Positions 1 through 64,000 of a stretch of 64,000 nt of DNA are shown in pieces. The notes beneath the pieces were generated by a model. That model was given only the letters and a program-made list of their open reading frames with translations, made no database searches and had not been told where the DNA came from. The translations under genes and the position numbers were made by a program. Position 1 is the stretch's first letter; each line of letters opens with the position of its first letter. The stretch comes from Marmoricola endophyticus (GTDB taxonomy: Bacteria > Actinomycetota > Actinomycetes > Propionibacteriales > Nocardioidaceae), in NCBI RefSeq assembly GCF_014644415.1, contig NZ_BMKQ01000001.1:186001-250000 (forward strand). The letters run 5' to 3'.

Positions 1-998
1 CCCTGCCCAACCTGGCCATCCTCGGCGTGCTCGCCCTCGGCGTCGCCAGGGTGGAGACCGGCGCGGCGCAGGCCGGTGAGATCGTGACCATCGCCTACCT
101 GCTGACCATCGTGGCCTTCCCGGTCCGCTCGATCGGCTGGCTGGTCGGGGAGTTCCCGCGCAGCGTCGTGGGCTACGAGCGCGTCCACCGGGTCCTGGAC
201 GAGACGCTGTCGCAGCAGTACGGCGCCACCCGGCCGTCCCAGGAGCCGTACGGCGCCCACCTCGGCGTGAGCGGACTCGGCTACGCCCACGACGGCGGCG
301 AGCCGGTGCTCGGCGGGCTCGACCTGGTCGTCGAGCCGGGTCGTACGCTCGCGGTCGTCGGCGCCACCGCCAGCGGGAAGAGCACGCTCACGACGCTGCT
401 GATGCGGCTGGTCGACCCCGACGAAGGGGTCGTCCGCCTCGACGGGCACGACCTGCGTGACCTCGCCCCCGGGGCCCTGGCCGAGCACGCCGCGCTGGTC
501 CCGCAGAGCGCCTTCCTCTTCGACGACACCGTGCGCGGCAACGTCACCCTTGGCGCGGACGTGCCCGACGCCGCGGTCTGGGAGGCGCTGCGCACCGCCC
601 AGGCGGAGGACTTCGTACGTCGTCTCCCGCAGGCCCTGGACACGCCGCTGGGCGAGCGCGGCACCACGCTCTCCGGCGGTCAGCGGCAGCGGCTCTCGCT
701 GGCTCGGGCCCTCGTGCGCCGCCCTCGCCTGCTCGTGATGGACGACGCGACGTCAGCCGTCGACCCCGAGGTCGAGCAGCGGATCCTCGCGGCCATGCGC
801 GAGAGCCGCGGCGAGGCGCCCGCCACGATGGTGCTGGTCGCGTACCGCAAGGCGACCATCGCGCTCGCCGACGAGGTCGCGTTCCTGGCCGGTGGCCGGA
901 TCGTGGACCGGGGCACGCACGAGGAGCTGCTGGTCCGCAATGCCGACTACGCGCGGTTGGTCAACGCCTACGAGGCCGAGGAGGTGGGCGCCCGATGA
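1..998 (+). CDS. ABC exporter half-transporter, degenerate ATPase subunit (5' partial)
   Basis: This is the C-terminal part of a fused membrane-ATPase half-transporter; the gene begins before the window. The visible start is the last membrane helices, followed by a full ATPase domain: Walker A GATASGKST near base 360, a canonical LSGGQ signature, and a Walker B ending MDDATS. The catalytic glutamate position is Asp (codon 744-746) and the switch histidine is Tyr in VAYRK (codon 843-845). Both changes mark a non-hydrolysing nucleotide site, as in heterodimeric exporters such as BmrCD or TM287/288. It overlaps the next gene by 4 bases (ATGA), so the two are co-translated and presumably form the heterodimer. 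The substrate is unknown; drugs, lipids or peptides are all possible. Confidence 0.93.
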   Translation, partial: LPNLAILGVLALGVARVETGAAQAGEIVTIAYLLTIVAFPVRSIGWLVGEFPRSVVGYERVHRVLDETLSQQYGATRPSQEPYGAHLGVSGLGYAHDGGEPVLGGLDLVVEPGRTLAVVGATASGKSTLTTLLMRLVDPDEGVVRLDGHDLRDLAPGALAEHAALVPQSAFLFDDTVRGNVTLGADVPDAAVWEALRTAQAEDFVRRLPQALDTPLGERGTTLSGGQRQRLSLARALVRRPRLLVMDDATSAVDPEVEQRILAAMRESRGEAPATMVLVAYRKATIALADEVAFLAGGRIVDRGTHEELLVRNADYARLVNAYEAEEVGAR

Positions 999-2794
999 GC
1001 ACGACGGCGGTCGACAGCGGCGAGGAGCGCGGCGCGATCGAGACGATCCGCAGCGGGTTCCGGCACTCCCCGGAGCTCGGCGCCGGTCTCAAGATCACGC
1101 TGCTCCTCGCCGTCCTCGGCGCACTCGGCCGGGTCGTCGTCCCCATCGCGGTGCAGCAGACGCTGGACCGCGGACTGGGCGGAGGCGACGGCGGTGCCGT
1201 CGACGTCGGCTTCGTCGTGCGCATGGGCCTGGTCGCCGCGCTGGCCGTGCTGGTGACGGGCGTGTCGTCGTACTTCATGACGGCGCGGCTGTTCACCGCG
1301 GCCGAGCGTGGGCTGGCGACGCTGCGCACCAAGGCGTTCCGGCACGTCCACGACCTGCCCGTGCTGACCCAGAGCACCGAGCGGCGGGGCGCGCTGGTGT
1401 CCCGGGTCACCAGCGACGTCGACCAGGTCTCGCAGTTCCTCGTCTTCGGGGGGATCGTCGCGGTCGTCTCGGTGCTGCAGGTGAGTGTCGCGACGGTCGT
1501 GATGCTCGCCTACTCGTGGCAGCTGACCCTCGTGGTGTGGCTGTGCTTCGTGCCGCTGTTCCTCTCGCTGCGCCACTTCCAGCGGCGGCTCTCGTCGGCG
1601 TACGGCTACGTCCGCCGCCAGGTCGGCGCCATGCTCTCGGCGATCTCCGAGCCGGTCGTCGGCGCGGCGGTGGTGCGTACCCACGCCATCGAGGACCGGA
1701 CCCAGGAGCGGATCGACACCGCCGTCGACCGCACCCAGCGCGCCTACACCAAGGCGCAGAGCCTCACCGCGGTCACCTTCTCCCTCGGCGGGCTGTCGTC
1801 GGGCCTGGCCAACGCGGGCGTGATCGTGGTCGGGGTGCTGCTCGGTCTGGCCGGGGGCCTCTCCTCGGGCGAGGTGCTGGCCTTCGCGTTCCTGGTGACG
1901 CTGTTCGTCGGTCCGGTGCAGAACGGCACGCAGGTGCTCACCGACGCCCAGAACGCCATCGCGGGCTGGCGTCGGGTGATCGGCATCCTGGACACACCGG
2001 CCGACCTCGAGGACCCGGGAGAGCGGGGCACGGCGCTGTCCGGCGGAGCGCTCGAGATCGTCTTCGACGACGTCGCGTACGCCTACCCCGGCGGCCCGCC
2101 GGTGCTGAGCGACGTCGACGAGGCGATCGCGCCGGGCAGCCGTGTGGCGGTCGTCGGCGAGACGGGGTCCGGCAAGACCACCTTCGCCAAGCTGCTCACC
2201 CGCCTGATGGACCCGACGTCCGGCGTCGTACGCCTCGGTGGGGTCGACCTGCGCGGGGTGTCCTTCGCGACGCTGCGCCGGCGGGTGGTGATGGTGCCGC
2301 AGGAGGGGTTCCTCTTCGACTCGACCCTGCTGGCCAACGTCCGCTACGGACGCGCCGACGCCACCGAGGACGACGTGCGCCAGGCTGCGGCGCACCTCGG
2401 GCTCGGCGACTGGCTGGCCGGCCTGCCCGACGGGGTGCACACCCGGGTCGGGCAGCGTGGTGAGTCGCTCAGCGCGGGCGAGCGGCAGCTCGTCGCGCTG
2501 GTGCGCGCGCACCTGGCCGATCCCGACCTGCTGGTCCTCGACGAGGCGACCTCGGCGGTGGACCCCGAGCTGGAGACGAGGATCGGGCGTGCGCTCGAGC
2601 GCGTGATGCGGGGACGCACCTCGGTGACCATCGCGCACCGGCTCAGCACGGCCGAGCAGGCCGACGAGGTGCTGGTCTTCGACGCCGGCCGCGTCGTGCA
2701 GCGCGGGCCGCACGCCGCGCTCGTCGAGCAGGGCGGGGTCTACGGCAGGCTGCACGCCTCCTGGGTCAGCCAGGGACGCGCACCCGTCGCCTGA
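995..2794 (+). CDS. ABC exporter half-transporter, catalytic ATPase subunit
   Basis: A 599-residue half-transporter with an N-terminal six-helix membrane domain (roughly residues 30-310) and a C-terminal ATPase domain. Walker A GETGSGKT lies at 388-395, Walker B VLDE at 514-517 with the catalytic Glu present, and the switch His is 548 in IAHRL. Its signature motif is degenerate, LSAGE at 492-496 instead of LSGGQ. This complements the preceding protein exactly: the two would pair to give one competent and one degenerate ATP site. The ATG overlaps the previous stop codon, which fixes the start. It acts in the cytoplasmic membrane as an exporter; its substrate cannot be read from sequence. Confidence 0.94.
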   Translation: MSTTAVDSGEERGAIETIRSGFRHSPELGAGLKITLLLAVLGALGRVVVPIAVQQTLDRGLGGGDGGAVDVGFVVRMGLVAALAVLVTGVSSYFMTARLFTAAERGLATLRTKAFRHVHDLPVLTQSTERRGALVSRVTSDVDQVSQFLVFGGIVAVVSVLQVSVATVVMLAYSWQLTLVVWLCFVPLFLSLRHFQRRLSSAYGYVRRQVGAMLSAISEPVVGAAVVRTHAIEDRTQERIDTAVDRTQRAYTKAQSLTAVTFSLGGLSSGLANAGVIVVGVLLGLAGGLSSGEVLAFAFLVTLFVGPVQNGTQVLTDAQNAIAGWRRVIGILDTPADLEDPGERGTALSGGALEIVFDDVAYAYPGGPPVLSDVDEAIAPGSRVAVVGETGSGKTTFAKLLTRLMDPTSGVVRLGGVDLRGVSFATLRRRVVMVPQEGFLFDSTLLANVRYGRADATEDDVRQAAAHLGLGDWLAGLPDGVHTRVGQRGESLSAGERQLVALVRAHLADPDLLVLDEATSAVDPELETRIGRALERVMRGRTSVTIAHRLSTAEQADEVLVFDAGRVVQRGPHAALVEQGGVYGRLHASWVSQGRAPVA

Positions 2795-2809
2795 GGCGGG
2801 CGCCGGACC

Positions 2810-3034
2810 TCAGTGACCGGCGGGCTGGCGGCTCTTCAGCGCGTTCTTCGGGGCTCCGTAGCCGGCCTTGGCGAGCACGATGCCGGCGACGGCGCCGATC
2901 GGCAGCAGGGCGACGCCGATCCAGAAGGTGATCCAGCTGTACGCCATCAGCCCGATCCCACCGACCACGAAGCCGAGGGTCGCGATGGTGACCGCGGTCC
3001 AGGCGGCGATGGTGTTGCCGTGGTTGTCGGCCAT
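2810..3034 (-). CDS. HGxxPAAW family small membrane protein
   Basis: A 74-residue protein with the N-terminal HGNTIAAW motif (residues 5-12) followed by two hydrophobic segments (about 13-33 and 36-56) and a short basic tail. In actinobacteria this family sits in the tryptophan gene cluster beside the Trp-associated membrane protein, as it does here, but its function is not known. The ATG at 3032-3034 has a GGAG ribosome binding site 5 bases upstream. A longer in-frame opening extends upstream but would swallow the promoter region and lose the conserved N-terminus, so the short start is preferred. A TAGACT -10 box lies about 40 bases upstream. Confidence 0.85.
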   Translation of the reverse strand: MADNHGNTIAAWTAVTIATLGFVVGGIGLMAYSWITFWIGVALLPIGAVAGIVLAKAGYGAPKNALKSRQPAGH

Positions 3035-3075
3035 GGTGCTCCTCGGGTGTGGCGGGCTGGGGTCGGGCGCTGCGA

Positions 3076-3081
3076 AGTCTA
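3076..3081 (-). promoter_or_regulatory. -10 box TAGACT overlapping the upstream stop codon
   Basis: Read on the minus strand, TAGACT fits TAnnnT and would start transcription near 3069, giving a leader of about 35 bases with a GGAG site before the HGxxPAAW gene. Its first three bases are also the TAG stop codon of the Trp-associated membrane protein gene. Inference from sequence only. Confidence 0.4.
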
Positions 3082-3723
3082 GGTCGCGTCGCCGCGCGAG
3101 GGTCCGGCGGACCCGGGGTCGGTGGGGTCGGCGCCGGCCTCGATCGCCTTCCACATCGCCAGCGGATCGGCGTCGGGGTCCTCCGGCGACGGGACCCGGG
3201 CCGAGGCGGCCGCGGTGGCGGGGGCGTCGTACCGGCGACCCATCTCCGGCCAGCGCGGCATCACGACCACGGAGACCGCGGTGACGGCGGTCGAGAGCAC
3301 GGAGGTGACGGCGGCGACCCAGTACCACCCGGTCCGTCGCAGGCTCAGGTCGTAGCCCGGGCCGGTCTGGGTCTCCACCGACCCGCGCACGTCGTCCGGG
3401 AGGGAGGTCCACCCGGCCACCACGCAGGCGACCAGCCCCAGCGAGACGAGAACGGCGACGACACCGATCCCTCGGCGCACCCGGCCACGGGTCACCAGGA
3501 GGACGCCCCAGGCCGCGAGCAGCAGCAGGCCGAGCGCGCCGGCGAGCGGGAGCGTGCCGACGTCGGTGGTCGCGCCGGGGGCGTCCGCGACCGTACGTCC
3601 GTCGACGCGCAGGTCGTGGTCCACCCACACCTTCGCCGAGGCCAGCGCGAGCAGGGCGGCCGAGGCGACGCCGGCGACCACGAGCCGGCCGAACGAGCCG
3701 GACCGGCGTCGCGCCTCAGCCAC
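3079..3723 (-). CDS. Trp biosynthesis-associated membrane protein
   Basis: A 214-residue membrane protein of the family found beside trp genes in actinobacteria (Trp_oprn_chp type). It has about four hydrophobic segments (near residues 15-30, 58-78, 85-105 and 136-155) with a soluble extracytoplasmic loop after the first, and a Pro/Asp-rich polar C-terminal tail. Its role is not established; a link to tryptophan synthesis rests on gene neighbourhood. The start is GTG at 3721-3723, 8 bases inside the end of hisI, so the two are translationally coupled. In related genomes trpE usually lies next to this gene; here hisI is adjacent and trpE is not in the window. Confidence 0.85.
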
Positions 3724-4057
3724 CGATGGCTCCGTCGTCGAAGCAGGTACGGGTGCCGGTGTGGCAGGCCGGGCCGGTCTGGTCGACCTTGACCAGGACC
3801 GTGTCGCCGTCGCAGTCCAGCCTCACCTCGACCACACGCTGCGTGTGCCCGGAGGTCTCGCCCTTGACCCAGTACTCCCGGCGCGAGCGCGACCAGTACG
3901 TCCCGCGCCCGGTGTCCAGGGTGCGGCGCAGCGCCTCGGCGTCCATCCAGGCGAGCATCAGCACCTCGCCGGTGTCGTGCTGCTGCACGATCGCGGGCAG
4001 CAGTCCCTGGTCGTTGAGGGTCAGTCGCTCGGCGACGCCCGGGTCGAGGGTGCTCAC
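3716..4057 (-). CDS. hisI: phosphoribosyl-AMP cyclohydrolase
   Basis: A 113-residue single-domain HisI that opens the adenine ring of phosphoribosyl-AMP, the third step of histidine synthesis, in the cytoplasm. The magnesium-binding DCDGD motif (residues 81-85) and the zinc ligands around ACHTG (97-101) and the later Cys are present. Length is typical of the monofunctional enzyme without a fused HisE. The GTG at 4055-4057 is chosen because the family N-terminus begins there and a GATACT box lies 7 bases upstream, implying a leaderless transcript. It is transcribed away from trpC and is followed by two Trp-linked membrane protein genes. Confidence 0.93.
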
Positions 4058-4064
4058 CCGACCC

Positions 4065-4070
4065 AGTATC
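4065..4070 (-). promoter_or_regulatory. -10 box GATACT for hisI (leaderless)
   Basis: On the minus strand GATACT is followed by 7 bases and then the hisI GTG, so transcription would begin at or beside the start codon. No ribosome binding site lies in between. Inferred from position and agreement with other such boxes in the window. Confidence 0.45.
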
Positions 4071-4174
4071 CGCGAGCCGCCGCGGACCGGGCCCGGAGGT
4101 GCTGGCCGGGGGCGCCTCGGCAGTGCGTGAGACGCTGGGAGCGTCCCGTCCCTGCGCCTGTGAGGTCTGCCGCC

Positions 4175-4981
4175 ATGTCCGTGCTCGACGACATCGTCGC
4201 CGGCGTGCGCGAGGACCTCGCCGTCCGCGAGGCCGAGCTGCCCGAGTCCGCGCTGCGCGAGCGCGCTCTCGCCACGCCCCGACCCCGCGACCCGGTGCCG
4301 GCCTTCCGCTCGCCCGAGATGGCGGTGATCGCCGAGGTCAAGCGGCGCTCGCCCAGCAAGGGGCACCTCGCCGAGATCCCCGACCCGTCGGTCCTGGCGT
4401 CGTCGTACGCCGCCGGGGGCGCCGCCGCCATCAGCGTGCTGACCGAGCAGCGCCGCTTCGGCGGGTCGCTGGCCGACCTGCGCGCGGTGCGCGCGATGGT
4501 CGAGACGCCCCTGCTGCGCAAGGACTTCGTGGTCACCGAGTACCAGCTGCTGGAGGCTCGCGAGGCAGGCGCCGACCTGGCGCTGCTGATCGTCTCCGCC
4601 CTCCCCGGGGACGAGCTGGACCGGCTGTACGCCGTGGCGACGGACCTCGGGCTGACGGTGCTGGTGGAGGTCCACGACGAGGCGGAGACCGAGCGCGCGG
4701 TCGCGCTCGGTGCCGAGGTGATCGGCGTCAACTCGCGCAACCTCAAGACCCTCGAGGTCCACCCCGAGACCTTCGGGCGGCTCGCCTCGGGCATCCCGCG
4801 GGACCGGGTCCGCGTGGCCGAGTCGGGCATCACCGGCGTCGCCGACGTCGAGCGGTACGCCGCCGAGGGCGCCGACGTGTGCCTGGTCGGCGAGGCGCTG
4901 GTGATCGGCGGTGAGCCCGAGGCGGCCGTACGCGCGATGCGCGCGGTCCGTACCCGACACGAGGAGGAGGTGAGCCGATGA
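4175..4981 (+). CDS. trpC: indole-3-glycerol phosphate synthase
   Basis: A 268-residue TIM barrel that closes the indole ring from carboxyphenylaminodeoxyribulose phosphate. Family motifs are clear: [11 protein letters not shown] near residues 51-61 with the catalytic Lys, LLRKDF around 110, and VNSRNLKT near 188. The start ATG at 4175 has GAGG 9 bases upstream and begins the conserved [16 protein letters not shown]-terminus; longer openings upstream run into the divergent hisI promoter. The stop overlaps trpB by 4 bases (ATGA). It heads a trpCBA-lgt operon. No leader peptide rich in Trp codons was seen upstream. Confidence 0.96.
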
Positions 4982-6225
4982 GCACCGCGCACGAGATCAG
5001 GCCGGGCTACGGCCCCGACGAGACCGGCCACTACGGCGACTTCGGCGGCCGGTTCATGCCCGAGGCGCTCGTCGCCGCGCTGGACGAGCTCGACACCGCC
5101 TGGCAGAAGGCGGTCCTCGACCCGGTCTTCATCGCCGACTTCGAGCGTCTGCTGCGCGACTACGCCGGCACGCCGAGCATGTTGTACGACGCCGAGCGGC
5201 TCTCCGAGCGCGCCGGCGCCCGGATCCTGCTCAAGCGCGAGGACCTCAACCACACGGGCGCCCACAAGATCCGCAACGTCCTCGGCCAGGCGCTGCTGAC
5301 CAAGCGGATGGGCAAGAAGCGCGTGATCGCCGAGACCGGTGCCGGCCAGCACGGGGTCGCCTCGGCGACCGCGGCGGCGTACCTCGGCCTGGACTGCACC
5401 GTCTACATGGGCGAGGTCGACACCGAGCGCCAGGCGCTCAACGTCGCGCGGATGCAGCTGCTCGGCGCCGAGGTCGTGCCGGTGACGAGTGGGTCGCGGA
5501 CGCTCAAGGACGCCATCAACGAGGCGCTGCGCGACTGGGTCGCCTCGGTCGACCACACGGCTTACCTGTTCGGCACCGCGGCCGGACCGCACCCCTTCCC
5601 GAGCCTGGTTCTCTCCTTCGTCCGCGGCATCGGTGACGAGGCGAGGCGCCAGTGCCTGGAGCTGACCGGTGCGCTGCCCGAGGCGGTCGCCGCCTGCGTC
5701 GGCGGTGGGTCCAACGCGATCGGGCTGTTCGCCGGCTTCGTCGACGACCCCGACGTGGCGCTCTACGGCTACGAGCCCGGCGGGGACGGCGTCGACACCG
5801 ACCGGCACGCGGCCACGATCTGGGCCGGTGACGTCGGGGTGCTGCACGGCGCGCGTACCTACGTCCTGCAGGACGAGGACGGCCAGACCCTGGAGTCGCA
5901 CTCGATCTCGGCGGGGCTGGACTACCCCGGGGTCGGACCTCAGCACGCGCACCTCGCCCGGACCGGCCGCGCGTCGTACGTCCCCGTCACCGACACCGAG
6001 GCGATGGAGGCGATGCGGCTGCTGTCGCGGACCGAGGGGATCATCCCCGCGATCGAGTCCGCGCACGCCGTGGCGGGCGCGATGAACCTCGCGAAGGAGC
6101 GTCCCGGGCAGACGATCCTGGTCAACCTCTCCGGCCGCGGGGACAAGGACATGGCCACCGCGCTGGAGTGGTTCGGGCTCGGCGACGCCGAGGCCACGGA
6201 CGAGCCGACGGAGCAGGAGCAGTGA
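4978..6225 (+). CDS. trpB: tryptophan synthase beta chain
   Basis: A 415-residue PLP enzyme that condenses indole with serine. The PLP lysine lies in HTGAHKIRN (around residue 97), the phosphate-binding loop is GGGSNAIG (around 241), and AETGAGQHG is intact, all typical of the standard TrpB1 type that partners TrpA. The ATG overlaps the trpC stop. Seven bases separate it from trpA, so the alpha and beta subunits are made from one message and form the alpha2-beta2 complex. Confidence 0.97.
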
Positions 6226-6232
6226 TCACCCC

Positions 6233-7030
6233 GTGAGCGTCTCGGTCGCCTTCGAGAAGGCGCGGGCCGACGATCGTGCCGCCCTGGTCGGGTACCTCCC
6301 GGCCGGCTTCCCCGACGCCGAGGGGTCGATCGACGCGTTGCAGGTGATGGTCGAGGCCGGGTGCGACGTGATCGAGGTCGGCCTGCCCTACTCCGACCCG
6401 GTGATGGACGGGCCGACCGTGCAGGCGGCGGTGCAGCAGGCGCTGGAGGGCGGTTCGCGCACCACCGACGTGCTGCGGACCGTGGAGGCGGTCGCGGCCA
6501 CCGGGGCGCCGACCGTGGTGATGACGGCCTGGAACCCCGTGGAGAGGTACGGCGTGGAGCGCTTCGCCGCCGCCCTCGACGACGCCGGCGGGGCCGGACT
6601 GATCACGCCTGACATCACGCCCGACGAGGCGGGCCCCTGGCTCGAGGCGGCCGACGCGCGCGACCTGGACAAGATCTTCCTCGTCGCTCCGTCCTCGACG
6701 CCCGAGCGGCTGGCGATGACCGTGGCGAGCTGCCGGGGCTTCGTCTACGCCACCGCGGTGATGGGGGTGACCGGTGCCCGCTCGAGTGCCCCGACGCTGG
6801 CCGGGCCGCTGGTCGAGCGGACCCGCGCTGCGACCGACCTGCCGATCGGGGTCGGGCTGGGGATCTCGAACGCCGACCAGGCCGCCGAGGTCGCTGCCTA
6901 CGCCGACGCCGTCATCGTCGGCTCCGCCTTCGTCCGCACGCTGCTCGACGCCGGCACCGACCGCCGCGCGGGCCTGGACGCCCTGCGTGCACTGACCGAG
7001 GACCTCGCCCGAGGAGTACGCCGTGCCTGA
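6233..7030 (+). CDS. trpA: tryptophan synthase alpha chain
   Basis: A 265-residue TIM barrel that cleaves indole-3-glycerol phosphate and channels indole to TrpB. The catalytic acids lie in VEVGLPYSDPVMDG (Glu and the second Asp), and the phosphate-binding GVGLGIS loop is near residue 203. The start is GTG; no ATG is available before the conserved ALVGYLPAGFPD segment. It overlaps lgt by 8 bases, so lgt is probably translated by coupling. Confidence 0.96.
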   Translation: MSVSVAFEKARADDRAALVGYLPAGFPDAEGSIDALQVMVEAGCDVIEVGLPYSDPVMDGPTVQAAVQQALEGGSRTTDVLRTVEAVAATGAPTVVMTAWNPVERYGVERFAAALDDAGGAGLITPDITPDEAGPWLEAADARDLDKIFLVAPSSTPERLAMTVASCRGFVYATAVMGVTGARSSAPTLAGPLVERTRAATDLPIGVGLGISNADQAAEVAAYADAVIVGSAFVRTLLDAGTDRRAGLDALRALTEDLARGVRRA

Positions 7031-7961
7031 CCTGACGCCGCTGTTCATCCCGAGCCCGAGCGAGGGGGTCTGGCACCTCGGACCGCTGCCGATCCGGGCC
7101 TACGCGCTGTGCATCATCGCCGGCGTCGTCGCCGCGATCTGGGTCGGCGAGCGCCGCTTCGTCGCTCGCGGCGGGCGGCCCGGCGAGATGTCGGACGTCG
7201 CGATCTGGGCGGTGCCGTTCGGCCTGGTCGGCGGGCGGCTCTACCACGTGATCACCGACCACGACCTGTACTTCGGGACCGGCCGGCACCCCGTCGAGGC
7301 GCTCTACATCTGGAACGGCGGTCTCGGCATCTGGGGGGCTATCGCGCTCGGCGCGCTGGGCGCCTGGATCGCCGCCCGCCGTCGCGGGATCCGGCTGGCG
7401 GTGCTGGCCGACGCGCTCGCGCCCGGCCTCCTCCTCGCCCAGGCGATCGGCCGGTTCGGCAACTACTTCAACCAGGAGCTGTTCGGCCGGCCGACAACGC
7501 TCCCGTGGGGGCTGGAGATCTCGCCGGAGAAGCGGCCCCCGGGCTTCGGCGACTACGCCACCTTCCACCCGACCTTCCTCTACGAGGCGCTGTGGAACGT
7601 GGTCGGGATGGTGCTGATCATCTGGCTGGCCCGGCGGTTCCTCCTCGGCCACGGACGGGTCTTCGCGCTGTACGTCATGTGGTACTGCGCCGGGCGGAGC
7701 TGGATCGAGATGCTCCGCATCGACACCATCGAGCTCAACGACGTGCTCGGGCTGCGCTGGGGCGTCTGGATGTCGATCCTGCTGTTCCTGCTGGCGCTGG
7801 GGTACGTCGTGCGCGCCGGCCGGCACGGACCGCGCGAGGACTCGCCGTACGACCCGGAGCGACGGGAGGCGTGGCTCGAGAAGAACGGGTCCGCCGTCGA
7901 GACCGACGAGAAGGCCGACGAGAAGGCCGACGACCGGTCCACCCGCGAAGAGACCCGCTAG
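7023..7961 (+). CDS. lgt: prolipoprotein diacylglyceryl transferase
   Basis: A 312-residue integral membrane enzyme that adds diacylglycerol to the lipobox cysteine of prolipoproteins, including the lipoproteins at 21157 and 40390. The Lgt signature around GRFGNYFNQELFG (near residue 142) and the N-terminal GGRLYHV motif (near 73) are present. About seven membrane helices are predicted, with a polar tail rich in Glu, Asp and Lys after residue 275 that is not part of the catalytic core. The GTG start lies inside the end of trpA. The position after trpA is conserved among actinobacteria. Confidence 0.95.
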   Translation: MPDLTPLFIPSPSEGVWHLGPLPIRAYALCIIAGVVAAIWVGERRFVARGGRPGEMSDVAIWAVPFGLVGGRLYHVITDHDLYFGTGRHPVEALYIWNGGLGIWGAIALGALGAWIAARRRGIRLAVLADALAPGLLLAQAIGRFGNYFNQELFGRPTTLPWGLEISPEKRPPGFGDYATFHPTFLYEALWNVVGMVLIIWLARRFLLGHGRVFALYVMWYCAGRSWIEMLRIDTIELNDVLGLRWGVWMSILLFLLALGYVVRAGRHGPREDSPYDPERREAWLEKNGSAVETDEKADEKADDRSTREETR

Positions 7962-7982
7962 TCGATCACGGCCCGCCGCTGC

Positions 7983-8124
7983 GTGGTCTCGACGTCCTCC
8001 CTCGCTGGCGCTCGGTCGGGCTCGACCACCCGGTGGTCCAGCGCGTCGGGGCCCGGTGAGGTGCGTGCCGGTCGGTGGCCACGGGTGGTCGAGCAGCGAG
8101 CGCCAGCGAGCGCGTCGAGGCCCG
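7983..8124. repeat. interspersed palindromic (REP-like) element, copy 1
   Basis: The gap between lgt and the next gene is filled by an inverted repeat pair. The left arm begins GTGGTCTCGACGTCCT and ends GGGCTCGACCAC near 8029; the right arm (8084-8122) begins GGTGGTCGAGCAGCGAGCG and ends CGCGTCGAGGCC. The reverse complement of the right arm matches the left arm closely. A second copy lies at 26971-27069. The element ends just before a -10 box, so it sits between two transcription units. Confidence 0.75.
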
Positions 8125-8127
8125 GCG

Positions 8128-8133
8128 TACGGT
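8128..8133 (+). promoter_or_regulatory. -10 box TACGGT (leaderless)
   Basis: TACGGT fits TAnnnT and is followed by 6 bases and the ATG of the dehalogenase-like gene at 8140, with no ribosome binding site between. It directly follows the palindromic repeat. Inference. Confidence 0.4.
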
Positions 8134-8139
8134 CGCGAG

Positions 8140-9036
8140 ATGGATCTGCTGCGCACGCCCGAGGACCGCTTCTCCCGCCTGGCGGACTTCCCGTACGAGC
8201 CGCACTACGCGGAGCTGGCCGACGGCGTAAGGATGGCGTGGGTCGAGGCCGGACCTGCGGACGGCCCGGTGGTCCTGCTGCTGCACGGTGAGCCGTCGTG
8301 GTCGTACCTCTACCGCTCGATGCTCCCGGTGCTCGCCGAGGCGGGCATGCGTGCCGTGGCGCCGGACCTCGTCGGCTTCGGCCGCTCGGACAAGCCTGCG
8401 CGGCGCGAGGACCACTCGTACGCCGCGCACGTCGAGTGGGTACGAGCGCTGGCCTTCGACGTGCTCGACCTGCGTGACGTCACGCTCGTCGGCCAGGACT
8501 GGGGCGGGCTGATCGGGCTCCGCCTCGTCGCCGAGCACCCGGACCGCTTCGCCCGCGTCGTCGCCGCCAACACGGGGCTGCCGACCGGCGACCACGACAT
8601 GCCGGAGGTCTGGCACCGCTTCCGCCGGGCCGTCCAGGGCGCGGCCGACCTCGACGTCGGACGCCTGGTCGCCTCCGGGTGCGCACGAGGTCTGGACCCC
8701 GTGGCGCGCGCCGCGTACGACGCACCGTTCCCGGACGAGTCCTTCAAGGCGGGCCCGCGCGCGATGCCCGGCCTGGTGCCGTACGTCCCCGACGACCCGG
8801 CCAGCGAGGACAACCGGCGTGCCTGGGCGACGCTGACCGGTAGCGACCTCCCGGTGCTGGTCGCCTTCTCCGACTCCGACCCGATCACCGCGGCGATGGG
8901 TCCGGTGCTGCGCCGCGCGCTGCCCGGCGCACACGGGCGCGAGCACCCGACGATCACCGGTGCCGGCCACTTCCTGCAGGAGGACGCGGGGCCGGAGCTC
9001 GCCGCCGCAGTGGTGGAGCTCGTCGCGACGGCCTGA
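8140..9036 (+). CDS. haloalkane dehalogenase-like alpha/beta hydrolase
   Basis: A 298-residue alpha/beta hydrolase resembling subfamily I haloalkane dehalogenases. The oxyanion segment HGEPSWSYLY is near residue 48, the nucleophile elbow GQDWGG carries Asp followed by the halide-binding Trp (near 118-121), a candidate catalytic Asp lies in FSDSDP and the His in GAGHFLQED near the end. A cap segment with a Trp in EVWHRF could supply the second halide contact, though I cannot prove it. Real substrates are often unknown in this family, so an epoxide or ester hydrolase role remains possible. The ATG at 8140 starts the conserved N-terminus; earlier starts lie inside the repeat. Confidence 0.82.
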   Translation: MDLLRTPEDRFSRLADFPYEPHYAELADGVRMAWVEAGPADGPVVLLLHGEPSWSYLYRSMLPVLAEAGMRAVAPDLVGFGRSDKPARREDHSYAAHVEWVRALAFDVLDLRDVTLVGQDWGGLIGLRLVAEHPDRFARVVAANTGLPTGDHDMPEVWHRFRRAVQGAADLDVGRLVASGCARGLDPVARAAYDAPFPDESFKAGPRAMPGLVPYVPDDPASEDNRRAWATLTGSDLPVLVAFSDSDPITAAMGPVLRRALPGAHGREHPTITGAGHFLQEDAGPELAAAVVELVATA

Positions 9037-9046
9037 CCGCGCGTGG

Positions 9047-9679
9047 TCAGCCGCGGCGCACCCGCGGGCCGAGCTTGATGTAGTCCCGCAGCTGACCCGG
9101 CAGGCTGGCGTCGTCCAGGTACCCGCTGAAGGTCTCGGCGTCGACGTCGACGGCGAAGGTGGCCGCCGCGCCACCGACCCGCACCCAGCGGGGGTTGCCC
9201 AGGCACGAGCGCGGGATGCTCGCGGTGACGCTGTCTCGGGCGTAGTCGATGTGGGTGCGCAGGCCCTTGCAGCGGACGGGGGAGAACCGGTAGGCGTGGG
9301 AGAAGTCGCGCTCGCCCTGCGGCCGGCCGCGGTGGGCGTCCAGGAACAGGTCGTAGTAGCGGTGCCCCGGCGTCTTCAGGCGGAAGGCGTGGAACGCGTC
9401 CTGGCTGCCCGAGGGGCGGCTCAGGGCGGCGTACTGCATGACCATCCGCACCCGGTGCGGACCGTGGACGACGCGCAGCGCGGTCACGTCGCCCTCGGCC
9501 TGCGCCGGGTCGACGGCGGGCGCCGGGCCGCTCGCGTCGTCGAAGCTCGTCTCGACGTGCTGGACGTCGTGCTGCCGGTCGACCGTGGTGTGGCGGGCGG
9601 CGAGCGCGGGCGCGGTGGGTGCGAGCAGGGCGAGGACGCCGGCAGCGGCGAGGGCGAGGGGCGTACGACGGGTGCGCAT
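9047..9679 (-). CDS. secreted protein of unknown function
   Basis: A 210-residue protein with a clear Sec signal peptide: basic MRTRR, then a hydrophobic Ala/Leu stretch ending near ALAA at residue 28. The mature part is rich in beta-type sequence and has only two cysteines, near residues 146 and 169, that could form a disulfide. I do not recognise a named domain. The ATG at 9677-9679 has AGGAG 6 bases upstream, which fixes the start over much longer openings. It is transcribed toward the dehalogenase gene and away from the Nramp-like gene. Confidence 0.8.
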   Translation of the reverse strand: MRTRRTPLALAAAGVLALLAPTAPALAARHTTVDRQHDVQHVETSFDDASGPAPAVDPAQAEGDVTALRVVHGPHRVRMVMQYAALSRPSGSQDAFHAFRLKTPGHRYYDLFLDAHRGRPQGERDFSHAYRFSPVRCKGLRTHIDYARDSVTASIPRSCLGNPRWVRVGGAAATFAVDVDAETFSGYLDDASLPGQLRDYIKLGPRVRRG

Positions 9680-9844
9680 GAGATCTCCTGGATTCGGGCC
9701 CGGACGGTGCGGGCGAGGGAAACGTAGACGATCAGTGGCGAGCGCGTAGACGTTTCGCAGGGAGTCCTCCGGCGCGCGTCGTCCTGCGGGGGGAGTGGCT
9801 GTGATCACATGGAGCTCCGACCGCCCAGGGCCCAGGGAGGGACC

Positions 9845-11107
9845 ATGAGCAGCCGTACCGACCAGCGCGACGTCGACGGGGGAGCACCACCCCGGTGGAG
9901 ACTCCTCGGTCCCGGCCTGGTCGTGGCCGCGACCGGCGTCGGCGCCGCCGACCTGGTCGCCACCCTCGTCGCCGGCAGCAAGTACGGCTACGCGCTGCTC
10001 TGGGCCGTCGTGCTCGGCTGCGTGATGAAGATCGTGCTCGTCGAGGGCGCGGGCCGCTACAGCCTGGCGACCGGGCGGACGATCTTCGAGGGCTGGGCCA
10101 CGCTGGGGCGCTGGACCTCGTGGTACTTCGGGCCGTACATCACGATCTGGGGCATCGTCTACGGCGCCGCAGCGATGGCCGGCACCGGGCTCGCCCTGCA
10201 CGCGCTGCTGCCGTTCCTCGGCGTCAAGGCGTGGGGCGTCGTCTGCGGGCTCCTCGGCGCAGCCCTGGTGTGGACCGGGCGCTACGGGATCTTCGAGAAG
10301 GTGCTCGGTGTCCTCGTCCTCCTGATGTTCGTCACGATGGTCGGCGCTGCCGTGGTGACCCTGCCGAACCTGCCCGACATGGTGGGCGGGCTGGTGCCAC
10401 GGATCCCCGATGGTGCGCTGGTCAACGTGCTGAGCGTCGCCGGCGGCGTCGGCGGGACCATCACCCTGGCGGCGTACGGCTACTGGCTGCGGGAGAAGGG
10501 CTGGAGCACGCCTCGGTTCATGCGGGTGATGCGGATCGACAACACCGTCGCGTACGTCGTGACCGGCATCTTCGTCCTCGCCACCCTGATCGTCGGCGCC
10601 GAGCTGCTGTACTCCGCCCGGATCGCGGTCGCGACCGGCGACGAGGGGCTGCTCGACCTGTCGAACGTGCTCGAGGACCGGTACGGCTCCGTCACCGGCA
10701 CGGTCTTCCTCGTCGGGTTCTTCGCCGCAGCGATGAGCTCGCTGCTCGGCGTGTGGAACGGCGTCAGCCTGATGTTTGCCGACTTCGTCGCCCACGCGCG
10801 TCAGGAGGGGCCGCAGGCGGCGGCCGCGGGCGGGCGGTACTACAAGGCGTACATCGTGTGGCTCACCGTGCCGCCGATCATCTTGATCTACCTCGGCAAG
10901 CCGGTCGCGCTGATCTTGGCGTACGGCGTCCTCGGGGCCTTCTTCATGCCCTTCCTGGCCGTCACCCTGCTGTGGATCCTCAACACCGACCGGGTGCCGC
11001 GCGAGTGGCGCAACAAGCTGCCCTCCAACATCGCGATGGTCCTGTGCGCGGTGGCGTTCGCCGCCCTCGCCGTCAACGAGGTGGCGAAGGCGATCGCCGG
11101 GGCCTGA
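9845..11107 (+). CDS. Nramp-related divalent metal transporter, divergent
   Basis: A 420-residue membrane protein with about eleven helices and the overall sequence pattern of the Nramp family, for example GPGLVVAATGVGAAD in the first helix and AGSKYGYALLW after it. However, the metal-binding DPGN of true Nramp proteins is absent from helix 1, and helix 6 reads TITLAAYGYW where MPH is expected. Transport of Mn or Fe in the usual way is therefore doubtful; it may move another ion. The ATG at 9845 has AGGGAGGG upstream; an ATG 36 bases earlier has no such site. Confidence 0.82.
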   Translation: MSSRTDQRDVDGGAPPRWRLLGPGLVVAATGVGAADLVATLVAGSKYGYALLWAVVLGCVMKIVLVEGAGRYSLATGRTIFEGWATLGRWTSWYFGPYITIWGIVYGAAAMAGTGLALHALLPFLGVKAWGVVCGLLGAALVWTGRYGIFEKVLGVLVLLMFVTMVGAAVVTLPNLPDMVGGLVPRIPDGALVNVLSVAGGVGGTITLAAYGYWLREKGWSTPRFMRVMRIDNTVAYVVTGIFVLATLIVGAELLYSARIAVATGDEGLLDLSNVLEDRYGSVTGTVFLVGFFAAAMSSLLGVWNGVSLMFADFVAHARQEGPQAAAAGGRYYKAYIVWLTVPPIILIYLGKPVALILAYGVLGAFFMPFLAVTLLWILNTDRVPREWRNKLPSNIAMVLCAVAFAALAVNEVAKAIAGA

Positions 11108-11273
11108 GCGCCCGCCACGGGGCCGTCCGCGCGTCTGCCGACCGCCCGGACGGATGCGGAGGTGCGGTGAGCGCTGGGTTACGCTTCGGTTTCGCATGGG
11201 CCAAGGTCGTCCCAGCATGCTCTGACCACGCCGCGACGGGTGACCGATCGCGCTCGACGACGGGAGAGTGCAC

Positions 11274-14200
11274 ATGCAGGCATTCCCGCCGCCCCAGGGG
11301 CTCTACGACGGTGCGCACGAGCACGACGCCTGTGGCGTCGCCTTCGTGGCCACCCTGACCGGTGAGCCCACCCACGACATCGTGGAGAAGGCACTCACGG
11401 CGCTGAAGAACCTCGACCACCGCGGTGCCGCCGGTGCCGAGGCCAACTCCGGCGACGGTGCCGGGCTGCTGATGCAGCTGCCGCACGACTTCTTCGCCGA
11501 GGTCGCCGGTGAGTGCGGCTTCGAGCTGCCCGGCCGGCACCGGTACGCCGTCGGCACCGCCTTCATCCCCGGCGACGACGAGCAGGTCGCCAAGACGAAG
11601 GCCCGCCTGGAGGAGCTCGCCGGCGAGGAGGGCCTCGCGGTCCTCGGCTGGCGCGAGGTCCCCACGGACCCCTCGACCGTGGGCGCGACCGCGGTCTCGG
11701 TGATGCCCACCTTCGTGCAGATGTTCGTGGGCGGCGCCCGCGGCCCCGTGATGGGCATGGGCCTGGAGCGGATGGCGTACTGCCTGCGCAAGCGTGCGGA
11801 GAACGAGCTGGAGGTCTACTTCCCCTCGCTGTCCGGGCGCACCATCAACTACAAGGGCATGCTCACCACCAACCAGCTCGACGAGTTCTACCCCGACCTG
11901 CACGACGAGCGGTTCCGCACCGCGATCGCGATCGTGCACTCGCGGTTCTCGACCAACACCTTCCCGAGCTGGCCGCTCTCGCACCCGTTCCGGTTCATCG
12001 CCCACAACGGCGAGATCAACACCGTCAAGGGCAACCGCAACTGGATGCGTGCCCGCGAGGCGCTGCTGTCCTCGGAGCTCATCGACGGCGACCTCGAGCG
12101 GCTCTTCCCGGTCATCACCCAGGGTGCGTCGGACTCGGCGTCCTTCGACGAGGTGCTCGAGCTGCTGCACCTCGGTGGTCGCTCGCTGCCGCACTCGGTG
12201 CTGATGATGATCCCGGAGGCCTGGGAGAACAACGAGGACATGGACCCCGCCCAGCGGGCGTTCTACGAGTTCCACGCCTCGCTGATGGAGCCCTGGGACG
12301 GCCCGGCGTGCGTGGTGTTCACCGACGGCGACCAGGTCGGCGCGGTCCTGGACCGCAACGGGCTGCGCCCCTCGCGCTACTGGATCACCGACGACGGGCT
12401 GGTCGTGCTCGCCTCCGAGGTCGGCGTGCTGGACATCGACCCCGCCACCGTCGTCCGCAAGGGCCGGTTGCAGCCGGGCCGGATGTTCCTCGTCGACACC
12501 GAGGAGCACCGCGTCGTCGAGGACGAGGAGCTCAAGGGCTCCCTGGCCGCCGAGCACCCGTACGACGAGTGGCTGCACGCCGGCGTCATCAAGCTCGGTG
12601 ACATCCCCGAGCGCGAGCACGTCATCCACTCCCACGCGTCGGTCACCCGCCGCCAGCAGGTCTTCGGCTACACCGAGGAGGAGCTGCGCGTCCTGCTCAC
12701 CCCGATGGCCAACACCGGTGCCGAGCCGATCGGCTCGATGGGCACGGACACCCCCGTCGCGGTGCTCTCCGACCGCCCGCGGATGCTCTTCGACTACTTC
12801 GCCCAGCTGTTCGCCCAGGTCACGAACCCCCCGCTGGACGCGATCCGCGAGGAGCTGGTGACCTCGCTGGCCGGCAAGATCGGCCCCGAGGCGAACCTCC
12901 TCGACCCGACGCCGGCGTCCTGCCGCCAGATCGTGCTCCCGGTCCCGGTGATCACCAACGACGACCTGGTCAAGATCCGCCACATCAACGCGGAGGGGGA
13001 CAGCCCCGGCTTCGTCTCCCACGTCTCCCGTGGCCTGTACGAGGTCGCCGGCGGTGGCGACGCGCTGCGCCGCCGCCTCGACGAGATCTGCCAGGAGGTC
13101 TCCGAGGCGATCGCCGACGGCGCGCGCACCATCGTGCTCTCGGACCGGCACTCGACCGCCGAGCTGGCGCCGATCCCGTCGCTGCTGCTCACTGCGGCCG
13201 TCCACCACCACCTCGTCCGCGAGAAGACCCGCACCCAGGTCGGGCTGCTGGTCGAGGCCGGGGACGTGCGCGAGGTGCACCACGTCGCGCTGCTCATCGG
13301 GTACGGCGCCGCCGGTGTCAACCCGTACCTCGCCATGGAGTCGGTCGAGGACCTCGCCCGCGACGCCTACTACGTCACCGCCGAGCCCGAGCAGGCCGTG
13401 GCCAACCTGGTCAAGGCGATGAACAAGGGCGTGCTCAAGGTGATGTCGAAGATGGGCGTCTCGACGGTGGCCTCGTACACCGGTGCCCAGATCTTCGAGG
13501 CCCTCGGGCTCTCGCAGGAGGTGGTCGACCGCTACTTCACCGGCACCACCTCCAAGCTGGGCGGCATCGACCTGGACGACATCGCCCGGGAGGTCGCGCT
13601 GCGGCACCGCCTGGCGTACCCGACCAGCGGCATCGCGCCCAACCACCGCGACCTCGCCGTGGGCGGGGAGTACCAGTGGCGTCGGGAGGGCGAGGAGCAC
13701 CTGTTCGACCCCGAGACCGTCTTCCGCCTGCAGCACGCCACCCGCGAGGGCAAGTACGACGTCTTCAAGGCCTACACCGGCCGCGTCAACTCCCAGGCCG
13801 AGCGGCTGATGACGCTGCGCGGGCTGTTCGCCTTCAAGGACGCCTCGCAGACCGAGCGGCCCTCGATCGACATCGACGAGGTCGAGCCGGTCTCGGAGAT
13901 CGTGAAGCGGTTCTCGACCGGCGCGATGTCGTACGGCTCGATCTCTCAGGAGGCGCACGAGACCCTCGCCATCGCGATGAACCGGCTGGGCGCGAAGTCC
14001 AACACCGGCGAGGGCGGCGAGGACCCCGAGCGGCTGCACGACCCCGAGCGGCGCTCGGCGATCAAGCAGGTCGCGTCCGGACGCTTCGGCGTGACGTCGG
14101 AGTACCTCACCAACGCCGACGACATCCAGATCAAGATGGCGCAGGGCGCGAAGCCCGGCGAGGGCGGGCAGCTGCCCGGCCACAAGGTCTACCCGTGGGT

Positions 14201-15816
14201 GGCCAAGACCCGATTCTCCACGCCTGGCGTCGGCCTGATCTCTCCGCCGCCGCACCACGACATCTACTCGATCGAGGACCTCGCCCAGCTGATCCACGAC
14301 CTCAAGAACGCCAACCCCTCGGCGCGGGTGCACGTGAAGCTGGTCGCCGAGGTGGGCGTGGGGACGGTCGCCGCGGGGGTCTCGAAGGCGCACGCCGACG
14401 TCGTCCTGGTCTCCGGGCACGACGGTGGCACCGGCGCGTCGCCGCTGACCTCGCTCAAGCACGCGGGCGGTCCGTGGGAGCTCGGCCTGGCCGAGACCCA
14501 GCAGACGCTGCTGCTCAACGGGCTCCGCGACCGGATCGTCGTGCAGACCGACGGTCAGCTGAAGACCGGTCGGGACGTCGTCGTGGCCGCGCTGCTCGGT
14601 GCCGAGGAGTACGGCTTCGCCACCGCGCCGCTCGTGGTGTCGGGCTGCATCCTCATGCGGGTCTGCCACCTCGACACCTGCCCGGTCGGCGTCGCGACCC
14701 AGAACCCGGTGCTGCGCGAGCGCTACACCGGCAAGGCCGACTACGTCGTCACGTTCTTCGAGTACATCGCCGAGGAGGTGCGCGAGCTGCTCGCCGAGCT
14801 CGGCTTCCGCACGCTGGACGAGGCGATCGGTCACGCCGAGGTGCTCGACAAGACCGCCGCGGTCAACCACTGGAAGGCGCAGGGGCTCGACGTCACGCCG
14901 ATCTTCCACGTGCCCGAGGTCGGCGAGCAATTCGCCGAGCAGGACCGCTACTGCACGAAGTCGCAGGACCACGGCCTGGACAAGGCGCTGGACAACGAGC
15001 TGATCGAGCTCGCGAGGCCGGCGCTGGAGTCCGGTGAGCCGGTCCGCGCCCAGGTCGAGGTGCGCAACGTCAACCGCACGGTCGGCACGATGCTCGGCCA
15101 CGAGGTCACCAAGCGCTACAAGGGCGAGGGGCTGCCGGCCGGCACGATCGACATCACCCTCACCGGGTCGGCGGGCCAGTCCTTCGGCGCCTTCCTCCCG
15201 CGCGGGGTCACCCTGCGGCTGGAGGGCGACGCCAACGACTACGTCGGCAAGGGCCTGTCCGGCGGGCGGGTCGTCGTCCGCCCCGACCGGGCCGCGACCT
15301 TCCCGGCCGAGGAGCACATCATCGCCGGCAACACGGTGGCGTACGGCGCGACCGAGGGGCACGCATTCCTGCGCGGCCAGGTCGGCGAGCGGTTCGCCGT
15401 GCGCAACTCCGGCGCGTGGCTGGTCACGGAAGGCGTGGGCGACCACGGCTGCGAGTACATGACCGGTGGCCGTGTAGCCGTCCTCGGGCCGACCGGACGC
15501 AACTTCGCGGCCGGCATGTCCGGCGGGATCGCCTGGGTCCTCGACCTCGACGACACCCGGGTCAACAAGGAGCTGGTCGAGCTGCGACCGGTGGTCGACG
15601 AGGCCGCCGAGGAGCTGCACGACCTGGTCCGCCAGCACCAGGAGGAGACCGGGTCGCCGGTGGCCGAGGCGCTGCTGGCCGACTGGGACACGTCGCTGAC
15701 CCGCTTCACCGAGGTGATGCCCAGCGACTTCAAGGTGGTCCTCGAGGCGAAGGCGAAGGCCGAGGCCGACGGACTGGACGAGAAGGAAACCGCCAACCGG
15801 ATGATGGAGGCACTCC

Positions 15817-15824
<8 letters not shown>
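11274..15824 (+). CDS. gltB: glutamate synthase (NADPH) large subunit
   Basis: A 1516-residue ferredoxin/NADPH-type glutamate synthase alpha chain, which takes glutamine amide nitrogen and 2-oxoglutarate to make two glutamates. The class II amidotransferase nucleophile is Cys20 in EHDACG, so a 19-residue propeptide is removed. The central domain, the FMN barrel (about 850-1190) and the C-terminal beta-helix rich in Gly (about 1260-1450) follow in order. The 3Fe-4S cysteines are in [12 protein letters not shown] near residue 1125. ATG 11274 has GGGAGA 7 bases upstream; a GTG two codons earlier is too close to that site. The end overlaps gltD by 8 bases. Confidence 0.97.
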
Positions 15825-17280
<1,456 letters not shown>

Positions 17281-17283
<3 letters not shown>

Positions 17284-17374
17284 CCCGGCGCACACCAGCA
17301 CCTGGGGCTCCTTGACCCGGCGAGAATCAGCACTCCCGGGTCCTCGAGCCGGCCGTGACCAGCAGGGGACTCAG
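17281..17374. repeat. three tandem imperfect 32-base repeats
   Basis: Units lie at 17281-17312, 17313-17344 and 17345-17374 (30 bases). The first two share TGACCCGGCG at the start, CAGCA in the middle and a TCCT end; the third is more diverged (CGAGCCGGC, ACCAGCA, GACTCAG). The first unit contains the gltD stop codon and the third contains the stop of the convergent DUF559 gene. No hairpin strong enough for a terminator is seen. Its function is unknown. Confidence 0.7.
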
Positions 17375-18309
17375 GTGCGGTGCCGGTCGATCGCACGCTC
17401 GAGGCCCTGGCGTACGAGATCGACGGCGCGCCGGCCGTCGCCTCGAAGGTCTTCGCGCCGGACGACAACGACGGTCCAACCGATCGACGCCAACCAGGCG
17501 CGGCGCGAACGGTCGTGCTCCCGGTCGGCGGAGAGGGTGTGGTGCTGGGAGCCGTCGTACTCGGCGGCCAGCCGGACCTCGGGGAGGGCGAGGTCGAGGC
17601 GCACCTCGCGCCCCGCGCCGGAGCGCACGACCCACTGGGGCGTGAGAGCGGGGAGCCCGGCGTCGAGACAGCGCAGACGAAGCACCGACTCCGGTGGCGA
17701 CTCGGCCCGGGAGTCGGCGAGCGGGACGAGCTCGCGCAGCTGACGTACGCCGCGCATGCCACCGAATCGGCGTAGCTCACCCTCGAGCGTGGCCCGGTCG
17801 AACGCCCCCAGCCGGAGCATCGAGTCGAGAGTGGCGATCGCCTGCTCGCGGCGTCGAAGGCGTCCCAGGTCGCAGGCGGTCCGGAGCGCCGTGGTCACCC
17901 TCAGGGCCGTAACGATCTCGACGTCTCGTGGGAGAAGCCCGCGCTCACCGCTGTCGACGAGCTCGTTGCGCAGCCGACGACCGGGGGTGCGGCAGAAGAC
18001 GTGCAGCCTCGGCGTGCGGCCGTCTGCCGAGGGGGCGAGGACCCGGGTCGCGCCGTGCAGCCAGCCGGCCGTCTCGTCGACGACCACCGCGTCGGGCGGG
18101 ACGACGAGCCGCAGCGCGTCGGCCCGCAGCACGAGGGACTCGGGCTCGGTCGCAGCGACGTACACGCCGGCGAACATGCGACGCAGCGCGCCGCGCTCTG
18201 CCAGTCGCTCCACGGTCCACCCGGGCACCCCGGCTGCGGCCGCGTCGGCGACGGTGAAGGGGCGCGCCGCGGGCAACCCGTCCGGCAGGCGGGGGAAGAG
18301 GGCGGTCAC
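17371..18309 (-). CDS. DUF559 protein with AbiEi-like N-terminus
   Basis: A 312-residue protein. The N-terminal part (about 10-75) resembles the winged-helix AbiEi-type segment with TVADAAAAGVPGWTVERL; the C-terminal part (about 215-305) is a DUF559 domain of the Vsr/MutH nuclease fold, with AAEYDGSQHH, a following D..R and a GWTVVVVRREDL strand carrying possible catalytic residues. Such proteins are common in actinobacteria as lone genes and their substrate is unknown. No AbiEii toxin partner is adjacent. The start is taken as GTG at 18307-18309; the ribosome binding site is weak, so the exact start is uncertain. Confidence 0.75.
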   Translation of the reverse strand: MTALFPRLPDGLPAARPFTVADAAAAGVPGWTVERLAERGALRRMFAGVYVAATEPESLVLRADALRLVVPPDAVVVDETAGWLHGATRVLAPSADGRTPRLHVFCRTPGRRLRNELVDSGERGLLPRDVEIVTALRVTTALRTACDLGRLRRREQAIATLDSMLRLGAFDRATLEGELRRFGGMRGVRQLRELVPLADSRAESPPESVLRLRCLDAGLPALTPQWVVRSGAGREVRLDLALPEVRLAAEYDGSQHHTLSADREHDRSRRAWLASIGWTVVVVRREDLRGDGRRAVDLVRQGLERAIDRHRT

Positions 18310-18489
18310 GACAGGAACGGTGCAGAGCAACCCGCACCACGGGCCCCTTCCGGCCGGGCGGGTGTGGACAGCGCCTTGCGCACCAGCGGTTGTGGATCCG
18401 TGAAGGACAGGTCTCGCGGCTCGCGTACGTCCGGGTGCGGGTGTGCGTCGGGTGGGCGGGCAGCAGGTGCTGATCTGCGACGGGTCGCG

Positions 18490-18518
18490 TTGGATCGTTC
18501 CACCCGCGGCCGTAAGGT
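18490..18518 (+). promoter_or_regulatory. pyk promoter TTGGAT - 17 - TAAGGT
   Basis: A -35-like TTGGAT (18490-18495) is 17 bases from TAAGGT (18513-18518). The pyk GTG lies 8 bases after the -10 box, so the message would be leaderless or nearly so. The GAGG between could instead act as a very close ribosome site. Inference. Confidence 0.5.
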
Positions 18519-18526
18519 GAGGTCTC

Positions 18527-19969
18527 GTGCGGAGAGCGAAGATCGTGTGCACCCTCGGCCCGGCGACCTCCAGTGAGGAGCGGATCCGCGACCTCGTCGC
18601 GGCGGGCATGGACGTGGCCCGGATGAACATGAGCCACGGCTCGCGCGAGGAGCACCGCGAGGTGTACGAGCGCGTCCGCGCGGCCTCCGACGCGCACGGC
18701 TCGGCGATCGGGATCTTCGCCGACCTGCAGGGGCCGAAGATTCGGCTCGGCGACTTCGCCCGCGGCAGCGAGACGCTGGCCGTCGGCGACGACTTCACCA
18801 TCACCACCCGGGACGTGCTCGGCGACGGCGACGTCTGCGGCACGACGTACGACGGGCTGCCCGGCGACGTCACCCCGGGGCACGACGTCCTCATCGACGA
18901 CGGCAAGGTGCGCCTGCGCGTCGAGTCCGTCGACGGCACCGAGGTGCACACCAAGGTGATCGTCGGTGGGCGGGTGTCGAACCACAAGGGGATCAACCTC
19001 CCCGGCGTGCCGGTCAGCGTGCCGGCGATGTCGGAGAAGGACGTCGCCGACCTGCGCTGGGCACTGCACCTCGGCGTCGACTTCATCGCGCTGTCGTTCG
19101 TCCGCTCGGCCCAGGACGCCGAGGACGTGCGAGCGGTCATGCGCGAGGAGGGCGTGCTGCTCCCGGTGATCGCGAAGATCGAGAAGCCGCAGGCGATCGA
19201 CAACCTCGACGAGGTGATCAAGGCGTTCGACGGGTTCATGGTCGCGCGCGGCGACCTCGGGGTGGAGTGCCCGCTCGAGGACGTGCCGTTCCTGCAGAAG
19301 CGGGTCATCGAGCGCGCCCGACGCAACGCCAAGCCGGTCATCGTGGCCACCCAGATGCTGGAGTCGATGATCGGCAACCCGGCGCCGACCCGGGCCGAGG
19401 CCTCCGACGTCGCCAACGCCGTGCTGGACGGTGCCGACGCGGTGATGCTGTCGGGTGAGACCAGCGTGGGGGAGTACCCCATCCGCACCGTCGAGACGAT
19501 GGCCCGCATCATCGCCTCGACCGAGGACCACGGGCTGGCCCGGATGGCCGCCATCGACTGGCAGCCGCGCACGAAGGGCGGCGTGATCGCCAAGGCGGCC
19601 GCCGAGGTCGCCGAGCGGGTCGGCGCGAAGTACCTCGTCGCCTTCACCCAGTCCGGTGACTCCGCGCGCCGGCTCTCGCGCTACCGCAGCCACATCCCCG
19701 TGCTGGCCTTCACCCCCGAGGCCGTCGTGCGCAGCCAGCTGTCGATGTCGTGGGGCATCGAGACCTTCCTCACCGGCGCGGTCGAGCACACCGACGAGAT
19801 GGTTCGCCAGGTCGACGAGCAGCTGCTCGCGATCGGCCGGGTCGAGGAGGGCGACCTGGTGGTCGTCGTCGCCGGCTCGCCGCCCGGGATCCCCGGCTCC
19901 ACCAACGCGCTGCGGATCCACAAGATCGGCGACGCCATCAACGAGGTGGCTCCCGCGTACCACCGCTGA
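18527..19969 (+). CDS. pyk: pyruvate kinase
   Basis: A 480-residue enzyme making ATP and pyruvate from phosphoenolpyruvate, the last step of glycolysis. The N-terminal KIVCTLGPAT (residues 5-14), the catalytic IAKIEKPQAI segment (near 215) and the MVARGDLGVE motif with its metal ligands (near 240) are all intact, followed by the C-terminal regulatory domain. The GTG start is fixed by the conserved N-terminus only four residues later. Its position upstream of a CAA tRNA and pdtaR matches the order seen in Streptomyces. Confidence 0.97.
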   Translation: MRRAKIVCTLGPATSSEERIRDLVAAGMDVARMNMSHGSREEHREVYERVRAASDAHGSAIGIFADLQGPKIRLGDFARGSETLAVGDDFTITTRDVLGDGDVCGTTYDGLPGDVTPGHDVLIDDGKVRLRVESVDGTEVHTKVIVGGRVSNHKGINLPGVPVSVPAMSEKDVADLRWALHLGVDFIALSFVRSAQDAEDVRAVMREEGVLLPVIAKIEKPQAIDNLDEVIKAFDGFMVARGDLGVECPLEDVPFLQKRVIERARRNAKPVIVATQMLESMIGNPAPTRAEASDVANAVLDGADAVMLSGETSVGEYPIRTVETMARIIASTEDHGLARMAAIDWQPRTKGGVIAKAAAEVAERVGAKYLVAFTQSGDSARRLSRYRSHIPVLAFTPEAVVRSQLSMSWGIETFLTGAVEHTDEMVRQVDEQLLAIGRVEEGDLVVVVAGSPPGIPGSTNALRIHKIGDAINEVAPAYHR

Positions 19970-19975
19970 GCGGCC

Positions 19976-20287
19976 TCAGCACTGCGGGCCGACCAGCTCG
20001 TCGAGACGCGCCACGCCCGCCCGTGTCGACACCGAGATCACCCGCTCCGCGCTCTGACGCCAGGGGAAACCGACCAGGCGGTGTCCTGACCTTGTCGAAG
20101 GGTCCAGGGTCTCGCAGGAGAACCGGCGGATGTCGGGCGAGGCGTTGCTGAACTGCCAGCGCGGGTAGTCGTAGCGCTCGGGTACGCAGGTGACGCGTCG
20201 TACGTGTGTGCCACGGTACGTGGCTACGGGGCCGTCGCCGAGGTAGTAGCCGAGCAGCGCCGCGTACGGCTCCGAGACTGCCGTCCG
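19976..20287 (-). pseudogene. 5'-truncated LAGLIDADG-like endonuclease remnant
   Basis: Read on the minus strand, one frame stays open from the TGA at 20288-20290 to the TGA at 19976-19978 and encodes about 103 residues with family-like segments LLGYYLGDG, YPRWQFSNASPDIR and VARLDELVGP. This resembles small actinobacterial proteins related to LAGLIDADG homing endonucleases. No ATG, GTG or TTG precedes the LLGYYLGDG segment, which belongs to the N-terminal half of the family, so the 5' end is missing. Between the DIRRFSCETLD and PWRQ segments lies a stretch containing CCTTCGACAAGGTCAGG, which looks like an inserted short repeat. It starts just after pyk and lies next to the tRNA. Family assignment is by recall of motifs and is moderately sure. 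Confidence 0.6.
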
Positions 20288-20297
20288 TCACCGACAC

Positions 20298-20373
20298 TGG
20301 TGCCCCGGGTGGGACTCGAACCCACACTGGACGGTGTTTGAGACCGCTTCCTCTGCCGTTGGGATACCGGGGC
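20298..20373 (-). tRNA. tRNA with anticodon CAA (expected Leu), short variable loop
   Basis: A cloverleaf can be drawn: acceptor stem GCCCCGG/CCGGGGC (20367-20373 with 20302-20308), discriminator A, and an encoded CCA at 20298-20300. The anticodon stem is GCGGT/ACCGT with loop CTCAAAC, giving anticodon CAA, which reads the leucine codon TTG. The T arm is GTGGG-TTCGAGT-CCCAC. The variable loop is only CCAGT (5 bases), whereas bacterial leucine tRNAs normally carry a long variable arm. The D stem has a C-A mismatch at its inner pair. It lies between pyk and pdtaR. Confidence 0.88.
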
Positions 20374-20426
20374 GCAGCCGGCCAGACGCTACCGGACGCA
20401 GGCCGCCGGTCGCTCGCCGCCGGCGC

Positions 20427-20432
20427 TAGCCT
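20427..20432 (+). promoter_or_regulatory. -10 box TAGCCT for pdtaR (leaderless)
   Basis: CTAGCCT with TAGCCT as a TAnnnT box lies 7 bases before the pdtaR ATG; no ribosome binding site is present. This argues against the longer reading frame that would extend back through the tRNA gene. Confidence 0.5.
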
Positions 20433-20439
20433 TCACCCC

Positions 20440-21036
20440 ATGACGATCGCCTCCGCCCGCCGCGTCCTGATCGCCGAGGACGAGGCGCTGATCCGGATGG
20501 ATCTCGCCGAGATGCTCACCGAGGAGGGGTACGACGTCGTGGCCCAGGTGGGCGACGGCGAGCGTGCCGTCGAGCAGGCCCGCGACCTGCGGCCGGACCT
20601 GGTGGTGCTCGACGTGAAGATGCCGAAGCTGGACGGGATCGCCGCTGCCGAGGTGATCGCGGGGGAGCGGATCGCGCCGGTCGTGATCCTCACGGCGTTC
20701 AGCCAGCGCGAGCTGGTCGAGCGGGCACGCGACGCAGGCGCGATGGCGTACCTGGTCAAGCCGTTCGACGCCACCGACCTCGTGCCGGCGGTCGAGATGG
20801 CGACGAGCCGCTTCGCCGAGCTCGCCCAGCTCGAGCGGGAGGTGAGCGGCCTGCAGGAGCGGCTGGAGACGCGCAAGGTGGTCGACCGCGCCAAGGGGCT
20901 GCTGCAGGAGAAGCTCGACCTGACCGAGCCGGACGCGTTCCGCTGGCTGCAGAAGACGGCGATGGACCTGCGCCTGTCCATGCGTCAGGTGGCCGAAGGG
21001 GTCGTCACCCACGGCATCGAGGTCACGAATCCCTAA
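20440..21036 (+). CDS. pdtaR: ANTAR-domain response regulator
   Basis: A 198-residue response regulator with an N-terminal receiver domain (residues 6-125: acidic Glu13/Asp14, phosphoacceptor Asp58 in VVLDVKMP, Lys in YLVKPFD) and a C-terminal ANTAR RNA-binding domain (about 140-190, with the DRAKGLLQ motif). ANTAR proteins bind paired hairpins in RNA and prevent termination when phosphorylated by a partner kinase, PdtaS in mycobacteria; no kinase gene is nearby. The ATG at 20440 begins the conserved domain and follows a leaderless-type promoter. The short ALTAR-specific targets cannot be identified here. Confidence 0.93.
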   Translation: MTIASARRVLIAEDEALIRMDLAEMLTEEGYDVVAQVGDGERAVEQARDLRPDLVVLDVKMPKLDGIAAAEVIAGERIAPVVILTAFSQRELVERARDAGAMAYLVKPFDATDLVPAVEMATSRFAELAQLEREVSGLQERLETRKVVDRAKGLLQEKLDLTEPDAFRWLQKTAMDLRLSMRQVAEGVVTHGIEVTNP

Positions 21037-21156
21037 CAGTGGCGTGGAGTCGCCACGAACGATGCCGAACGACGGCTACTTTCCGGGGAACTCACACCCA
21101 TGCGCGCTCCTCCGACCTCGGCAGGACGAGCGCCGTACGCCCTGGAGGACATGCAC

Positions 21157-22446
21157 ATGCGCCCCACCCGTACCGTCCAGGCCCTCGCCGGCCTGGCCGT
21201 CGCGTCGCTGGCCCTGACCGCCTGCGGCAGTGGCGGCAGCAGCGACAGCGACAGCGACTCGAGCTCGCAGAAGAGCTCCTCGTCGGACGCGGCCGCCTCG
21301 GTCAAGAAGGACGGCAAGCTCGTCGTCGGCTCCCTGCTGCCGCAGACCGGTGACCTGGCCTTCCTCGGCCCGCCGGAGTTCGCCGGTGTCCAGACCGCCG
21401 TCGACGACATCAACGACGCCGGTGGCGTGCTCGGCAAGCCCGTCACCCAGATCAAGGCCGACTCCGGCGACGGTACGCCCGACATCGCCGGCGCCCAGGT
21501 CGACAAGCTGCTCGCGGGCAACGCCGACGTCGTGCTCGGCGCGGCCGCCTCGGGCGTCTCGCTGTCGGTGATCAACAAGATCACCGACGCCGGACGCGTC
21601 GAGTTCTCTCCCGCGAACACCTCCCCGGCCTTCGACGACGCCAAGACCGACCCGCACTCGCTGTACTTCCGCACCGCGCCCTCGGACGTGCTGCAGGGCG
21701 CCGTGCTGGCCAACACGATCCTCGAGGACGGCAAGCAGAACGTCGCCATCCTGGCCCGTCAGGACTCCTACGGTGAGCTGCTGGCCAAGCAGGTCGAGAA
21801 GGGGATCGAGGACGGCGGCGGCACCGTCGCCACGAAGGTGCTCTACTCCGCCGACGCGCAGAACTTCACCGCGGAGGTCAACAAGGTCGCGGCGACCAAG
21901 CCGGACGCGATCGCGCTGATCGCCTTCAACGAGACCACCAAGATCATCCCGGCGATGGTCTCCAAGGGCATCGGCCCGGCGGCCCAGCAGATCTACTTCG
22001 TCGACGGGAACACCGCGGACTACTCCAAGGACTTCCCCAAGGGCACGCTGAAGGGGGTCAAGGCGACGTACCCCGGTGCGGAGCTCAAGGCGGACTTCAA
22101 GGCCCGCCTGCTGAAGACGGACTCCTCGCTCAAGGACTTCACCTACGGCCCCGAGTCGTACGACGCGACGGTGCTCACCGCGCTCGCCGCGGTGGCGGCG
22201 AAGTCCGACAGCCCGACCGACTTCAACAAGGAGATCATCAACGTCTCCGAGGGCGGCGAGAAGTGCACGACGTACAAGCAGTGCGCCGACCTGCTCGCCG
22301 ACGGGACCGACATCGACTACGACGGCGTGTCCGGCCCGGTCGACCTGGGCAAGACCGGTAGCCCGACGAAGGCGACCATCGGCATCTTCCAGTACGGCGC
22401 CGACAACAACTACACCAACCTGAAGTACGTCACCGGCGCGATCTGA
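21157..22446 (+). CDS. livJ: branched-chain amino acid ABC transporter substrate-binding lipoprotein
   Basis: A 429-residue periplasmic-binding-protein type 1 lipoprotein. The signal peptide ends in the lipobox LTAC with lipidated Cys23, followed by a Ser/Asp-rich linker of about 20 residues and then the two-lobed ligand-binding fold (GSLLPQTGDLAFLGPPE near 45-60). It would capture leucine, isoleucine, valine or related amides outside the membrane for the transporter encoded at 22590-26773. ATG 21157 is 8 bases after GGAGG; an ATG six bases earlier is too close. The gene is convergent with the permease operon, so binding protein and transporter have separate promoters. Confidence 0.9.
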   Translation: MRPTRTVQALAGLAVASLALTACGSGGSSDSDSDSSSQKSSSSDAAASVKKDGKLVVGSLLPQTGDLAFLGPPEFAGVQTAVDDINDAGGVLGKPVTQIKADSGDGTPDIAGAQVDKLLAGNADVVLGAAASGVSLSVINKITDAGRVEFSPANTSPAFDDAKTDPHSLYFRTAPSDVLQGAVLANTILEDGKQNVAILARQDSYGELLAKQVEKGIEDGGGTVATKVLYSADAQNFTAEVNKVAATKPDAIALIAFNETTKIIPAMVSKGIGPAAQQIYFVDGNTADYSKDFPKGTLKGVKATYPGAELKADFKARLLKTDSSLKDFTYGPESYDATVLTALAAVAAKSDSPTDFNKEIINVSEGGEKCTTYKQCADLLADGTDIDYDGVSGPVDLGKTGSPTKATIGIFQYGADNNYTNLKYVTGAI

Positions 22447-22464
22447 TCGACCCGCGCACGACGA

Positions 22465-22493
22465 GGGGCCCGGCCGCAGCGCGGCCGGGCCCC
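22465..22493 (+). terminator. terminator after livJ
   Basis: A perfect 13-pair hairpin, arms 22465-22477 and 22481-22493 with loop AGC, followed by TTCGT. It lies 18 bases after the livJ stop. Few T residues follow, as is common in actinobacteria. Confidence 0.8.
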
Positions 22494-22537
22494 TTCGTGC
22501 GTCGGTCGGCGGTCGAGCCTGTCCCCCCGTGCACGCA

Positions 22538-22575
22538 GCAGCGGCCCGGGCCCCCGTCGGGGCCCGGGCCGCTGC
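22538..22575 (-). terminator. terminator after the livHMGF operon
   Basis: A perfect 17-pair hairpin, arms 22538-22554 and 22559-22575 with loop CGTC, 14 bases beyond the livF stop on the minus strand. With the neighbouring hairpin it separates the two convergent units. Confidence 0.8.
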
Positions 22576-22589
22576 GCGTCGTACGGACG

Positions 22590-23411
22590 CTACTTCTGTG
22601 CCAGCGTCCCGAGGTACAGCTCGATCACCTTCGGGTCGTTGGCCAGGTCGCTCCCGCTCGCGGTGTAGGCGTTGCGGCCGTGGTCGAGGACGTAGCCGCG
22701 GTCGCAGATCTGCAGGCAGCGGCGGGCGTTCTGCTCGACCATGATCACCGAGACGCCCGCCTTGTTGATCTTGCGGGTCTGCACGAAGACCTCGTCCTGC
22801 ATGACGGGCGAGAGGCCGGCCGACGGCTCGTCGAGCAGCAGCACGCTCGGCTCCATCATCAGCGCCCGGCCCATCGCGACCATCTGCCGCTCCCCGCCCG
22901 AGAGCGAGCCGGCGCGCTGGTCGCGGCGCTCCATCAGCGGGGGGAACAGGTCGCCGACGAAGTCGAACTGCTTGCGGAACGACTTCGGTCGCTGGAAGAC
23001 CCCCATCTCGAGGTTCTCCTGGATGGTCAGCGACGGGAACACGTTGTTGGTCTGCGGCACGAAGCCGATGCCCTTGGTGACCAGCGCGTCCGCGCGCTTG
23101 TTGGTGATGTCCTCACCGTTCAGCGAGACGGCGCCGGTGTGGATCTTGACCAGACCGAACAGCGCCTTGAGCAGCGTCGACTTGCCGGCGCCGTTGGGAC
23201 CGATGATCCCGACCAGCTCGCCCTCGCGGCAGTAGAGGTCGGCGTTGTTGAGGATGTTGACGCCGGGGAAGTAGCCGGCGACGAGGTCGTCGGCGCGCAG
23301 GATGGCGCCCTCGGCCGCAGCCAGGTGCTCGCTGCGGTCGATGCCCTCGGGCTCGGCGGTCGCACCGGCAGGCACCGGGCTCGGGTCGGACGTGGACGCG
23401 GCGTGGGTCAC
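22590..23411 (-). CDS. livF: branched-chain amino acid ABC transporter ATPase LivF
   Basis: A 273-residue ATPase with Walker A GPNGAGKST (near 73), signature LSGGERQ (near 169), Walker B LLLDEPSAGL (near 190) and the switch His region replaced by VEQNARR, which is normal for LivF (Gln at the position of H). An N-terminal extension of about 35 residues rich in Ala, Ser and Pro precedes the domain. The GTG start overlaps the livG stop by 4 bases (GTGA). It powers import together with LivG on the cytoplasmic face. Confidence 0.94.
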   Translation of the reverse strand: MTHAASTSDPSPVPAGATAEPEGIDRSEHLAAAEGAILRADDLVAGYFPGVNILNNADLYCREGELVGIIGPNGAGKSTLLKALFGLVKIHTGAVSLNGEDITNKRADALVTKGIGFVPQTNNVFPSLTIQENLEMGVFQRPKSFRKQFDFVGDLFPPLMERRDQRAGSLSGGERQMVAMGRALMMEPSVLLLDEPSAGLSPVMQDEVFVQTRKINKAGVSVIMVEQNARRCLQICDRGYVLDHGRNAYTASGSDLANDPKVIELYLGTLAQK

Positions 23412-24370
23412 GCGCTGACCTCCTTGTGGGTGCCACCGGTCGCGGCGGAGTGCTCGGCATCGATCTCGTCCTCGGCCTCGGCCTCGATCCTCTCGGCCAC
23501 GGTGTCGTCGGAGAGGTCCTGGTCGTGGTGCGAGCCGAGGTAGGCGTCGATCACCCGGCTGTCGCTCATCACCGACAGCGGCGGCCCCTCGGCGATCACC
23601 TGGCCCTGGGCCATCACGATGACCCAGTCGGAGATGTCGCGGACCATGTCCATGTCGTGCTCGACGAACAGCACCGTCCGGCCCTCGTCGCGCAGCGACT
23701 TCACGTGGCCGAGCAGCGACTGCTTCAGCGCGGGGTTCACCCCGGCCATCGGCTCGTCGAGCATCACCAGCTCGGGGTCGGCCATCAGCGCACGGGCCAT
23801 CTCGAGCAGCTTGCGCTGACCACCGGAGAGCTCACCGGCGAAGTCCTCGCGCTTCTTCAGCAGCAGGAAGCGCTCGAGCAGCGCGTCCGCCTTGGTGGTG
23901 ACGTCGTTCTCCTGGCCGCGCCAGGTCTGCAGCAGGGCGGAGAGGAACCGCTCACCACGCTGGCCCGTCGCGCCCATCCGCATGTTCTCGATGACGGTGA
24001 GCTTCGCGAGCACCTTGGTGAGCTGGAAGGTGCGGATCATCCCCATCCGGGCGACCTTGTACGCCGACACCCCGGCCAGCGACCGCCCGTTGAAGCTCCA
24101 CGACCCCGACTGCGGCTTGTCGAAGCCGGTCAGCAGGTTGAAGAACGTCGTCTTCCCGGCACCGTTCGGCCCGATGAGGGCCGTGATGGCGCCGCGCTGG
24201 ATCTCCACGTGCTTCACGTCGACCGCGGTCAGGCCGCCGAACCGACGGCGTACGTCGTCGGCGACGACGATCGGGTCCGGCTTGGCCGCCCCGGGCTCGT
24301 GAGGTACGTCGGCCAGGCCGGCCGGGCCGCTCAGTGCGTCGCGAGGTGCGGCACTCTGGTTATCGGGCAT
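23408..24370 (-). CDS. livG: branched-chain amino acid ABC transporter ATPase LivG
   Basis: A 320-residue ATPase: Walker A GPNGAGKTT near residue 67, signature LSGGQRK near 179, Walker B VMLDEPMAGV near 201, switch His in VEHDMDMV near 234. The usual LivG C-terminal helix is present, after which the protein continues for about 40 residues that are very acidic (DDTVAERIEAEAEDEID). An N-terminal extension of about 30 residues is also present. It overlaps livM by 11 bases and livF by 4, so the set is one operon. Confidence 0.94.
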   Translation of the reverse strand: MPDNQSAAPRDALSGPAGLADVPHEPGAAKPDPIVVADDVRRRFGGLTAVDVKHVEIQRGAITALIGPNGAGKTTFFNLLTGFDKPQSGSWSFNGRSLAGVSAYKVARMGMIRTFQLTKVLAKLTVIENMRMGATGQRGERFLSALLQTWRGQENDVTTKADALLERFLLLKKREDFAGELSGGQRKLLEMARALMADPELVMLDEPMAGVNPALKQSLLGHVKSLRDEGRTVLFVEHDMDMVRDISDWVIVMAQGQVIAEGPPLSVMSDSRVIDAYLGSHHDQDLSDDTVAERIEAEAEDEIDAEHSAATGGTHKEVSA

Positions 24371-25355
24371 CGATCGCCAGCTCCTTCCGGTCGCCGAAGA
24401 TTCCTTGGGGTCGGTAGATCATCAGCAGCATCAGCGCCAGCCCCATGAAGATCAGACGCATCAGGCTGGCCTGCTGGCCGTCCATCAGCCAGGTCGGCAT
24501 GAACGGGTCGTCGCCGCGGGTGAGCGCGGAGAAGATCAGGTCGAGGAACGTGATGAGGAACCAGAACACGATCGAGCCGACGACCGGCCCCAGGACGCGG
24601 GCGGCGCCACCGAGGAGCAGCACGGTGTAGGCGAAGAAGGTCGTGTCGGTCGCGACCCACGACGGGTTCATGTTGCTGTGCTGGAGGGCGATGTAGAAGC
24701 CGGCCACGGCGCCGAACAGCCCGCCGATGATCAGCGACTGCAGCTTGTACGCGTAGACGTTCTTGCCCAGGCTGCGCACGGCGTTCTCGTCCTCCCGGAT
24801 GCCCTTGAGCACCCGACCCCAGGGGGCGCGCATCAGCAGGAAGACGCCCAGGCAGCCCAGCAGCACCAGGACCCAGCCGGAGAACAGCAGCCAGAAGTCG
24901 TACCTCGACCAGCTGACGAAGCCCAGGTCGAGACCACCCGGGAACGGGTTGAGGTTGCGGAAGGTCGTCTGGAAGTTGTTCAGCCCGTCCTGGCCGCCGA
25001 AGTAGTCCAGCAGCGTCACCGACCCCAGCGTCTGCCGGATGATCTCTGCCGCGGCGATCGTGACGATCGCGAGGTAGTCGGCGCGCAGCCGCAGCGTCGG
25101 GATCCCGAGCAGGAACGCGAGCACGACGGTGAAGAACAGGCCGGCCACGATGCCGAGCCAGAACGGCAGCCCCCACGTCGTGACGAAGGAGGCCAGTGCG
25201 TAGCCGCCGATCGCCATGAAGCCGGCCTGGCCGAAGTTCAGCAGCCCGGTGTAGCCGAAGGTGACGTTGAGGCCGATGGCGGCCAGCGCGTAGATCACGG
25301 CGGTCGGTCCCAGGCCCTGCTGGAGCGAGCCGGCGATGATGTTTCCCCAGTCCAT
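24360..25355 (-). CDS. livM: branched-chain amino acid ABC transporter permease LivM
   Basis: A 331-residue permease with about nine membrane helices and the LivM-type sequence GYTGLLNFGQAGFMAIGGY near residues 34-52 and the ATPase-coupling segment GRVLKGIREDENAV near 185. It pairs with LivH to form the membrane channel. The ATG at 25353-25355 follows AGGAG by 7 bases; much longer openings upstream in this frame are not supported by a start site. It follows livH after 29 bases. Confidence 0.93.
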   Translation of the reverse strand: MDWGNIIAGSLQQGLGPTAVIYALAAIGLNVTFGYTGLLNFGQAGFMAIGGYALASFVTTWGLPFWLGIVAGLFFTVVLAFLLGIPTLRLRADYLAIVTIAAAEIIRQTLGSVTLLDYFGGQDGLNNFQTTFRNLNPFPGGLDLGFVSWSRYDFWLLFSGWVLVLLGCLGVFLLMRAPWGRVLKGIREDENAVRSLGKNVYAYKLQSLIIGGLFGAVAGFYIALQHSNMNPSWVATDTTFFAYTVLLLGGAARVLGPVVGSIVFWFLITFLDLIFSALTRGDDPFMPTWLMDGQQASLMRLIFMGLALMLLMIYRPQGIFGDRKELAIDAR

Positions 25356-25384
25356 GACTTCTCCTGAGTCTCTCGAACCCGGCC

Positions 25385-26773
25385 TCAGCCGACCCGCTCG
25401 GCGCGTCCGAGCAGTCCTTGCGGTCGCACCAGCAGTACGAGGATGAGCACGACGAGTGCGCCGACGAACTTCAGCTCCGCCGGGATGAACAGGGTCGAGA
25501 CCTCGATGAAGATGCCGATGATCAGCGAGCCCACGAGCGCTCCCCAGATGTTGCCGAGGCCACCGAGGATGGTCGCGGCGAAGACGAGGAGCAGGATCTT
25601 GAACCCGAGCTGGTAGTCGAAGCCCTGGGTCATCCCGAGCAGCACGCCCGACAGGCCGGCGAGCCCGGCCCCGACCGACCAGACCACGGAGATCACCCGG
25701 TCGACGTTGATCCCCGAGGACGCCGCGAGCGCCGGGTTGTCGGCGACCGCGCGGGTCGCCTTGCCGATCCGGGTCCGCTGCACGGCGAGCGTGACCGCGA
25801 CGAGGACGACGACCGCGGTGACGAGCACGCCGAAGTCCTTCGGCGTGATGTCCACCGGGCCGAGGGACCACGGCTTCGGGTTCGTCCACTGGCTGTAGTT
25901 GTGGTTGTCGGCGCCGGCGAAGTACTGGAACACGTTGCGCAGGAACACCGAGAACCCGATCGAGACGATCATCGCCGCGATGATCCCGGTCCCGCGGTGG
26001 CGCAGCGGGCGCCACAGGCCCTTGTCCTGCAGCCAGCCGAAGGCCACGGAGGCGACGACCGCGACCAGGACCGACACCACCATCGTGACGTTCGTGCCGA
26101 AGACCCGGATGTCGCCCGGCAGCCGGTCGACGCCGTACGCCACGATCGCGCCGAACGTGATCAGCTCGCCGTGCGCGAAGTTGGTGAGCCCGGTCGTCCC
26201 GAAGATCATCGACAGCCCGAGTGCGGCCATCGCGAGCAGCAGCGAGAAGACCAGCCCGCCCACGGCCAGCTGCAGCGCGCGGGTGCCCAGCGACGTGCCC
26301 TGGGGGATGTCGCCGATGGGGAAGGTGACGAAGCGGTCGGAGTCGAGGTTGAGCGTGACCCGCAGCGCCTCCTGCTTCGGGTTGCGGAGCTTCGTGCCCT
26401 TGGGCAGGGAGTCGCGGGCGATCTTGACGACGTAGGTCTCCCCGATGTTGTCGGTGGACGTCCCGGGCAGGGCGATGTCGAAGATGCCGGTCTGGTCGGT
26501 CGTGTCGGTGCCGACGACGTCGCCGTCCTCGCTCTCGACCGAGATGGACGCGTCCGGGACCGCCTTGGGCGGGGTGGTCCGGGAGTCCGTGAGGCAGCCG
26601 AGGATGTGGATCGTGTCGTCGGTACGCGGCTGGGGGCGTACGCAGGTGGGCTCGGCGGCGCCCGCGGAGCCGGCCGTGGCGGTGAGCACACCACCGACGA
26701 CGAGGACCGCGAGGACGGCCGCGAGCACCAGGGACAGGGAGCGGGGCACGAGGTGGCGCAGTCGGGTCGGCAT
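25385..26773 (-). CDS. livH: branched-chain amino acid ABC transporter permease LivH with extracytoplasmic domain
   Basis: A 462-residue permease, about 160 residues longer than usual LivH. Residues 1-40 look like a signal peptide (MPTRLRH, then a long hydrophobic run ending in Ala). Residues about 41-160 form a soluble, beta-rich segment with SISVESEDGDVVG and TDQTGIFDIALPG, reminiscent of a carboxypeptidase-regulatory or Ig-like fold, which must lie outside the cell. The LivH permease core follows (about 165-460, including IFGTTGLTNFAHGEL). The ATG at 26771-26773 has AAGGAC upstream. The extra domain might help dock the binding lipoprotein, but that is inference. Confidence 0.9.
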   Translation of the reverse strand: MPTRLRHLVPRSLSLVLAAVLAVLVVGGVLTATAGSAGAAEPTCVRPQPRTDDTIHILGCLTDSRTTPPKAVPDASISVESEDGDVVGTDTTDQTGIFDIALPGTSTDNIGETYVVKIARDSLPKGTKLRNPKQEALRVTLNLDSDRFVTFPIGDIPQGTSLGTRALQLAVGGLVFSLLLAMAALGLSMIFGTTGLTNFAHGELITFGAIVAYGVDRLPGDIRVFGTNVTMVVSVLVAVVASVAFGWLQDKGLWRPLRHRGTGIIAAMIVSIGFSVFLRNVFQYFAGADNHNYSQWTNPKPWSLGPVDITPKDFGVLVTAVVVLVAVTLAVQRTRIGKATRAVADNPALAASSGINVDRVISVVWSVGAGLAGLSGVLLGMTQGFDYQLGFKILLLVFAATILGGLGNIWGALVGSLIIGIFIEVSTLFIPAELKFVGALVVLILVLLVRPQGLLGRAERVG

Positions 26774-26853
26774 GCGTCCTTCATTCGTTCGGGCCGGAGC
26801 GAGACGGGCTGTGGGCGCCCGGACGACGATGAGCGCCGGGTCGCTGGCGCACG

Positions 26854-26859
26854 AGCCTA
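26854..26859 (-). promoter_or_regulatory. -10 box TAGGCT for livHMGF
   Basis: On the minus strand CCTAGGCT contains TAGGCT, fitting TAnnnT. It would give a leader of about 74 bases before livH, whose ATG has its own ribosome site. No convincing -35 box is seen. Inference. Confidence 0.35.
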
Positions 26860-26970
26860 GGGCGGCCGGGCCCGCTCCGAAGGGGAATCAGGTAACAGGA
26901 CGGACACGGTTCGTTAAGCCTCTGTTTCGTGACTCGGGGCCGAGCGGCGTGCGGTCACGGGGCGGCGGGC

Positions 26971-27069
26971 GGTGGTCTCGTCGTCCTGCCTCGCTGCGCT
27001 CGGTTCGGGCTCGACCACCTCGGGGTGGTCGAGCAGCGAGCGTCAGCGAGCGCGTCGAGACCCGGTGAG
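26971..27069. repeat. interspersed palindromic (REP-like) element, copy 2
   Basis: Left arm 26971-27019 starts GGTGGTCTCGTCGTCCTG and ends GGCTCGACCACC; right arm 27024-27063 starts GGTGGTCGAGCAGCGAGCG and ends CGTCGAGACCC. The right arm matches copy 1 (8084-8122) at all but a few positions. The arms are separated by only a few bases here, against about 55 in copy 1. Confidence 0.78.
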
Positions 27070-27112
27070 GCGGGCGGTGACCGGTCCCACCGAACGTGTC
27101 CTAGAGGACGGC

Positions 27113-27118
27113 TAGGGT
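27113..27118 (+). promoter_or_regulatory. -10 box TAGGGT for polA (leaderless)
   Basis: CTAGGGT with TAGGGT as -10 lies 7 bases before the polA GTG, with no ribosome binding site between. It supports the GTG start. Confidence 0.5.
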
Positions 27119-27125
27119 CGGATCC

Positions 27126-29813
27126 GTGCCTGCCGACACCGCTCCTCGCCTGCTCCTGCTCGACGGTCACTCCCTGGCCTACCGCGCGTTCTACGCGCTG
27201 CGCGAGGTCGAGATGTCGACCACGACGGGGCAGCCGACCAACGCGGTCTACGGCTTCACCTCGATGCTGATCAACGTGCTGCGCGACGAGGCGCCGACCC
27301 ACGTCGCGGTGGCCTTCGACAAGTCGCGCCAGACCTTCCGCGCCGAGCAGTACGCCGAGTACAAGGCCGGTCGCGCGGAGACCCCCGAGGACTTCCGCGG
27401 CCAGGTCTCGCTGATCAAGGAGGTGCTCGACGCGCTGCGGATCCCGCACCTGGACAAGGACGGCTTCGAGGCCGACGACATCATCGGCACCCTCGCCACG
27501 CAGGCGAAGGCGGAGGGCTTCGAGGTGCTCGTCCTCTCGGGGGACCGCGACGCGCTCCAGCTGGTCTCCGACACCACGACGCTGATCTACCCGATGCGCG
27601 GTGTGTCGGAGATGAAGCGCTGGACGCCGGCCGCCGTCGAGGAGAAGTACGCCGTCCCGCCCCACCGCTACCCCGAGATCGCCGCGCTCGTGGGGGAGAC
27701 CTCCGACAACCTGCCCGGCGTGCCCGGGGTCGGTCAGGGCTACGCCGCGAAGTGGATCAACGCCTACGACGGACTCGACAACGTCATCAACCACGCCGAC
27801 GAGATCACCGGCAAGAAGGGCGAGGCGCTGCGCGAGCACCTCGGCGACGTGATCCGCAACCGCCAGCTCAACGCGCTCGTCACCGACCTGGCGCTGCCGA
27901 TGGCGCCCGCCGACCTCGCGCGGCAGCCGTGGGACCGCCAGGAGGTGCACACCCTCTTCGACGGCCTGGAGTTCCGGGTCCTGCGCGAGCGGCTCTTCGA
28001 CTCCCTCGAGTCCGAGGAGGAGGTCGACGAGTCCGGGTTCGAGCTGACCGGGACCCACCTCGAGGCCGGCAGCGTCGGGGCCTGGCTCGGCGAGCACGCC
28101 TCCGACGGGAGCCGGGTCGGCGTGCAGGTCGAGGGCAGCTGGGGCTCGGGCACCGGCGAGATCACCGGCCTCGCGCTGGCCACGGGTACGGGTGAGGCGG
28201 CCTGGCTCGACCCGGCCGAGGTCGACCCCGACGACGACGCGGCGCTGCTGGCCTGGCTGGCCGACCCGGAGCAGCCGAAGGTGCTGCACGACGCCAAGGG
28301 CCCGATGCTCGCCCTCGGGGCGCGTGGCTGGCCGCTGGACGGGCTCGAGCGCGACACGGCGCTCTCGGCGTACCTCGCCCGGCCGGACCAGCGCTCGTAC
28401 GACCTCGCCGACCTGACGGTGCGCTACCTCAAGCGTGAGCTGCGCACCGGCGCCGCGGTCGACGACGGCGACCAGCTCTCGCTGGAGGGCATCGACGACG
28501 ACCAGGCGGGGGAGACGGCGATGCTGGCCGCCCGCGCGGTGCTGGACCTCGCCGAGGCTCTCGACGCCGAGCTGGACGAGCGGGGCGGCACCAGCCTGCT
28601 CGGCGACGTCGAGCTCCCCCTGGTCCACGTCCTCGCGCAGATGGAGCGCACCGGGATCGCGGTCGACACCGACCAGCTCGAGGGTCTGGAGCAGGAGTTC
28701 GCCGGCGGCGTCCGGGCGGCCGCGGAGGACGCGTACGCCGTCATCGGCAAGGAGATCAACCTCGGCTCGCCCAAGCAGCTGCAGACGGTGCTGTTCGACG
28801 AGCTCGGGATGCCGAAGACCAAGCGGACGAAGACCGGCTACACCACCGACGCCGACGCGTTGCAGGGCCTGTTCGAGAAGACCGAGCACCCGTTCCTGGC
28901 CCACCTCCTGCGCCACCGCGACGTGATCCGGCTGCAGCAGACCGTGCAGGGTCTGCTCAAGACGGTGCAGCCCGACGGCCGCATCCACACGACGTTCAAC
29001 CAGATGATCGCGGCGACCGGGCGTCTGTCGAGCACCGACCCCAACCTGCAGAACATCCCGATCCGCACCGAGGAGGGCCGCCGGATCCGCGAGGGCTTCG
29101 TCGTGGGGAAGGGCTGGTCGACGCTCTTCACCGCCGACTACAGCCAGATCGAGATGCGGATCATGGCGGACCTCTCGGAGGACGAGGCGCTGATCGACGC
29201 GTTCCGCTCCGGCCGCGACTTCCACTCGGTCACCGCCTCTCGGGTCTTCCGGGTCGACGCCGCGGAGGTGTCGACCGAGCAGCGGGCCAAGATCAAGGCG
29301 ATGAACTACGGCCTGGCCTACGGCCTGTCCGCGTACGGGCTGTCGGCGCAGCTGCGGATCTCCACCAGCGAGGCCCGCGAGCTGATGGACGAGTACTTCG
29401 AGACCTTCGGTGGGGTGCGCGACTACCTCGCCGGCGTCGTCGAGGAGGCCCGTCGCACCGGCTACACCGAGACCATCATGGGGCGACGCCGCTACCTGCC
29501 CGACCTGGGCAGCGACAACCGGCAGCGACGCGACATGGCCGAGCGGATGGCGCTCAACGCTCCGATCCAGGGCTCGGCCGCCGACATCATCAAGGTCGCC
29601 ATGCTCGGGGTCGACCGGGCGCTGCGCGAGTCCTCGCTGACCTCGCGGATGCTGCTGCAGGTCCACGACGAGCTGGTCTTCGAGATGGCCGCCGGCGAGG
29701 AGGAGCAGCTCGAGGCGCTGGTGCGAGAGCAGATGGCCTCGGCCGCCGAGCTGGCCGTGCCGCTGGACGTCTCGGTCGGCACCGGCCACAGCTGGCACGA
29801 GGCGGCGCACTAG
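27126..29813 (+). CDS. polA: DNA polymerase I
   Basis: An 895-residue polymerase used in Okazaki fragment processing and repair. Residues 5-300 are the 5'-3' exonuclease (LLLDGHSLAYRAFYAL, SGDRDALQL). The middle domain (about 320-500) keeps the proofreading fold, but the Exo I Asp-x-Glu is replaced by VQVEG, so 3'-5' proofreading is probably lost. The polymerase domain has motif A DYSQIE with Asp671, motif B with Tyr728 in KAMNYGLAYG, and motif C VHDEL with Asp848. Tyr at 728, where E. coli has Phe762, is typical of actinobacteria and is known to relax discrimination against dideoxynucleotides. The GTG start fits a leaderless promoter. Confidence 0.96.
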   Translation: MPADTAPRLLLLDGHSLAYRAFYALREVEMSTTTGQPTNAVYGFTSMLINVLRDEAPTHVAVAFDKSRQTFRAEQYAEYKAGRAETPEDFRGQVSLIKEVLDALRIPHLDKDGFEADDIIGTLATQAKAEGFEVLVLSGDRDALQLVSDTTTLIYPMRGVSEMKRWTPAAVEEKYAVPPHRYPEIAALVGETSDNLPGVPGVGQGYAAKWINAYDGLDNVINHADEITGKKGEALREHLGDVIRNRQLNALVTDLALPMAPADLARQPWDRQEVHTLFDGLEFRVLRERLFDSLESEEEVDESGFELTGTHLEAGSVGAWLGEHASDGSRVGVQVEGSWGSGTGEITGLALATGTGEAAWLDPAEVDPDDDAALLAWLADPEQPKVLHDAKGPMLALGARGWPLDGLERDTALSAYLARPDQRSYDLADLTVRYLKRELRTGAAVDDGDQLSLEGIDDDQAGETAMLAARAVLDLAEALDAELDERGGTSLLGDVELPLVHVLAQMERTGIAVDTDQLEGLEQEFAGGVRAAAEDAYAVIGKEINLGSPKQLQTVLFDELGMPKTKRTKTGYTTDADALQGLFEKTEHPFLAHLLRHRDVIRLQQTVQGLLKTVQPDGRIHTTFNQMIAATGRLSSTDPNLQNIPIRTEEGRRIREGFVVGKGWSTLFTADYSQIEMRIMADLSEDEALIDAFRSGRDFHSVTASRVFRVDAAEVSTEQRAKIKAMNYGLAYGLSAYGLSAQLRISTSEARELMDEYFETFGGVRDYLAGVVEEARRTGYTETIMGRRRYLPDLGSDNRQRRDMAERMALNAPIQGSAADIIKVAMLGVDRALRESSLTSRMLLQVHDELVFEMAAGEEEQLEALVREQMASAAELAVPLDVSVGTGHSWHEAAH

Positions 29814-29848
29814 CAAGCAACGCGCACTCGGTGATCGTCGTCGAGACT

Positions 29849-29865
29849 CCGCCGATGGTCGGCGG
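29849..29865. terminator. small hairpin between convergent polA and flippase genes
   Basis: Arms CCGCCGA (29849-29855) and TCGGCGG (29859-29865) form 7 pairs with loop TGG, ending directly beside the flippase stop codon at 29866. It is short, so terminator activity is uncertain. Confidence 0.35.
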
Positions 29866-31107
29866 CTAGCGGATCGCCCGGGAGACGGTCGCACGCAGGC
29901 TCAGGCCCAGCAGGAGGACCACCAGCACCGCGTCCACGACGCTGACCACGCCGACCAGTCCGACCACCGAGTCGGCCAGCGGGGCGAGTGCGAGCAGCAC
30001 GACGAGTCCGGCCCACAGCAGCACGACCGTCCAGCGCGACTGGCGCGCCACGACGCCGTACACCAGGAGCTGCAGCGTGGAGGCGAGCGTGCCGAGCAGG
30101 GCCCAGCGCCACAGCTCCGGGCCGACGGCGGCGTACGCCGAGCCGCCGACGAAGTCGACCGCGAGCCCCTGCAACAGCCAGGTACCGAGCACCACGAGGG
30201 CTCCGACCAGCACGACCGTGCCGGTGCTGAGCAGCAGCGCACGCCGTCGCCGTGGGTCGCTGGCCATCGCGGGGAAGGCCAGGACGACGACGAACTGGGG
30301 AAGGAAGAGCACCGCCTTCACCAGGATCAGTCCGGCGGCGTAGAGGCCGGCGTCGCGCGGCTCGAGCACGTTGCGCGCGACGACGATGTCCACGTTGGTG
30401 AGCGCGAAGAAGGCGAGCAGCGCGTGCGAGTTGTGCAGGGCCTCGGACAGGGTGCGCCGCAGGCCGTGCCCGGCGGCGTGCGCGAGCGACGCGTCGGCAC
30501 CTCGGTGGTCGCGCACGTGCCAGGAGCCCACGGCGACGGCAGCGACGAACCCGAGGGTGACCGCGAGCACCGCGACCGTCTCGGTGGGTCGCCAGACCAG
30601 CAGCACCACGCCGAGGACGAGCCGGGGCACGCCGCTGGCGAGGTAGACCGCGGCCAGCGCTCGCCAGCGACGCTCGCCCTGGAGGACACCGGCCTGTCCG
30701 CCCATCACGGTGATCGGCACGGCGCACACGCCGATCAGCGCCGCGGTGGGCAGACTCCCCAGGCGCAGGGCACGGTCCAGCACCGGGGAGAGCAGCAGCA
30801 GCACGCCGCCCAGCACGAGCGCCGACCGGTGGGTGAGCCGCAGGACCGTGGGCGCGACCAGGGCGGCGTCCGCGGGAGCCGCGGAGATCCGTCGGGCCGC
30901 GGTCGCCTGGAGGCCGAGCTGTGCGACGCCGACCACCAGCAGCACCCCGAGGACCGCGCTGAACGCGCCGTACGCCTGGGGGCCGAGGAGCCGGGCGGCG
31001 ACCAGCGTGAACGCGTACGTCGAGATGTTCATGACGCCCATGGCGACGGCGATGGCCGCGCCGCCGGTGCTGCGTGGCGAGCCGACGTGCGTACGGGTCA
31101 AGGGCAT
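29866..31107 (-). CDS. polysaccharide flippase / MATE-like membrane protein
   Basis: A 413-residue protein with about twelve membrane helices resembling the oligosaccharide flippase (MOP/Wzx) superfamily: ARLLGPQAYGAFSAVLGV near residue 40 and VDIVVARNVLEPRDAGLYAAG near 235 are typical. It could move a lipid-linked sugar across the membrane, but no glycosyltransferase genes are nearby, so substrate and pathway are unknown. The ATG at 31105-31107 lies 7 bases after a TAGGCT box, implying a leaderless message; an upstream in-frame ATG at 31138-31140 would place that promoter inside the gene. Confidence 0.83.
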   Translation of the reverse strand: MPLTRTHVGSPRSTGGAAIAVAMGVMNISTYAFTLVAARLLGPQAYGAFSAVLGVLLVVGVAQLGLQATAARRISAAPADAALVAPTVLRLTHRSALVLGGVLLLLSPVLDRALRLGSLPTAALIGVCAVPITVMGGQAGVLQGERRWRALAAVYLASGVPRLVLGVVLLVWRPTETVAVLAVTLGFVAAVAVGSWHVRDHRGADASLAHAAGHGLRRTLSEALHNSHALLAFFALTNVDIVVARNVLEPRDAGLYAAGLILVKAVLFLPQFVVVLAFPAMASDPRRRRALLLSTGTVVLVGALVVLGTWLLQGLAVDFVGGSAYAAVGPELWRWALLGTLASTLQLLVYGVVARQSRWTVVLLWAGLVVLLALAPLADSVVGLVGVVSVVDAVLVVLLLGLSLRATVSRAIR

Positions 31108-31114
31108 CGGCTCG

Positions 31115-31120
31115 AGCCTA
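31115..31120 (-). promoter_or_regulatory. -10 box TAGGCT for the flippase gene (leaderless)
   Basis: On the minus strand CCTAGGCT carries TAGGCT, 7 bases before the ATG at 31107. It is the basis for the chosen start. Confidence 0.45.
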
Positions 31121-31305
31121 GGGGAGGCAAGAAGTCGCATTTGTACGGAAATGCTGAGGCGATAACGAGCAACATCACGACGAGTTACGGACTTTTGCCC
31201 ACGAGTGTCGCTCGCCACACATAGATTCCTCTCGGGCCTCGCTGGGAGGCCACGTCCCGGGAGCTCTCCCGGACGTCTGCCGTCTCGGGGGAAAGGCGCT
31301 CACGC

Positions 31306-31881
31306 ATGCGCACACACATCTTGGCGGGGGTGGTCCTGGCGCTCGCCGCCGGGCTCATCGTCGTCCTCAGCCGGGCTCTGGGGCTCGACCTCGACTCCGT
31401 CGCGCTCCTCGGCGGAGCGGTGGGCGCCGTCGTCGCCCTCGTGCCGGACCGGTCGGCCGGCGCTCGGCTGGTCGGCTTCGCCGCCGGCTTCCTCGCCGCC
31501 TGGGTCGGCTACATCCTGCGCGCTGCGGTGCTGCCCGACAGCGACGGTGGCCGCAGCGTCGCCGCCATGCTCACGGTGCTGATCTGCGTCGGGGTCGTGG
31601 TCCTCACGCGCGACCGTCTTCCGCTGTGGAGCCTCCTGCTCGGTGCCGGCACGTTCGCCGGCGCCTACGAGCTGACCTTCGCCGCGGCGCCGCCCGAGGT
31701 CGTCACCACCTCGCTGAGCACGGCCACCACCTTGGTGCTCACCGTCGCCGTCGGCTTCTTCGCCGCCGCCGTCGTCGGCGCGCACGAGGCCGTCGCCACC
31801 CCGCACACCCACCGCGCCGGCCACGGGGACGCCCCGGCCGACGAGCCCAGCCGTACCGACCTCATGGGAGCCGAGCAGTGA
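31306..31881 (+). CDS. small multi-pass membrane protein of unknown function
   Basis: A 191-residue protein with about six hydrophobic segments (near 4-24, 31-46, 55-73, 86-100, 106-126 and 136-160) and a polar His/Asp-rich tail. I recognise no family. Its stop overlaps the start of the next gene by 4 bases (GTGA), so it is translated together with the heptad-repeat envelope protein and probably works with it. The ATG at 31306 follows GGGGAAAGG at 14 bases, so the ribosome site is loose. Confidence 0.72.
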   Translation: MRTHILAGVVLALAAGLIVVLSRALGLDLDSVALLGGAVGAVVALVPDRSAGARLVGFAAGFLAAWVGYILRAAVLPDSDGGRSVAAMLTVLICVGVVVLTRDRLPLWSLLLGAGTFAGAYELTFAAAPPEVVTTSLSTATTLVLTVAVGFFAAAVVGAHEAVATPHTHRAGHGDAPADEPSRTDLMGAEQ

Positions 31882-34286
31882 GTCCCTCCGTCCGCACCAA
31901 GCCCCGACTCCTCGTCCGCGGGGGTGCGCTGCTCGGCAGCGCAGTCGTCGTCGCGATGGTCACCGGTCCGACCGCGTACGCCGCCTCCGGCTCCGGCGGC
32001 GGCGTCGACGTCGTCAACACCGAGACCGTGCAGGTCTACATGGACGCCGATGCCCACCCGACGAGCAAGCGGGTCTACGAGCAGCTCGGCCTCACCGGCG
32101 ACGGGAAGGTCGACCTGCGCAACCCGATCGCGACCAGGGGCCTGCGCAACCTCGACGGCTTCAGCAGCGTCGACGTCAAGCGCGGCGACCAGGTGGTCGA
32201 CACCACGGTCCACGGCGAGAAGAGCTACCGCACCGTCTCCGACTACACCGGCAAGCTGCCGCTGGGCGTCGAGGTGGAGTACACCCTCGACGGCAAGCGG
32301 GTCCAGCCCGGCGACGTGGTGGGCAAGTCCGGCGAGCTCACGGTGACCTACACGGTCACCAACCGCACCGCCGAGTCGCAGCAGGTGACCTGGAAGGACG
32401 GTGACGGCAACGACCGGACCACCACCGAGGACGTCGTGGTCCCGATGGTCGGGACCCTGACGACCACCGTGCCGAACCGGTTCCGGGACGTCTCCTCGAA
32501 GGAGGCGAACATGGCCGGCGACGGCAAGGGCGGTACGACGCTGTCGTACACCATGACGCTGTTCCCGCCGATCGGTGCGCCGAGCGCGACCTTCGGCTAC
32601 ACCGCGAAGATCACCGACGGTGTGATCCCGCCGGCCGAGATCAACGCGCTGCCGGTCGACCCGCTGGAGTCCCCGACCTTCTCCAAGGCAGCCGAGTCCT
32701 ACCAGGGCGGTGCCGCCTCGGGCCGCGAGCTCACCGAGGGCGCCTCGACGATCGACGCCAACCTGCTCAAGCTGCGCGACGGCGCGAACGAGCTGCTCGG
32801 CGGCATCGTGCAGCTGCGTGACGGCTCGACGGAGCTCTCGGACGGCCTGGGCGGCAAGCTGGCTCCGGGTGGGAAGCAGCTCTCCGCCGGTCAGAACGTG
32901 CTCACGGCGGGCCTGTTCAAGCTGGTGCGCGGCAACGAGGACCTCAACGACGGCACGGGGCAGGCGTTGGCGGGAGGCAAGAAGCTCTCGGGCGGCCTCC
33001 GTCGGATCAGCGGCGGGCTGGACCAGCTGCACAGCCAGCTGACCAGCCCGGAGTCGCGCGGCGGGATGGCACAGATCCGCGAGGGCATCGTCAAGCTGCA
33101 GGGAGGCGTCGGCGACCCCGACGCACCGGCCAACGACAAGACCCTGATCGGCGGGCTCAAGCTCCTCACCAGCACCGATCCGCAGAAGCCGGGTCTGCCG
33201 GTCGCGAAGGCCGGGGCGACCCAGCTCAAGGGCGGACTCGTCCAGCTCAAGGGCAACGGCGACCCGACCGACACGGTCAACGGCGGCATCTCGGCGATCC
33301 AGAAGGGCATCGCCGGAGCGAAGGTGAGCATCGATGACAAGACCGCAGACGGGGCAGCGGCCGACAAGCTCGTCGGGGGGCTGACCGGGGTCAAGAACGG
33401 CTACTGCCCGCTGCTTCCGGCTCCGGCCCAGCCCGGGTGCAACGACTCCTTGCAGCAGCTGATCGACGGTGCCAGCCAGTCCAAGGCAGAGCTGAAGGCG
33501 CTCTCTGCCGGGCTTGGCTCTGCCAGCACCGGGCTCTCCAGGGCCGTCGCCGGACTTGGGAGCGAGAGTGCTGACGGCACGCTGATCAACGGAGCCGCCA
33601 GGCTCGAGGCCGGCGTCGGCTCGGCCAGCGAGGGCGCGAGCAAGCTGCAGGCAGCCGCTTCCACGTTGATCGCGCCGGGGTTGCAGCAGCTGCTCGACGG
33701 CTACGACCAGCTCACCGGGAAGCTGGGCGAGGCCACGGCCGGGGTCGGGCTTCTCGACGACGGGGCGTCGACGGCGTCGACGGGCATGACGGCCCTGACC
33801 GACGGGATCGGCGACATCGACGCGGGCTCGGGCAAGATCCTCGCCGGCACGCGGAAGGCGTACGGCGGCTCGACCAAGCTCGAGGACGGCGCCGATGCCC
33901 TCTCCGCAGGCATCACCGCGGCGGCGGCGGGCTCGGACAAGCTCACGGCCGGTCTGCGCAAGGCAGCAACCTCTGCCCCGCAGCTGCCGGAGGGAGCGCA
34001 GAAGCTCTCGACCCAGGGATCGAAGAAGCTGATCGAGGCGGGTCGGGACACGACGAGGACGTACGCGCAGAACGTCGCCGTCATCGCGGCCAGCGCCGAG
34101 CGGGCGAACTCCCACTCGATGATCAACGGTGCTCCGGAGGACGCATCGAGCCTGTCGGCGTACAGCTTCAAGCTCGCCGGTGCCGACGGCGAGGGCAGCC
34201 GGAACCTGGTGCGCACCCTCGGCGGCGCGGCCGTGCTCGCCGCGAGCGGTGGCGTGCTGCTGCTGCGGCGCCGGTTCCTGGGCTGA
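31878..34286 (+). CDS. envelope protein with xxxLxxG heptad repeats
   Basis: An 802-residue exported protein. A signal peptide (residues 1-35, ending near TAYAAS) is followed by a beta-rich domain (about 40-275, including VEYTLDGKRVQPGD) and then a long helical region (about 285-740) built of degenerate seven-residue units with Leu and Gly at fixed places, for example LLKLRDGANELLGGIVQL. This is the xxxLxxG pattern seen in YhgE/Pip-like and type VII secretion-associated proteins. A single C-terminal helix with LLLRRRFLG anchors it in the membrane. It probably spans or organises the envelope; the precise role is unknown. It is co-translated with the small membrane protein before it. Confidence 0.82.
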   Translation: MSPSVRTKPRLLVRGGALLGSAVVVAMVTGPTAYAASGSGGGVDVVNTETVQVYMDADAHPTSKRVYEQLGLTGDGKVDLRNPIATRGLRNLDGFSSVDVKRGDQVVDTTVHGEKSYRTVSDYTGKLPLGVEVEYTLDGKRVQPGDVVGKSGELTVTYTVTNRTAESQQVTWKDGDGNDRTTTEDVVVPMVGTLTTTVPNRFRDVSSKEANMAGDGKGGTTLSYTMTLFPPIGAPSATFGYTAKITDGVIPPAEINALPVDPLESPTFSKAAESYQGGAASGRELTEGASTIDANLLKLRDGANELLGGIVQLRDGSTELSDGLGGKLAPGGKQLSAGQNVLTAGLFKLVRGNEDLNDGTGQALAGGKKLSGGLRRISGGLDQLHSQLTSPESRGGMAQIREGIVKLQGGVGDPDAPANDKTLIGGLKLLTSTDPQKPGLPVAKAGATQLKGGLVQLKGNGDPTDTVNGGISAIQKGIAGAKVSIDDKTADGAAADKLVGGLTGVKNGYCPLLPAPAQPGCNDSLQQLIDGASQSKAELKALSAGLGSASTGLSRAVAGLGSESADGTLINGAARLEAGVGSASEGASKLQAAASTLIAPGLQQLLDGYDQLTGKLGEATAGVGLLDDGASTASTGMTALTDGIGDIDAGSGKILAGTRKAYGGSTKLEDGADALSAGITAAAAGSDKLTAGLRKAATSAPQLPEGAQKLSTQGSKKLIEAGRDTTRTYAQNVAVIAASAERANSHSMINGAPEDASSLSAYSFKLAGADGEGSRNLVRTLGGAAVLAASGGVLLLRRRFLG

Positions 34287-34298
34287 GCAGCACGACGA

Positions 34299-34334
34299 CG
34301 CAGGGCACCGGCCGTACGCGGTCGGTGCCCTGCG
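34299..34334. terminator. bidirectional terminator between convergent genes
   Basis: Arms CGCAGGGCACCG (34299-34310) and CGGTGCCCTGCG (34323-34334) form 12 perfect pairs with a 12-base loop, between the stops at 34286 and 34340. Confidence 0.7.
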
Positions 34335-34339
34335 GCGCG

Positions 34340-35143
34340 TCAGCCCAGGTGCGCCACGTAGATCGCCGTGCCGGGGGTCAGCAGACCCCGCGTGCGCGAC
34401 CAGCCGCCCCACACCCGGTCGTGGTCCGCGGGCCACTCCGGCTCGGCGATGTCGTCGAGCACGAAGCCGGCGCCGGCGAGCGCGCGCACCCAGTCGCCGA
34501 TGGTCCGGTGGTGCTCGACGTAGGCGACCTCGCCGGTCTCCTCCGCCACCTCGACGTACGGAGTCCGGTCCCAGTACGACGAGTCGGCCGTCAGGCCGCC
34601 CTCCCCGGGGTCGTCGGGGAACATCCACCGCGTCGGGTGGGTGATCGAGAAGACCATCCGCCCGCCGGGCCGCAGCACGCGCGCCGCCTCGGTCACGATC
34701 ACCCGCTCCTCGGCGACGAACTGCAGTGCGCCGAAGGCCGAGAAGACGACGTCGAACGAGTCGGGCCGGAACGGGAGCCGGGTGCCGGTGGCCAGCACGG
34801 AGCGGACGGCACGGCCCGTCTCCTCGTCGATGCGCCGGCTGTGCTGGAGCTGCCGCGCGGACAGGTCCAGTCCCACGGGTCGACCGCCGTGCGCCAGGAC
34901 CCACCGCGAGCACTGGCCGGCTCCCGACCCGATCTCGAGGACGTCGCGACCGGTCACGTCGCCGAGCAGCCGCAGGTCGTCCTCGCGGGTGCCCTCGGGC
35001 CCCCACACGAAGCCGGCGTCGCCGAGGAACTCCCCGTGGGTGGACTGGTACTCGTCGGCGTAGCGGTCCCACTCTCCCCGGTTCGCCCGGTCGGTCTCGG
35101 TCTGGTCCACCGGCCGTCGGTCGGGTCGTACGGGGATGCTCAC
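34340..35143 (-). CDS. class I SAM-dependent methyltransferase
   Basis: A 267-residue methyltransferase with motif I VLEIGSGAGQCSRW (near residue 74), the acidic motif II end GLDLS (near 97) and FDVVFSAFGALQFV (near 135). It resembles UbiE/Mtf11-type enzymes acting on small molecules; the substrate is not predictable. The start is GTG at 35141-35143, which lies 7 bases after a TAGGGT box on the minus strand. It is divergent from the VOC gene with only 46 bases between. Confidence 0.85.
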   Translation of the reverse strand: MSIPVRPDRRPVDQTETDRANRGEWDRYADEYQSTHGEFLGDAGFVWGPEGTREDDLRLLGDVTGRDVLEIGSGAGQCSRWVLAHGGRPVGLDLSARQLQHSRRIDEETGRAVRSVLATGTRLPFRPDSFDVVFSAFGALQFVAEERVIVTEAARVLRPGGRMVFSITHPTRWMFPDDPGEGGLTADSSYWDRTPYVEVAEETGEVAYVEHHRTIGDWVRALAGAGFVLDDIAEPEWPADHDRVWGGWSRTRGLLTPGTAIYVAHLG

Positions 35144-35150
35144 GCCCGTG

Positions 35151-35156
35151 ACCCTA
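35151..35156 (-). promoter_or_regulatory. -10 box TAGGGT for the methyltransferase gene (leaderless)
   Basis: On the minus strand TCTAGGGT contains TAGGGT, 7 bases before GTG 35143. On the opposite strand CAGACT (35178-35183) stands 6 bases before the VOC gene ATG and may be a weaker box of the same kind. Confidence 0.45.
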
Positions 35157-35189
35157 GAACCTGTCGGTGGCGCCGAGCAGACTGACCGC

Positions 35190-36029
35190 ATGGAGCGCAC
35201 CTACCCCGCCGGGGTCACCTCGTGGATCGACCTGGAGCAGCCCGACGTCGACGCGGCCCAGGGCTTCTACTCCGCCCTGCTCGGGTGGCACTGGGAGGAG
35301 CGGATGCCGGAGGGCGCGCCGTACCGCTACGCGATCGCCTCGCTCGACGGCGCCGACGTGGCCGGGCTGGGCGGCCCCGGTGAGGGGGAGACCGGCGGCA
35401 CCGGTGGCACCGGCTGGCAGACCTACGTCGCCGTCGACGACGCCGAGGCGGTCGCGGCGGCCGTGACCGCGTCGGGCGGACGGGTGCTGCAGCCGCCCAC
35501 GGCCGCCGGCCCGGCCGGGACGGCCGTCGTCTGCGCCGATCCGGATGGTGTCGTCTTCCGGCTCTGGCAGGCCGGCCGGCGCCTCGGCGCCCAGGTCAGC
35601 AACGTGCCGGGGGCATGGAACTTCTCCCACCTGCACACCGACCACCCCGCGGTGGTGAGCGACTTCTACGCCCCGCTGCTCGGCTGGCGCGTCGTCGACC
35701 AGGGGTGGTCGACCGTGATCCGGGTCGACGGATACGGCGACCACCTCGCCGCCACCGTCGACCCCGGCATCCGCGAGCGCCAGGCGTCGGCGCCGGAGGG
35801 GTTCGCCGACGTGATCGGCGGTGTGCAGCCACTCGCCGAGGGCGAGCAGCCGCACTGGCACGTCGTCGTCACCGTCGAGGACCGCGACGACGCGGCGCAG
35901 CGCGCTCGCCAGCTGGGGGCCGAGGTGCTGCGCACGGACGACGAGGAGTGGACGCGCTCCGCGGTGATCCGTGACCCGCAGGGTGCCGTGCTCACGCTCA
36001 GCCAGTTCACCCCGCCCGACACGTGGTGA
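35190..36029 (+). CDS. two-domain VOC (glyoxalase-fold) protein
   Basis: A 279-residue protein made of two VOC domains (about 5-135 and 145-275). Each begins with a typical pattern, WIDLEQPDVDAAQGFYSALLGW and FSHLHTDHPAVVSDFYAPLLGW (each shown only in part of the domain). Similar proteins are annotated as glyoxalase/bleomycin-resistance-like, but the metal ligands needed for glyoxalase I activity cannot be confirmed. The ATG at 35190 starts the first domain; an earlier in-frame ATG lies inside the divergent gene. It overlaps the following kinase gene. Confidence 0.83.
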   Translation: MERTYPAGVTSWIDLEQPDVDAAQGFYSALLGWHWEERMPEGAPYRYAIASLDGADVAGLGGPGEGETGGTGGTGWQTYVAVDDAEAVAAAVTASGGRVLQPPTAAGPAGTAVVCADPDGVVFRLWQAGRRLGAQVSNVPGAWNFSHLHTDHPAVVSDFYAPLLGWRVVDQGWSTVIRVDGYGDHLAATVDPGIRERQASAPEGFADVIGGVQPLAEGEQPHWHVVVTVEDRDDAAQRARQLGAEVLRTDDEEWTRSAVIRDPQGAVLTLSQFTPPDTW

Positions 36030-36943
36030 GCGGTGGGCTCGAACCGCTCCCGGGCGGGATGAGCGGGGAGACCTTCCTCTCCGACGCCGGCGGTGAGCCT
36101 GTCGTCGTCCGCATCTACGCCGGCCGCTCCGTCGCACGCGGCCGGGACGCTCCACAGGTCGACGCCGCGGTGCTCGGCTGGGTCGCCGGGCTCGTGCCGG
36201 TGCCCCGGGTGCTCGAGGTGCGGCCGGGCGACCCCGAGGCGGACGTCCCGGGGCTCCTCGTCACCGAGCTCCTCCCGGGCCGTCTGCTCAGCGACGTGCT
36301 GCCCGCCCTCGACGAGGAGAGCCTGGTGCGGGTGGGTCACGCGCTCGGCACGCTGCTCGGTCGCCTCGCGCACGTCGCCCTGCCGCACCCCGGCCTCTTC
36401 GTCGGTCGCGAGCTGCGGCTGGATCCGCTGCCCGAGGCCTGGCGCGACCTGCCCGCACTCGTGACGGACGCGTCGCAGCGACTCGCCGCGCACGGCTGGT
36501 CCGCAGCCGACCTCGACGGCCTGGACGCGCTGGCCGTCGACGCACAGGCACAGCTGGACACCGTGGGCCGCAGCTGTCTCGTGCACAGCGACCTCAACCC
36601 GAAGAACGTCCTCGTCGACCCGGACTCGCTCGAGGTCACCGGACTCCTCGACTGGGAGTTCGCGCACAGCGGGTCGCCGTACTCCGACCTGGGCAACCTG
36701 CTGCGCCACGAGCCCTCGGGGCGCGACGCCGCTGGGTCGACTTACCTCGAGGCCGTGCTGGCGGCTCGCGAGGCCTTCGTCCCCGACCCGCGACCGGACG
36801 CGCTGGAGCTGGCCCGGTGCGCCGACCTCGTGGGTCTGGTCGACCTGGCCGGCCGCGAGGACCAGGACAACCCGCCTTCGGTGAAGGCCGCGGCGCTCCT
36901 CCGCGCGCAGGTGGCGGCCGGGGACGTCGGTGCAGGCAGGTAG
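36023..36943 (+). CDS. aminoglycoside phosphotransferase-fold small-molecule kinase
   Basis: A 306-residue kinase-like protein of the APH/choline kinase fold. The catalytic loop is LVHSDLNPKNVLVD near residue 190 (His-Ser-Asp in place of His-Gly-Asp) and the metal-binding Asp is in LLDWEF near 211. Substrate is unknown; members phosphorylate antibiotics, sugars or choline. Two adjacent GTG codons (36023 and 36026) could start it; the second gives a 4-base GTGA overlap with the VOC gene. It is followed by the rpsA promoter. Confidence 0.83.
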   Translation: MVSGGLEPLPGGMSGETFLSDAGGEPVVVRIYAGRSVARGRDAPQVDAAVLGWVAGLVPVPRVLEVRPGDPEADVPGLLVTELLPGRLLSDVLPALDEESLVRVGHALGTLLGRLAHVALPHPGLFVGRELRLDPLPEAWRDLPALVTDASQRLAAHGWSAADLDGLDALAVDAQAQLDTVGRSCLVHSDLNPKNVLVDPDSLEVTGLLDWEFAHSGSPYSDLGNLLRHEPSGRDAAGSTYLEAVLAAREAFVPDPRPDALELARCADLVGLVDLAGREDQDNPPSVKAAALLRAQVAAGDVGAGR

Positions 36944-36948
36944 GCCCG

Positions 36949-36979
36949 TTGGACTCCGGCAGGACCCTCGGCCTATCCT
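36949..36979 (+). promoter_or_regulatory. rpsA promoter TTGGAC - 19 - TATCCT
   Basis: TTGGAC at 36949-36954 and TATCCT at 36974-36979 are spaced by 19 bases. A start near 36986 would give a leader of about 180 bases before rpsA. Such a long leader could carry regulation of ribosomal protein S1, but no clear structure was identified. Inference. Confidence 0.4.
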
Positions 36980-37165
36980 CGTAGGGCATCAGAGGTCTGC
37001 ACGCGTGGCCCCACAGGGCCGACACCGACAGCTCTCGTGCTCGTGCGCCGGACCCCGTCCGGTGGACGCGCCTCCGGGCGCGTGACGACCACGAGGCTCT
37101 GACGCGTCACGACCCACGTACGACCCCATCTGTTCCCGACACCGAATCCAGGACCTATCCACTCC

Positions 37166-38644
37166 ATGACGAGCACTCCGACCCTCCAGCCCGAGACCGA
37201 GGCACCGCAGGTAGCGGTCAACGACATCGGTTCGCAGGAGGACTTCCTCGCCGCGATCGACGAGACCATCAAGTACTTCAACGACGGCGACATCGTCGCG
37301 GGCACGATCGTCAAGGTCGACCGCGACGAGGTGCTGCTGGACATCGGCTACAAGACCGAGGGCGTCATCCCCTCGCGCGAGCTGTCCATCAAGCACGACG
37401 TCGACCCCAACGAGGTCGTCGGCGTCGGTGACGCGGTCGAGGCCCTCGTCCTCCAGAAGGAGGACAAGGAGGGCCGGCTGATCCTGTCCAAGAAGCGCGC
37501 CCAGTACGAGCGCGCCTGGGGCACGATCGAGCAGGTCAAGGAGGAGGACGGCGTCGTCACCGGCACCGTGATCGAGGTCGTCAAGGGCGGCCTGATCCTC
37601 GACATCGGGCTGCGCGGCTTCCTGCCCGCCTCGCTGGTCGAGATGCGCCGGGTGCGCGACCTCCAGCCGTACGTCGGCCGCGAGCTCGAGGCGAAGATCA
37701 TCGAGCTGGACAAGAACCGCAACAACGTGGTCCTGTCCCGCCGCGCCTGGCTCGAGCAGACGCAGTCCGAGGTCCGCCACGGCTTCCTCACGCAGCTGCA
37801 GAAGGGCCAGATCCGCAAGGGCGTCGTCTCCTCGATCGTCAACTTCGGTGCGTTCGTGGACCTCGGCGGCGTGGACGGCCTGGTGCACGTCTCCGAGCTG
37901 TCCTGGAAGCACATCGACCACCCCTCCGAGGTCGTCGCCGTGGGCGACGAGGTCACCGTCGAGGTGCTCGACGTCGACATGGAGCGCGAGCGCGTGTCGC
38001 TCTCGCTCAAGGCGACGCAGGAGGACCCCTGGCAGCACTTCGCCCGTACCCACCAGATCGGCCAGATCGTGCCCGGCAAGGTCACCAAGCTGGTGCCGTT
38101 CGGCTCGTTCGTGCGGGTCGAGGAGGGTATCGAGGGCCTGGTGCACATCTCCGAGCTGGCCGAGCGCCACGTGGAGATCCCCGAGCAGGTCGTCCAGGTC
38201 AACGACGACGTGATGGTCAAGATCATCGACATCGACCTCGAGCGTCGCCGGATCTCGCTGTCGCTCAAGCAGGCCAACGAGACGGTCGCGGCCACGGACG
38301 TCGACGAGTTCGACCCGACGCTCTACGGCATGACGGCGTCGTACGACGAGCAGGGCAACTACATCTACCCCGAGGGCTTCGACCCGGAGACGGGCGAGTG
38401 GCTCGAGGGCTACGACGAGCAGCGCGCGGCCTGGGAGGACCAGTACGCCAAGGCGCACGCCCGCTGGGAGGCCCACGTCAAGCAGCAGGCCGAGGCGGCC
38501 AAGGCCGAGGTCGAGGCCGGCGAGGCCACCTCGTACTCCTCGGGTGCCGGCGCCGAGGAGAGCAGCACCGCCGACGGTGGCTCGCTGGCCTCCGACGAGG
38601 CGCTGCAGGCGCTGCGCGAGAAGCTCACCGGCGGCGACGAGTAG
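37166..38644 (+). CDS. rpsA: 30S ribosomal protein S1
   Basis: A 492-residue protein with four S1 RNA-binding domains (about residues 35-105, 122-188, 207-277 and 292-364), the number normal for actinobacteria against six in E. coli. Repeated FGAFVDLGGVDGLVH-type sequences are clear. The C-terminal tail (about 370-492) is acidic and includes Gly, Asp and Ser-rich sequence with no S1 domain. The ATG at 37166 has AGGA about 13 bases upstream. It stands alone, with its own promoter and strong terminator. Confidence 0.96.
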   Translation: MTSTPTLQPETEAPQVAVNDIGSQEDFLAAIDETIKYFNDGDIVAGTIVKVDRDEVLLDIGYKTEGVIPSRELSIKHDVDPNEVVGVGDAVEALVLQKEDKEGRLILSKKRAQYERAWGTIEQVKEEDGVVTGTVIEVVKGGLILDIGLRGFLPASLVEMRRVRDLQPYVGRELEAKIIELDKNRNNVVLSRRAWLEQTQSEVRHGFLTQLQKGQIRKGVVSSIVNFGAFVDLGGVDGLVHVSELSWKHIDHPSEVVAVGDEVTVEVLDVDMERERVSLSLKATQEDPWQHFARTHQIGQIVPGKVTKLVPFGSFVRVEEGIEGLVHISELAERHVEIPEQVVQVNDDVMVKIIDIDLERRRISLSLKQANETVAATDVDEFDPTLYGMTASYDEQGNYIYPEGFDPETGEWLEGYDEQRAAWEDQYAKAHARWEAHVKQQAEAAKAEVEAGEATSYSSGAGAEESSTADGGSLASDEALQALREKLTGGDE

Positions 38645-38664
38645 GTCCCGCCCCCTGGGCCGAC

Positions 38665-38700
38665 ACGGGCCCGGACCCCCACGCGGGGGTCCGGGCCCGT
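38665..38700 (+). terminator. rpsA terminator
   Basis: A perfect 16-pair hairpin, arms 38665-38680 and 38685-38700 with loop ACGC, 20 bases after the rpsA stop. Confidence 0.85.
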
Positions 38701-38776
38701 TCCGCGTTTTCACAGGCGCCACAAAAGTTTCGTGCCGGTGACCAAACCGCGGCGATCCAGGTGACGAACTCCGGGC

Positions 38777-40330
38777 ATGCTTCGTCAGAGCCGCCGCGGC
38801 ACGACCGTCCTGTGGGGTGCGCTCGCCGGCTTGCTCGCGGCCGCGGGAGGCGTCGGGGCCTCGATGCTCCTGGCCGCGCTCCTCGGTGGCACGTCCTCGG
38901 CGTACGCGCTCGGTGACCGCGTCATCCAGTTCACCCCCGGGTGGCTCAAGGACTTCGCGGTCGAGAAGCTCGGCGAGAAAGACAAGCTCGTGCTCCTGAT
39001 CTCGGTCTTCGCCGTCGTCGCGATCCTCAGTGCACTGGTAGGCGTCCTCGCGACCAGGCGGCTCGTTCCTGCCCTGGTGATCACCGGTGTCCTCAACCTG
39101 GTGGCGCTGGCCTCGGCGATCTTCACCAGTCTCGGCGTCGAGATCACCGTGGCGAGTGTCGTGCCGGGCCTGGTGGCGACCGTCGTCTCGGTGGCTCTGC
39201 TGTGGCTCCTCGGCAGGTCCTGGCGCCGTACCGGAGGATCGGGCGCCTCGGCACCTGCCGGGTTCGACCGCCGGGTCTTCCTCGGTGCGGCGCTGGCCAG
39301 CGGCGGTGTCGCTGTCGTGGGCGGTGGGGCGTCACAGTTCTTCGGCAAGGCGGGGGAGGCCTCCCGCGCCGACGTCACGCTGCCGGCTGCGACGACCAAG
39401 GCCAAGCCGATCCCGCGTGGTACGGCGCTCGACATCAAGGGCATCACGCCGTACATGACGCCGAACTCCACGTTCTACCGTGTCGACACCGCTCTGCAGG
39501 TGCCGCAGCTCGACGCCGACACGTGGCGGCTGCGGATCCACGGCATGGTCGACAACGAGCTGCAGCTGTCCTTCCGCGACCTCCTCGACATGGACCTCGT
39601 CGAGGACCGGATCACGCTGACCTGCGTGTCGAACCAGGTCGGCGGCCAGTACGCCGGCAACGCCACCTGGCTCGGGGTGCCGATGAAGCAGATCCTCGAG
39701 CGGGTGGGCGTCCGGAGCGGTTCCGACGCGATGGTCTCCACCAGCGCGGACGACATGACGATCACGACGCCGGTGAAGGCGCTGACCGACGACCGCAACG
39801 CGCTGCTCGCGGTGGGGATGAACGGCCAGCCGCTGCCGCTGGAGCACGGGTTCCCGGTGCGCATGGTCGTCCCCGGCCTGTACGGCTTCGTCTCGGCGAC
39901 CAAGTGGGTCACCGACATGGAGCTGACGACGTTCTCCGATGCCTCGACGTACTGGACCAAGCGCGGTTGGAAGGACCAGGCGCCGATCAAGACCTTCAGC
40001 CGGATCGACACGCCCGCTGCGTTCAGCCAGGTCTCCGGCGAGGTACCGATCGCCGGCGTGGCCTGGGCGCAGGAGCGGGGCATCGAGAAGGTCGAGCTCA
40101 AGATCGGGGACGCCGACTGGGTGGAGGCCGACCTGGCCACCGAGGACTCCATCGACAACTGGCGCCAGTGGGTCTACCGCTGGAAGCCCGCTGAGACAGG
40201 TCAGAGCGGCAACGTCAGCGTCCAGGTCCGCGCCACGGACAAGACCGGCTACACACAGACTTCCGATCGGGTGCCACCTCGCCCCGACGGGGCCACGGGA
40301 TGGGACAGCAGAACGCTGGTCGTCTCGTGA
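38777..40330 (+). CDS. membrane-anchored sulfite oxidase-like molybdopterin enzyme
   Basis: A 517-residue protein. Four hydrophobic helices (about 11-37, 71-93, 97-118 and 124-147) precede a soluble domain. Just before a fifth hydrophobic stretch is [15 protein letters not shown] (163-177), a twin-arginine-like motif, suggesting that the last helix and the folded cofactor domain pass through the Tat route. The molybdopterin domain (about 215-390) contains the expected Cys283 in [12 protein letters not shown]; a Mo-co dimerisation domain follows (about 400-510). It would be a sulfite oxidase or related oxidoreductase facing outside, electron acceptor unknown. It is 59 bases from the fasciclin lipoprotein gene, probably one operon. 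Confidence 0.88.
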
Positions 40331-40389
40331 CCGCCGCGACCATGCGGACGAGAAGAGGGAACGCACGACCCAACGAAGGGATAGCAAGG

Positions 40390-41061
40390 ATGACGATCAA
40401 GACCCGCAAGCTGTTCGCCGCCGCCTCCTGCTCTGTCGCGCTCCTGGGTGCCGCTGCCTGCGGTTCCAGCTCCGACGACAGCGGCACCGCGTCGGACTCC
40501 TCCAGCAGCGACTCCAGCTCCTCGAGCTCGGACAGCGCGTCGGCCGACCCGGCCGCCAACCTGGTGGGCCCGGGCTGCGCCGACTACGCCAAGCAGGTGC
40601 CGAACGGCGCCGGCTCGGTCGACGGCATGGCTCAGGACCCGGTGGCCACCGCCGCGAGCAACAACCCGCTGCTCAAGACCCTGGTGCAGGCCGTGTCCGG
40701 CAAGATCAACCCGGACGTCAACCTGGTCAACGACCTCAACAGCGGTCAGCTGACGGTCTTCGCCCCGGTCGACTCGGCCTTCGCCAAGCTGCCCAAGGCC
40801 ACCGTCGCCGACCTGGCGAAGCCCGCGAACGCCAAGATGCTGACCACGATCCTGACGACCCACGTCGTGCAGGGCCAGCTGGCCCCCTCCGACGTCGACG
40901 GCGAGCAGAGCACGCTGGCCGGCAACAAGATCACGGTCAAGGGCTCCGACGACAACATCACCGTCAACGGCGCCAAGGTGATCTGCGGTGGCGTCCAGAC
41001 CGCCAACGCGACGGTCTACCTGATCGACAGCGTTCTCAACCCCGCCGGCGGCCACTTCTGA
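40390..41061 (+). CDS. fasciclin-domain lipoprotein
   Basis: A 223-residue lipoprotein: signal peptide with lipobox GAAAC and Cys24, a Ser/Asp-rich linker (about 25-55), then one FAS1 domain (about 85-220) with [15 protein letters not shown] and a C-terminal [10 protein letters not shown]. It resembles mycobacterial MPT70/MPT83. FAS1 proteins mediate adhesion or protein contacts at the surface. ATG 40390 has GAAGGGA about 13 bases upstream; the start is set by the signal peptide. Pairing with the molybdopterin enzyme suggests a functional partnership, which is inference. Confidence 0.88.
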
Positions 41062-41420
41062 GCCGTCTCCGGTACGTCCTCCGGGTGAGGTGGCGGTCCT
41101 CCGGACCGGACCACGTGACCTGACGTGTGAGTGGAGGATGACGAGCGCCCCCGGCCGACGGCCGGGGGCGCTTCGTGCCGTTCGGCCGTCCTCGGCGTTC
41201 ACCAAGAATGACCGTTCGGCCATAGTTCGCACCGTCAAATCGGACAAACTGCTCGGAACGGCCTGACGGACGGGTGAGAAGGTCTCGATCGGGTCAACGC
41301 GTGTGCTTTGCTGGCGACCGGCTCGGCAGGTGTGGGGGAGCACTCGCTGGCCCGTTCCACGGCCGGCACGGCGGCGCCCGAGGATTGTCCGTGCGTGAAG
41401 TACAGGGGATCCCAGAGACG
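41062..41420. other. intergenic region after the fasciclin gene
   Basis: No convincing gene lies in these 359 bases. It contains a strong terminator (41144-41172) and then an AT-richer stretch in which CGTTCGGCC occurs twice (41179-41187 and 41212-41220). An in-frame extension of the next gene runs back to 41274, but it lacks signal-peptide character and is probably not translated. Confidence 0.55.
41144..41172 (+). terminator. terminator after the fasciclin gene
   Basis: A perfect 13-pair hairpin, arms 41144-41156 and 41160-41172 with loop GAC, followed by TCGTG. Confidence 0.82.
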
Positions 41421-42431
41421 ATGACCACCAGGAAGTGGACAGCCCACCCGCTCGTGGCCGGGTGTCGTGTGCTCGGCGCAGCGCTCGGACTGAGCGTCGT
41501 CGCGGCCGTACTCGCGATCGGTACGCCGTCCCGGGCCGCGGCAGCGGAGTCCTGCCCGCGGCCGGACAAGGCGTCGAACGTGATCCAGCTCCGTCCGGGC
41601 CAGTCGACGATCACCTTCCCCGGGGCGCGGTCCGCGGACTTCTGCGCCGGGCGGCCGGCGTACGCCAAGACCGAGCTGTGGCCCGGTGCGAAGCCCGTGG
41701 CCGACCGGCAGGTCGACGCGCGCGGCGTCGGCACCTGGACCAGGCTGGACGACGGGCGGATCACCTTCACCGTCGACCCGTCGTTCCAGCGGCGTCCGCT
41801 CGGTGACGACGGGCCCGGCCGCGACGCGATCCTCAAGTTCGCGATCGTCGACACCGAGGGCAACTACGTCGCCTCGCACGTGCTCGCCTACGTCGTGTAC
41901 GACGGCGCCAGCGCGTTCCCCGACTCCCTGAAGGCCTGTGCCCGAGGAGGTGTCGTCCGCCCGCTCGCCAACGACGTCGCCGGCTGGCGGGGGACCAACG
42001 AGTACGACAAGCGGCACGCGCGCCTGCTCCCCGGCACGCTGCGGCTCGCGGACACGGGCCCGGGTGGTGTCGTCCGCACCGACCAGGGGGCGTGGCACGT
42101 GTTGAAGGGCGGCGAGGTGCGCTTCACACCGGCCGAGGGCTGGCACGGGAAGACCCCTCCGCTGAGGTACTCGGTCCGGGACACCTTCGGCAACACCGCG
42201 AGCTCGACGGTCACCGCGACCTCGTGCGGGGCGACGTCCGCCTCCGCGTCCGCCTCGGCGTCGCCCACGAGCAGCGACGAGGCGTCATCGGCGAGCACGG
42301 CTGACGACGAGCCGGCCTCGAAGGGGATCGGCACCCGTGCCTGGGTGCCGCTCGTCCTCGCGCTGCTCTGCGTGCTCGCTGGCGGACTCGCGCTGAGAAG
42401 GCGTCGCTCGTCGGACGGCGGGGGGCAGTGA
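41421..42431 (+). CDS. surface protein with C-terminal membrane anchor
   Basis: A 336-residue exported protein. A signal peptide (basic start, hydrophobic core, cut near AAAAES at about residue 46) is followed by beta-rich sequence in which PLANDVAG recalls tandem Ig/cadherin-like surface domains, a Ser/Ala-rich linker (about 262-295), one hydrophobic helix and a RRRRSS tail, the common pattern of wall-spanning proteins. No LPxTG motif is seen. Four cysteines, near 48, 80, 173 and 270, may form disulfides. ATG 41421 is chosen to give a standard signal peptide. It overlaps coaE by 4 bases, which is surprising given the unrelated role. Confidence 0.75.
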   Translation: MTTRKWTAHPLVAGCRVLGAALGLSVVAAVLAIGTPSRAAAAESCPRPDKASNVIQLRPGQSTITFPGARSADFCAGRPAYAKTELWPGAKPVADRQVDARGVGTWTRLDDGRITFTVDPSFQRRPLGDDGPGRDAILKFAIVDTEGNYVASHVLAYVVYDGASAFPDSLKACARGGVVRPLANDVAGWRGTNEYDKRHARLLPGTLRLADTGPGGVVRTDQGAWHVLKGGEVRFTPAEGWHGKTPPLRYSVRDTFGNTASSTVTATSCGATSASASASASPTSSDEASSASTADDEPASKGIGTRAWVPLVLALLCVLAGGLALRRRRSSDGGGQ

Positions 42432-43033
42432 CCCGTCGGGTCGGGCTCACCGGGGGTGTGGCTTCGGGCAAGAGCACGGTGGCCGCACTGCTCGCGGAGC
42501 ACGGCGCCGTGGTGATCGACGCGGACGTTCTCGCGCGTGAGGTCGTCGCGGCGGGGACGCCCGGCCTGAGCGCGGTCGTCGAGTCGTTCGGACAGGAGGT
42601 GCTGGCCGACGACGGTGAGCTCGATCGCCCCGCGATGGGGCGGCTGGTCTTCGCCGACGAGGGTGCGCGCAAGCGCCTCGAGGGCATCGTGCACCCGCTG
42701 GTCCACGCGCGGATCGCCGCGCTCGAGCACGAGGCGGGCGACACGCCGATGGTCGTCCACGACATCCCGCTGCTCGCCGAGGGAGGCGCCGAGCGGCGTG
42801 CCGACTTCGACGCGGTGCTGGTCGTCGACGTGCCCGAGCAGCTGCAGGTCGACCGGATGGTCCGGGACCGCGGGTGGGAGGAGGGGGATGCGCGCGCACG
42901 GATCGCCGCCCAGGCGTCGCGTGAGGAGCGCCTGGCGATCGCCACCCACGTCATCGACAACACCGGGACGCGCGACGACCTCCGCGACCGGGTCGCGGAG
43001 GTCGTTGAGGAGCTGCAGCGCAGCGACGGCTGA
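42428..43033 (+). CDS. coaE: dephospho-CoA kinase
   Basis: A 201-residue P-loop kinase adding the 3'-phosphate in the last step of coenzyme A synthesis. The P-loop GGVASGKST is at residues 7-15 and DADVLAREV follows near 34. Length matches the short, single-domain form. The GTG start overlaps the previous stop (GTGA). Its place downstream of rpsA is conserved in actinobacteria, here with three inserted genes between. Confidence 0.95.
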   Translation: MTRRVGLTGGVASGKSTVAALLAEHGAVVIDADVLAREVVAAGTPGLSAVVESFGQEVLADDGELDRPAMGRLVFADEGARKRLEGIVHPLVHARIAALEHEAGDTPMVVHDIPLLAEGGAERRADFDAVLVVDVPEQLQVDRMVRDRGWEEGDARARIAAQASREERLAIATHVIDNTGTRDDLRDRVAEVVEELQRSDG

Positions 43034-43053
43034 GTCTCGGCCCGGCGTCGGGC

Positions 43054-44001
43054 TCAGGCGGCGAGGTCGGGGTCGGCCAGCTTGCGCAGCCGGGCGATCG
43101 CCTCGCGCTCGAGCTGGCGTACCCGCTCCGCGGAGATGCCGTGCTTCGCGCCGATGTCGGCGAGCTTGTGCTGTCGACCGTCGCTGAGGCCGTAGCGCGA
43201 ACGGACGATGTCGGCCGACCGGTCGTCGAGCAGGCCGACCAGTGCGGCCAGCCGGTCACGCGACTCGACGTCGAGCACCGTCAGGTCGGGGCCCGGGCTG
43301 CCCTCCTGCGCGATCAGGTCGCCGAGCGAGGTGTCGCCGTCCTCGTCGATCGGGGTGTCGAGCGAGACGTGGTCGCGGCCCCACGACAGCAGGTCGAGCA
43401 CGCGGTCGATGTCCATGTCGAGCTCGGCGGCGACCTCCTCGGGCTCCGGGTCACGCCCGAGCTGCCGCTCCAGCGTCCGGCGGGCGCCGGAGACCTGGTT
43501 GAGCTCCTCGACGACGTGCACGGGAAGACGGACGACCCGTGCCTGCTGGGCGATGCCGCGCGTGATCGCCTGTCGCACCCACCACGTGGCGTACGTGGAG
43601 AACTTGTAGCCCTTGGCGTAGTCGAACTTCTCGACCGCCCGGATCAGACCGGTGTTGCCCTCCTGGATCAGGTCCAGCATCGGCATGGCGGAGCGACCGT
43701 ACTTGCGGGCGATGGAGACCACCAGGCGCAGGTTGGCGTTGATGAACTGCTGGATGGCGCGCTGACCCTCGGCGGCGATCCACACCAGCTCGGCCTGCGA
43801 GGCGTTGCCGGGAGCACCGCCCTTGCGGCGGCCGACACGACCCTGCTCGAGCAGCTTCTCCGCGAGCAGACCGGCCTCGATGGTCTTCGACAGCTCGACC
43901 TCGGTCGCGGCGTCGAGCAGCGGCGTGCGCGCGATCTCGTCGAGGTACAGCCCGACGCTGTCGCGTCCCTCGATCTCTCGCTCAGTACGAGTCGTGGTCA
44001 C
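43054..44001 (-). CDS. group 2 RNA polymerase sigma factor (SigB/HrdD-like)
   Basis: A 315-residue sigma-70 family protein with regions 1.2 to 4: DSVGLYLDEIARTPLL (residues 14-29), region 2 with the RLVVSIARKYGRS and TYATWWVRQAI segments for -10 recognition, region 3 and a C-terminal HTH with ISAERVRQLEREAIARL. It lacks the long basic N-terminus of the principal factor encoded at 52146, so it is an alternative, probably stress- or growth-phase-linked factor. The GTG start at 43999-44001 follows AAGGAGC by 5 bases. It is convergent with coaE. Confidence 0.93.
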   Translation of the reverse strand: MTTTRTEREIEGRDSVGLYLDEIARTPLLDAATEVELSKTIEAGLLAEKLLEQGRVGRRKGGAPGNASQAELVWIAAEGQRAIQQFINANLRLVVSIARKYGRSAMPMLDLIQEGNTGLIRAVEKFDYAKGYKFSTYATWWVRQAITRGIAQQARVVRLPVHVVEELNQVSGARRTLERQLGRDPEPEEVAAELDMDIDRVLDLLSWGRDHVSLDTPIDEDGDTSLGDLIAQEGSPGPDLTVLDVESRDRLAALVGLLDDRSADIVRSRYGLSDGRQHKLADIGAKHGISAERVRQLEREAIARLRKLADPDLAA

Positions 44002-44242
44002 TGAAGCTCCTTCCTCGTAGGCCGACGGGAACGTCTGCCTGCATCTGTGCCAACGGATCGGCTCCGCCTTGGATTCCCCACCACCGGGTGGTAGCCGCCT
44101 CCGCGTCGCTCACCAGTTATGACGTGCGAGCCGGCGTTCTCGATCCCTCAACCCGCCCTTCTCAGAGACTTCTCAGTCGATCCTCGACGAGCGGACGAGG
44201 CCCGACCCTCGAGGTGGGCTTCGTCACGAGGATGATGGTCGG

Positions 44243-44926
44243 ATGGGAGTGGACCTGAATGCGGACCTGGGCGAGGGAGTCACCGACGACGAGGGGCTGC
44301 TCGCCGTGGTGACCAGCGCCAACGTCGCGTGCGGCTACCACGCGGGGGACGACCGGGTGATGGCGACGGTGTGCCGCGCTGCGGTCTCTCGCGGGGTGGT
44401 GCTCGGAGCGCAGGTCTCCTACGCCGACCGCGCCGGGGTCGGGCGGCGCGAGCTCGACGTCGAGCCCGCCCTGCTGCGCGAGCAGGTCGCCGACCAGGTC
44501 GCGACGCTGCGGCGGCACGCAGGTGCCGCCGGGGGCGAGGTGGCGTACCTGAAGCCGCACGGAGCGCTCTACCACCGCACGGCGCGCGACGAGCTCCAGG
44601 CACGAGCGGTCCTGGAGGGGTCGGGCGACCTGCCGGTCCTCGGGCTGCCCGGCTCGCTGCTGCTCGAGCTGGCGTCCGTGGGAGGGCGGCGGACGATCCT
44701 GGAGGGGTTCCCCGACCGCGGCTACACCGACGGCGGGGGTCTCGTGCCGCGCGATCAGCCGGGCGCGCTGGTCGAGGACCCCGATGACATCGCCGCTCAC
44801 GCGGTCCGGCTGGCCGGCGAGGTCGACTCCGTCTGCGTGCACGGGGACTCGCCGGGTGCCGTCGAGGCGGCGACGCGGGTACGAGCAGCCCTCGAGGCGG
44901 CCGGGATCGAGGTCCGGGCGTGGTGA
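44243..44926 (+). CDS. pxpA: 5-oxoprolinase subunit A (LamB/YcsF)
   Basis: A 227-residue protein of the LamB/YcsF family, part of the ATP-dependent PxpABC complex that hydrolyses 5-oxoproline to glutamate. The N-terminal DLNADLGEG (residues 4-12), SANVACGYHAGD (25-36) and KPHGALYH (about 104-111) motifs are intact. A GATGAT sequence stands 6 bases before the ATG, which may mean a leaderless start. It begins a three-gene operon with pxpB and pxpC. Confidence 0.93.
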   Translation: MGVDLNADLGEGVTDDEGLLAVVTSANVACGYHAGDDRVMATVCRAAVSRGVVLGAQVSYADRAGVGRRELDVEPALLREQVADQVATLRRHAGAAGGEVAYLKPHGALYHRTARDELQARAVLEGSGDLPVLGLPGSLLLELASVGGRRTILEGFPDRGYTDGGGLVPRDQPGALVEDPDDIAAHAVRLAGEVDSVCVHGDSPGAVEAATRVRAALEAAGIEVRAW

Positions 44927-44930
44927 GCAC

Positions 44931-45530
44931 GTGGTGACCGTCCGCAGGGCCGGTCGGGACGCACTGCTCGTCGACTGCGCCGGGCTGGAGGAGGCGACTG
45001 CCCTGCACGCCGAGGTACGTCGTCGCGGCCTGGCGGTGCGCGACCTGGTCCCCGCGGCGGCCACCGTCCTCTTGGACGGCCTGGCCGACCCGGCGGGTAC
45101 CGCCGAGCAGATCGGTGCGTGGAGGCTCGAGGCCGTCGAGACACCCCCCGGTCGGCTGGTCGAGCTGCCGACGACGTACGACGGACCCGACCTGGGTGCC
45201 GTGGCCGACCAGTGGGGTCTCACGGAGGAGGACGTGGTCGAGCTGCACCTGGCCACCGAGTTCCGCGTGGCGTTCTGCGGCTTCGCGCCGGGGTTCGCGT
45301 ACTGCACCGGCCTGCCGGAGGACCGTACGGTCGCGCGCCGGTCCGACCCGCGGGCATCGGTGCCCGCCGGGTCGGTGGGGCTGGCCGGGCCCTGGACCGC
45401 CGTGTACCCGACCGCGTCGCCGGGGGGCTGGCAGCTGATCGGGCGCACCGAGGTGCGGTTGTGGGACGCCGGGTCCGAGCAGCCCGCGCTGCTGCCGCCC
45501 GGGACTCGCGTGAGGTTCGTCCGTGGGTGA
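44931..45530 (+). CDS. pxpB: 5-oxoprolinase subunit B (KipI-like)
   Basis: A 199-residue KipI/allophanate hydrolase subunit 1 protein with the family segments EFRVAFCGFAPGFAYCTGL (near residues 104-122) and PAGSVGLAGPWTAVYP (near 142-157). It follows pxpA by 4 bases. Two adjacent GTG codons (44931, 44934) can start it. It overlaps pxpC by 8 bases, so the two halves are made in step. Confidence 0.92.
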   Translation: MVTVRRAGRDALLVDCAGLEEATALHAEVRRRGLAVRDLVPAAATVLLDGLADPAGTAEQIGAWRLEAVETPPGRLVELPTTYDGPDLGAVADQWGLTEEDVVELHLATEFRVAFCGFAPGFAYCTGLPEDRTVARRSDPRASVPAGSVGLAGPWTAVYPTASPGGWQLIGRTEVRLWDAGSEQPALLPPGTRVRFVRG

Positions 45531-46401
45531 CGCGGCGTCCACGGGACGCCCGCCCACGTCGCTCCGGGTGGTCTCGGCCGGGCCGCAGACCACCGTGCAG
45601 GACTGCGGGCGCCCGGGGTACGCCCACCTCGGGGTCCCACGCTCCGGGGCCCTGGACGAGCCGGCGCTCCGGCTGGCCAACCGGCTGGTCGGCAACCCCG
45701 AGGACGCCGCCGGGCTGGAGTGCCTGCTGGGTGGCGTCGTCCTCGAGGCGGAGGCCTCGACCGGGGTGGCGGTGACCGGGGCGTTCGCCCCGGTCCGGGT
45801 CGAGGGGCGCCTGCTGCCGTGGGGCGTCGCGGTCGGCGTCCCGCGGGGCGGTCGCGTCGAGATCGGCGCGCCCACGCAGGGGCTGCGGGTGTACGTCGCG
45901 GTCGACGGGGGGATCGACGTGCCGCCGGTCCTGGGGTCGAGGTCGACCGACGTGCTGTCGGGTACCGGCCCGGCTCCGCTGGCCGACGGTGACCGGCTGC
46001 CGGTGGGGGCAGGTCGCGGCGCGCCCTCCGACGCGGAGGCCGCACCCGTACCGGTCCGGCGCGAGCTGCGGCTGCGCCTGGGCCCGCGGGACGACTGGTT
46101 CACCTCCGCCTCGCTCGCCGGGCTGGAGCAGGCGACGTACACCGTCTCCGGCGACTCCAACCGGGTCGGTCTCCGTCTGGACGGCGCCGGGCTGGAGCGC
46201 GCCCGCGACGGTGAGCTGCCCAGCGAGGGCCTCGTGCTGGGCAGCGTGCAGGTCCCGCCGAGCGGTCAGCTGGTGGTGTTTCTGGCCGACCACCCGACGA
46301 CCGGCGGCTACCCGGTCGTCGGCGTGGTGGAGCCGGAGGACCTGGCCGCGTGCGCGCAGCTGCGCCCCGGTGACGCGGTACGCCTGCGGCTGCTGCGCTG
46401 A
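45523..46401 (+). CDS. pxpC: 5-oxoprolinase subunit C (biotin-dependent carboxyltransferase fold)
   Basis: A 292-residue protein of the allophanate hydrolase subunit 2 family, with VQDCGRPGYAHLGVPRSGALD near the N-terminus and QTTGGYP-like FLADHPTTGGYPVVG near residue 252. With PxpA and PxpB it completes the oxoprolinase complex, which recovers glutamate from spontaneously formed pyroglutamate. GTG start inside pxpB. It is convergent with dinB, with only 3 bases between the stops. Confidence 0.92.
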   Translation: MGDAASTGRPPTSLRVVSAGPQTTVQDCGRPGYAHLGVPRSGALDEPALRLANRLVGNPEDAAGLECLLGGVVLEAEASTGVAVTGAFAPVRVEGRLLPWGVAVGVPRGGRVEIGAPTQGLRVYVAVDGGIDVPPVLGSRSTDVLSGTGPAPLADGDRLPVGAGRGAPSDAEAAPVPVRRELRLRLGPRDDWFTSASLAGLEQATYTVSGDSNRVGLRLDGAGLERARDGELPSEGLVLGSVQVPPSGQLVVFLADHPTTGGYPVVGVVEPEDLAACAQLRPGDAVRLRLLR

Positions 46402-46404
46402 GGC

Positions 46405-47748
46405 TCAGCGCCGCGGCCGGTGCAGCGAGCGCAGCTCGGGATCGTCCAGGGGGAAGGACATCACCCGTCCGGGGCCGGTGTCGGCGCTCTCGAACCGCAC
46501 GGTGACCACGCCCCGACCGGAACCCCAGACCCAGCCTCGTCCGTGCTGGTCGTGCTCGACGTCCACGCCGGGCGAGTACGGCGGCCTGACCTCCGGCAGG
46601 TCCGTTGGCACGGGGGAGTCCGGCTCGGCCACGTCGTCGGGTGCGGGCCCCTCCTCGGCGAAGAGGTCCTCCTGCACCCAGTCCGCCAGGCCCGAGACAC
46701 CCACGCCGAGGAGCCGGACGCCACCGGAGGTGTCGAGGTCGGCGAGCAGCGACCGGGCCGTCGTGCCGATGACGCGGGGCTCGTCGGTCGGGCTGCGCAG
46801 CGTGGAGGAGCGGGTCAGGGTGGAGAAGTCGTGCATCCGGACCTTCAGCGTGACCGTACGACCGGAGAGCCGTGCGGCGCGCAGCCGCTCGGTGACCTTG
46901 ACCGCCTGGCGCTCGATCAGGCCCTCGAGCAGCCGGCGGTCGACGTGGTCGACGTCGTAGGTGTCCTCGATGCTCACCGACTTGGCCTCCCGCTCGGGCT
47001 CGACGGCCCGGTCGTCGCGTGCGCGGGCCATCTGGTGCAGCGCGCGGCCGTGGGCCTGCCCGAGCGTGCGGACCAGCTCGTCCTCGGTGACGCCGAGCAG
47101 CTCGTCGACGGTGTGGACGCCGATCCGCCGCAGCCGCTCGCTGGTCGCCGGCCCCACCCCGGGAATGACCCCCACGGACATCGGCCGCAGCAGGTCGGTC
47201 TCGCTGCCGGGTTCGACCACGACCAGCCCGTCGGGCTTGTCCAGGTCGCTGGCGATCTTGGCCAGCAGCTTGGAGCTGGCGACGCCCACCGACCCGGTCA
47301 GTCCTCCCGTCACCTCCGCGACCGCGGCCTTCAGGGCGGCGGCGAACGCGCGCAGCGAGTCCGGGTCGGTCGGGTCGAGCGTCGCGAGCCCGACCGGTCC
47401 GGGGTCGGCGGCCTCCAGGTCGACGAAGGCCTCGTCCAGCGACAGCGGCTCGACCAGGGGGGAGATGCTGCGCAGCAGACCCATCACCTGTGCGCTGGTC
47501 TCCTGGTACGCCGCGAACCGTGGTGTCAGGAAGGCGGCGTACGGGCACCGCCGCCGCGCCTCGTGGCTCGGCATCGCGGAGTGGACGCCGAAGACGCGCG
47601 CCTCGTAGGAGGCGGTGGCGACCACGCCGCGCCCGCCGATCCCGCCGACCACCACCGGCTTGCCGCGCAGGGACGGCTTGTCGCGCTGCTCGACGGCGGC
47701 GTAGAAGGCGTCGAGGTCGATGTGCAGGATCGACGCCGCGGACCGCAT
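46405..47748 (-). CDS. dinB: DNA polymerase IV
   Basis: A 447-residue Y-family translesion polymerase. Catalytic acids are Asp11 and the Asp105/Glu106 pair in SLDEAF, and the steric gate position is Tyr16. The helix-hairpin-helix thumb segment VIPGVGPATSERL is near 194 and the little finger runs to about 355. Q359-E-D-L-F363 matches the beta-clamp binding motif. A further 85 residues follow that are acidic and proline-rich, with a short beta-type end (FPLDDPELRSLHRPRR). The ATG at 47746-47748 has GAGGA upstream; a longer frame runs back into the divergent promoter. Confidence 0.93.
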   Translation of the reverse strand: MRSAASILHIDLDAFYAAVEQRDKPSLRGKPVVVGGIGGRGVVATASYEARVFGVHSAMPSHEARRRCPYAAFLTPRFAAYQETSAQVMGLLRSISPLVEPLSLDEAFVDLEAADPGPVGLATLDPTDPDSLRAFAAALKAAVAEVTGGLTGSVGVASSKLLAKIASDLDKPDGLVVVEPGSETDLLRPMSVGVIPGVGPATSERLRRIGVHTVDELLGVTEDELVRTLGQAHGRALHQMARARDDRAVEPEREAKSVSIEDTYDVDHVDRRLLEGLIERQAVKVTERLRAARLSGRTVTLKVRMHDFSTLTRSSTLRSPTDEPRVIGTTARSLLADLDTSGGVRLLGVGVSGLADWVQEDLFAEEGPAPDDVAEPDSPVPTDLPEVRPPYSPGVDVEHDQHGRGWVWGSGRGVVTVRFESADTGPGRVMSFPLDDPELRSLHRPRR

Positions 47749-47882
47749 GGCGCGATCCTCCCACCGTGCACCGACGTCGGTCGGAGCCGTTCCCCGTCCA
47801 CAGGGGGCGACGTCTGCGACGTGCTCCACAGGACGGACCGCCGGGGGCCGCTCCCGTCCGGGGCCCGCACGAGGCTGCCGCC

Positions 47883-48908
47883 ATGAGCACCCACGTCCCC
47901 TCCAGCGGGCCGCCGTCCGACGCCGGTGAGTCGCGCTTCACCGTCCGCAGCACCGACGACGTCATCGCCCTGGTCCCGCTGGTGCTGGGCTTCCACCCCT
48001 CCGAGTCGGTGGTGATGCTGACCTTCGGCGCGCCGACCGGCTCGTTCCACGCCCGCGTCGACCTGCCCCGGGCACCCGACGACGTCGAGGAGGTCGCCGG
48101 CCTGCTGGCACGTGCGGTCGCGGCCAACGGCGCCACCACGGTGATGCTGGTGGTCTGCAGCGAGGACCACGAGGACGCCGTCCTCGTCGTCGACGCCGTG
48201 GGCCCGTCCCTCGGGCGGGCGGGGGCCGACCTGGTCGAGGCGGTGCGGATCGACGGACGTCGCTGGTGGTCCCTGCGCGAGGACCTGCCCGTGCCGCACC
48301 CGTACGACGTCTCGACCCACCCGTTCACGGTGCAGCACGTCCTCGCCGGTGAGGTCGTGCGCCCGGACCGGCAGGCGGTCGCGGACTCCTTGGTGCGAAC
48401 CGACGAGGAGGGGGCACGCCGGCTGTCGTACGCCGTCCAGGAGCTGCGTGCCCAGCACCGCGACCCGCGCCTCGAGGCGGCCTGGTTGCGGGACTGGCTC
48501 TGCGACCGCGCGGAGCAGCCTCGAGACACACCCGAGCGGCCCGTGGAGGAGGACGACGTGGCCCGGGTGCTGGCCCTGGTGCAGGCCGACGAGCAGCGTG
48601 AGGTCGCGTGCCTCGACCTCACCCGCGAGCGCGCGCGCCCGCTGTGCGCGACGTGGACCGAGATCGTGCGGCGCGCCCCGGACGGGCTCACCGCGGGCCC
48701 GTCGGCGGTCCTGGCCCTGACGGCGTGGCTGGCCGGCAACGGGGCCCTGGCGTGGTGCGCCATCGACCGCGTACGCCCCGGGGAGCCGGGGGTGGAGCTG
48801 GCACGTGCGGTGGCGAGAGCGCTGCAGCAGGCGGTGCCCCCGTCGTCGTGGGACCCGCCCGACCCGGACCGGTGCAGGGTGCTGCAGGTCGACGATCGGG
48901 CGTCATGA
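47883..48908 (+). CDS. DUF4192 protein
   Basis: A 341-residue protein of the actinobacterial DUF4192 family, recognised from the N-terminal pattern VRSTDDVIALVPLVLGFHPSESVV and the later LTAWLAGNGALAWCAIDR (near 282). No catalytic motif or membrane segment is seen and no function is known to me. The ATG at 47883 is preceded by GAGGCT 6 bases away, resembling a weak leaderless promoter; longer frames run antisense into dinB. It stands divergent to dinB. Confidence 0.8.
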   Translation: MSTHVPSSGPPSDAGESRFTVRSTDDVIALVPLVLGFHPSESVVMLTFGAPTGSFHARVDLPRAPDDVEEVAGLLARAVAANGATTVMLVVCSEDHEDAVLVVDAVGPSLGRAGADLVEAVRIDGRRWWSLREDLPVPHPYDVSTHPFTVQHVLAGEVVRPDRQAVADSLVRTDEEGARRLSYAVQELRAQHRDPRLEAAWLRDWLCDRAEQPRDTPERPVEEDDVARVLALVQADEQREVACLDLTRERARPLCATWTEIVRRAPDGLTAGPSAVLALTAWLAGNGALAWCAIDRVRPGEPGVELARAVARALQQAVPPSSWDPPDPDRCRVLQVDDRAS

Positions 48909-48956
48909 GCGGCGACGACCTTGCCCGGAGCCCGGTGCGGCACCGTCCGCTCGGTC

Positions 48957-48962
48957 TAGGGT
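48957..48962 (+). promoter_or_regulatory. -10 box TAGGGT (leaderless)
   Basis: TCTAGGGT contains TAGGGT, 6 bases before ATG 48969 of the glutamate-cysteine ligase-like gene; no ribosome binding site is present. Confidence 0.5.
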
Positions 48963-48968
48963 CGGTCC

Positions 48969-50438
48969 ATGGGCGAGGAGGTCGAGCACCAGGAGTTCTC
49001 CCGTGCGGACCGGACCCAGCACCGCGAGAAGGTGCGTCGCAGTCTCGACGTGCTGGCCCGCATGCTGGCGGAGGCGCGGTTCGACGCCGACGACCCGATG
49101 ACGGGCCTGGAGATCGAGCTCAACCTGACCGACGCGCGCGGCGAGCCCGTGCTGCGCAACGCCGAGGTGCTGGACTCGATCGCCGACCCGGACTTCCAGA
49201 CCGAGCTCGGGCTGTTCAACATCGAGATCAACTCGACGCCGCGACGCCTGCGCGAGCGGGGGCTGTCGGTCTTCGAGGAGACCTTGCGTGCCAGCCTCAA
49301 CCAGGCCGAGGTCAAGGCGTCGGCGTCCGGTGCGCACCAGGTGATGATCGGCATCCTCCCGACCCTCGAGGAGGGGCACATGGTGCCGGCGGCGCTGAGC
49401 GCCAACCCGCGCTACCGCCTGCTCTCCGACGCCATCCTCGCCGCGCGGGGGGAGGACCTGCGGATCGACATCGCCGGTGCCGAGCGGCTCCGGACCACCT
49501 CGGAGACGATCATGCCGGAGGCGGCGTGCACGAGCACCCAGCTGCACGTCCAGGTCGGGCCGGACCAGTTCCCGGCGTACTGGAACGCCTCCCAGGCGAT
49601 CGCCGGTGTGCAGCTGGCGCTGGCGGCCAACGCGCCGTACCTCCTGGGCCGCGAGCTGTGGCGCGAGACCCGCATCCCGCTGTTCGAGCAGGCCACCGAC
49701 ACCCGCGGCGAGGAGCTGAAGGCGCAGGGCGTACGCCCGCGGGTGTGGTTCGGCGAGCGGTGGGTGACCTCCATCTTCGACCTGTTCGAGGAGAACGTGC
49801 GCTACTTCTCGGCTCTGCTGCCGGTGACCGGCGACGAGGACCCGCTCGCGGTGCTCGAGTCAGGCGGCACTCCCGAGCTGTCCGAGCTGCGCCTGCACAA
49901 CGGCACGGTCTACCGCTGGAACCGGCCGGTCTACGACGTCGTGGCCGGCGAGCCGCACCTGCGGGTCGAGAACCGGGTCCTCGCGGCCGGACCGACGGTG
50001 GCCGACACCATCGCCAACGCGGCCTTCTACTTCGGGCTCGTGCGCGATCTCGCGACCAGTGAGCGGCCGCTGTGGTCGCAGATGTCCTTCAGCGCGGCGG
50101 AGGACAACTTCCACGCCGCCGCCCGGGACGGGATCGACGCACAGGTCTACTGGCCCGGTGTCGGCCAGGTGCCCGCCACCGAGCTCGTGCTCCGTCGCCT
50201 GCTGCCGCGCGCGGCGGCAGGCCTGCGGGCATGGGGAGCGGGGGAGGACGAGATCGACCGGCTGCTGGGCATCGTCGAGCGTCGGTGCGTCGCGGGCCGC
50301 AACGGTGCGTCGTGGTTCGTCGAGCGGGTGGGGGAGCGTGAGCGCGCGGGCGACGAGCGGCACGAGGCGCTGAGGCGGACGCTGCTGGACTACACCGAGC
50401 GGATGCACGCCAACGTGCCCGTCCACGAGTGGGACTGA
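48969..50438 (+). CDS. glutamate-cysteine ligase-like protein
   Basis: A 489-residue protein of the glutamate-cysteine ligase superfamily. The ATP/metal-binding acids lie in MTGLEIELNLTD near residues 44-55 (Glu-x-Glu), followed by ELGLFNIEINSTP near 78-90 and TSTQLHVQVGP near 187. It is distinct from EgtA at 54498 and longer. Many actinobacteria carry such a gene; it may ligate glutamate to an amine or cysteine, but the true substrate is not known. It stands alone with its own leaderless promoter. Confidence 0.82.
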   Translation: MGEEVEHQEFSRADRTQHREKVRRSLDVLARMLAEARFDADDPMTGLEIELNLTDARGEPVLRNAEVLDSIADPDFQTELGLFNIEINSTPRRLRERGLSVFEETLRASLNQAEVKASASGAHQVMIGILPTLEEGHMVPAALSANPRYRLLSDAILAARGEDLRIDIAGAERLRTTSETIMPEAACTSTQLHVQVGPDQFPAYWNASQAIAGVQLALAANAPYLLGRELWRETRIPLFEQATDTRGEELKAQGVRPRVWFGERWVTSIFDLFEENVRYFSALLPVTGDEDPLAVLESGGTPELSELRLHNGTVYRWNRPVYDVVAGEPHLRVENRVLAAGPTVADTIANAAFYFGLVRDLATSERPLWSQMSFSAAEDNFHAAARDGIDAQVYWPGVGQVPATELVLRRLLPRAAAGLRAWGAGEDEIDRLLGIVERRCVAGRNGASWFVERVGERERAGDERHEALRRTLLDYTERMHANVPVHEWD

Positions 50439-50460
50439 GCCGGACGCGGGGGAGTGCGGC

Positions 50461-50859
50461 CTACGCCTTGACCGCGAGGACGGGGCAGGAGGCGTCGAGC
50501 AGGATCCGCTGCGCGTTGCTGCCCAGCACCAGCTTCCCCACGGGCGTGCGGCGGCGCAGACCGATGACGATCAGCTCGGCGGAGACCTCGTCGGCGATGC
50601 TGATCAGGTCCTCGGCCGGCTCGAGCCCCCGGACGAAGTGGCGTACCTCGTGGTCGACTCCGCTGGCGTCGAGCCGGGTGCGCACCTCGTTGAGCGCGTC
50701 CTCGATCTCCCGGGTCTGCTCCTCCGGGTGACCGTGCGCGCCACGGTTGGAGTTGACGACGACCAGGTGCGCTCCGCGCAGCTGCGCCTCGGCGACGGCA
50801 CGGTCCAGTGCGGCGTGCCCCTCGGGCTTGGGCACGTAGCCCACGACGATCGCTCCCAT
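50461..50859 (-). CDS. universal stress protein
   Basis: A 132-residue single UspA domain. The nucleotide-binding pattern Gly-x2-x..GSNAQRIL (GLRRRTPVGKLVLGSNAQ near 100-117) is intact, so it probably binds ATP. The central segment holds a charged loop (about 40-55). ATG at 50857-50859 has AAGGGG upstream, and a TAGCCT box about 50 bases away gives a short leader. Confidence 0.9.
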   Translation of the reverse strand: MGAIVVGYVPKPEGHAALDRAVAEAQLRGAHLVVVNSNRGAHGHPEEQTREIEDALNEVRTRLDASGVDHEVRHFVRGLEPAEDLISIADEVSAELIVIGLRRRTPVGKLVLGSNAQRILLDASCPVLAVKA

Positions 50860-50909
50860 GTGGTGCCCCTTCTCCGGCGTACGACACTGTGACGCCCGCG
50901 TGAGCGGTC

Positions 50910-50915
50910 AGGCTA
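50910..50915 (-). promoter_or_regulatory. -10 box TAGCCT for the universal stress protein gene
   Basis: On the minus strand GCTAGCCT contains TAGCCT; transcription would begin near 50903 with a leader of about 44 bases carrying the AAGGGG site. Confidence 0.4.
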
Positions 50916-51009
50916 GCAACGCGGGCGGCCGCAGGCCCTGTGGACGAGTCGAGCGCGTCCGGCGAGAAGGCGGCAGGGTGACCTCGAGCGGGGGCCGAGG
51001 AGGTGAGGG

Positions 51010-51426
51010 GTGGAGCAGGCGGTGTCGGAGCGCGGGTTCGCGGTGGAGGTGCGCCGCTTCGTCACCGAGCACCACCGCCGGCGCCGGATCGCGATCACCG
51101 TGCACGTCGGCGTCCCCGGTGGTGCCCGCCGCGACCTGGTCCCCGACCCCGGCTGGGACGCAGGCCTGCGCGCCGACGTGCTCGGTCGGCTGCTGGACTC
51201 GTACGCGTCCCACGACGTCTGCAGCCTGTGGCTCTCCCGCGGCGGTGGGGCAGCGGCGACCGACGCCGACCTGGCCTGGTTGCGCGCTGCCCGGGTCGCC
51301 GGTCCGGCTCGCGGGCTGCCGGTCGAGTCCTTCGTCGTGGTCACGCGGGCCGGGTGGTGGGACCTGCTGACCGGCCGCTCGCGCACCTGGGCACGCGCGA
51401 GGCCGCTGGCGGACCGTGGTGGATGA
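51010..51426 (+). CDS. hypothetical protein
   Basis: A 138-residue basic protein with no motif I recognise. It has alternating hydrophobic segments (RIAITVHVGVPGG, ESFVVVTRAGWWDLL) compatible with a small alpha/beta fold. A GTG start is preceded by GAGGTGAGG. Its end overlaps possible upstream starts of the HhH-GPD gene, so the two may be linked. Codon use is like its neighbours, which supports a real gene, but proof is lacking. Confidence 0.5.
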   Translation: MEQAVSERGFAVEVRRFVTEHHRRRRIAITVHVGVPGGARRDLVPDPGWDAGLRADVLGRLLDSYASHDVCSLWLSRGGGAAATDADLAWLRAARVAGPARGLPVESFVVVTRAGWWDLLTGRSRTWARARPLADRGG

Positions 51427-51433
51427 TCGGCTC

Positions 51434-52006
51434 ATGGGCTTCAAGATCACCGGTGATCCGCATGCCGACGCCGTACTGGACGACCCCTTCGCCCTGCTGC
51501 TCGGCATGCTGCTGGACCAGCAGTACCCGATGGAGCACGCCTTCCGTGGGCCGGCCAAGCTGCTGGACCGGTTCGGGACGCTGGACCCGCGAGTGATCGC
51601 GGACGCCGACCCGGAGGAGTTCGCCGCGGTGGCGGCGACGACGCCGGCGATCCACCGGTTCCCGGGGTCGATGGCGGCCAAGGTGCAGGCGGTCGCCCGC
51701 ATCGTGGCCGAGGAGTACGACGGCCGAGCCGAGCGGATCTGGACCGGGGCGGCCAGCGGTGCGGACCTGGTCAAGCGGGTGGAGGCGCTCCCGGGGTTCG
51801 GCAAGCAGAAGGCGAAGATCTTCACCGCGCTCGTGGCCAAGCAGGCTGAGTGCCGCCCGGAGGGCTGGCAGAAGGCGGTGGGGGACTACGCGCTGGAGGG
51901 CTACCGCTCCGTGGCCGACGTGGTCGGGCCCGAGTCGCTGGAGCGGGTGCGGGCCTACAAGAAGGAGCAGAAGGCGGCGACCAGGAACGCCTCACGCGCG
52001 ACCTGA
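51434..52006 (+). CDS. HhH-GPD-type DNA repair protein
   Basis: A 190-residue protein with the helix-hairpin-helix motif [15 protein letters not shown] (near residues 120-134) and an N-terminal [19 protein letters not shown] segment typical of 3-methyladenine/endonuclease III-like glycosylases. The catalytic Asp expected about ten to twelve residues after the hairpin is not obvious (the stretch reads [12 protein letters not shown]), so activity is uncertain. ATG 51434 begins the family N-terminus and stands 6 bases after GATGAT. It lies before the principal sigma factor gene. Confidence 0.8.
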
Positions 52007-52038
52007 CGCCGTCGTACGTCGCGATGCCGTCCTCGCTC

Positions 52039-52066
52039 TTGGTTGTTTCTCAGGTCGTGGCAGAAT
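52039..52066 (+). promoter_or_regulatory. possible promoter of the principal sigma factor gene
   Basis: TTGGTT (52039-52044) and CAGAAT (52061-52066) are 16 bases apart, about 80 bases before the start codon. Moderate match only. Confidence 0.35.
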
Positions 52067-52145
52067 GACGCAGCGGTGTTTGACAGGCGCGGCGCTTGCC
52101 GTGCTCTCACACCCGGTCACCCCGTCTGCCCCCGAGAGGTTCTCT

Positions 52146-53462
<1,317 letters not shown>

Positions 53463-53486
53463 CTCCGGCAGCACTCCACAGGCACT

Positions 53487-53529
53487 ACGACAGGGCACCC
53501 TCCGCACACCGCGGAGGGTGCCCTGTCGT
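53487..53529 (+). terminator. terminator after rpoD
   Basis: A perfect 19-pair hairpin, arms 53487-53505 and 53511-53529 with loop ACACC, 24 bases after the rpoD stop. Confidence 0.88.
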
Positions 53530-53587
53530 CTCGGCGGGCGTGACGCGGATCAACTCCGCCATGGCGTGCAGCAGCGAGTTGGAACGA

Positions 53588-53593
53588 TAAAAT
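53588..53593 (+). promoter_or_regulatory. -10 box TAAAAT (leaderless)
   Basis: TAAAAT lies 6 bases before ATG 53600 with no ribosome site between; it is the most AT-rich short stretch nearby. Confidence 0.45.
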
Positions 53594-53599
53594 GACGCC

Positions 53600-53842
53600 A
53601 TGACGAACTCTCTGGTCCACGATCTCGACGTCCTCCACGCCGGGTACGTCTCGGCGGTCAACAACGCGGTCGCCGACGGTGACCTCGCCCTGGCCGAGGA
53701 GCTGGCCGCCGGCTACGAGCACGACGCGATCGAGATGATGGCCGCTCGGGAGGGTCTCGAGCACCTGCTGCCGCTGCGCCGCGTGCCTCCGCGGTCGCGG
53801 CTCCGCACGGTCGTCGCCCGGGCGCTCGGCCGCGCCGCCTGA
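53600..53842 (+). CDS. small hypothetical protein
   Basis: An 80-residue protein, largely helical, with an acidic N-terminal half (LHAGYVSAVNNAVADGDLALAEEL) and a basic Arg-rich C-terminus. I recognise no domain. A well-placed TAAAAT box 6 bases before the ATG and normal codon bias support a real gene. Confidence 0.65.
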   Translation: MTNSLVHDLDVLHAGYVSAVNNAVADGDLALAEELAAGYEHDAIEMMAAREGLEHLLPLRRVPPRSRLRTVVARALGRAA

Positions 53843-53873
53843 GCTCTCCGTGGGCGGTGGTTGACTGGCGCGG

Positions 53874-54347
53874 GTGAACGGATCGACGCTCGCTCTCGTC
53901 GTCGGGCTCGTGCTCGTCCTGGTCGTGCTGCTCGGTCTGGGCGTCGTCCTGGTCCAGCGGCTGCGCCATCAGGCGACAGCGGCCGGTCGCGCCCTCGCCG
54001 ACGAGCTCGACGGGCTCACCGTGCTGCGTGGTCCCGCGCCTGCGGAGTACGCCGGCGGCACGGCCGACGTGCTGCGTGAGCGCTCGCGCGGGGTGCTGGT
54101 GCTGACGCCGGGTCGGCTGCTGTTCCGTGAGCTCTCCGGCGGGCGCCTCGACGTCGACCTCACTGGAGCGGAACCCCTCGTCGCAGAGACCTACGACGGG
54201 ATGCGCCGCCCTCCGCGCGGCACGGCACCGGCCCCGCATCTCGTGGTGCGCAGCGAGCGGGCCACCGTCGGGTTCGTCGTCGCGGAGCCGGAGGAGTGGC
54301 GGACCGCGATCGACGCGGACCGAGGCGACGACCGCCCGTCGGGGTGA
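53874..54347 (+). CDS. membrane-anchored protein of unknown function
   Basis: A 157-residue protein with one N-terminal helix (about residues 5-28) and a cytoplasmic or extracytoplasmic beta-type domain (VLVLTPGRLLFRELSGGRLDVDL near 74-96, reminiscent of a PH-like small domain). GTG start; 31 bases after the previous stop. No function is assigned. Confidence 0.6.
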   Translation: MNGSTLALVVGLVLVLVVLLGLGVVLVQRLRHQATAAGRALADELDGLTVLRGPAPAEYAGGTADVLRERSRGVLVLTPGRLLFRELSGGRLDVDLTGAEPLVAETYDGMRRPPRGTAPAPHLVVRSERATVGFVVAEPEEWRTAIDADRGDDRPSG

Positions 54348-54497
54348 ACCCTGGCTGAACACGCCCGCCCGGTGTTGGGTTCTGGGCCGGTATCCGCGAT
54401 GGTGGAGGGGTACGACGACGAGGACGGTCACGACGACCGCCCCCGCACCGACCCGCGGCCGAGACTCGGCCGGTCCGGACCAGGAGGGGGTACGACG

Positions 54498-55787
54498 ATG
54501 ACCGCGACCGCAGTTGTCGACCACCAGCATGTGCAGGACGACGTGCCGCTCGACGAGCTGGGCGATCCCGTCGAGGTCGCTCGTGCGCACGTGCTCGACT
54601 CGGCGCTGACCGAGAGCGAGGTCGGGCCGGTCGGGCTCGAGCTCGAGCTCCACCTCGTCCCCGCCGACGACCCGTCGCGCCGTCCGACGTGGGCGGAGGT
54701 ACTCGACCTCGTGGCCGGGCTGCCGGCGATGCCACAGGGCAGCGCGGTGACCCTCGAGCCGGGCGGTCAGATCGAGCTGTCCACCCCGCCGGCCGACGGC
54801 GTGGTGGCCGCGGTCGAGGCGCTGCGTGCCGACCGTCAGGTGCTGCGCGACGCACTGTCCGGCGCGGGTTTCGGGGCCGCGCCACTGGGCGCCGACCCGG
54901 CCCGGGCGGCGCGACGGATCAACCCGAGCCAGCGCTACGACGCCATGGAGACGCACTTCGACGCACTCGGCTGCGCCGGCGCCGGGCGGGCGATGATGAC
55001 GGCGACCGCTGCGCTGCAGGTCAACCTCGACGCAGGGCGGCGCGAGCAGTGGGACGAGCGGCTGCACCTGATCCGCAGCCTGGTGCCGGTGCTGCTCGCG
55101 GTCTCGAGCACCTCGCCGTACCTCGGTGGGACGAGCGACGGCTGGCACTCGATGCGGCAGGGCACCTGGCAGGGGATCGACCACGGCCGCAGCGATCCCG
55201 TCTCGCAGGGCGAGCCGCGGGCGGCATGGGCCTTCTACGCGCTGTCCGCGCCGGTGATGCTGCTGCGCGGTGAGCCCGCCGACGACGGCAGCGTCCACTG
55301 CGAGCCGGTGACGACGCGGGTCCCCTTCGCCGCCTGGCTGCGCGGCGAGTCGCCGTTCGACCGCGCGCCCACGCTCGCTGACCTCGACTACCACCTGACC
55401 ACGCTGTTCCCGCCGGTCCGACCGCGCGGCTGGGTCGAGATCCGCTGCCTGGACGCGATGCCGGACCGCTGGTGGCCGGCGATGGCCGCGATCACGGCGA
55501 CGTTGGTCGACCACCCCGATGCCGCGGCGCAGGCGCTCGAGCACGTCGAGCCGGTCGCGGAGGAGTGGCAGCGCGCGGCGCGCGACGGGCTTGCGGACCC
55601 GGCCGTACGCGCCGCCGCGGTCGGCTGCCTGGAGATCGCTCTCGCCCACGCACCCGACGCGCTGCGCGACGAGGTCGGCGAGCTGGTCGAGCTGCTGGTC
55701 TCCGGGCCCGGCCCGGCCGGCCTGCTTCGCCGCCACGCCGACGCCCACGGACCGCTGTCCCTGCTCGAGGAGGAAGCACGTGCCTGA
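54498..55787 (+). CDS. egtA: glutamate-cysteine ligase EgtA (ergothioneine)
   Basis: A 429-residue ligase making gamma-glutamylcysteine, the sulfur donor for ergothioneine. The Glu-x-Glu metal site is in [10 protein letters not shown] (near residues 47-56), and QIELSTPP (near 93) and [11 protein letters not shown] (near 169) match the GCS2-type active site. The ATG at 54498 is 7 bases after a very strong AGGAGGGGG site, which rules out the longer frame. The end overlaps egtB by 8 bases. The assignment to EgtA rests mainly on egtB and egtD next to it. Confidence 0.9.
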
Positions 55788-57102
55788 GTCACGCACCACC
55801 ACCGTCACCGCCGACTCGGTCGCCGCCGGGCTCGAGGACGCCCGCGCGCGTACCCACCGGCTCACCGAGATCGACGAGCCCGAGCTGCTCGCGCAGCACG
55901 ACCCGCTGATGAGCCCGCTGGTCTGGGACCTGGCGCACATCGGGCAGCAGGAGGACCTGTGGCTGCTGCGCGGGGGCAACGCCGCCTGCCAGGGCCTGCT
56001 CTCCGCCAAGGTCGAGCAGCTCTACGACGCCTTCGAGCACCCGCGGGCCGAGCGGGTCACCCTGCCGCTGCTGGGTCCGGCCGAGGCGCGCTCGTACATC
56101 GCCGACGTCCGGGGGCGGGTGCTCGACGGTCTGGAGCGGCGCACGGACGAGGACCTGTTCCCCTTCGCCATGGTCGAGCAGCACGAGCAGCAGCACGTGG
56201 AGACGATGCTGGCCACCCACCAGCTCCGCTCCGGCGCGCCGCTCCTCGGCAGCGGCGCCTCCCTGCCGAGCGGCCGTCCCGTCCCGCGGGACTCGGTCCT
56301 CGTGCCGGCCGGGCCCTTCGAGCTCGGCGTCGACGCCGGCACGGAGCCGGCGAGCCTGGACAACGAGCGCCCCGCGCACACGGTCGAGATGCCCGCGTAC
56401 CGGATCGGGCGGGTGCCGGTCACGAACGGCGAGTGGGCGGAGTTCGTCGCGGCCGGCGGGTACGACGACCCGCAGTGGTGGTCCGAGCGTGGGTGGGCGC
56501 ACCGGGTCGAGGCGGGTCTCGAGCGCCCGAAGTTCTGGGCGCCCGACGGCTCGCGCCGACGGTTCGGGCTCGTCGAGGAGGTCCCGGCCGACGAGCCGGT
56601 CCAGCACGTGTGCTTCTTCGAGGCCGAGGCGTACGCGGCCTGGGCCGGCGCACGGCTGCCCACCGAGCAGGAGTGGGAGAAGGCGTGCGCCTGGGACCCC
56701 GCTCTCGAGCGCCGCCGCCGCTGGCCGTGGGGGGACTCGGAGTGGACCCCGGCGCTGGCCAACCTGGGCGGCGAGGCGCTGCGTCCCGCCCCGGTGGGGG
56801 CCTACGCGGCCGGTGCGTCGGCGTACGGCGTCGAGCAGATGATGGGCGACGTCTGGGAGTGGACGTCGTCGGACTTCCACCCGTGGCCGGGGTTCGTGCC
56901 GATGCTGTACGCCGACTACTCCGCCCCGTTCTTCGGCGGCGACTACAAGGTGCTGCGTGGCGGTGCCTGGTCGGTGGGCGGCGCCTCGGTGCGCCCCTCG
57001 TTCCGCAACTGGGACCACCCCGTCCGTCGGCAGATCTTCTGCGGGCTGCGACTGGCCTGGGACGTCGACGGCGAGCGCGAGACGGCGGTGGCCGCGCGAT
57101 GA
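55780..57102 (+). CDS. egtB: ergothioneine sulfoxide synthase EgtB
   Basis: A 440-residue non-haem iron enzyme that joins the thiol donor to hercynine using oxygen. The DinB-like N-terminal domain provides the three iron ligands His53 ([10 protein letters not shown]), His135 and His139 (HEQQH). The C-terminal formylglycine-generating-enzyme domain (about 165-430) includes [17 protein letters not shown]. The GTG start lies inside the end of egtA, and the stop overlaps egtD (ATGA). With EgtA present the donor is probably gamma-glutamylcysteine, but the EgtC needed to remove glutamate is not encoded here. Confidence 0.94.
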
Positions 57103-58070
57103 GCGTGAACGACGCCGTGGTGCACCTCGACCCGGCCGACCTCTCCCGCCAGATGGCGGTGGACGTACGCGAGGGACTGACCGCCAGCCCGAAGGTGCTC
57201 GCGCCGAAGTACTTCTACGACGCCCGCGGCAGCGAGCTGTTCGACCGGATCACCCGCCTGCCGGAGTACTACCCGACCCGCGCCGAGGCCGCGATCCTCG
57301 CCGCGCACGCCGACGACATCGCGGCGGCCACCGGCGCGCGGACGCTGGTGGAGCTGGGCAGCGGCACCTCGGAGAAGACCCACGCCCTGCTCAGCGCCCT
57401 CGACGCTGCGGGGACCCTGCGTGGCTTCGTCCCCTTCGACGTCGACCCGGCCGTGCTCAAGGACGCCGCCGCGGCGGTGGCCGCCGACTTCCCGGGTCTG
57501 GAGATCAGTCCCGTCGTCGGCGACTTCGACCACCACCTGGGCCTGCTGCCGCGTGGGGAGAAGCGTCTGGTGGTCTTCCTGGGCTCGACGATCGGCAACC
57601 TCGACCCCGACCAGCGGCGCCGCTTCCTGACCGACGTCCGCTCGACGATGGGCCCCGGCGACGCGCTGCTGCTCGGCACCGACCTGGTCAAGGACGTCGA
57701 CCGGCTGGTGGCGGCGTACGACGACGCGGAGGGCGTCACCGCGGACTTCGACCGCAACGTGCTGCGCGTGCTGAACCGCGACCTGGGTGCCGACTTCGAC
57801 GTCGACGCCTTCACCCACCGCGCGGTCTGGGACGCCGATCACGAGCGGATCGAGATGCGCCTGGAGTCGACGCACGCCCAGACCGTCCGCCTCGACGCGC
57901 TCGACCTCGTCGTCGAGTTCGCCGCGGTGGAGCAGATGCGCACCGAGATCTCCTCGAAGTTCCGTCCCGAGGGGGTACGCGGCGAGCTCGCGGCCGCCGG
58001 TCTCCGGGTGGAGCAGTGGTGGACCGACCCGGCCGGCGACTTCGGGCTCAGCCTGTCGGTCCCGGTCTGA
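57099..58070 (+). CDS. egtD: histidine N-alpha-methyltransferase EgtD
   Basis: A 323-residue SAM-dependent enzyme trimethylating histidine to hercynine, the first committed step of ergothioneine synthesis. The SAM-binding segment [12 protein letters not shown] is near residue 83, [13 protein letters not shown] near 159, and the C-terminal [10 protein letters not shown]-type end ([11 protein letters not shown] near 286) contacts the substrate. Start ATG overlaps egtB stop by 4 bases. In mycobacteria egtC lies between egtB and egtD; here there is no room for it. Confidence 0.95.
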
Positions 58071-58080
58071 TCCTGGTGTG

Positions 58081-59022
58081 ATGGCCCCCGTGGTGACCCG
58101 CGAGGACGTCGAGCTGCAGACGTCGGACGGGACCGTGCTGCGCGGGTTCGTCCTCCGGCCGGAGGACGCCGCGCCGTACCCCGTGGTGGTGATGAGCCAC
58201 GGCTTCGGCGTGGTGAAGGAGATGGCGCTGCCGGCGTACGCGCAGGTCCTCGCCGAGGCAGGTATCGCGGTCCTCGTCTACGACCACCGCAACCTCGGTG
58301 CGAGCGACGGGTGGCCCCGACAGGAGGTCGACCCCTGGGCACAGCTGTCGGACGCGCGCGACGTCCTCACCCACGCGGCCGCGCTCGACGGCGCCGACGC
58401 CGACCGGATCGGGATCTGGGGGACCAGCTACTCCGGCGGCCACGTCGTCGTCCTCGCTGCCACCGACCGCCGTGTCCGCGCGGTCGTCTCGCAGGTCCCG
58501 ACCGTCAGCGGGTCGGTCAACGCCTCCCGCAGAGCACCCGCGGCGACGCTCGACGCCATGCGCGAGCAGTTCGCCGCGGATCGGCTGGCGCGGCTGCGAG
58601 GTGGGGCGCCCGCGACGGTGCCCAACGCGCCGGACGTGACCGACGAGGACCTGGCCCACGACGGCGACGACCTGGCCGGATCGGCTCTCGGCAACGACCT
58701 CCGGGCCTGGCTGCGGGCGACGCCGCCGGGTGATCTCACGACGCTGCGGAACGAGCTGACGCTGCGCTCGCACGAGCTCTACGCGACCTACGAGCCGGGG
58801 CGTTGGGTCGCGCAGGTCTCGCCGACGCCGCTGCTGGTGGTGTGCCTCGACCACGACACGGTCACCCCGACCGACGAGGTGCTGCGGATGTACGCCGAGG
58901 CCCGGGAGCCCAAGCGCCTGGTCCTGCTCCCCGGCGGTCACTGCGACGCGTACGGCGTCCAGCAGGCGGCCGCCGCCGAGGCCGCCCGCGCATTCTTCGT
59001 CGAGCACCTGGTCGCGACCTGA
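58081..59022 (+). CDS. alpha/beta hydrolase
   Basis: A 313-residue hydrolase with the nucleophile elbow GTSYSGG (near residues 119-125, Ser122), an Asp in DHDTVTP (near 260) and a His in PGGHCDAYG (near 284). It resembles the dienelactone hydrolase/acetyl xylan esterase group. The ATG follows egtD by only 10 bases and may be read through from that operon, but a role in ergothioneine synthesis is not known. The possible start GTG at 58078 is three bases earlier. Confidence 0.82.
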   Translation: MAPVVTREDVELQTSDGTVLRGFVLRPEDAAPYPVVVMSHGFGVVKEMALPAYAQVLAEAGIAVLVYDHRNLGASDGWPRQEVDPWAQLSDARDVLTHAAALDGADADRIGIWGTSYSGGHVVVLAATDRRVRAVVSQVPTVSGSVNASRRAPAATLDAMREQFAADRLARLRGGAPATVPNAPDVTDEDLAHDGDDLAGSALGNDLRAWLRATPPGDLTTLRNELTLRSHELYATYEPGRWVAQVSPTPLLVVCLDHDTVTPTDEVLRMYAEAREPKRLVLLPGGHCDAYGVQQAAAAEAARAFFVEHLVAT

Positions 59023-59056
59023 CCGTGCGCGACGCGCCCCAGCGGTGATCCGGCGC

Positions 59057-59896
59057 TCAGCCGCCTGCGACCAGCACCACGCTGACGACCGCGAGGGCGA
59101 GACCGGCGGACTGCCACCGGGTGACCCGCTCGCGGAGCACCAGCAGCGCCAGGACGACCGTCGCGGCGGGGTAGAGCGACGCGAGGACGCCCGCGACCGA
59201 CAGGTAGCCCTGCTGCGAGGCGAGCAGGAAGGTCAGTGCCGCGCCGCTGGAGAGGATGCCGGGGACCAGCCCGCCGACCAGGACCCGGCGGTCGCGGGGC
59301 ACCGGGTCGCCCCGCAGGACCAGTGCGAGAGCGACGACGGCGAGGGTCGAGACGGCGAGGTTCACGGCGAGCGGCCACGTGCCGGAGCCGTCCGGCACCT
59401 GGCCGAGGCAGGCGAACAGGACGCCGAAGCCGAGGCCGGCCAGCAGTCCGTCGCGTACGCCGTCGCCCAGGCGGCTCTCCGCACCCTCCTCGCGGGGAGC
59501 GGCCGAGACCAGCCAGATCGCGGGGAAGGCGGCCACGATGCCGAGCCACACCAGCCAGCCCGGCCGCTCGCCGCCCGCCAAGCCGGCGAGCACCGGTACG
59601 ACCGCCGCTCCGACGCCGGAGACGGGGGCGATGACGCTCATCTGGCCGCTGGAGAGACCGCGGTACAGGAATCCGGCACCCACGCCGCTGCCGACGCCGC
59701 CGAGGGCCGCCCACAGCAGGTCGGCACCCGTCGGGCTGCCGGCGGTGACGAGGGAGGCGAGCGCGAGCAGCACCGTCGCGGAGGCCTGCACGACCACGGT
59801 CACGGCCCAGACCGACGTACGCCGGGCCGCGAGGCCGGCCGCGAAGTCCGAGCAGCCGTAGCAGAGGGCGGAGACGAGGGCGAGGAGGACCGTCAC
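59057..59896 (-). CDS. EamA-family transporter
   Basis: A 279-residue membrane protein with ten hydrophobic segments arranged as two five-helix EamA halves (about 1-130 and 150-279), typical of the drug/metabolite transporter superfamily. The second half contains LASLYPAATVVLALLVLRERV near 240-262, a conserved helix with Pro and Glu. The exported compound is unknown. GTG start; the gene follows the DUF456 gene by 4 bases. Confidence 0.88.
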   Translation of the reverse strand: MTVLLALVSALCYGCSDFAAGLAARRTSVWAVTVVVQASATVLLALASLVTAGSPTGADLLWAALGGVGSGVGAGFLYRGLSSGQMSVIAPVSGVGAAVVPVLAGLAGGERPGWLVWLGIVAAFPAIWLVSAAPREEGAESRLGDGVRDGLLAGLGFGVLFACLGQVPDGSGTWPLAVNLAVSTLAVVALALVLRGDPVPRDRRVLVGGLVPGILSSGAALTFLLASQQGYLSVAGVLASLYPAATVVLALLVLRERVTRWQSAGLALAVVSVVLVAGG

Positions 59897-59900
59897 GGGC

Positions 59901-60386
59901 TCACCGTCCCACGCCGGTCAGCACCGCGCCGGCCCAGATCACGGTGGCCAGCAGGGCCGCGGTCAGCTCGATCAGGACCGAGAGCCCGACCGCGCGCAAC
60001 GCCCCGGTCGTGGCCGGCCACGCCGCGCCGTGGCCCAGGCGGCGCAGCTCGGCGAGGTAGACGCCGACGACGAAGCCCAGGACCAGCCCGACGACGGGGA
60101 TGACGAAGAAGCCGACCACGCCCAGGACGCCGCCGACGAGCAGGGTCGAGGTCGGGGTCCCGGCATCGCGCAGGCGACGCCCGGGGACGACGTACTTGGT
60201 CACGGTGCCGACGCCGAGGAGGAGCACGGCGACCGCCGTCACCGTCCACGCCGCGGGTGAGCCGACGACGGCGGCCCACACCAGGAGCGCGACGGCCACC
60301 AGGGCCGAGCCGGGCAGCAGCGGGACGACGATGCCCACCAGGCCCACGGCGAGGACCACGCCCACCAGCACGGTGGTGAGGATCAC
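59901..60386 (-). CDS. DUF456 membrane protein
   Basis: A 161-residue protein with about five hydrophobic segments and the DUF456-like motifs VGIVVPLLPGSALVAVALLVW (residues 15-35) and GFVVGVYLAEL (near 103-113). Gly-rich helices are characteristic. Function is unknown. GTG start, probably co-transcribed with the EamA gene. Confidence 0.82.
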   Translation of the reverse strand: MILTTVLVGVVLAVGLVGIVVPLLPGSALVAVALLVWAAVVGSPAAWTVTAVAVLLLGVGTVTKYVVPGRRLRDAGTPTSTLLVGGVLGVVGFFVIPVVGLVLGFVVGVYLAELRRLGHGAAWPATTGALRAVGLSVLIELTAALLATVIWAGAVLTGVGR

Positions 60387-60409
60387 GGGCTCCTCCTGTC
60401 ACGAGGACG

Positions 60410-60446
60410 ACGACGGCCCCGGACCGAGCAGGTCCGGGGCCGTCGT
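60410..60446 (-). terminator. terminator after the DUF7455 gene
   Basis: A perfect 16-pair hairpin, arms 60410-60425 and 60431-60446 with loop GAGCA, between the DUF7455 stop (60463) and the DUF456 start. Confidence 0.82.
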
Positions 60447-60462
60447 GACGGGTGCGGCGGGG

Positions 60463-60690
60463 TCAGCCCTCGGAGCCGGGCGCGGAGGCCGGGGTCTCGT
60501 CGAGCTTGTGGGTCTCGTCGAGCACCTCCGAGGCCACCTCGCGGAGCTTCGGGCCGTGCTCACGAGCGTGGTGCGCGCAGAACAGCAGCTCACCTCCGGA
60601 GGGGAGCATCACCCGGAGGTAGGCCTGAGCCCCACACCGGTCGCAGCGGTCGACGGCAGAGAGCGAGCTGGGGGCAGTCGCAGTGGTCAT
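60463..60690 (-). CDS. DUF7455 small zinc-ribbon-like protein
   Basis: A 75-residue protein with CDRCG (residues 16-20) and FCAHH (near 38-42), a C-x2-C ... C-x2-H arrangement that could bind one zinc ion. The rest is helical and acidic. It is common beside the principal sigma factor and parE in actinobacteria, but its function is unknown. ATG at 60688-60690 with GAAGTG upstream. Confidence 0.82.
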   Translation of the reverse strand: MTTATAPSSLSAVDRCDRCGAQAYLRVMLPSGGELLFCAHHAREHGPKLREVASEVLDETHKLDETPASAPGSEG

Positions 60691-61089
60691 CGGACTTCAC
60701 TTCCCTTCGGGCCAAGCGGGCGGCCAGGTGTCTGGCCTGTCAGGAGAACGGGTCCTCCTGGGTCGTTGTTCCCGGACCGACGGCGTCGGCGACCCGAGAT
60801 CATTCATCCAACCACGTGCCGCCGACATCCGAAGGCGAGGCCCACCGAAACGGTGTGCCGCTCCTCACGTCGTCTGCGGCGTCGTGGGTACTGCGGGCGA
60901 GTCCCCAGTCTGGCCTTCGACCCCAAACCCGTCGCCGCCCCGGCTGTGGTTCTCGCCTGATCGAGATCATGCGCCCTCCGCGGTGCTCGGCGCCGCACCC
61001 CTACCGGCGAGTCCCGCCCCGGTCCGGTCGGTCCGGCTCGGTAGATTCGGGGCTGCCCGGGAGCGAACGGGGAACACCAGGAGCGAGTC
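60691..61089. other. divergent intergenic region before parE
   Basis: These 399 bases hold no convincing gene. It contains the DUF7455 promoter region, some short inverted repeats and, at the right, a TAGATT box (61042-61047) and an AGGAG ribosome site (61079-61083) for parE. Confidence 0.6.
61042..61047 (+). promoter_or_regulatory. -10 box TAGATT for parE
   Basis: TAGATT fits TAnnnT; transcription would start near 61054, giving a leader of about 35 bases that ends with AGGAG. The TAG is also the last in-frame stop before parE. Confidence 0.4.
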
Positions 61090-63147
<2,058 letters not shown>

Positions 63148-63154
63148 AGGTCGG

Positions 63155-63200
63155 GTCGAGTGCTGGAGCGGTCGCCACGGCGACCGCCCCAGCACTCGAC
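63155..63200. terminator. bidirectional terminator between parE and the carbonic anhydrase gene
   Basis: Arms 63155-63176 and 63179-63200 form a hairpin of about 20 pairs with a single A-C mismatch, between the convergent stops at 63147 and 63214. Confidence 0.8.
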
Positions 63201-63213
63201 TCGGCCCAGCCGG

Positions 63214-63738
63214 TCAGGCGCGGCGCTCGAGCTCTCCGGAGTCGACGTCGTAGACGAAGCCGCCGACGTGGACGGACTCCGGGACCAGCGGGTGGTGCAA
63301 GATCCGCTGGACGTCGTCGACCAGCGAGCCCTGCTGGTCGGCGACGACGCCGAAGGTCGCCCACGAGGCGTCGTGGCCGCAGGAGGCGGCGACCTTCTCG
63401 CGGACCTGGTCCTGCGTCGAGGCCGCCATCGCGCAGCTGGTGTGCGGGACCACGAGGACGCGGTCGACGCCCAGCAGGTTGACGCCCAGCACCACGGCCT
63501 CCAGGGCCGCGTCCGTGACCCGGCCGCCGGGGTTGCGTACGACCTTGGCGTCGCCGACCTCGAGCCCGAGGACGCGCAGCGGGTCGATGCGGGCGTCCAT
63601 GCAGGTCACGATCATGACGCCCTTGGCCGCCCTGCCCTCCAGCCCTCCGTCGAAGGAGGCGGCGAAGTCGCGGTTGGCGGCCAGCAGGTCGTCGAAGGCC
63701 TCGTCGGATCCGGTGTCGAGCACGGGGTAGTCGGTCAT
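63214..63738 (-). CDS. beta-class carbonic anhydrase
   Basis: A 174-residue enzyme converting CO2 and bicarbonate. Zinc ligands are the Cys of TCMDARIDP (near residue 45) with the Asp-Arg pair, and the His and Cys of PHTSCAM (near 98-101). It resembles the short actinobacterial type of mycobacterial Rv1284. The ATG at 63736-63738 is 7 bases after a TAGATT box, implying a leaderless message; an upstream start would run through that promoter. Confidence 0.92.
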   Translation of the reverse strand: MTDYPVLDTGSDEAFDDLLAANRDFAASFDGGLEGRAAKGVMIVTCMDARIDPLRVLGLEVGDAKVVRNPGGRVTDAALEAVVLGVNLLGVDRVLVVPHTSCAMAASTQDQVREKVAASCGHDASWATFGVVADQQGSLVDDVQRILHHPLVPESVHVGGFVYDVDSGELERRA

Positions 63739-63745
63739 GGCGCCA

Positions 63746-63751
63746 AATCTA
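63746..63751 (-). promoter_or_regulatory. -10 box TAGATT (leaderless) overlapping the upstream stop codon
   Basis: On the minus strand CCTAGATT carries TAGATT, 7 bases before the carbonic anhydrase ATG. Its TAG (63749-63751) is also the stop codon of the MFS gene. Confidence 0.45.
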
Positions 63752-64000
63752 GGAGACGGCGACAACGCGGTGCGCGCTGGTGCCGACGGCCCGCAGCAGC
63801 ACCAGCGCGAGCACGGCGGCCACGACGGCGCACCCGGCTGCGCCGAGGAAGATGGTCTCGGTCTGGTTCAGCGCTGCGGCCAGCTCGTCACCAGGTGTCA
63901 GGGTGGCGTAGTAGCGGCGCAGACCGACCGCGCTGAGCACCGAGATCCCGACCAGCATGCCGACCATGCGCGCCACCACCGCCAGCGCGCTGACCAGGCC
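63749..64000 (-). CDS. MFS transporter (C-terminal part only)
   Basis: Only the last 83 codons are in the window. They encode two hydrophobic helices joined by a polar loop (RRYYATLTPGDELAAALNQTET) and end in RVVAVS; the first visible part, VVARMVGMLVGISVLSAVGL, is typical of the final helices of EmrB/QacA-type major facilitator exporters. Substrate is unknown. The start lies beyond the window. Confidence 0.65.
   Translation of the reverse strand, partial: GLVSALAVVARMVGMLVGISVLSAVGLRRYYATLTPGDELAAALNQTETIFLGAAGCAVVAAVLALVLLRAVGTSAHRVVAVS

Follow-up and report, generated by a model that had tools for sequence, protein, structure and literature searches.

A three-gene ergothioneine locus

The window that we analyzed, a stretch of 64,000 nucleotides of the Marmoricola endophyticus genome (G000:C1:186001-250000), carries three ergothioneine genes in close succession on the forward strand; all positions below are those of the window unless a contig is named. 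The first gene, egtA (54498..55787), has an AGGAGG upstream and encodes a glutamate--cysteine ligase of 429 residues, whose translation passes the NCBIfam model TIGR03444 (395.9 bits against a cut-off of 370.8). The second, egtB (55780..57102), starts with GTG and encodes a sulfoxide synthase of 440 residues, predicted to be of the gamma-glutamylcysteine type. It passes TIGR03440 (390.4 bits against 360) and matches PDB 4x8b at 641 bits, and it stays below the cut-off of the SenA selenoneine synthase model (309.2 bits against 420). The third, egtD (57099..58070), encodes a histidine N-alpha-methyltransferase of 323 residues (TIGR03438, 372.8 bits against 290.9; PDB 4uy6, 410.6 bits). All three frames are open. 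A preliminary description of this DNA had stated that egtA and egtB overlap by 8 bases and egtB and egtD by 4 (ATGA), leaving no room for egtC, and the coordinates confirm it. The A-B-D order and the EgtA, EgtB and EgtD families are shared with the mycobacterial egtABCDE operon; however, the mycobacterial operon has egtC between egtB and egtD, whereas the M. endophyticus operon has none there.

The gene behind egtD had been described as an alpha/beta hydrolase, and so it proved to be. It lies on the forward strand after a gap of 10 bases (58081..59022; 313 residues) and matches Pfam Peptidase_S15 (61 bits, cut-off 23), while reaching no NCBIfam cut-off. Its best solved relatives are PDB 7d78 (124 bits) and GrgF, 6lzh (111 bits), and the most similar protein elsewhere in the genus, in G066, is 44% identical. 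The operon is preceded by a gene for an rpoD-type sigma factor (52101..53462, forward strand; NF004561, 800.5 bits, cut-off 582), the start codon of which is tentative. Beyond the hydrolase come an EamA-like transporter gene on the reverse strand (59057..59896), which has no NCBIfam match and owes its family name to a reading of the sequence, and a gyrB/parE-like gene for a topoisomerase subunit B (61162..63147, forward strand; NF004189, 715.5 bits, just below the cut-off of 740). Farther upstream, the window protein at 48969-50438 is weakly similar to glutamate-cysteine ligases, at scores far below the cut-offs (YbdK, 20 bits; EgtA, 18 bits), and G086, G195 and G222 have relatives of it to the rpoD side of their egt loci.

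Genome-wide search for EgtC and EgtE

Both enzymes were sought with their family models in the whole genome (G000; 3.66 Mb in 22 contigs, 99.99% complete), and neither was found: the top score was 91 bits for EgtC against a cut-off of 218.65, and 84 bits for EgtE against a cut-off of 400. The earlier suggestion that the missing steps are encoded elsewhere is therefore unsupported, and genes that would reduce the finding to a split locus did not turn up. The 91-bit match is a class II amidotransferase, which scores 68.8 bits to PDB 3mdn versus 19.5-23.4 bits to the EgtC structures. As a positive control, the true EgtC of a relative (G060) reached 279 bits to the EgtC model and 315 bits to a PDB EgtC. 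Since the amidotransferase paralogue (86-91 bits) is also present in G071, G082 and G083, all of which have a true EgtC, it is not a dedicated replacement. The 84-bit match to the EgtE model is SufS (546.8 bits, cut-off 475.1), and the second and third matches are NifS/IscS-like, below the cut-offs of those families. A genus profile, made from six of the genus's EgtE proteins and run on 16 genomes, gave 51 bits at best in M. endophyticus, versus 314-645 bits in the eight EgtE-bearing genomes. Thus, whereas the mycobacterial system has EgtC and EgtE, neither was found anywhere in this genome.

Gene content in relatives

Missing EgtE is ordinary among relatives, and missing egtC is unusual. The genus profile detected EgtE in 8 of the 16 genomes, namely seven members of the genus plus G222, and gave no EgtE in the other eight, M. 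endophyticus among them. Operons of the egtABCD form, in genomes where EgtE was not found, occur in G180, G195, G334, G302, G169, G283 and G325 (L254-L256, L258-L261). When the ORFs between rpoD and egtA were read in the EgtE-less relatives, no substitute gene common to them was seen.

Close matches to EgtB (E up to 1e-100) are present in 30 of 341 family genomes, M. endophyticus counted. In 29 of the 30, all with the same EgtB type, egtC adjoins egtB, and M. endophyticus is the sole exception. One of the 29, G334, has egtC split across two overlapping frames (L256:6691-7376); this is a one-contig genome, 91% complete, and a sequencing error is possible. EgtD was found in 23 of 81 sampled family genomes. 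An EgtA match occurs in 9 of the 24 genomes of the genus, and 7 of those 9 have EgtC above the cut-off; the other two are M. endophyticus and G093, whose EgtA is below its own cut-off. Named EgtD loci, taken as the best 80 of 557 and hence weighted toward near relatives, contain EgtC within the locus in 78 cases and EgtE within the fetched stretch in 41. The two EgtC-less loci of this set are Mobilicoccus L051 and the MAG contig L102. The egtA-egtB-egtD arrangement is absent from all relatives examined.

Some loci depart from the common layout. In Mobilicoccus caccae (L051:8792-9868), an EgtA-like start is joined to an EgtC-like end in one ORF, egtB is missing and an intact egtD comes next. 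The contig L102 has egtA and then egtD. In G086 (L199, ~8627-8637), egtC and the EamA gene are direct neighbors, egtD not lying between them, and about 1.4 kb separates egtD from egtC in G071 (L163, 8200-9594), unlike in other relatives of the genus. Herbihabitans rhizosphaerae (L058:8441-10990) has EgtC and EgtD in one uninterrupted frame, a possible EgtC-EgtD fusion.

Substrate type of EgtB

The substrate-selecting residues of EgtB, to which the preliminary description had pointed, were examined as part of a check of 12 active-site positions, two of which, Gln137 and Asn414, are further positions that we added and take to belong to the active site. For the mycobacterial enzyme, the available portion of the published account gives His51, His134 and His138 as iron ligands, lists Tyr377 as well, and names Arg87, Arg90, Tyr380, Trp415, Asp416 and Arg420 as substrate-binding residues (PMC4768315). 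All 12 positions are kept in M. endophyticus EgtB and are identical to those of 17 relatives, of which 16 have an uninterrupted EgtC and one (G334) has the split egtC. Because all checked residues are kept, the M. endophyticus enzyme is, as judged from these positions, an EgtB of the gamma-glutamylcysteine type.

A second EgtB type, the commoner of the other kinds, is found in nine family genomes and differs at four of the checked positions: in the eight genomes covered (G075 is outside), it has G377, F415, F416 and A or S at 420, with Arg87 and Arg90 kept. Its residues suggest that it is probably the cysteine-using type. According to the part of the literature account at hand, type II EgtB took cysteine, not gamma-glutamylcysteine, and the type II EgtB of Methylobacterium functioned without EgtC (PMC11993508). 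That pathway resembles the M. endophyticus locus in having no EgtC beside EgtB; however, the type II-like EgtB of the family differs from M. endophyticus EgtB at 377, 415, 416 and 420, and M. endophyticus has EgtA.

Probable inheritance of the operon in place

The EgtB of M. endophyticus is 77-82% identical to those of its 15 closest relatives. Within the limited stretches fetched around the egt loci of 17 relatives, the topoisomerase gene lies downstream in 15 and rpoD upstream in 9. Past egtD (or egtC), 11 of the 17 have a relative of the EamA gene, and no flanking gene was found in the stretches fetched for G028 and G005. The order in G222 is rpoD, egtE, egtA, egtB, egtC, egtD, EamA, topoisomerase, and the flanks are also seen in G060. 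The chromosomal setting of such a locus is the same as in M. endophyticus; the difference is that the relatives' locus, for example that of G222, has egtC and egtE, whereas M. endophyticus has neither but carries the alpha/beta hydrolase gene behind egtD. Given the shared flanking genes and the gene order of G222, the most probable history is inheritance of the operon in place with loss of egtC there, and egtE was probably lost in place as well.

The 3' end of egtB may bear on how egtC was lost. Past the conserved end of the protein, egtB has a tail of 11 residues and a stop (57067..57102, forward strand), at the point where egtC starts in relatives. Where the egtB stop and the egtD start overlap, the sequence is CGATGAGC; in G222, egtC ends in DGVAVTTLETR and has CGATGAGC at the corresponding place. 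In a comparison that was chosen post hoc, after looking, the tail scores 17 against this egtC end. At least as high a score is obtained for 2 of 415 ORF ends and for about 1% of random peptides from the window; the two ORF ends are the egtC of G060 itself and one unrelated ORF. The mean score of the tail over 13 relatives is unremarkable, being reached by 133 of the 415 ORF ends, and at its beginning the tail is similar to the EgtB tails of G071, G083 and G020. It is possible that the tail is a fusion scar of the loss, in which the end of egtC was joined to egtB.

Constraint on the kept genes

In trees built from 17 or 18 rows, M. endophyticus has end branches somewhat longer than the medians, though not extreme (EgtA 0.34, EgtB 0.17 and EgtD 0.26 versus 0.25, 0.13 and 0.18). 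Private changes, scored at otherwise invariant columns, number 3 in 134 columns for EgtA (others 0-7), 1 in 214 for EgtB (others 0-8) and 6 in 132 for EgtD (others 0-5), the last being the most among the 15 compared. The dN/dS medians, computed by Nei-Gojobori and useful for comparison only, are 0.496 for EgtA, 0.284 for EgtB and 0.465 for EgtD, inside the range of the relatives (for EgtB, others 0.22-0.327). Constraint is not visibly relaxed in EgtA or EgtB, and EgtD gives at most a weak hint that it might be. It could be that egtC was lost so recently that the remaining genes have not had time to decay.

Interpretation

The finding is a gene loss from a known operon. In the literature that we searched, with most subscription papers outside our reach, we found no account of a gamma-glutamylcysteine-type egtABD operon lacking egtC, and no published statement on ergothioneine made through an EgtB of this type without EgtC. 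A natural deletion of egtC in which such an EgtB is kept makes the dispensability of EgtC in nature testable. Three alternatives stand for M. endophyticus: unrelated enzymes complete ergothioneine, the end product is a different one, or the pathway is being given up. In the closely related genomes, the failure to find EgtE in 8 of 16 leaves the enzyme of the last step unsettled.

We tentatively favor the reading that the locus descends from an egtEABCD operon of the gamma-glutamylcysteine type, from which egtC and egtE disappeared in place, and that non-dedicated enzymes complete ergothioneine, although we hold it with less than even confidence. Of the options raised in the preliminary description, completion by other enzymes is thus the one that we retain, while a location elsewhere and direct use of cysteine found no support. 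In this scheme, EgtA would make gamma-glutamylcysteine and EgtD would make hercynine, and EgtB would join the two into gamma-glutamyl-hercynylcysteine sulfoxide, where the pathway would halt unless non-dedicated enzymes complete it. The glutamate could be removed by a gamma-glutamyltransferase or by the class II amidotransferase paralogue, and the C-S bond could be cleaved by one of the PLP enzymes of the genome; as specific substitutes, all of these are candidates only. The genome has one gamma-glutamyltransferase gene (G000:C1:3234993, 476.8 bits), and because its product shows an apparent signal sequence, as read by eye, it would act outside the cytoplasm. In M. tuberculosis, according to the available part of the report, loss of egtB or egtD abolished ergothioneine, whereas loss of egtA left a very low level (PMC6154287). 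Yeast given a fungal methyltransferase/sulfoxide synthase alone made a little ergothioneine, with the lyase step explained either as an inherent activity or as abiotic (PMC11993508, in the portion available). Completion by non-dedicated enzymes would be possible in the light of the M. tuberculosis mutant data and the gamma-glutamyltransferase in the genome. The EgtE-less relatives with egtABCD must likewise cleave the C-S bond in a non-dedicated manner, if they make ergothioneine.

The main rival, a close second that we consider nearly as likely though rather doubtful when taken alone, was absent from the list in the preliminary description. It is decay of the pathway: egtE and egtC would have been deleted, no ergothioneine would be made, and egtA, egtB and egtD would be leftovers not yet decayed. 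Partial losses elsewhere are consistent with this, namely the chimeric egtA-egtC remnant of M. caccae, egtA followed by egtD in L102, the lack of egtD between egtC and the EamA gene in G086 and, sequencing error permitting, the split egtC of G334; the number of private changes in EgtD points the same way. However, the tight overlaps, the intact frames and the retention of every checked EgtB residue argue against decay, as do the low number of changes in EgtB at invariant columns, among the smaller ones, and dN/dS medians that do not leave the relatives' range.

It is unlikely that the three genes form an operon complete in itself, either with gamma-glutamyl-hercynylcysteine sulfoxide as the finished product or with a new gamma-glutamyl hydrolase other than EgtC, such as the alpha/beta hydrolase, completing the pathway. 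The first version, in which the sulfoxide, or a thiol or thioether derived from it, is kept for its own sake, appears distinctly unlikely. The kept genes are exactly the three needed to make the sulfoxide, and EgtA and EgtB appear intact and of the gamma-glutamylcysteine type; however, none of the relatives examined shares the egtA-egtB-egtD arrangement. We know of no use for this sulfoxide as a product. The second version, with the hydrolase as a non-homologous replacement of EgtC, is improbable. Closeness to egtD fits it, as does the fact that neither the hydrolase nor loss of egtC was found in the other genomes of the genus with this EgtB, but co-occurrence cannot be shown from one genome. 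In addition, the closest structures are GrgF and a DltD-domain protein, not gamma-glutamyl amidases, and at 60 bits the hydrolase is in none of the 80 named egt loci (best 80 of 557). Its position being its only support, we rejected the hydrolase as the substitute.

An error of assembly or sequencing at the egtB-egtD junction is very improbable: the evidence does come from one genome and one assembly, but the ATGA overlap is exact, the frames are intact, the junction lies inside a contig of 3.37 Mb, and egtE was likewise not found. Hardly credible is a direct use of cysteine by EgtB that would make EgtC unnecessary, since the absence of EgtC, which would fit it, is set against the retention of EgtA, of Arg87, Arg90, Tyr380, Trp415, Asp416 and Arg420, as in the 17 relatives, and of W, D and R rather than F, F and A/S at 415, 416 and 420.

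The second EgtB type of the family scores about 550-575 bits to TIGR03440 and sits in egtBD loci without EgtA alongside (L172-L180, in G043, G053, G075, G006, G066, G080, G023, G069 and G072). In five of these genomes (G043, G053, G066, G069 and G075), it is adjoined by an EgtE-like gene on the opposite strand. A third kind of EgtB is carried by G003. Species of one genus carry either of two ergothioneine systems.
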